From the IMG/VR virus record IMGVR_UViG_3300044618_001856, positions 1 through 25,521 of that record: a DNA stretch of 25,521 nucleotides. One strand, written 5' to 3'. The translations under genes and the position numbers were made by a program. This document shows, one piece after another, positions 1-25,521 of this stretch (positions within the stretch are counted from its first letter, which is position 1; the number at the start of each line of letters is the position of its first letter). This stretch comes from a virus. The notes under the pieces were generated by a model. The model ran no database searches, was not told the origin of the DNA, and worked only from the letters and a program-made list of their open reading frames with translations.

Positions 1-3000
1 TCCACTAGATCCACTTTCGCCACTTGTACCACTAGTTCCACTAGATCCACTTATTCCACTACTTCCACTAGATCCACTACTTCCACTTGTACCACTAGAT
101 CCGCTTGTACCACTTGTACCATTAGATCCACTAGATCCGCTTGTATCACTAGATCCACTAGTTCCGTTTGTACCACTAGATCCGCTTGTACCACTAGATC
201 CACTAGTTCCACTTGTACCACTAGATCCGCTTGTACCACTTGTACCATTAGATCCACTAGTTCCGTTGGTACCGCTACTTCCACTTGTACCACTAGATCC
301 ACTAGATCCACTAGATCCACTTTCGCCACTTGTACCACTAGTTCCACTAGATCCGCTGGTACCACTAGATCCGCTGGTACCACTAGATCCGCTGGTACCA
401 CTAGATCCGCTGGTACCACTAGATCCACTTGATCCACTTGATCCACTACTTCCGCTGGTACCACTACTTCCACTTGATCCACTAGATCCACTAGATCCAC
501 TAGATCCACTTTCGCCACTTGTACCACTAGTTCCACTAGATCCACTTAAACCACTACTTCCACTTGTTCCACTTGTTCCACTACTTCCACTTGTACCACT
601 ACTACCACTAGATCCACTTGTACCATTTGTACCACTTGTACCACTTGTACCATTAGATCCACTAGATCCGCTTGTACCACTAGATCCACTAGTTCCGCTT
701 GTACCACTAGATCCGCTTGTACCACTAGATCCACTGGTTCCGCTTGTACCACTAGATCCGCTTGTACCACTAGATCCACTAGTTCCACTTGTACCACTAG
801 TTCCGCTTGTACCACTAGATCCACTTTTGCCACTTGTACCACTTGATCCACTACTTCCACTTGTACCACTACTTCCACTAGTTCCACTGGTTCCACTAGA
901 TCCGCTTGTACCACTAGATCCACTAGATCCGCTTGTACCACTAGATCCACTAGATCCGCTTGTACCACTAGATCCACTAGTTCCACTGGTACCACTAGAT
1001 CCGCTGGTACCACTAGATCCGCTTGTACCACTAGATCCACTGGTTCCGCTTGTACCACTGGATCCACTTTCGCCACTTGTACCATTTGTACCACTAGTTC
1101 CACTAGATCCACTTAAACCACTACTTCCACTTGTTCCACTTGTTCCACTTGTTCCACTTGTTCCACTTGTTCCACTTGTTCCACTAGATCCGCTTGTACC
1201 ACTAGATCCACTTGTTCCACTTGTACCATTAGATCCACTAGTTCCGCTTGTACCACTACTTCCACTAGTTCCGTTTGTACCACTAGATCCGCTTGTACCA
1301 CTAGATCCACTAGTTCCGCTTGTACCACTAGATCCATTGGATCCACTTGTACCACTAGATCCACTTTCGCCACTTGTACCATTTGTACCACTAGTTCCAC
1401 TAGATCCACTTAAACCACTTGTACCACTTGTACCACTACTACCACTAGATCCACTTGTACCACTAGATCCACTAGATCCGCTTGTACCACTTGTACCACT
1501 AGATCCACTAGATCCACTTGTACCACTAGATCCACTAGATCCGCTTGTACCACTTGTACCACTAGATCCGCTTGTACCACTAGATCCGCTTGTACCACTA
1601 CTTCCACTAGATCCGCTTGTACCACTTGTACCACTAGTTCCACTTGTACCACTGGATCCACTTTCACCACTTGATCCACTTGTACCACTAGTTCCGCTAG
1701 ATCCACTTGTACCACTACTTCCACTTGTACCACTACTTCCACTTGTACCACTACTTCCACTTGTACCACTTGTACCACTAGATCCATTAGATCCGCTAGA
1801 TCCGCTAGATCCACTAGATCCACTAGTTCCACTAGTTCCACTAGATCCACTTGTACCACTTGTGCCACTAGATCCACTTGTACCACTAGATCCGCTTGTA
1901 CCACTGGATCCGCTTGTACCACTAGATCCACTTTCACCACTTAATCCGCTGGTTCCGCTAGACCCACTTAAACCACTAGATCCGCTGGATCCAGTTGTAC
2001 CACTTGATCCACTTGATCCAGTTGTACCACTTGTACCGCTAGATCCACTACTTCCATTAGTACCACTTGATCCGCTAGATCCACTTGTACCACTGGATCC
2101 GCTAGATCCACTACTTCCGCTAGATCCACTTGTACCACTTGTACCACTAGTTCCGCTAGATCCACTTGTACCACTTGTACCACTTGTACCACTAGTTCCG
2201 CTAGATCCACTTGTTCCGCTTGTACCACTAGATCCGCTTGTATCACTAGATCCGCTTGTACCACTAGATCCGCTTGTACCACTAGATCCGCTTGTACCAC
2301 TAGATCCGCTTGTACCACTAGATCCGCTTGTACCACTACTTCCACTTAAACCACTTGTACCACTTGATCCGCTAGATCCACTTGTACCACTTGATCCGCT
2401 AGATCCACTTGATCCACTTGATCCACTTGTACCACTTGTACCACTTGTACCACTTGTACCACTTGATCCACTTGATCCACTTGTACCACTTTCACCACTT
2501 GTACCACTTGTACCACTTGTACCACTTGATCCACTTGTACCACTTGATCCACTTGTACCACTTGATCCACTTGTACCACTTGATCCACTTGATCCGCTAG
2601 TTCCACTGGATCCACTTGATCCGCTAGTTCCACTGGATCCACTTGATCCGCTGGTTCCACTGGATCCACTTGTACCACTTGTACCACTAGATCCACTGGT
2701 TCCACTTGATCCACTAGTTCCGCTAGATCCGCTGGTACCACTAGTACCACTTTCACCACTAGTACCACTTTCACCACTAGTACCACTTTCACCACTAGAT
2801 CCACTTTCGCCACTAGATCCACTTTCACCACTAGTACCACTTTCACCACTAGTACCGCTAGATCCACTACTTCCGTTAGTACCACTTGATCCACTAGATC
2901 CACTTGATTCGCTAGATCCACTTGTACCACTAGTTCCGCTAGATCCACTAGATCCACTACTACCACTAGATCCACTGGATCCACTACTTCCGCTGGTACC

Positions 3001-3600
3001 ACTTTCACCACTACTTCCACTTGTTCCACTTGTACCACTAGATCCACTAGATCCACTACTTCCGCTGGTTCCACTTGATCCACTACTTCCACTAGTTCCA
3101 CTGGTTCCACTGGTTCCACTACTTCCACTAGTTCCACTGGTTCCACTACTTCCACTACTTCCACTAGTTCCACTGGTTCCACTAGATCCGCTTGTACCAC
3201 TAGATCCACTAGATCCACTAGATCCACTGGTTCCACTTGATCCGCTAGTACCACTAGATCCGCTTGTACCACTAGTTCCACTTTCGCCACTTGTACCACT
3301 TGTACCACTTGTACCACTAGATCCGCTAGATCCACTACTACCACTACTTCCACTTGTACCACTGGATCCACTTGTACCACTAGATCCACTAGTTCCATTT
3401 GTACCACTTGTTCCGTTAGTTCCGTTAGTTCCGCTCGTTCCGCTAAATCCACTCGTTCCGCTAGTACCACTTGATCCAGATGAACCTTTTTCACCACTAC
3501 TACCACTAGTAGCACTAGTACCACTTAATGCGCTTTCGCCACTAGTTCCGCTAGTACCGCTTGTTCCGCTTGTTCCGCTTGTTCCGTTAGATCCACTTTG
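1..3600 (-). repeat. 9-bp-phased tandem repeat array coding for Gly-X-Ser triplets
   Basis: About 3.6 kb is built from variants of 9-bp units that read, on the minus strand, GGT ACA AGT or GGA TCT AGT (Gly-Thr-Ser, Gly-Ser-Ser). Longer blocks recur. One encodes a Gly-Leu-Ser to Gly-Glu-Ser stretch with nearly identical bases around 511-550, 1069-1120 and 1366-1415, and a shorter version occurs near 17-50 and 321-355. Codons vary (GGT/GGA/GGC, ACA/ACT/ACC, AGT/AGC) while the reading phase is kept. This points to expansion by recombination under coding selection. Such arrays are prone to assembly collapse, so the true length may differ. Confidence 0.95.
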
Positions 3601-4032
3601 ACCGCTACTACCACTTGTGCCTGTGCCAGATATACCACTTGTACTTACATTACTACCTATAGCAAAAACATAACCACATGCAGGAAATGAGAATTTTATT
3701 GTGGCTGTGTTTTTATTGTTTAAAGTTATGCTTTCAGGTATTATTTGATTTAAATCTTGATCATATACAATGAACAATACAAATTCCGAATTTAAATTAT
3801 GATTATATACCCATGTATCTGTTTTTGAATCACATGGAAATTCTTGTATAGACTGTGTATTTTTTTGTAAATTGGCATTACAATTAATAATAACACGTAA
3901 TTCTTCGATTATTTTAAGAAACAGTGGTGTAGTAGGATCTTTAAAAGTCGCTGTTAATTTTTTGTAGTCATACAAAGCATTGTCCAATTTTAATGGAGAA
4001 ACTTCACATGGATCTTTCTTCAATGTTGACAT
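1..4032 (-). CDS. Giant collagen-like (Gly-X-Ser) repeat protein, probable tail fibre or virion surface fibre; 3' end beyond window
   Basis: From ATG at 4032 the minus strand is open in one frame to position 1, giving at least 1344 codons with no stop seen. Residues 1 to about 137 are a non-repetitive domain starting MSTLKKDPCEV, with Cys and aromatic residues. From about residue 140 the protein becomes Gly-X-Y triplets in which Y is nearly always Ser and X is Thr or Ser, with occasional Glu, Leu, Asn, Phe or Gln; I see no Pro in the repeats. Glycine is replaced at a few points: Asp at 145-147 and 2242-2244, Glu at 2908-2910, Ala at 3511-3513 and 3529-3531. Collagen-like triplets are known in phage fibres, and the gene follows probable neck/tail-completion genes, so a fibre role is inferred. 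The N-terminal domain would then be the virion attachment part. The C-terminal end, which might carry a receptor-binding tip, lies outside the window. A TATTTATT motif sits 4 nt before the ATG. Confidence 0.85.
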   Translation of the reverse strand, partial: MSTLKKDPCEVSPLKLDNALYDYKKLTATFKDPTTPLFLKIIEELRVIINCNANLQKNTQSIQEFPCDSKTDTWVYNHNLNSEFVLFIVYDQDLNQIIPESITLNNKNTATIKFSFPACGYVFAIGSNVSTSGISGTGTSGSSGQSGSNGTSGTSGTSGTSGTSGESALSGTSATSGSSGEKGSSGSSGTSGTSGFSGTSGTNGTNGTSGTNGTSGSSGTSGSSGTSGSSGSSGSSGSSGTSGTSGTSGESGTSGTSGSSGTSGSSGTSGSSGSSGSSGTSGSSGTSGTSGSSGSSGTSGTSGSSGTSGTSGTSGSSGSSGTSGSSGSSGSSGTSGTSGSSGESGTSGSSGSSGSSGSSGSSGSSGTSGTSGSSESSGSSGSSGTNGSSGSSGTSGESGTSGESGSSGESGSSGESGTSGESGTSGESGTSGTSGSSGTSGSSGTSGSSGTSGTSGSSGTSGSSGSSGTSGSSGSSGTSGSSGSSGTSGSSGTSGSSGTSGSSGTSGTSGTSGESGTSGSSGSSGTSGTSGTSGTSGSSGSSGSSGSSGTSGSSGSSGTSGLSGSSGTSGSSGTSGSSGTSGSSGTSGSSGTSGSSDTSGSSGTSGTSGSSGTSGTSGTSGTSGSSGTSGTSGTSGSSGSSGSSGSSGTSGSSGSSGTNGSSGSSGTSGTTGSSGSSGTTGSSGSSGLSGSSGTSGLSGESGSSGTSGSSGTSGSSGTSGSSGTSGTSGSSGTSGTSGSSGSSGSSGSNGSSGTSGTSGSSGTSGSSGTSGSSGTSGSSGTSGTSGSSGESGSSGTSGTSGTSGTSGSSGSSGTSGSSGTSGSSGTSGTSGSSGSSGTSGSSGSSGTSGTSGSSGSSGTSGSSGSSGTSGTSGLSGSSGTSGTNGTSGESGSSGTSGSNGSSGTSGTSGSSGTSGSSGTNGTSGSSGTSGTSGSNGTSGTSGSSGTSGSSGTSGTSGTSGTSGTSGTSGSSGLSGSSGTSGTNGTSGESGSSGTSGTSGSSGTSGSSGTSGSSGTSGTSGSSGTSGSSGSSGTSGSSGSSGTSGSSGTSGTSGSSGTSGSSGSSGTSGKSGSSGTSGTSGTSGTSGSSGTSGSSGTSGTSGSSGTSGSSGTSGTSGSSGTSGSSGSNGTSGTSGTNGTSGSSGSSGTSGSSGTSGTSGSSGLSGSSGTSGTSGESGSSGSSGSSGSSGSSGTSGSSGSSGSSGSSGTSGSSGTSGSSGTSGSSGTSGSSGTSGTSGESGSSGSSGSSGTSGSSGTNGTSGSNGTSGTSGSSGTSGTSGSSGTSGSSGTNGTSGSSDTSGSSGSNGTSGTSGSSGTSGSSGSSGSSGISGSSGTSGTSGESGSSG

Positions 4033-4036
4033 TTTT

Positions 4037-4044
4037 AATAAATA
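4037..4044 (-). promoter_or_regulatory. TATTTATT motif 4 nt upstream of the collagen-like gene
   Basis: On the minus strand the sequence reads TATTTATT-AAAA-ATG. It has the same 4-nt spacing as the motifs before the starts at 7294, 8674 and 17544. No Shine-Dalgarno sequence is visible. It may be a phage promoter element giving a leaderless mRNA, or an AU-rich initiation signal. Confidence 0.45.
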
Positions 4045-4103
4045 TAAAGAAAACCATTAAGCAATACCAACAAAATGTATAAAAATTGAAATACTAATTA
4101 TTA

Positions 4104-5492
4104 TTAATTAAATAGAGTAATTGGTATTCGTCTCCATTGTGATGTGCTATAAATATAAAAATAATTACCATCATAACTTACCCATCCATCTTCTCCATAA
4201 TCAGATGACTGATATGGCACTTGATGATAGAATTTATCAGGAAATCTTTGAAATATTCTGAAAGCTGTATTTATAGGTCTTTTATTAGCTGTAGTGTATA
4301 CAGGATTACCATTACAGTCATATCCACTTATATATGTTTGACTACTATAATCATAGTCAAATGTAGCAATTTCTCTTTTTAACCACCCAGATGGATATTG
4401 ATATACGTAAATATACTTACTGTCATATGCTAACCATCCATTTTCACCATAATCAGTAATAGATTTAGGTGCTGGGTGAAATGGCGTATTTACTATATTT
4501 TGATAATTTGACGGTATTTTGTTATAACCATCTAAATTGGTTACTTCATTTGGCTTTAATGCCATTGTACCTTGACCAGTTACATCGGTATAATCCAATG
4601 GACTGTCTTTTAGATTGCTATTGTTTTTAATAATATTAGTTGTAATTGTGCCCATTTCACTCGCACTAGCAACAGCATTTTCTTGCATCATTACTTTTCT
4701 TACGGTAAATAGCTTTTGGGTAGTATTTTTTACCCCGTTTAAATTTGTTATATAATTTTCATTTAACAAGTAAGCGTTGACATTTATATCGAACGTTGTT
4801 TTGATATTACGATCTTCGCCGTCGTTAACTTCTTGTTCGATGCTATAACTGTCTATCCTAGCTCTAAATTTAAATCTCTCAGCGTCACCCCAGTAGTCTT
4901 TAGCTGCGTAGTTTATTTGTTCCAGTAACTTATTATTTTGATCTACATAATCAGTCCAAATGATGCATTCGTATGTTATATTTACGTGAACTGGTAAACT
5001 TACGCTATAAATTTGTTTGGTTGGTTTGCTAGTAAAAACACCTTTATTCATTAGATCAAAACGATCATACTTGTTTTTTTCACTATAATTCATTATAGTT
5101 TCGTAGTTTAGATAACGATTAAACGTGGCAAGTTCTTTGTTATTTTCAACACTTTTTCTACGAAACATTATGGCTGGCAACAATATTTTGCCTTGATTAT
5201 CTCTAATATGACCAAACTTTTTCATAGCAAACCATCTTTCAGGATTGCCATATATAACTGGTACTTTTACAACTTCACCATTATCATTAACTTGAAGTCT
5301 GAGTGTATCATTCAAAGTATTAATAATAGCTGTATCAATATCTAATAAAGTAACCGTGAAATTTTTCTGTTTATCAGTATCACGGCGAGTTGCATTGGCT
5401 CTATTATAAAGCTTTTTACTATCTGATTGAGCTGATGCGTTTTCAATCGGATTTGGCGGTGGATTTACATTAGTATTTGGACCCCATGCCAT
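4104..5492 (-). CDS. gp15-like tail sheath stabiliser / tail terminator with duplicated C-terminal repeat
   Basis: The protein has 462 aa. Residues about 40-270 resemble T4 gp15, the protein that caps the tail tube and sheath and joins the tail to the neck. The matching stretch contains VPVIYGNPERWF, then a Leu/Pro-rich segment, then a block around YECIIWTDYVDQNN and a final beta-rich part. T4 gp15 has about 272 aa, so roughly 190 residues are extra. The extension ends with two related motifs: YGENGWLAYDSKYIYVY near residues 349-366 and YGEDGWVSYDGNYFYIY near 432-448, each followed by a Trp-Arg/Lys segment. This motif is familiar to me from phage structural proteins as a small surface-exposed repeat. 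The gene lies 3 nt after the gp14-like gene, consistent with neck gene order 13-14-15. The assignment rests on remembered family patterns and gene order. Confidence 0.6.
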   Translation of the reverse strand: MAWGPNTNVNPPPNPIENASAQSDSKKLYNRANATRRDTDKQKNFTVTLLDIDTAIINTLNDTLRLQVNDNGEVVKVPVIYGNPERWFAMKKFGHIRDNQGKILLPAIMFRRKSVENNKELATFNRYLNYETIMNYSEKNKYDRFDLMNKGVFTSKPTKQIYSVSLPVHVNITYECIIWTDYVDQNNKLLEQINYAAKDYWGDAERFKFRARIDSYSIEQEVNDGEDRNIKTTFDINVNAYLLNENYITNLNGVKNTTQKLFTVRKVMMQENAVASASEMGTITTNIIKNNSNLKDSPLDYTDVTGQGTMALKPNEVTNLDGYNKIPSNYQNIVNTPFHPAPKSITDYGENGWLAYDSKYIYVYQYPSGWLKREIATFDYDYSSQTYISGYDCNGNPVYTTANKRPINTAFRIFQRFPDKFYHQVPYQSSDYGEDGWVSYDGNYFYIYSTSQWRRIPITLFN

Positions 5493-5495
5493 AAA

Positions 5496-6065
5496 TTATG
5501 TTTGTCTTTCTACGAGGTTAAGTTTGCTTAGTCTTGTGTAATGAGTATTAACAATTAAACTCAAAGACTTGTCTGGATGACCACCCGCAAATTGTTCTTG
5601 GATAACATTATCAATTTCGTAATAACGTTGATTGTACAAAACCAAATCGCCAATTTCTGGAAAATAGTTGGTGGTAATACAATCACGTTCTCTGAATCTA
5701 TAAACAATGTCTTGTTTTCTATCAGGTCCATAACCTTGATTTTCAGTATTAATATCTTCACGTTGAACAAGACAACTCAAATCAATACCCGAATAGAACA
5801 CCTTTCCTTTGTCACTGCTACTTTCACCATAAATATTGGTATTGGTTTCATAAGCAGCAATCTTAAATACTTGAACAACACATTCAATTATATCACCTAT
5901 TAATTCAGAACTAACGCTGTTCAAGAAGTTTAAGTCTCTTGAAGAAAAATATCTACCAGGTGAATAGTTGTTATTATAAATACCAACATCTGTGCGAGTT
6001 GATGTCCAATATTCTTTAAATTTTGGATCCGTTTTTGGATACTGTGGAGATACAGGTGCAGCCAT
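5496..6065 (-). CDS. Probable neck protein, gp14-like
   Basis: The protein has 189 aa with no signal peptide or membrane segment. Visible pieces that fit a T4 gp14-type neck or head-completion protein are a central FYSGIDLSCLVQRED segment, then RFRERDC, then EIGDLVLYNQRYYEIDNV. The last matches the T4 gp14 pattern in which an acidic 'GDLIYF' turn precedes 'FEI...V'. T4 gp14 is longer (256 aa). The gene lies between the gp13-like gene (5-nt gap) and the gp15-like gene (3-nt gap), so the three are very likely co-transcribed and act together in closing the DNA-filled head and docking the tail. The similarity is weak by eye; another head-tail adaptor is possible. Confidence 0.5.
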   Translation of the reverse strand: MAAPVSPQYPKTDPKFKEYWTSTRTDVGIYNNNYSPGRYFSSRDLNFLNSVSSELIGDIIECVVQVFKIAAYETNTNIYGESSSDKGKVFYSGIDLSCLVQREDINTENQGYGPDRKQDIVYRFRERDCITTNYFPEIGDLVLYNQRYYEIDNVIQEQFAGGHPDKSLSLIVNTHYTRLSKLNLVERQT

Positions 6066-6070
6066 ATGTT

Positions 6071-7294
6071 TTATCCTATATAAATATGTAAAGGTACACG
6101 GGACAACATCTTATTCATTTCTTCACTTTCTTTTCCTTTATTTTCTAATTGATTAACACGAAGTGTCTTTTCCAACATATCTCTTAGTTTTTCAAGCAAT
6201 GAATCTTTTTCTTCTTTGGCTTCGGATCGTAATTCAGCGCCATCAAGAGTTACTTCTCCACCAGGAATTGGTACTGTACTATATTTTTGAAGAATCCGAC
6301 CCAATGTTTCCTTACACAACGCTAAGAAATATTTTTTAATCCACTGTTTACCAGGCTGATTAATTTTACAATATGTGCAGTATTCGTATGGAATATCACT
6401 GGGGTCACTAATATATTCATAACGAGATCCACTATAAAAGTTGGTAATATCACGTTCACTTTCAACGATGTAATCTATATATACCTTGAAATTTTCAGAT
6501 GGTATTGGAAATATTCTCAACTTGTTATTACCTAAAATTTCAAAACTATAAGCGCTTTTACGAACCATATCATTGAATTCAATGGCCTGTACACGTTCCA
6601 AATCTTCAAAAATAGGAGTCATCAAGAATTGTGTAGCAGGACTATAAGCCCCAAATCCCATTTCACCGAGTACGTTACTGTAACTCATTCCTGTCATACT
6701 AAATGGATCGTATATACGAGCAATTGCTGGGGGTCTATTATGAAATATTCTTTTTACTTCAATTCGTGACCCAGTTAAATGTTCAATGTCTCGACCAATT
6801 AAGGTATTCAAGTCATAAACCTGATGTGTTTTGCCAGGGTTGATACTACCACTAATAGTTACATAGTTACGCTTAACTTCATATTCACCGCCAACAAGTG
6901 CTTCGGCTCCATATTGTTTGCTCAGTTGAACTATAAAAGGTAAACCAGTACTCTTTACGCCCATCCCCGTTAAATTTTTATATTTATTTTGAGGCAATCC
7001 CTGTAAATCAACCATGTTGTTAACAATATTAAATTCATTAACTACACGGTTATATTCTAGTACAGATTCTTCAAAACATGCGTAGAAATTAACGTCGATC
7101 ATTTCAATATCAACGATTGGATACCCCAACCGTTTTGCTGCCCACATCGCACTGCTACTACAATCATTTGCAAATGTGGTTTCAGCTCCAACGCAACTTT
7201 CGTTTAGATAATAGCCAAATGGCACAGTGTTTATATTAACACTACTACCACTCCCGGGCCATCTTACCCTATCTTGGTCCAAATTAGCACTCAT
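6071..7294 (-). CDS. Probable neck / head-tail connector protein, gp13-like
   Basis: The protein has 407 aa. A block near residues 48-90 reads AAKRLGYPIVDIEMIDVNFY followed by ACFEESVLEYNRVV. This resembles the N-terminal helical part of phage connector and gp13-like neck proteins, which bind under the portal. The middle part is rich in Tyr, Asn and Gly. The C-terminal third contains a segment CTYCKINQPGKQWIKKYFLA and then a long charged helix (about residues 345-395). T4 gp13 has 309 aa, so this version is larger. It opens the 13-14-15-like cluster and follows the GP88-like gene. The start at 7294 is supported by the TATTTATA-ATCA-ATG arrangement. Its role in head completion is inferred from position and partial resemblance. 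Confidence 0.5.
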   Translation of the reverse strand: MSANLDQDRVRWPGSGSSVNINTVPFGYYLNESCVGAETTFANDCSSSAMWAAKRLGYPIVDIEMIDVNFYACFEESVLEYNRVVNEFNIVNNMVDLQGLPQNKYKNLTGMGVKSTGLPFIVQLSKQYGAEALVGGEYEVKRNYVTISGSINPGKTHQVYDLNTLIGRDIEHLTGSRIEVKRIFHNRPPAIARIYDPFSMTGMSYSNVLGEMGFGAYSPATQFLMTPIFEDLERVQAIEFNDMVRKSAYSFEILGNNKLRIFPIPSENFKVYIDYIVESERDITNFYSGSRYEYISDPSDIPYEYCTYCKINQPGKQWIKKYFLALCKETLGRILQKYSTVPIPGGEVTLDGAELRSEAKEEKDSLLEKLRDMLEKTLRVNQLENKGKESEEMNKMLSRVPLHIYIG

Positions 7295-7298
7295 TGAT

Positions 7299-7306
7299 TA
7301 TAAATA
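7299..7306 (-). promoter_or_regulatory. TATTTATA motif 4 nt upstream of the gp13-like gene
   Basis: On the minus strand it reads TATTTATA-ATCA-ATG in the 39-nt gap after the GP88-like gene. There is no SD-like sequence between motif and start, so promoter/leaderless initiation or an AU-rich translation signal are both possible. Confidence 0.5.
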
Positions 7307-7333
7307 TCTCTGGAGTGAGATAATACAACTAAA

Positions 7334-8563
7334 TTAGTGGATTAATAACCAAGTACCCACTACATCTGCTCTATTTGCACTATCGTCGCCGTCACCTGGT
7401 TTAACTATAACATTCCACTTTGGTTTATCTCCCACAGGAATTTTCATCATTTCATCGTAGGTAATGACACTGTCTTCAGAAACATTATACTTTAATGCTA
7501 ACTTTTTCTTTAAAATATCAATAGCGGATGGGGATTTATAAACCAACTTTTTAATTGTTTTATTTGGCTTATCTGGATCTGGTACTTCTTCTCTATCAAC
7601 TAAATCAGCAAACATTTGCTTTGGTACTACAGTTGAATGTTTAGTTGTTTTAAAATCGACTTGTTTTTCTTGATCAGGTTTTGCACCCGCACTAAAATTC
7701 ATCTTGAAATTGACTGGTTTATCACCTTTAGCCACATCTGCCATTTTAGTATAAGCATAAAAGTCTACGTTGGGAAATGTTTTTGCAACACTATATGCTA
7801 GGTTTACATAATCAGGACTAAAGAAATCGCCTGAATCATGCCATCTAATCACAGTTTTTACATTTTTCTTTGAATTTTTTTCAACTGCTGCACGAATTTC
7901 GTTTGATAACATATTTTTATAACCATCCGGATCGTTCAACAAAAAGTTAAGTTGTCTTGTTTGCGATGTGTTAACTGGTACATATTGTACATAACCGCCT
8001 TTTTTAGCATAACAATAAACTTTGCATGCACCTGCGCCTGGACACGTATTTATGATAACAAATTTTTGATTCTTTTCGTCATAACCAAGTCCTTGTAAAG
8101 CTGGCAATCCTATATTATAAAACTGAGTACTTTCACCGCCACTGTGTGAAATTTTTTCATTTTGTTTTAAAATCTTATCAGGACGTGTGGTGATATGGGT
8201 TTTTAGTTTGTTTAAATCAAACCTACGGCCACTTGGATCTACAATTTGTATCTCTCTGGCAAGCTTTGGATGTACATATGGATACTTGAATTTATCAGTT
8301 GGATCTTTTGTAGTAGTATACTTTTGTTTACCTTTTTTATCCAATTTAGGCAATCCAGTTTTCTTATAAACTGCAGGTTGACCGGCCGATCTGTCTAAAT
8401 ATCCTTGTAATTCATCGGATGGCAATTCTGTGGTGCCAGCGCCTAACATATCAGCTTCGTCTAATTCTTGTGCAACAAATGAATCTAATGACTGTACAGC
8501 CGATGCTGGTAATCCTAGACTTTCATACATTTTAACTTCGGTTAGCAAATCGATTAATTTCAT
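7334..8563 (-). CDS. GP88-like cysteine-motif protein with possible capsid-targeting leader
   Basis: I chose the ATG at 8563 (409 aa) over an in-frame TTG at 8590, because MKLIDLLTEV is a typical N-terminus for this kind of phage protein. The core is a cysteine motif CPGAGACKVYCYA at about residues 174-186, then an arginine/asparagine-rich helix. Next come RWHDSGDFFSPDY at about 240-252 and FPNVDFYAYTK. This order (Cys cluster, R-x-H-x-SGDF, Y-T-K) matches the GP88 family first named in mycobacteriophages, whose function is not established; the Cys triad could hold a metal or Fe-S cluster. The leader contains L-T-E followed by V, an LxE site suited to a gp21-type prohead protease, so the protein may be packaged in the head. 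A TTG start at 8590 with an AAGG upstream cannot be excluded. Confidence 0.65.
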   Translation of the reverse strand: MKLIDLLTEVKMYESLGLPASAVQSLDSFVAQELDEADMLGAGTTELPSDELQGYLDRSAGQPAVYKKTGLPKLDKKGKQKYTTTKDPTDKFKYPYVHPKLAREIQIVDPSGRRFDLNKLKTHITTRPDKILKQNEKISHSGGESTQFYNIGLPALQGLGYDEKNQKFVIINTCPGAGACKVYCYAKKGGYVQYVPVNTSQTRQLNFLLNDPDGYKNMLSNEIRAAVEKNSKKNVKTVIRWHDSGDFFSPDYVNLAYSVAKTFPNVDFYAYTKMADVAKGDKPVNFKMNFSAGAKPDQEKQVDFKTTKHSTVVPKQMFADLVDREEVPDPDKPNKTIKKLVYKSPSAIDILKKKLALKYNVSEDSVITYDEMMKIPVGDKPKWNVIVKPGDGDDSANRADVVGTWLLIH

Positions 8564-8631
8564 ATGTGTTTTGTTATTCTTACTTTTCAACTGCCGTTAC
8601 CTTTTATTACACGGTTATACTTTTCTTTGAG

Positions 8632-8639
8632 TATAAATA
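8632..8639. promoter_or_regulatory. TATAAATA/TATTTATA element in the divergent intergenic region
   Basis: The plus strand reads TATAAATA about 35 nt before the plus-strand ATG at 8674, identical to the T4 late-promoter core. The minus strand reads TATTTATA about 68 nt before the GP88-like ATG. It could serve either direction; orientation cannot be decided by eye. Confidence 0.4.
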
Positions 8640-8661
8640 TCAGTTTTATTATAAAAAGTAA

Positions 8662-8669
8662 TATTTATA
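8662..8669 (+). promoter_or_regulatory. TATTTATA motif 4 nt upstream of the lipoprotein gene
   Basis: The plus strand reads TATTTATA-TTAT-ATG, the same arrangement as upstream of minus-strand genes. No Shine-Dalgarno sequence is visible. Its presence on the opposite strand shows the motif follows gene starts rather than one strand. Confidence 0.5.
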
Positions 8670-8673
8670 TTAT

Positions 8674-9639
8674 ATGAACTTTAAAAAGCAACTGTTTTAT
8701 ACTATTGTAATTTTGATATTAACTGGATGTATTTCATCAGAGGTTAAATCAGCAAAGCAAGTTAGTGTGGCACAAGATGCCGTTGCAAAACAAGAAGCCA
8801 AAGTAGACAATACAATGGTAGAATTGGAAAAAGTAGAAAAAGGTAAAATAGTACAAACTTCTTCTTTATCAATTGGTATTCAACATTCGTTAAGTCAAGT
8901 AACTAATGCGCCTATACAAGTAGAAACAGCTAAATCTTTGAATGAACGAGTAATTTCTATCGTTGGTTCTCCACACATAGATGAAATTAAAAGAATTAAA
9001 GCTACAGTTGATCTGCTTAATTCTCAAGTAGCTGAAGAACGAAAAAAAGGTGATCAATTATTATCACAACGGGACGAAATCATAAACAAATTACAAAAAG
9101 AAAAGTCTGCTTTAAAAGAAAAGTATGATGATGAACTTTGGCAAATGACTGATAAAGCAAAAGAAATTGCAAAAGAAGCAGATCAAAGCAAGGCTACACT
9201 TGATACAATGAGTGGTATGTTTGGATTAAATGCTGTATTTTGGGGTTTAAAAAAGTTCTTTATTAGTGCTTTAACCGCAATTATCATATTTGTTGTAGTA
9301 TTCGTTATACTTAGAATATTAGCAACAGTACATCCAGCAGCTGGTGCAGTATTTAGTATATTCAATATGATCGGATCCGGACTATTAAGTTTGGTAAAAG
9401 TATTAACTCCACATGCATTTGAAATATCTAACTTTGCTTCAAAAGACAAAGTTGATGAATATAAGTCCCCACTTACTAAGATAGTTGATGTAATTCAAGA
9501 ACTCAAAGAAAAGCAAAAAGAATCTCCTGACAGAGTATATCCATTGACCGAAGTGTTAAAGAGATTTGACAAAGAAATGGACAACTCTGAAAAAGATTTG
9601 ATTGATGATATCTTGAAAGAACAAAAGTGGACGAAGTGA
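8674..9639 (+). CDS. Lipoprotein with periplasmic coiled coil and internal membrane segment (unimolecular-spanin-like topology)
   Basis: The protein has 321 aa. Residues 1-19 form a lipoprotein signal peptide: two Lys, a hydrophobic stretch, then the lipobox LTGC with Cys at 19. Residues about 25-175 are charged and helical, with a likely coiled coil at about 102-175. A strong transmembrane segment lies at about 196-217, with a second hydrophobic or amphipathic stretch at about 223-244. A charged tail of about 75 residues follows. A lipid anchor at one end and a membrane segment further on is the layout of unimolecular spanins, which bridge outer and inner membrane at lysis. Here there is also a large C-terminal domain, which spanins lack. 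The gene is first in a plus-strand group with an MscS-like protein and a nucleotide cyclase, so an envelope-sensing or superinfection-exclusion role is equally possible. I do not recognise the family. Confidence 0.7.
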   Translation: MNFKKQLFYTIVILILTGCISSEVKSAKQVSVAQDAVAKQEAKVDNTMVELEKVEKGKIVQTSSLSIGIQHSLSQVTNAPIQVETAKSLNERVISIVGSPHIDEIKRIKATVDLLNSQVAEERKKGDQLLSQRDEIINKLQKEKSALKEKYDDELWQMTDKAKEIAKEADQSKATLDTMSGMFGLNAVFWGLKKFFISALTAIIIFVVVFVILRILATVHPAAGAVFSIFNMIGSGLLSLVKVLTPHAFEISNFASKDKVDEYKSPLTKIVDVIQELKEKQKESPDRVYPLTEVLKRFDKEMDNSEKDLIDDILKEQKWTK

Positions 9640-9651
9640 GATAATTAAATA

Positions 9652-9659
9652 TATTTATT
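9652..9659 (+). promoter_or_regulatory. TATTTATT motif upstream of the MscS-like gene
   Basis: TATTTATT lies 49 nt before the ATG at 9709, in the 69-nt gap after the lipoprotein gene. It is the same element with a longer leader, so it is weaker evidence than the four 4-nt cases. Confidence 0.3.
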
Positions 9660-9708
9660 ATATAATTGTTTTAGGTGTTAAACTCGTTTTAAATAACCAA
9701 AAACAAAT

Positions 9709-10098
9709 ATGGACACAAATACTGTACAAGTAATTTCAGAAAAAGTATTAGAATCAACAGCGCAAGATATGACAGGCAAATATGTCTGGATGTTCTTAGC
9801 CGGTTTAGTAATTCTAATATTCAAATCAAGCATTGAAAAGTTAGCAGCTGCGCTTTTTATGTTTATTGGATCCGATTATAAAGAAGATGACGTTGTATAT
9901 GTTGATGGTAAACCAGGAAGAATTGTACGTGTAGGTTTAACCAAAACGGTATTCTTTATATATGATGTAGTAGATGGTAAGGTTGTAGGTGGCAGTAAAT
10001 TAGTTATTCAAAATGAAAGATTGGCCGGTCTAAATATAGAAAAACCACTACCTCAGTTGGATTTGGCTCGTTTCAAAAAAGAAAACAAACAAGACTAA
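9709..10098 (+). CDS. Small MscS-like membrane protein (one TM plus beta domain)
   Basis: The protein has 129 aa. A hydrophobic segment at about 25-40 is followed by an amphipathic helix at about 42-53 ending in Gly-Ser. A beta-rich part follows: DDVVYVDGKPGRIVRVGL, then KTVFFIYD, then KLVIQNERLAGL. This order resembles the pore helix and middle beta domain of MscS-type channels (EDxVxVDGxxGxVxxI, then T-aromatic, then a PN-like QN motif). Full MscS proteins have about 280 aa and more TM helices, so this is a minimal version that would need to assemble as an oligomer. It sits 7 nt before the ankyrin-cyclase gene, so the two are probably co-transcribed. Channel activity is not shown by the sequence; it could be a scaffold or exclusion protein. 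Confidence 0.55.
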   Translation: MDTNTVQVISEKVLESTAQDMTGKYVWMFLAGLVILIFKSSIEKLAAALFMFIGSDYKEDDVVYVDGKPGRIVRVGLTKTVFFIYDVVDGKVVGGSKLVIQNERLAGLNIEKPLPQLDLARFKKENKQD

Positions 10099-10105
10099 TT
10101 TACTT

Positions 10106-11884
10106 ATGGCAATCAATATTTTTACCCACATTAAACGAGGGTTGTATGATAACGTATACAATTGCATCGAAAAAGAAAAAATAGACGTTAATCAGAGAGA
10201 TGACGATACCGGCAATCCACCATTGGTTGTTGCAGTAGAAGAAAATCAAATAGAAATAGTCAAATTGTTATTAAATCGTGGCGCCGATGTAAATGTAAAA
10301 GATTGGACAAGCAAAAATACTGCATTAGATATATCTGAACAAAAAGGGTTTAAACACATTTCAGAATTATTGCAAGGTCGAGGTGCAAAATATAGTAGTG
10401 GTAGCAGTTTTCATTTGGCTGCTAAGAATGGTGATATTGTTTCTATTGAAGAAATGTTGAGTAAAAAACAAGATATCAATGAAGTTGACGCTGGTAAAGG
10501 TTGGACAGCACTACACTATGCGGTTAATTATGGACAAAAACATTTGGTTGAATATTTAATTGTTAAAGGTGCTGATGTCAACAAGAAAGATTTCTTAGGT
10601 AAAAACAATCCAATAGATGTGTTATCCAATGTTAATAGAGGTGAAATTGTTAAGTTGTTAAATAAAAATGGCGCTAAATCTGCTGGTGGTGTTAATATTC
10701 ATTTTTGTGCTGAAACCGGTGATTTTGAAGGTGTACAGTCATTTTTTGATAAAGACGGTAAAATTAATGGTAGAGATGAAAAGAATGGATGGATGCCATT
10801 ACATTACGCCGTTAATGCTAACGATGTTGATATGACGGAGTTTTTGGTACATTTGGGTGCAAATGTTAATGGTGCAGATTTTAAGGGAGAAATTGCTCCG
10901 TTAGACATTGCATTCAAGACAGGCAATGTAGAAATGCAAAGTTATTTACAAGCCAAAGGTGCTTTAAGAAAGAAGAAACACGATACGGGTGGTAATGGTA
11001 AAGATGTAAACATTTATATTACAGATGAAGTTAAGAAACAAATTGCGTTATTCATTGAAAAACGCAATCGTGAAGAAGAAGCAATAAAGAAACTAGAAGC
11101 AGAACAGACTGCAAAAGAACCAAAAAAGAAAGATGCACCAACAAAAAAGATTAACTGGAAAGACTTTTTAAAATTAAAGAATATGCCGGTTGTAGAAAAG
11201 AAAGAAGAACAACCAAAGGTTGAAGTACCAAAACCAGTTAAACAAATAGTTCGTAAAGTTGACAAGATCGACGTGGAAGTCAAATCAGGACGATTACAAT
11301 TAGATACTGAACAAGAAGGTTTCATATTCTTTATGGATATTGTGGCTTACAGTAAAAAAACCACAGATGAACAAAAGAAGGCTTGTAAAGACTTGGGTAC
11401 ACTAGTTAAATCTACAATGCAATATAAAACAGCTAATGCTCTTGAAAAGTTGATTATATTACCCACCGGAGATGGTATGGTAATGGGATTTTTCACGTAT
11501 CTAGAAGATGCAATGAATTGTGCCGTTGCTATAGCTAAAGCAGTAAAAGATAGACCCGACTTACAAATGAGAATGGGTGTACACTGTGGACCTGTAATTC
11601 CAATGGAAGATATCAATGGAAATCTTAATATAAGCGGTGATGGAATCAATTATGCTCAAAGAGTAATGGATGCGGGTGAAACAAATCATTTATTAGTTAG
11701 TTCAGCTGTAATGTTGAAATATGATAGACCAGCATACGTTTTGGTAAATGATTTGGGGGATGTAATTGTAAAACACGGTGTAATAATGCATTTGTACAGT
11801 TTACACGGTACCGAGTTTGGTAACAAAGAATTTCCATCAAGTAGAGTAAAAAAAGCAGAACCAACAACAAATAAACCATTATGA
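10106..11884 (+). CDS. Ankyrin-repeat / class III nucleotide cyclase fusion
   Basis: The protein has 592 aa. Residues 1-290 hold ankyrin repeats arranged as three modules of about 95 residues (about 1-95, 101-192, 198-287); each contains clear units such as GWTALHYAVNYGQKHLVEYL and ends in a Gly-Ala turn. Residues about 305-400 are a charged, Lys/Pro-rich linker with a probable helix. Residues about 405-580 are a class III cyclase domain: metal-binding D411 in FFMDIVAYSK, D456 in LPTGDGMVMGF (45 residues apart, as in the family), and transition-state N515 and R519 in GINYAQRVMD. The C-terminal DLGDVIVKHGV also fits bacterial cyclases of the LPTGDGM type. The usual purine-selecting Lys and Asp positions are L452 and N508, so the base used is uncertain. 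No membrane segment is seen; it is likely cytoplasmic. Ankyrins suggest control by a protein partner. There is no SD; the gene follows the MscS-like gene by 7 nt. Confidence 0.85.
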   Translation: MAINIFTHIKRGLYDNVYNCIEKEKIDVNQRDDDTGNPPLVVAVEENQIEIVKLLLNRGADVNVKDWTSKNTALDISEQKGFKHISELLQGRGAKYSSGSSFHLAAKNGDIVSIEEMLSKKQDINEVDAGKGWTALHYAVNYGQKHLVEYLIVKGADVNKKDFLGKNNPIDVLSNVNRGEIVKLLNKNGAKSAGGVNIHFCAETGDFEGVQSFFDKDGKINGRDEKNGWMPLHYAVNANDVDMTEFLVHLGANVNGADFKGEIAPLDIAFKTGNVEMQSYLQAKGALRKKKHDTGGNGKDVNIYITDEVKKQIALFIEKRNREEEAIKKLEAEQTAKEPKKKDAPTKKINWKDFLKLKNMPVVEKKEEQPKVEVPKPVKQIVRKVDKIDVEVKSGRLQLDTEQEGFIFFMDIVAYSKKTTDEQKKACKDLGTLVKSTMQYKTANALEKLIILPTGDGMVMGFFTYLEDAMNCAVAIAKAVKDRPDLQMRMGVHCGPVIPMEDINGNLNISGDGINYAQRVMDAGETNHLLVSSAVMLKYDRPAYVLVNDLGDVIVKHGVIMHLYSLHGTEFGNKEFPSSRVKKAEPTTNKPL

Positions 11885-12093
11885 AAATGATACCTTTGGG
11901 AAGACAATATCACGCAAGTGTTGTTAATACAGATTTGGATGTATATAAAATAAAAGATAAAGTAATGGGTGTACGTACAAGTAATCATCCAGGTCCATTT
12001 CAAATTTCAGATAAACTCGGTATCATTAAAGATAACGATACCAAGATCAGAATTGTAGTTTATAATTCAAAAGGCTTGTTTTATTTAATATAA
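11881..12093 (+). CDS. Small hypothetical protein coupled to the cyclase gene
   Basis: The protein has 70 aa and begins MKMIPLGRQYHASV. Its ATG overlaps the cyclase stop in an ATGA arrangement (start 11881, cyclase stop 11882-11884), which argues for translational coupling and that the gene is real. It is basic at the N-terminus and contains HPGPFQISDKLG and a beta-like end IRIVVYNSKGLFYLI. It has no signal peptide, membrane helix or cysteine motif. I recognise no family. The tight coupling suggests a partner or regulator of the cyclase, but that is inference from position. Confidence 0.6.
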   Translation: MKMIPLGRQYHASVVNTDLDVYKIKDKVMGVRTSNHPGPFQISDKLGIIKDNDTKIRIVVYNSKGLFYLI

Positions 12094-12096
12094 ATG

Positions 12097-12124
12097 TTGA
12101 CATTCTTTATTATAGGTTTATAAT
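12097..12124 (+). promoter_or_regulatory. Sigma70-type consensus promoter giving a possible leaderless Mom-like mRNA
   Basis: TTGACA at 12097-12102 and TATAAT at 12119-12124 are both exact matches to the bacterial housekeeping consensus, with a 16-nt spacer. The start codon is at 12131, about 7 nt after the -10 box, which is where transcription would begin, so the transcript would be leaderless or nearly so. It lies in the 37-nt gap after the 70-aa gene. Confidence 0.55.
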
Positions 12125-12130
12125 GGGGGA

Positions 12131-12904
12131 ATGTCCGAATATTGTGATACCTCATTGCTTTATCTCAAAAGTATCAATAAGAATGTTGCAAAAACTCTTA
12201 TTGAAAAAAACCATTATACACACAAATGGTCTCTTTGTACTGTAGCTTATGGAGTTTATTATAAAGAGTATATTGAAAGCACATTCTTTGGTGGTTTTAA
12301 CGAACGCCTAATAGGTGTATTAGTATATGGAAATGCCGTGGGTAGAAATGCAAGTACCAGCATATGTCCTCTACTTACTAATAACAATGTGTTGGAATTA
12401 ACACGACTGTGGATTGCAGATGGTTATGGTAAAAATATAGAAAGCTATTGTATAGCTGAAAGTTTTAGATTATTAAACACAGATTATCCACAAATAAAAT
12501 GTATTCTTAGTTACGCGGATAGTGAAGCTGGTCACGTTGGAACAATATATCAAGCAACTGGATTTGTATATCAAGGTGATAACTATGTGGATATTGCACT
12601 GATGCCTAACTATAGTGTTAGTTTAATTGGCCCCACTGAATATGATTGGATACATAGTAGAAGTGTATATGCACGTTGGAAAACACACAGTGTAGATAAA
12701 CTAAAAGAACGTATTGGTAGAACATTTTGGCGCAAACGTGAAAGCGGTAAACATCGTTATATCAAGTTTATAAGCAACAAGATAGAAAATAAGAAACTGG
12801 TTAAATCTCTTAAACATAAAGTTCTACCTTATCCCAAAGATACTTCGTTCAAAGAAGAAGTGCAAGAAATCGTTGTAGAAAATACCAACGAATTTTTCGA
12901 TTAG
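12131..12904 (+). CDS. Mom-like DNA adenine modification enzyme (GNAT-type fold)
   Basis: The protein has 257 aa. Its motif order fits the Mom-like family of phage proteins: KNHYTHKW with H28 near the N-terminus, GVLVYGNAVGRN at about 62-73, ELTRLWIADG at about 89-98, ESYCIAESFRLL, and the signature SYADSEAGHVGTIYQATGFVYQG at about 127-149 (a Ser-Tyr-Ala-Asp then Gly-His block). Mu Mom converts adenine in DNA to N6-carbamoylmethyladenine and protects phage DNA from host restriction. About 110 residues after the signature are basic (Lys/Arg-rich) and could contact DNA. The gene has its own consensus promoter and ends at a strong terminator, so it can be expressed apart from the cyclase group. 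The exact modification and target sequence cannot be read from the gene. Confidence 0.75.
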   Translation: MSEYCDTSLLYLKSINKNVAKTLIEKNHYTHKWSLCTVAYGVYYKEYIESTFFGGFNERLIGVLVYGNAVGRNASTSICPLLTNNNVLELTRLWIADGYGKNIESYCIAESFRLLNTDYPQIKCILSYADSEAGHVGTIYQATGFVYQGDNYVDIALMPNYSVSLIGPTEYDWIHSRSVYARWKTHSVDKLKERIGRTFWRKRESGKHRYIKFISNKIENKKLVKSLKHKVLPYPKDTSFKEEVQEIVVENTNEFFD

Positions 12905-12911
12905 TGCAAGA

Positions 12912-12939
12912 AAAAACCCCAACTTTCGTTGGGGTTTTT
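12912..12939. terminator. Bidirectional intrinsic terminator between Mom-like and major capsid genes
   Basis: A perfect 12-bp stem (AAAAACCCCAAC / GTTGGGGTTTTT) encloses a 4-nt loop TTTC, with T-runs on both strands. It lies 7 nt after the Mom-like stop codon and 24 nt from the capsid gene stop, so it can end both convergent transcripts. Confidence 0.92.
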
Positions 12940-12963
12940 GAGTTATTTTATTTCTACTAAGTA

Positions 12964-14802
12964 TTATACGGTATCGAGATCACCGATAATAACTTTTCCA
13001 TAGAACTCTGGGCGCACGACCTTCTTAGCGTAGCGGGTCATTACACCTCTACGTGGAGTGAAGTTCACTGGATCATAGACCAATGGAGTTTGGATTAGTG
13101 GGATATAAGGAGCATATACTGCGCCTGTTTCTAGGAAGTTATTTCCACGGAAACCAACCAATACGATATTATCGGTCATATATGGGTTCTTGTAAACTTG
13201 GAAGCGACTTGCGAAGCTACCAACACGTGCAACGCCCATTGCGAACTTAGCACTGTCACCATCGGTGTTTACTACATATCCTGGAATTGATTCCAAGATG
13301 GTTGCTACGTCTGGACTTACGACCAAGAAGTTAGCACCACCACGGAGGGTCAATTTTTGGATTGTGTTAGATACCTTTTGAATCTTGTTACCAAGAGTTT
13401 GGAACCAAGTGCTCTTAACGTAAGCTGTACGATTTGCAGAAGCATTTGCATTACGTGTGAATACTGCGTCACCAGTAGTTGCATTCAATCCCTTGCTGAA
13501 TTCAACACCGATTTGGGCGGACCAAGCTTCGGTAGTTATACCTTGAACGGCACCGTTCAACATTTCTAGGATTTCTAGATCGATTTCCATAGATACGTAT
13601 TCACTCAACAGAGCAGTCAATTCTGCTTCTGCATCAATAGAGTGATATGCGTTCAAGTCTTGCGCTAATTCTGGGGTCCAGACTGCCTTTAGTTTACGGG
13701 TCTTAGCAACGATTGGTTCGCTGTTTAGTACCAAGTTAACTTCTGGGATACTGATATCAGTGTCGATGCTTTGAGTAGCAACGTTAGCAGCTGTACCAGA
13801 ACCTTCACCTGGTGTCTTACCAGCTTCAAAGTCACCACGTAGGTTGTCCGTAGGTTGTAGACTATAGATCAATTTAAGTCTTGGACCGGAGGCGGCGCCA
13901 GCGAATGTACTCTGTGAAGCGGATACGATGTATACAGTTTGATAGAATGGATTGCTCAAACTACCAGTATTGACCGCTTTGCTGTAAGTGTTCAACACCA
14001 CACCGTTTTTAATGAGTGCGCCTGGATTGGTCGCACCTGAACCTGAGATCAAGTTGAATGAACGCACTGCATTCAAGTCAACGTTGTATAGATTTCCGTA
14101 ACTTGATACAGGGGTATTATTATCATCGTGATTCAAGATTACTTTAAACAATTTCTTAGCTACCACGGAACCACTCAATTCAGCATCAAATTGTACGTCA
14201 TTCCAAGAAGCGGTTTGAATTGTACCACCGTTATTGGTTGCTCCTGATGAATACGTGATTGTAATAGCGGAACTACTTACTGGACGAACTGAATATGCAA
14301 AAGCACCTTGGCCGTATAAACCACGTACTGCGCTATCAGTTGAACCCAATTTCTTGCCTGTACCACCAAACAAACTGTCGTTCAATTGCTTACCGGCGCG
14401 GGTAGTTACAGAACTACCGTTGTTCAAGTTGCGCAAATCTGAACCAGGAGCGTTAGTACCATACTTGAAGTCTAGATAGAAGATTAGACCAGATGGTAGA
14501 TTCATTGGTTGAACGCTTACGAATTCCTTCGCAGCGATTTCAGCAAACACACGACGAACCAATGGAAGAGCTACGCCAGCCCATTGTTCTGAACTGGTAG
14601 ATGTACCAGTTGTGGTTGCTTCGTCAAGCAATTGTTTTGCTTGATTTTCTAATAGGATTGACATATGTGCTTTTTCAACACCTTTGCAACCTTCTAGGAG
14701 GCCTGTCTTTTCCCATTTGCCTTGTAGTCCACGTGTTTCTGCCATTAATTTGGCCTGTGGATTCATATTGTTTGTCAATAGACTTTTAATATCCATACTC
14801 AT
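12964..14802 (-). CDS. Major capsid protein, gp23-like
   Basis: The protein has 612 aa (T4 gp23 has 521). Diagnostic pieces are the helical N-terminal arm, LVRRVFAEIAAKEFVSVQPM with the following NLPSGLIFYLDFKYG, and the C-terminal HK97-fold part ending in VRPEFYGKVIIGDLDTV. The QPMN-x-P-x-G block is the best-known gp23 signature. T4 gp23 is cut by the prohead protease after an (L/I)xE site; here L-D-E at residues 59-61, just before a Thr/Ser-rich stretch, is the best-placed candidate, with LLE at 35-37 and 50-52 as others. The extra length is in the middle (about residues 160-340), rich in Ser, Gly, Asn and Thr, and may be an insertion domain on the capsid surface. Codon choice here is less AT-rich than in neighbours, as expected for a highly expressed gene. 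Confidence 0.93.
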   Translation of the reverse strand: MSMDIKSLLTNNMNPQAKLMAETRGLQGKWEKTGLLEGCKGVEKAHMSILLENQAKQLLDEATTTGTSTSSEQWAGVALPLVRRVFAEIAAKEFVSVQPMNLPSGLIFYLDFKYGTNAPGSDLRNLNNGSSVTTRAGKQLNDSLFGGTGKKLGSTDSAVRGLYGQGAFAYSVRPVSSSAITITYSSGATNNGGTIQTASWNDVQFDAELSGSVVAKKLFKVILNHDDNNTPVSSYGNLYNVDLNAVRSFNLISGSGATNPGALIKNGVVLNTYSKAVNTGSLSNPFYQTVYIVSASQSTFAGAASGPRLKLIYSLQPTDNLRGDFEAGKTPGEGSGTAANVATQSIDTDISIPEVNLVLNSEPIVAKTRKLKAVWTPELAQDLNAYHSIDAEAELTALLSEYVSMEIDLEILEMLNGAVQGITTEAWSAQIGVEFSKGLNATTGDAVFTRNANASANRTAYVKSTWFQTLGNKIQKVSNTIQKLTLRGGANFLVVSPDVATILESIPGYVVNTDGDSAKFAMGVARVGSFASRFQVYKNPYMTDNIVLVGFRGNNFLETGAVYAPYIPLIQTPLVYDPVNFTPRRGVMTRYAKKVVRPEFYGKVIIGDLDTV

Positions 14803-14855
14803 ATTTGTATCTTTCTTTATTTAATTACTGTTAGGTTTTTACTCGCAAACTAATT

Positions 14856-15941
14856 TTACTTCTTGATTCCTGCGAGTTTTTGGAATCTTGAAGTCATCTC
14901 GTCAGCGTGTGGTTCTACAATAGTAGATACTGGCTTAGTTGATGATACTTGTTTGCTTGCCAAACCTTCGGTGATAGTGTGAGCAGTTGTATTGGTTTTT
15001 TTCTTGACAACTGATGCACCGGAATTAAATGATTCGGCTAAAACTGTATATGCCAACTTGACTTCACGGATGTTTCTGGTCAAGTCGAAAGTGTTAATGA
15101 TCTTAAGTTTTTGATCTTCGGTTAAACTCTTACCTTTGAACAACTTGTTGGTATAAAGCAACTTAGCATTCAATAGGTTGGTTTCAGATAGAACGCCCTT
15201 CATAAACTTAACAGTGCTTAGAGCTTCTGATAAATGTTTCTTAAGAGATTCGTTTTCTTCGTTGATAGCGACCAAAGCTTCTGCCATTTCTTCGGCGGAA
15301 ACTTCGTCTGCATATCCTCCTTCAGAAGGAGATGGAACTTGTGCTGGAGCGGGAGCTGCAGGTACTTGATCTACAGGTGCTTGAGCATCAGGAGCAACAG
15401 GAGCTGGAGCTGGAGCTGGAGCTAGTGCAGAAGGATCTTCAGCTTCTAGTTCAGCAAGAAGTTCGTCTAGATTAATATCACCCATGTCTTCGCCCATTTC
15501 TTCACCTGTATCGGGTGTTTCAGAAGAACCTTGACTGTGCATTTCGTCAGATACTTCGCCTTCTAATTCAGCTAGAATTTCATCTAGTTCTTCACTAGTT
15601 ACTTCATCGCCTTCTTCAGATGAAGCTTCTTCTTCAAGTTTAACATCAAATTCTTGTTTACCGTTTGAAGATGTAGACTTGAGTGTAGATGGATTTGCTG
15701 GCTTAGAAGTCTTAGCTGTTAAACCATCATTTTTACCAATGTTAGAAGATGCAAGCTTTTCTTCAATCTTACCTTCTTCTTCTTCGGTTGATTCTTCTGC
15801 CATTTCTTCTTTGAGTTTGTCCGCAAACATTTCTTTCATACTGTTTGCAAAACTTTCTTCAAGGAAGGTTTTTGCATTTGCCAATGCTGTTTCACGAACA
15901 GCCTTTGCATCCGCAATACTTTCTTTTAATAGATCGCTCAT
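14856..15941 (-). CDS. Prohead core scaffolding protein, gp22-like
   Basis: The protein has 361 aa and is very acidic. Residues 1-60 are helical (MSDLLKESIADAKAV, then a Glu-rich stretch), 100-170 are Glu/Asp/Ser-rich, and about 170-205 is a low-complexity Ala-Pro segment. Residues about 215-300 are helical, and the C-terminus SRFQKLAGIKK resembles the conserved gp22 end. Position just upstream of the major capsid gene matches the T4 order 21-22-23. Scaffold proteins fill the prohead and are degraded by the gp21 protease; several LxE sites such as L-K-E near residue 7 are available. It is longer than T4 gp22 (269 aa), mainly through the acidic and Ala-Pro regions. Confidence 0.8.
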   Translation of the reverse strand: MSDLLKESIADAKAVRETALANAKTFLEESFANSMKEMFADKLKEEMAEESTEEEEGKIEEKLASSNIGKNDGLTAKTSKPANPSTLKSTSSNGKQEFDVKLEEEASSEEGDEVTSEELDEILAELEGEVSDEMHSQGSSETPDTGEEMGEDMGDINLDELLAELEAEDPSALAPAPAPAPVAPDAQAPVDQVPAAPAPAQVPSPSEGGYADEVSAEEMAEALVAINEENESLKKHLSEALSTVKFMKGVLSETNLLNAKLLYTNKLFKGKSLTEDQKLKIINTFDLTRNIREVKLAYTVLAESFNSGASVVKKKTNTTAHTITEGLASKQVSSTKPVSTIVEPHADEMTSRFQKLAGIKK

Positions 15942-16042
15942 AATTATATTTCTGCCTTTCTTATTGTTATTTGTTTATGAAGCTATTGAAGAACTCCAAA
16001 GAAGATAAATCGCTGTCACATCAAAGAATGATGTATTTGAAT

Positions 16043-16050
16043 AATAAATA
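16043..16050 (-). promoter_or_regulatory. TATTTATT motif upstream of the scaffold gene
   Basis: The minus strand reads TATTTATT about 101 nt before the scaffold ATG, within the 155-nt divergent gap (15942-16096). That gap otherwise holds AT-rich sequence without an ORF. Confidence 0.3.
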
Positions 16051-16083
16051 TAATTAAAAACGTAAATATATCAAAATATTTTA

Positions 16084-16091
16084 TATTTATT
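16084..16091 (+). promoter_or_regulatory. TATTTATT motif 5 nt upstream of the DUF3008-like gene
   Basis: The plus strand reads TATTTATT-GATAT-ATG. Spacing is 5 nt rather than 4. No Shine-Dalgarno sequence is present. Confidence 0.4.
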
Positions 16092-16096
16092 GATAT

Positions 16097-16690
16097 ATGC
16101 CAGCACAAAGTGAAAAGCAAGCGAGACTATTCAGATTAGTACGAGCCTTACAAAAAGGAAAAATTAAACCTGGAAAAGTATCTTCAACAGTACGTACAAT
16201 GGCTAGTACTATAAAACCAAGTAGCGTTAAAGATTTTACCAAACTAAAAGAAATATTGAAAAGTCTCAAAGAGTCTGAGTATTCACTGAGTGATTTTGAC
16301 ATTATCAAAGGAAAATCTTTTAATCAAGTGTTGAAAGAAAACGAAGGAGTTCCATTTGTCAAAAAAGAAATGTTGATATTTCAAAATAAGCAAAATGGAT
16401 TTAGCGGATTTGGCAAAACCAATTTTATTCCAAATGCGCCGGAAAACACACAGATACAAACCGAAATATTCAGTAACGGTAGTACAAAAAAGTATGTGTT
16501 TAAAAAATTAATAGATCAAAAAAATGAAAATTTAATTGTTTATGCTTGTTTTGTACAAAGAACCTATCCTGATCGACCAGAAAAAGAAATATTTAGTATG
16601 TTGAGTACCGGTGTAGATAAAAACAAAGATAGTGAACAAACAAGTTCGTTAGCAGACTTTATAGATAGAATTAACTCTTATGGCCTATAA
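16097..16690 (+). CDS. Hypothetical protein with DUF3008-like N-terminus
   Basis: The protein has 197 aa. The first 55 residues (MPAQSEKQARLFRLV, then KGKIKPGKVSSTVRTMA, then SVKDFTK) resemble the small stand-alone phage proteins of the DUF3008 type (MPxxSxxQ ... KGK ... S ... MS ... KDF). Here that module is joined to about 140 further residues I do not recognise, which include NGFSGFGKTNFIPN and a helix near the end (SSLADFIDRINSYGL). It is first in a two-gene plus-strand island inserted among minus-strand head genes, and overlaps the next gene by 11 nt, which implies coupling. Function unknown. Confidence 0.65.
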   Translation: MPAQSEKQARLFRLVRALQKGKIKPGKVSSTVRTMASTIKPSSVKDFTKLKEILKSLKESEYSLSDFDIIKGKSFNQVLKENEGVPFVKKEMLIFQNKQNGFSGFGKTNFIPNAPENTQIQTEIFSNGSTKKYVFKKLIDQKNENLIVYACFVQRTYPDRPEKEIFSMLSTGVDKNKDSEQTSSLADFIDRINSYGL

Positions 16691-17138
16691 TTTTAATCCC
16701 AATTTTTCTAAACATATGAATTCTAAAAAAGATAATTATAAGTTCATAAAAAGAACTGGCGAAGAAAACGCTTATTCAAATCCCGATGTACGTGAAATGA
16801 ATAATAGTTATAACAAGTACAAATCGCCAAAATTAATTAACTTTATAAATAATGATAATTTTGAAGAAGAAAAAATGTACAAACTTGAAGATATAGATAA
16901 TCCAAATGGATGGAATTTTATGGAGATAGATTTGTTAGGCGAAATGGATTTTCGTATAGATGACGAGTACAGAATGTTCTCTGAAGTAGAAGTTCCCTCT
17001 TTAGATATGGTTAATGAAAAGAGAAAAACCTTCGTCTATAAAACAGACGAAGGTTATGTATTAGAATCAAATAGAAAATATGTTTTTGAATCGTTTATCT
17101 CGATGTTGGAATTTATCGATTCTATACCGATGCGTTAG
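16680..17138 (+). CDS. Hypothetical acidic protein, second gene of the small plus-strand island
   Basis: The protein has 152 aa, Asn/Lys-rich at the N-terminus and Glu/Asp-rich afterwards, with no signal peptide, membrane helix or known motif. The ATG at 16680 overlaps the preceding gene's end by 11 nt. Its 3' end overlaps the convergent 140-aa gene by 17 nt (17122-17138). Its coding sequence also contains a hairpin that reads as an intrinsic terminator for the opposite strand, so part of its codon choice near residues 116-126 is constrained by that structure. I recognise no family. Confidence 0.6.
   Translation: MAYNFNPNFSKHMNSKKDNYKFIKRTGEENAYSNPDVREMNNSYNKYKSPKLINFINNDNFEEEKMYKLEDIDNPNGWNFMEIDLLGEMDFRIDDEYRMFSEVEVPSLDMVNEKRKTFVYKTDEGYVLESNRKYVFESFISMLEFIDSIPMR
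17027..17055 (-). terminator. Intrinsic terminator for minus-strand transcripts, embedded in a plus-strand gene
   Basis: A perfect 11-bp stem (AACCTTCGTCT at 17027-17037 and AGACGAAGGTT at 17045-17055) has a 7-nt loop. On the minus strand it is followed by TTTTTCTCTTTTC. It lies 67 nt after the stop of the 140-aa minus-strand gene, so it would end the terminase-to-protease transcript. There is no T-run on the plus side, so it should not stop the plus-strand gene that contains it. Confidence 0.75.
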
Positions 17139-17544
17139 TACTAACATTGGTTGTTTGTGGATTTTCATTCATTGAATCTGCGATCTCAAAATAACGTTCC
17201 AATCTCATACCAACTTGTTCATACAACATTTCAAGTTGTTGTTCAATAGCTTTCATCTTTTGTGCTTCTTCGTACATCTTAGCGGCATCACGTTTGATTT
17301 CTTTCATATCACGTTCCACCATTTTAGCTTCCATCCATTCGTTACATTCTTTAATAGCATATCGTTCTGCTAAATTAACAGCTTCCATAATTTTTTGTGC
17401 TGTTTCATAGACACTATCAGCTTTTAATCCTTTACGATATTCGTTGTAAGATTTAATAACCCCGACCATTTTTGATTTTTCTTCTTTGGTCAAAGCGACA
17501 TAAGTCGATTCCGTAGAGTTTTCCAGTAAATGTTTTAATTTCAT
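17122..17544 (-). CDS. Helical hypothetical head-region protein with possible capsid-targeting leader
   Basis: The protein has 140 aa, almost all helical: a long charged region at about 35-125 rich in Glu, Lys, Met and Ala, then a short Asn/Thr-rich tail. The N-terminus MKLKHLLEN has an L-L-E site, the type cut by gp21-like proteases, and resembles the capsid-targeting leaders of T4 internal proteins. It follows the protease gene by only 12 nt, and that gap is exactly TATTTATA plus 4 nt. A prohead core or internal protein role fits its place between protease and scaffold, but no family is recognised. Confidence 0.65.
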   Translation of the reverse strand: MKLKHLLENSTESTYVALTKEEKSKMVGVIKSYNEYRKGLKADSVYETAQKIMEAVNLAERYAIKECNEWMEAKMVERDMKEIKRDAAKMYEEAQKMKAIEQQLEMLYEQVGMRLERYFEIADSMNENPQTTNVSTNASV

Positions 17545-17548
17545 ACTT

Positions 17549-17556
17549 TATAAATA
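17549..17556 (-). promoter_or_regulatory. TATTTATA motif 4 nt upstream of the 140-aa gene
   Basis: The minus strand reads TATTTATA-AAGT-ATG. The 12-nt gap between the protease stop (TAA at 17557-17559) and this ATG consists only of the motif and its 4-nt spacer, which suggests the motif has a function here. Confidence 0.5.
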
Positions 17557-18159
17557 TTATAGTTCTGATAGAATGTTGTGAATAATTCTTTCAACATTAC
17601 TATATGGGTTAATTATTATTTTTTGTTCAACGCTTTCATTGATTTTTCCCTGTGGATACATAAAAGCTCCTTGTGTACTTGGATTGCTTACGAAATCAAA
17701 CGCAATTAAATCAAAATCGTCTTGTACAACATCTGCATTTTCACGCATATCTTTTTTAACACTTCCTAATCCGCGACTACTAATACCCAAAAGAATACCT
17801 GATTGTAGCAAGTCTCTTAAAATGTTACCGCTAGGCGTAGGAAGAATTTCAACTGTACCAACTAAATCTTTACTTTCCCACCCCATATCTACGATATTAT
17901 GACTTACATTTTTTAAGTTAACAACAGATGATTCTGGGTGATCTAATTCACCCATAGCACGACGTTGTTTAACGAAATTTTGCATATATTTCTCAGCTTC
18001 TCTCTTCAACACATCTACTGGATACACACGGCCGTTTTGGTTTTTTGCGTCGGCACGTTGTAATACGCCGGTTACGTATAATTTTCCATCTTTAAGAGAT
18101 TCATTTAAAGATGTTTTTTTAAATTCAAATGGTAAAATATCTATCAGTACTTGTTTCAT
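17557..18159 (-). CDS. Prohead core protease, gp21-like
   Basis: The protein has 200 aa (T4 gp21 has 212). A typical N-terminal beta part contains GVLQRADAKNQNGRVYP. The presumed catalytic His is H74 in GELDHPESS, and the presumed catalytic Ser is in LGISSRGLGS (S127 or S128). FDLIAFDFVSNPSTQGAF closes the family core. These blocks identify the herpesvirus-type/S80 prohead protease family, which cuts scaffold, capsid and internal proteins after (L/I)xE during head maturation. An L-N-E at residues 18-20 may be a self-cleavage site. The gene stands between two unrecognised head-region genes and the 140-aa gene, matching the T4 position after 67/68 and before 22. Confidence 0.9.
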   Translation of the reverse strand: MKQVLIDILPFEFKKTSLNESLKDGKLYVTGVLQRADAKNQNGRVYPVDVLKREAEKYMQNFVKQRRAMGELDHPESSVVNLKNVSHNIVDMGWESKDLVGTVEILPTPSGNILRDLLQSGILLGISSRGLGSVKKDMRENADVVQDDFDLIAFDFVSNPSTQGAFMYPQGKINESVEQKIIINPYSNVERIIHNILSEL

Positions 18160-18164
18160 ATATA

Positions 18165-19178
18165 TTAAGCTTTAGGTTGTGTTGTTCCCGTTTGTGCGTT
18201 TTGATCTTGAGTAGTCGCATCCTCTTTATCAGCGGTTATTTTGTTTGATGGAACAACATTTTGTTGACTGTTTGGTTCAACTAATGCTTTTGATTTAGCA
18301 ACTTGATATTGATCCTTTGGCTTCAAATTATCAGCATTGCCTAAAATTTTAAGTTTAAATCCTGGTTTAACAAAGAATTTAGCCACCTTTTGTTTATTTT
18401 CCTCTCGTCCAATAATTATGATGACATATCTATCATAATAATAATCAATCGCAACGCCTGTTACATTGATTGTATAATCTGTTTCAGGCTGTTTGTATCC
18501 TTTACTAGCTCTAACCACAATCTTCTTACCCAAAATTTTATCCTGTATTGACTTTTGAAGATTATTCTTTAATGCTTCAGTCGAACTTTTTAATTTTGTA
18601 TCAAATGCTGTAAAGTCAGGAAGAACATCGTATGTTTTTAAATCTACTGACGGCGCCGCAGCGGGTTGTTTAGGTTGAGCAGGTTGAGCAGGTTGAGCAG
18701 GTTGAGCAGGTTGAACAGGTTGTGGGGCAGCAACTGGTTTATCTTCTTGTTCGTATTTAAGAGTATCAAATCTCTCATACATAGGTAAAGCACCTTGTTT
18801 ATATCCAATTAAATTGGGATCCATATCAGGATCATTGTGTTGAACCAAACCATTTTCGTCAGTATATGTATCGCCTAATTCAATTGATTGTGCTGGTGTT
18901 GCGTAAGCCGGACCACTATACATTTGATTTTCCAACTTATATCCATTACTTCTTTTGATAGCTTTAGCTAACTTATATCCCAATTGTGTCGCTGCTCTAA
19001 TGTTTCCTGGTCCACGGCGGCTAAATGCAAATGGTGTTCTAGCAGCATCGCCTCCAACTGAAACAGGACCAGACGCGACCGCACCTGTACCTGTTGTACT
19101 AGCTTCATTTTTAACCTTTAACTTGGTTAAAATTCGTTTAATCTTTTCTTTAAGATTTTGTTTCATTTTTGACATCAA
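18165..19178 (-). CDS. Hypothetical head-region protein with Ala-Gln-Pro repeats
   Basis: The protein has 337 aa. The basic N-terminus (MMSKMKQNLKEKIKRILTKL) is followed by TPFAFSRRGPGNIRAATQLG. A Pro-Ala-Gln low-complexity stretch lies at about 150-172, then a beta-rich domain at about 205-285 (KIVVRASKGYK ... VAIDYYYDRYVIIIIGREEN), and a Gln/Thr-rich end. It starts 29 nt inside the end of the upstream 292-aa gene, so translation is probably coupled. Its place between portal and protease is that of T4 genes 67 and 68, prohead core proteins, but I see no sequence match to them. Function unknown; head assembly is inferred from position. Confidence 0.65.
   Translation of the reverse strand: MMSKMKQNLKEKIKRILTKLKVKNEASTTGTGAVASGPVSVGGDAARTPFAFSRRGPGNIRAATQLGYKLAKAIKRSNGYKLENQMYSGPAYATPAQSIELGDTYTDENGLVQHNDPDMDPNLIGYKQGALPMYERFDTLKYEQEDKPVAAPQPVQPAQPAQPAQPAQPKQPAAAPSVDLKTYDVLPDFTAFDTKLKSSTEALKNNLQKSIQDKILGKKIVVRASKGYKQPETDYTINVTGVAIDYYYDRYVIIIIGREENKQKVAKFFVKPGFKLKILGNADNLKPKDQYQVAKSKALVEPNSQQNVVPSNKITADKEDATTQDQNAQTGTTQPKA
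18673..18717 (-). repeat. Five tandem 9-bp units coding Ala-Gln-Pro
   Basis: Five consecutive 9-bp units, plus-strand GGTTGAGCA with one base changed in the last (GGTTGAACA), encode Ala/Val-Gln-Pro repeats. Near-identical units suggest recent slippage expansion. Confidence 0.9.
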
Positions 19179-20028
19179 TCTTTTTAATTTCTTCTACTAA
19201 TTCATACGCATTCAATAAAGATGTCAATTGATTTTCTTTAATTATACCGGCACAAGATTTAGTAGAAAATTGACTAATAACTTCATTTATTTTAATTTTA
19301 ACTACGTCAGATGTAACATTTTTTACTTGGTCTTTTAATACCAAGCTGATTCTTTTGTATTCTTCATTGACATATTTTGTAAATTTACTGGAATTTGAAA
19401 CATTGGTAATATATTCCTTCAATAGTTTCTTTTGATCTGGCAATAAATCGTTGTATTTACTATTGAAATTTTCAATTAAAAACTTGTATGCTAACAATCT
19501 AACGTCTGCAGTTTGACTTCCATAAACATCCAACGATTCTTGATCCGACTTCTTTTCTTTTGTCAAATTTTCAACGATGTACTCTCTGGATTCTATTAAC
19601 TCAGTAACTTCAAACTTAACCCCACTTTTATCTTGGTCTTCAAATAATTTATAAATGGAAGCATATAACTTATAATTTGGGATTTTGTTCTTTAAAAAAT
19701 CATCAATGTTATATTTTTCTTTAATTTCTTTGATGATACTATACTTTTGTTTATTTAATTCACGTTCGTCAAGTTTAGATCGTGTTTGTAATACAACACC
19801 CAAAAGTCGTTCGGCCGAAGATACATCTTTACTTTTTTGTTGTAAAATAAAATTATAAAGCTGCACCTCTTTTCCAAGTTCTTTACTTTCGTGGAAGTAC
19901 TTGAACATTAAATTTTTAGTAAATGATTCATCTTTTCCCGCTAGAATGTCTGATGTAATTTGTCGAGTGAGTAGTTCAAACAATATTCCAGCATTCTTGA
20001 ATTTTGAATGTTTTGCTTTCTTGTGCAT
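19150..20028 (-). CDS. Hypothetical helical head-region protein downstream of portal
   Basis: The protein has 292 aa, predominantly helical and charged. The N-terminus reads MHKKAKHSKFKNAGILFELL then TRQITSDILAG; this start (KNxGxLFELLxRQIT) is one I associate with unnamed proteins of T4-like environmental phages found between portal and protease. No enzyme motif, signal peptide or membrane helix is visible. It overlaps the next gene by 29 nt. A role in prohead core or head assembly is inferred from position only. Confidence 0.65.
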   Translation of the reverse strand: MHKKAKHSKFKNAGILFELLTRQITSDILAGKDESFTKNLMFKYFHESKELGKEVQLYNFILQQKSKDVSSAERLLGVVLQTRSKLDERELNKQKYSIIKEIKEKYNIDDFLKNKIPNYKLYASIYKLFEDQDKSGVKFEVTELIESREYIVENLTKEKKSDQESLDVYGSQTADVRLLAYKFLIENFNSKYNDLLPDQKKLLKEYITNVSNSSKFTKYVNEEYKRISLVLKDQVKNVTSDVVKIKINEVISQFSTKSCAGIIKENQLTSLLNAYELVEEIKKIDVKNETKS

Positions 20029-20040
20029 ATTATTTATTAT

Positions 20041-20052
20041 TATTTATAAATA
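20041..20052 (-). promoter_or_regulatory. Overlapping TATTTATA and TATAAATA upstream of the 292-aa gene
   Basis: On the minus strand TATTTATA (20052-20045) overlaps TATAAATA (20048-20041). They lie 16 and 12 nt before the ATG at 20028. The 56-nt gap after the portal gene is otherwise AT-rich without structure. Confidence 0.35.
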
Positions 20053-20084
20053 TAATCAATGTGGTTAAATATATAGGAATTATA

Positions 20085-21983
20085 CTATTCTTTTATATTT
20101 TGTTCGTCCATGAAAGAATTTTTGTTTCCTTCCATCAAACTTTCTTTTTCTTGATCCAACGTTTTTAACAAATCTGTCAGCCCCTTAATAGACTCCACAG
20201 ACAATGGCGATCCATTTTTATATTTGTGCGATACTGATAAATCACTGCGTCTATTGTTTTCTAATGTGCCTAGTGGATCTTCCCCAAAAGGATATTTACT
20301 GGCATCTTTTCTACCAGTTTGATCACGTTTTTCTGATAACTTTGGGGGAGTTGATGGTTCACCACCAGCTTCAGCGCCGGTATCTTTACCACTATCATCT
20401 CCTCCTTCAGGAGCAGTGTCAGTCCCAGGCTCACTACCACCTGGTTCAGCTCCGCCACCACCGCCGCTTTCACCCTCCTTATCTTTTTTATTTAAAAAGG
20501 ATAGAGCTGGATCATTGCCTTCTTCTTCAATCTGCTTAAATCTATAATTTCCTTTAGCGTCGTCGATTAGTTGTTTTTGCAGAGTTATCATATCATGATC
20601 TGATAAACCAAAGATATTTTCATAAATCCATTTCTTAGAAAATACTTTTTGTTCTTGCATATCTTTGCAAAGTTCCACTTTGCTCTTATATACATCGATT
20701 TTTTCTTTTTCAAATATAGTGGACGGATTAGTTAATTCCAGTGTAAAATCTACTAATGATTCGTCTCTATATCCTTGGCTATATAAATGAATAACCGCAA
20801 TTTTATTCAATTCACTAACCATAATACGTTGTATACGTTCTACTGTTCTAGCAAATCTTATGTCTTCAGCTGCTAATGTAGCTTTACCACTCAATGATTC
20901 ATCATATCCCAAAAATGCTTTGGGTATCTTAAGTGCTGCCATCATTTTATTACGAAGATACTCAATGTCATCGGTACCAGTCCACTCTAATCCAGATAAA
21001 TTTTCAATACTGGTTCCACTATCACTACCACGAACAGGCAAGAAAAAGTCCTCTACCATGTTTTGTAGATTGAATCTTAAATTATAATCTCCGGTTTCTT
21101 GATCCAAATATGGTACCTTTTTCATTTGGTCCATAATACGTTGCATATGATTGTCAACTTCATTTGGTGGAATATTACCAATATCAACTTTGAAAATGCG
21201 TTTTTCAGGCGCACGCATAATACGATGAATTAACATTGCGTCTTCCATCAAACTCAATTGTTTCCAAACACGTCGGGCGCCTTCTAAAGTACTTTTTCCA
21301 TATGGGAGAAAGTTACTATCGCTCAATAATCTAAAATGAGCAATTTGATAGTTCTCCAAATCCTCCATCTTGTTTCCATATGGCAAATTGACTTGAAATT
21401 TAACAAAGTTTTTATTGGTCAAATGTGCATTTTCTACACGTGTTACATAATATGTACTCAATGGTTCTACCAAATAAACACCATATTCAGGGCTAATATG
21501 AAGTCGTAGATAAAAATCACCATATTTAACCATACACCGTGACCAACTCCATAAATTAAACTCTATGTTCAAAATATCATAGAATAGATTGTGCAAAATG
21601 TTTTTAATTTCATCGTTGGAAGATTTGATATGAATTACTTCACCCATTTCATTTCGGGTTGTACATTCATCTGCATAAATGTCCAACGCAGATGATAGAA
21701 TTGGATCCATATCCATTGTATCATAATCACGAAATAGTTCTACACGACTGCTTTGATATGATAAATTAAAATCTCTAGTATATTGATTATACGAAGTAGT
21801 ACGTAATCTATTAAACCTGTCTCTTAAACTATTACGATCTGTAGCGTACTGAATTTCATCAGTATCAATAACTTTTAGTTTTTTACCACCAATGTTGCGA
21901 ACGATCACGTCGTTTGAAAACAAACGCTTCAAACGAGCGAATAAAGACCGACTCCGTAATTCTTGAAAAGATTTATCTGACAT
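20085..21983 (-). CDS. Portal protein, gp20-like
   Basis: The protein has 632 aa (T4 gp20 has 524). Family features seen are an N-terminal region SLRDRFNRLRTTSYN, then DYDTMDMDPILSSALDIYAD, then NLWSWSRCMVKYGDFYLRL. After these come RIMRAPEKRIFKVDIGNIPP and the clip/stem region LEWTGTDDIEYLRNKMMAAL followed by KIPKAFLGYDE. These identify the T4-type portal, the 12-subunit ring at one head vertex through which DNA is packaged and to which neck proteins bind. The extra length is C-terminal: about residues 490-570 are a Gly/Glu/Pro/Asp-rich disordered segment, followed by a short Arg/Lys-rich and helical end. It lies directly downstream of TerL; the T4 tail sheath and tube genes normally between them are absent here. 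Confidence 0.92.
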   Translation of the reverse strand: MSDKSFQELRSRSLFARLKRLFSNDVIVRNIGGKKLKVIDTDEIQYATDRNSLRDRFNRLRTTSYNQYTRDFNLSYQSSRVELFRDYDTMDMDPILSSALDIYADECTTRNEMGEVIHIKSSNDEIKNILHNLFYDILNIEFNLWSWSRCMVKYGDFYLRLHISPEYGVYLVEPLSTYYVTRVENAHLTNKNFVKFQVNLPYGNKMEDLENYQIAHFRLLSDSNFLPYGKSTLEGARRVWKQLSLMEDAMLIHRIMRAPEKRIFKVDIGNIPPNEVDNHMQRIMDQMKKVPYLDQETGDYNLRFNLQNMVEDFFLPVRGSDSGTSIENLSGLEWTGTDDIEYLRNKMMAALKIPKAFLGYDESLSGKATLAAEDIRFARTVERIQRIMVSELNKIAVIHLYSQGYRDESLVDFTLELTNPSTIFEKEKIDVYKSKVELCKDMQEQKVFSKKWIYENIFGLSDHDMITLQKQLIDDAKGNYRFKQIEEEGNDPALSFLNKKDKEGESGGGGGAEPGGSEPGTDTAPEGGDDSGKDTGAEAGGEPSTPPKLSEKRDQTGRKDASKYPFGEDPLGTLENNRRSDLSVSHKYKNGSPLSVESIKGLTDLLKTLDQEKESLMEGNKNSFMDEQNIKE

Positions 21984-22009
21984 ATGATTTATCTATAATA
22001 TATAAGTAT

Positions 22010-23599
22010 TTACATCAACCAAGTTAAACTTTCTTTTTTGTCATTTACCGTGAAATCCATAGTTTTATGATGATCTGGTACCGCGCTTACTTGTTTCGGA
22101 ATTGAAATTTGACTTGAGACTTTTGATATTTTTGAAATGATTGCACGGTTATAAGCTATTTGTTCATTTCTAAGCTTCAACGCTGTTTCACGTATCCACA
22201 ATCCAATTCCAATTGCCATAACTAAATCGTCATTATAACCCCTCATCGCTTCTGCTTTGGGTCCGTTCCAAACGAACACATTCAGTTCTTCATATAATCT
22301 TTTAGACTTCATAATCACTTGTTTTTGTCTAAAAAATAACTCCAAATTACTTACGATTAAAGGTCTATTTTTACTAGTTGTTGTAAATCCAGGAATTAAC
22401 TTTTTATCAGCTGTATTTAATTTATTAGAATATGTTTTTTCTACATCAATCACCGTCAAATCAGTTGCGCTATAAAACGTATTTTGATAGTCTCGGTCAA
22501 TAATTTGTTGTAATGTAGCCCACCCTATAGTGTTATTTTCTACCACCAATAAAGCATTGTTATATTCAGTAGCAACACTAACCAATAAGTTTCCATAATC
22601 TTTTGTAGTTAACTGACCTTTATATTCAGCTACTTGTTCCAATGTTTCTATATCTATAACGTGGAATGCACTAAAATCACCACCGTCTCCTCTAGCACAG
22701 TCAGCTGTCAATATGTAGTTTTTACTATAATTAGGATAATCCCAGATCCATAGGTCTTGATTGTTACCTCGCTTTTCAACAGGATCTTTTAGATGTGTTT
22801 GTTTGTAAAACTCAAGAATATCTACACTTACAACTTGATTACCAGATGTACTAAAGTCGCAATCACATTCTTGTGCTGCACCTTTTACTCCTGACAACTC
22901 AGTTTGTTTATCTCTCCACGTTTGATCTCTTTCTGGGTGTAAATGCCAAGGTAATCTAATTGTTTTAAAATTATTCTTGCCTTCTTCAGATTCAACCCAA
23001 ATTTTATGGAAGAAATTGCCAACACCGTTTGGCGTACTTAGTATAATAGCTCTACCACCAGTAGACAGTGTATATTGAGAAGACAGCCAAATTTCTTCAA
23101 TACCATCGATAAATGCGGCTTCGTCGATAATTAGTAAAGATAGTGCTGATGAACGACCTGCTGTGCCGGCGGATGAAACTGCTTTGATTTGTGAACCATT
23201 TTTTAATCGTAATGACAATCTATTATCTTCTACACAAGGAACTTTTAACCAACTTGGAAGGTTATCGTTTGCAAATCTTACCTTAGTGACAATTTCTTTC
23301 GCTGTTTCTTGCGTAATACTAATACAAAGAATGTTCTTATCATTATGAAATGTCATTAACCACAAACTATAAGCGGCTGTAAGGGTACTGATACCCATCT
23401 GACGACTCTTAAGAACAATGTTTAATTGATTATCAACAAAGTTTTGTAAAGCATCTTCTTGAAATGGATATAGTTCAAATGCAACCGTGCCTCTAATAGG
23501 ATGTTGAATCTTAACATACTTCTTCATAAAGTATATAGGATCCTCTATACACTTCTTATACTCTTGTTTTATTATTTCTCTGAGATTTGGCTGACTCAT
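22010..23599 (-). CDS. Terminase large subunit, gp17-like
   Basis: The protein has 529 aa (T4 gp17 has 610). The ATPase part has a Walker A-like SRQMGIST at 65-72, Walker B LLIIDE at about 155-160, and the coupling motif STP at 188-190. The nuclease part has acidic residues D300 (ILTADCARGDGGDFSAF), E354 (LVVENN) and D457/D458 (RGYNDDLV), the RNase H-like triad used to cut concatemeric DNA. In Walker A the usual Lys before Ser/Thr is Ile; other large terminases also lack Lys there and use an earlier basic residue. The gene starts inside the end of the zinc-ribbon gene (44-nt overlap), which suggests coupling with a possible small terminase. It packages DNA into the prohead through the portal. 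Confidence 0.95.
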   Translation of the reverse strand: MSQPNLREIIKQEYKKCIEDPIYFMKKYVKIQHPIRGTVAFELYPFQEDALQNFVDNQLNIVLKSRQMGISTLTAAYSLWLMTFHNDKNILCISITQETAKEIVTKVRFANDNLPSWLKVPCVEDNRLSLRLKNGSQIKAVSSAGTAGRSSALSLLIIDEAAFIDGIEEIWLSSQYTLSTGGRAIILSTPNGVGNFFHKIWVESEEGKNNFKTIRLPWHLHPERDQTWRDKQTELSGVKGAAQECDCDFSTSGNQVVSVDILEFYKQTHLKDPVEKRGNNQDLWIWDYPNYSKNYILTADCARGDGGDFSAFHVIDIETLEQVAEYKGQLTTKDYGNLLVSVATEYNNALLVVENNTIGWATLQQIIDRDYQNTFYSATDLTVIDVEKTYSNKLNTADKKLIPGFTTTSKNRPLIVSNLELFFRQKQVIMKSKRLYEELNVFVWNGPKAEAMRGYNDDLVMAIGIGLWIRETALKLRNEQIAYNRAIISKISKVSSQISIPKQVSAVPDHHKTMDFTVNDKKESLTWLM

Positions 23600-24203
23600 A
23601 TTTTTCTTCGTATTCTTTTATCTTAGGGGTCAGTTCATCTAATCGTATATCAATAACCCCTATATCTTTAATTAAATCTTCAAATATTTTATTGTAATCT
23701 ATATTGCCATCCCATTTTTCAAATGATCCATCTTCTTCAAGAAATGTAACATCTTTATCTTTATTTTCTTCACAGAACTTTTTACTTTCTTCAAACTTTT
23801 TCTTATAATCTTCTAAAATACTACGTTCATTTTTTAAATCCTGCAGTTCATTATAGACATCAAACATACCCATCAATTTTAACTCAGTTTGAAAATTAAT
23901 AAAACAGTCGTAACAATATCCAGTTTTAGGCCAAACTCGGTCGTCCAAATAATTGCCCCATCGAACATCCATATTACACGTTTTACAACGTTTTTCATTA
24001 ATAATCGTGGCACGTTTTGAAACTCTGCGTTTACTATTATTCTTCCAAACCCATTTGTGTCCTTGACTATCCTCCCATTCTTCACCTTCTTTGCGTTTAT
24101 TGTTCTCCAAATTGGCATCGTAGCCAACTTGTACGAATGGACGATTGCCTTCTAGGTAATCTTTAACGATGCCTAGATTACTTTTACCTGATGCTTTCTT
24201 CAT
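23556..24203 (-). CDS. Zinc-ribbon plus coiled-coil protein; candidate terminase small subunit
   Basis: The protein has 215 aa. The N-terminal third is basic, with EEWEDSQGHKWVWKNNSKRR. Four cysteines, C73, C76, C97 and C100 (CKTC ... CYDC), look like a zinc ribbon. Residues about 110-205 form a long charged helical region (LQDLKNERSILEDYKKKFEE and a second heptad-like stretch near 180-205). It is immediately upstream of, and overlaps, the large terminase by 44 nt, the place where gp16-type small terminases are found; those are also coiled-coil, DNA-recognising oligomers. No direct match to gp16 is visible, so the small-terminase role is inferred from position and layout. Confidence 0.6.
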   Translation of the reverse strand: MKKASGKSNLGIVKDYLEGNRPFVQVGYDANLENNKRKEGEEWEDSQGHKWVWKNNSKRRVSKRATIINEKRCKTCNMDVRWGNYLDDRVWPKTGYCYDCFINFQTELKLMGMFDVYNELQDLKNERSILEDYKKKFEESKKFCEENKDKDVTFLEEDGSFEKWDGNIDYNKIFEDLIKDIGVIDIRLDELTPKIKEYEEKYESAKSQRNNKTRV

Positions 24204-24221
24204 AACAAATACGTATTTAAT

Positions 24222-25256
24222 TTATTTCTTAAACTTACTTCCAAGACCTTTTATAATAAAACTTCCTGTAATTTTAAATGGATCACTGTAAATACTTGAA
24301 TCTCTCACAACTATACCTTCGTGTTTTTCTAAATCGCCAATTTCACTGGTAGCATTTTTTAATATTTCGTCTCCCAATTTAATTGTGGTTAAATAAACAA
24401 TAGTATCATTAACTATTTTATTTACATCTTGACCGGCAAAATCTTGACTGATATTTTTACTATCAACCGATTTTAAAAATTGTTCACGGGTAATCAGTGG
24501 CGTTTTAAACTGTAATCCTTTTAACCAGTCTTTCAAAGACTTAGTTACAGCTTCACCTGTGGGATACAACGTAACTGATTGCGTCAAAACACTCGCTAGG
24601 TTTGGTTTTGATTTGAAAGTAGTATCAACACTACCCAATACCTTAAAACCACTCTTCATAGCAACCACATTTAATTTGTTTATATAAGATTGCATAGCTG
24701 TTTTATCATACGGTATTTCAACAGCTTCTCTTGATTTAACACTTCCATCTTTACCAAAAGTTTTTGGCTTAATTTCTTTTAACCCGTGAATAGCTAAAAA
24801 GTTTCCAATTTCTCCATATCCAAGTACATTTGTTTGACCCTCTACATATTCAATGTTGAATAGTATATTAGGATTATCTAATAAACCCAATGTCTTTAAC
24901 TCAGTTTGTGTAGATGAAATTGCTGCGTCGAATATATTAATAACTTTAGCCCCTATATTGACAAATCCATGACCAGCTCCAAATCTTGTTTGTAAGTCCT
25001 CAGGTCGCATTCCTTTAATATCAAGCGGTTTTGCTGATCCACGATCCATTACAAATTGACCGTTTACCATACGAATACTTGCATTAACACCGTCAATCTT
25101 TACACTGCCAGCTCCTTGTTTTAAAGATTTAACTGATTTTGCAAATACATCTACCAATTTAGCGCCTGTATCGGCAAAATCAAATGGGTGTGCCATATGT
25201 CCACCAACACCGCCTTCACTAATTACTTCGTTTAATATATTATTTAGTCTTATCAT
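24222..25256 (-). CDS. KxDG nucleotidyltransferase (RNA/DNA ligase-like) phage protein with possible capsid-targeting leader
   Basis: The protein has 344 aa. After a leader MIRLNNILNEV and the block GGVGGHMAHPFDF, motifs of the covalent nucleotidyltransferase superfamily appear in order. Motif I is SVKIDGVNAS with candidate nucleophile K53; a possible Ia is VMDRGSAKP; a III-like block FNIEYVEG lies at about 133-140; IV-like HEGIVVRD at about 312-319; and a V-like Lys-rich end IIKGLGSKFKK. This spacing is larger than in compact ligases, with an insertion between III and IV. Related T4-like phage proteins with a K-W-D-G block are known and mostly unnamed. Whether it joins nucleic acid is unproven. 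The I-L-N-E site at residues 7-10 suits the prohead protease, so it may travel in the virion. It overlaps the preceding gene by 17 nt. Confidence 0.6.
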   Translation of the reverse strand: MIRLNNILNEVISEGGVGGHMAHPFDFADTGAKLVDVFAKSVKSLKQGAGSVKIDGVNASIRMVNGQFVMDRGSAKPLDIKGMRPEDLQTRFGAGHGFVNIGAKVINIFDAAISSTQTELKTLGLLDNPNILFNIEYVEGQTNVLGYGEIGNFLAIHGLKEIKPKTFGKDGSVKSREAVEIPYDKTAMQSYINKLNVVAMKSGFKVLGSVDTTFKSKPNLASVLTQSVTLYPTGEAVTKSLKDWLKGLQFKTPLITREQFLKSVDSKNISQDFAGQDVNKIVNDTIVYLTTIKLGDEILKNATSEIGDLEKHEGIVVRDSSIYSDPFKITGSFIIKGLGSKFKK

Positions 25257-25521
25257 ATGGTTTTAAAAATGTTTTATCAAATACAGGAATTGCTTTTTTG
25301 TAAGAACTCTTTGTTTCATCAAGAGCATTATCTGTAAATTGCCAATTCCAAAATAATTCATTTGGCGTTTTGAATCCAAAAAATTGTAATACTTCTTTTT
25401 GTGTTTGAGTAACATCTTTTCCATTCCAATTTTGACCAGTAGCAATAAATCCTGAATCTATATCTTTTACTATATTACTTTCACCCAAAGTAGAATGTCT
25501 GTTCTCAATCCACGTCAATCT
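25240..25521 (-). CDS. C-terminal part of a hypothetical protein, 5' end beyond window
   Basis: The frame is open from position 25521 to a TAA at 25240-25242, about 93 codons. The only start-like codon near the edge is a TTG at 25518, so the true start probably lies outside the window. The visible part contains LTWIENRHSTLGESN and a Trp-rich segment NELFWNWQFTDNALDE. It overlaps the ligase-like gene by 17 nt, suggesting co-transcription and coupling. No family recognised. Confidence 0.5.
   Translation of the reverse strand, partial: RLTWIENRHSTLGESNIVKDIDSGFIATGQNWNGKDVTQTQKEVLQFFGFKTPNELFWNWQFTDNALDETKSSYKKAIPVFDKTFLKPYDKTK

Follow-up and report, generated by a model that had tools for sequence, protein, structure and literature searches.

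The window (the whole stretch of DNA that was analysed, a virus record of 25,521 bases) carries a gene, F0, whose product runs from ankyrin repeats through a linker into a class III nucleotide-cyclase domain, and whose open reading frame contains no internal stop. Close by on the same strand are genes for a putative lipoprotein (F2), a small MscS-like protein (F1) and a short protein (F3), together with a late-promoter-like element (Table 1). The surroundings are those of a T4-like phage: Pfam identifies a gp23 capsid, a gp20 portal, a T4-type terminase and an S77 prohead protease around F0, as well as a gp15-type tail-sheath stabiliser and a Mom protein, and by capsid and terminase the nearest isolates are Microcystis phage Mel-JY01 and Flavobacterium immuto-group phages, at ~50-58% identity. 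A first-pass annotation of this DNA had taken F0 to be phage-borne, with misassembled host sequence as the danger to that view. Because F0 lies amid T4-like structural genes here and beside them in several related contigs, and because viral contigs bearing many different sample numbers contain it as well, misassembly can be set aside. Among isolate phages, a tblastn search of 50,697 phage records with F1 and with the cyclase domains of the window and of a more distant phage group (clade II, below) returned no match; plasmid matches to the cyclase came from 35 records, at ~28-33% identity in the first 30 rows.

Table 1. Features of the ankyrin-cyclase locus, in window coordinates.
Feature	Coordinates	Strand	Basis
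TATAAATA, late-promoter-like element of T4 type, first base 42 bp ahead of F2	8632..8639	+	motif search
F2, 321-aa putative lipoprotein, hydrophobic segment ~aa 190-215 (both by eye)	8674..9639	+	upstream of F0 in 56/58
F1, MscS-like mini protein of 129 aa (one long helix and the MscS beta-domain), 7 bp ahead of F0	9709..10098	+	profile, fold
F0, ankyrin-class III cyclase, 592 aa	10106..11884	+	ATG start; ORF, Pfam
F0 ankyrin-repeat region, ~aa 1-290	10106..10975	+	Pfam Ank_2, three stretches (5.7e-34)
F0 class III cyclase domain, ~aa 406-570	11321..11815	+	PF00211; AlphaFold2, Foldseek, VIA-align
Asp411, metal ligand 1	11336..11338	+	invariant 31/31; profile alignment
Leu452, column of purine-selecting Lys	11459..11461	+	alignments to solved and bacterial cyclases; 31/31
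Asp456, metal ligand 2	11471..11473	+	invariant 31/31; profile alignment
Asn508, column of purine-selecting Asp	11627..11629	+	alignments to solved and bacterial cyclases; 31/31
Asn515, transition-state Asn	11648..11650	+	invariant 31/31; profile alignment
Arg519, transition-state Arg	11660..11662	+	invariant 31/31; profile alignment
Lys556, aligned with Lys of VKGKG in 5o5k	11771..11773	+	alignment; invariant 31/31
F3, 70-aa protein, start overlapping the F0 stop	11881..12093	+	adjacent to F0 in 54/62 loci

F0 has the marks of a class III enzyme, as its match to Guanylate_cyc (PF00211) in Pfam scores 23.4 bits, above the curated cut-off of 21.9, and both metal-binding Asp residues and the transition-state Asn and Arg are present. 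F0 is no chance resemblance: one scan yielded 67 related viral loci. In the alignment of 31 homologues (30 from phages and one from a MAG), Asp411, Leu452, Asp456, Asn508, Asn515, Arg519 and Lys556 do not vary, the last of these corresponding to a Lys that we take to be triphosphate-binding. Where pairwise dN/dS was computable, the ankyrin and cyclase parts gave 0.02-0.08; the linker is less constrained (0.06-0.23), and synonymous change is saturated for the MAG copy and for the cyclase part of one phage locus (L062). Of eight comparisons made, six allowed a value for both the ankyrin and the cyclase part, and in all six the cyclase part had the lower one. Because the catalytic set is invariant and under purifying selection, F0 is probably a competent class III cyclase. 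The opposing view, that F0 is a non-catalytic relative acting as a nucleotide binder, scaffold or sponge while the ankyrin repeats do the work, can point to the change of both base-selecting residues and to an identity of only ~22% to the best solved cyclase, but it leaves unexplained why all 31 sequences agree at the metal, transition-state and triphosphate-type residues and why constraint is tighter on the cyclase than on the repeats, and we consider it unlikely.

The structure model agrees with this assignment. Built with AlphaFold2 from the 31 homologues, the cyclase domain has a mean pLDDT of 91.8; its best Foldseek match is Rv1900c (E 6.5e-11, 22% identity), and VIA-align places it at Z ~19 to Rv1264, Rv1900c, Ma1120 and eukaryotic guanylate cyclases, the best ten rows being tied at an rmsd of 2.3-2.6 over 156-167 residues. 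On the strength of the model and of both sets of matches, membership of the modelled domain in the cyclase fold is firm, and enzymatic activity is what we infer. The first-pass description therefore stands as far as the protein itself is concerned: the cyclase is fused to ankyrin modules, recovered as three Ank_2 stretches; Asp411, Asp456, Asn515 and Arg519 align in catalytic place; Leu452 and Asn508 fall at the base-selecting positions in alignments to both the bacterial profile and solved cyclases; and the proposed superposition finds the mycobacterial enzymes Rv1900c and Rv1264. With Rv1900c (LipJ), Rv1264 and Ma1120, F0 has in common the fold, the metal Asp pair and the transition-state Arg, and with Rv1900c also a non-canonical residue at the Lys position; it differs from all three in its Leu/Asn base pair, its ankyrin fusion, its phage origin and its MscS-like neighbour. 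The existence of a class III cyclase in a phage is no novelty, since BFVD already has two fold matches to the cyclase model from uncultured Caudovirales phages, A0A6J5RWB7, whose name cites a transmembrane sensor, and A0A6J5KRX6, whose name cites a guanylate cyclase domain; unlike F0, neither is named in the BFVD listing as an ankyrin fusion.

Where canonical adenylyl-type cyclases have a Lys/Asp base pair, F0 has Leu452 and Asn508. The placement of these two columns is the same in alignments with 3mr7 and Ma1120, and Rv1900c carries Asn at the Lys position. Among 46 bacterial cyclases aligned with the same profile (the best-scoring loci only, with duplicates L234-L237 and L254 dropped), the pair is Lys/Asp in 25, Leu, Ile or Phe with Asn in 19, and Leu/Ala in two. 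The 19 hydrophobic/Asn sequences are the MAG ankyrin-cyclase and 18 chromosomal Verrucomicrobiota cyclases that have no ankyrin repeats, and exact Leu/Asn is found in 13 of these 18. Of the 18, 15 are long and carry a TolB/TPR-like part at the C-terminus, a call on which Pfam agrees for L238 and L243 and which was made by eye for the remaining proteins. Phylogenetically, 17 of these proteins group together as sister to the phage-type clade (join support 94/90), which is itself well delimited (100/97) and has the MAG copy inside it; the outer order is unsure because some branches are long. The chromosomal proteins (L238-L253 except L240) resemble F0 in a hydrophobic residue at 452, Asn at 508 and, mostly, a VKHG motif, and differ in having the cyclase part first and TPR-type repeats after it, and in occurring in at least seven copies per genome in two genomes. 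Since chromosomal cyclases carry the hydrophobic/Asn pocket too, it is not a phage invention; judged from the alignments it is a subfamily trait, neither phage-specific nor by itself a sign of Pycsar. Which base a Leu/Asn pocket takes is not readable from sequence, and to our knowledge no member of the hydrophobic/Asn subfamily, which includes the chromosomal TPR-cyclases, has had its product assayed.

The bacterial member with the same architecture as F0 comes from the Verrucomicrobiales MAG SYEM01 (L202/L233) and is 68% identical to F0 over 588 residues. In the Verrucomicrobiota search the phage profile matched 4/387 genomes of the phylum at E <=1e-20, and SYEM01 was the sole match at that threshold among 50 genomes of its family, while at E <=1e-3, with ordinary cyclases counted in, 47/293 genomes had matches at the order level. 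The setting of the MAG gene differs from that of F0, as it lies on a contig of 65% GC downstream of a cytidylyltransferase gene (kdsB-like) and ligA rather than of F1, and a search of this MAG for F1, run without a positive control, found no match. (Pfam supports the ligA, cytidylyltransferase, TPR, cupin, ribonucleotide-reductase and second-cyclase labels, and a recount upheld the residue counts.) With full-length proteins the MAG copy nests inside the close phage family (96/90), but an AU test fails to reject a phage-only clade (p 0.087). Transfer of the ankyrin-cyclase between phage and Verrucomicrobiales is likely, and may have gone in either direction.

The gene immediately upstream of F0 was overlooked in the first-pass annotation. 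By sequence, and mainly by its family profile, F1 resembles the TM3 helix plus beta-domain of MscS: 11 of 13 family members match the MscS beta-domain (PF00924) at E <=1, the best at 6.1e-7, and the 14 PDB matches of the F1 profile at E <=1 (best 0.0017) comprise only MscS proteins and a YnaI-MscS chimera. Taken alone, the F1 of the window falls below the PF00924 cut-off (E 0.044, 14.3 bits against 20.2). Confidence in its structure model is low (pLDDT 63). MscS heads the Foldseek matches (2.4e-4), and MscS-type channels reach Z ~6-8.5 in VIA-align, but unrelated proteins fall in that range too, myosin X (7.3) for one. F1 departs from the MscS family in being just 129 aa long and in matching MscS residues ~107-170 only, so that the TM1-TM2 sensor helices and the C-terminal alpha/beta cage are missing. 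A protein that resembles TM3 and the beta-domain alone might join the MscS of the host as a candidate subunit and act there as a dominant modifier, with the cyclase reporting or controlling timing, and many other phage contigs have F1 but no recognised F0, as would fit such a role; we regard it as very unlikely all the same.

The association of F1 with F0 is close in the phages most related to the window. In this family, clade I (68 loci including the window, 63 of them having at least 450 bp upstream), F1 lies directly upstream of F0 on the same strand in 61/63 testable loci; in L052 and L065 it is ~0.9 kb upstream, with two small putative membrane genes between, which were read in L317 and L316 from the same contigs. 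Because the loci are closely related, these counts are not independent, and the retention of the F1-F0 pair amid different surroundings counts more: in L012 and L039 the pair is kept while the listed neighbours are unlike those of the window, except for F3 in L012. Seen from the side of F1, F0 is immediately next in 55 of 78 loci (78 of the 80 listed, two carrying earlier ids having been left out). The other 23 divide into three that end after F1, three that keep only the ankyrin end of F0, one with a split F0, two with the spacer genes, two with another cyclase, and 12 in which the available stretch has F1 without F0. In the two with another cyclase (L299 and L302), the same F1 is followed by a protein of 213-215 aa, outer-membrane-protein-like by eye, then by a different class III cyclase (479-482 aa; PF00211 at 6.6e-27 and 5.8e-26; KFIGD and TVTGD motifs; membrane segments predicted by eye), and then by a protein of 256-259 aa. 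The record that contains L039 has F1, F0 and this second cyclase together. An HD/PDE identity for the 256-259 aa protein was considered and dropped, as the motif was seen by eye only and PF01966 reached 0.061 in one of three members; no useful PDB match was found for it. As for the outer genes of the window, F2 has no Pfam match above cut-off and F3 no Pfam match.

Among the distant phages of clade II the pairing is loose. F1 was found in 5/10 records with F0, F0 in 4/20 records bearing F1, these records being mostly fragments, and F0 in 14/79 F1 loci (79 of the 80 listed, with up to 6 kb on each side), and for clade II a strict dependence of one gene on the other is thereby rejected. This looseness, in which F0 and F1 are often distant or just one of them is found, together with the bacterial ankyrin-cyclase that sits behind ligA without F1, gives some weight to the idea that F0 is a host-signalling auxiliary gene, whose cAMP or cGMP would steer host regulators and which F1 merely adjoins. 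That idea sits less well with the survival of F1-F0 adjacency in clade I when the neighbours change, and with the presence of F1 ahead of a different cyclase too, and we think it rather unlikely.

A cyclase next to a small membrane protein also calls to mind Pycsar, in which PycC is paired with PycTM or PycTIR, and the first-pass annotation had read the altered base pocket as a pointer to Pycsar chemistry. PADLOC includes PycC models; its matches to F0, where they could be located, lie within the ankyrin part. No entry titled PycC is among the best 50 VIA-align rows for the cyclase model, an absence that excludes nothing. For the cCMP-making EaPycC, the only PycC with which residues were compared, PMC11224242 gives F100, R142 and Q144 as pocket residues and Asp 102 and 146 as metal ligands. 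Against these positions F0 matches at one of three, the Phe that stands two positions ahead of the first metal ligand, and has Leu and Thr in place of Arg and Gln. The Phe match says little, because Lys/Asp-type cyclases have the same Phe. Nor did a receptor come to light: F1, F2 and F3 have no nucleotide-binding domain by Pfam, and the cyclic-nucleotide-binding domain PF00027 is above cut-off in 0/30 phage records, mostly fragments. Of three weak PF00027 matches in those records, two lie by their coordinates inside F28 (cupin) genes, and the F28 gene of L052 matches Cupin_2 at 2.6e-8 in Pfam. The idea of a Pycsar-like system directed at other phages or at host cells, in which a pyrimidine cyclase product would trigger F1 as the membrane effector, has on its side the two-gene layout, a non-canonical pocket and one EaPycC-type residue of three, but must contend with the two residues that differ from those of EaPycC, with the domain content of F1 and the phage records, and with a similar pocket in TPR-fused chromosomal cyclases, and we judge it improbable. 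Membership of F0 in Pycsar is not supported. Of the earlier interpretation, then, a phage-encoded and probably competent cyclase with a non-canonical base pair is retained; the pointer to Pycsar is not, given that 18 chromosomal cyclases have the pocket and two of the three EaPycC residues, as given in that source, differ; and the MscS-like neighbour and the conserved cassette had escaped it.

Upstream of F2 lies TATAAATA, which we take to be the T4 late-promoter core. The motif occurs at 11 sites in the contig against 3.9 expected, and 0/100 shuffles reach 11. Across related loci an exact copy is found near the start of the cassette in 21/58, compared with 5.7% of random windows of the contig; when identical upstream sequences are counted once, eight of 22 contain it, four at the same place. 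On these counts, late expression of the cassette is a suggestion only.

Our preferred reading, to which we give a probability of about 0.45, is that the locus is a phage second-messenger cassette, linked to the membrane and perhaps expressed late. It is backed by the invariant catalytic set, the cyclase model and the low dN/dS of F0, by the adjacency of F1 and F0 and the second cyclase behind the same F1, by the MscS-like profile and fold of F1, and by the enrichment of TATAAATA. It is weakened by the lack of a recognised nucleotide-binding domain in F1-F3 or in the 30 records, by the loose pairing in clade II, by the MAG copy that follows ligA without F1, by the sub-threshold score of the window's own F1 and by the patchy occurrence of TATAAATA in relatives. 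We infer a membrane partner for F0 because the cassette is conserved and because another cyclase stands behind the same F1.

In such a cassette, the genes would be made late in infection from the late-promoter-like element, and F0 would dimerise and convert an NTP, of a base that Leu and Asn do not disclose, to its 3',5'-cyclic nucleotide. The ankyrin repeats are probably the protein-sensing or anchoring part of F0, and may hold or switch the enzyme by binding another protein, for which F1, F2 and a host protein are candidates. Since no binding domain was found in the 30 records, F1 would have to answer F0 by contact or through an unrecognised site, or else the nucleotide would act on a host receptor. 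As an outcome, the inner membrane or the cyclic-nucleotide signalling of the host would be altered to the advantage of the resident phage, for instance with the cell kept intact until lysis or competitors shut out. It is tempting to go further and suppose that the product of an ankyrin-controlled cyclase with unusual base specificity directly gates or assembles F1 as a minimal MscS-derived pore, for late membrane control or the exclusion of rivals, but we would hold this bolder version of the second-messenger cassette to be unlikely.

As far as we know, work on cyclic nucleotides in phage biology has mostly concerned their part in host immunity, as signals which phages degrade or sequester (PMC9117128). 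If phages conserve a synthase of their own next to a channel-like membrane protein, then they would be senders of cyclic-nucleotide signals as well. Among the open-licence PMC papers listed (preprints being outside the scope) we found no description of a phage ankyrin-cyclase or of a phage cyclase-MscS pair. A real circuit between F0 and F1 would give phages their own equivalent of the cyclic-nucleotide immunity of bacteria, and its effector would be of a new kind. The MscS-like F1 offers a concrete target and reduces the question to two small genes, and the product of the phage cyclase domain would also inform the hydrophobic/Asn subfamily of chromosomal TPR-cyclases. Together, the observations suggest a family of phages that bring their own signalling-and-membrane kit into the cell.

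A second phage-encoded class III cyclase, other than the ankyrin-cyclase, lies behind the same MscS-like gene in L302, L299 and L039. Downstream of the cyclases in the L302 and L299 cassettes, and in that of L012, is a protein of 256–259 aa in which HD-hydrolase-like motifs were recognized by eye; it may be a phosphodiesterase, but family searches returned no significant match.

In L317, two small putative membrane genes separate the MscS-like gene from the cyclase. L305, which shares its contig with L054, has the ankyrin-cyclase broken into two ORFs of 122 and 429 aa at about positions 6396–7984, a split seen on this one contig.

In the window, a Mom-type gene sits immediately 3' of the cassette, and the strongest GC skew falls in the stretch that holds the collagen-like ORF (1–4032). 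Directly 5' of the cassette in L012, L039, L052 and L062, hairpin-plus-T-run-like sequences can be seen by eye, and their placement is as if the cassette were a separate transcription unit.

Features of the cassette loci and of the window
Feature	Locus	Position	Strand	Basis
Second class III cyclase	L302	1844-3283	+	KFIGD and TVTGD motifs; membrane segments predicted by eye
Second class III cyclase	L299	7038-8486	+	KFIGD and TVTGD motifs; membrane segments predicted by eye
Second class III cyclase	L039	479-aa ORF after ankyrin-cyclase		KFIGD and TVTGD motifs; membrane segments predicted by eye
HD-like protein	L012	7000-7770		
HD-like protein	L302	3290-4066		
HD-like protein	L299	8488-9264		
Small putative membrane gene 1	L317	6374-6994	+	
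Small putative membrane gene 2	L317	6996-7322	+	Weak YLATT likeness, 0.0056, below cut-off
Collagen-like ORF, at least 1344 aa	Window	1-4032	-	Collagen, E 9e-164
Mom-type DNA-modification protein	Window	12131-12904	+	PF25680, 1.8e-44

The MscS-like gene often occurs with no cyclase detected (L320–L332, L390–L468), and in L320 it is adjoined by a B12-type ribonucleotide reductase gene. With 279 matches to its family in one scan of viral contigs, it looks to be commoner there than the cyclase.
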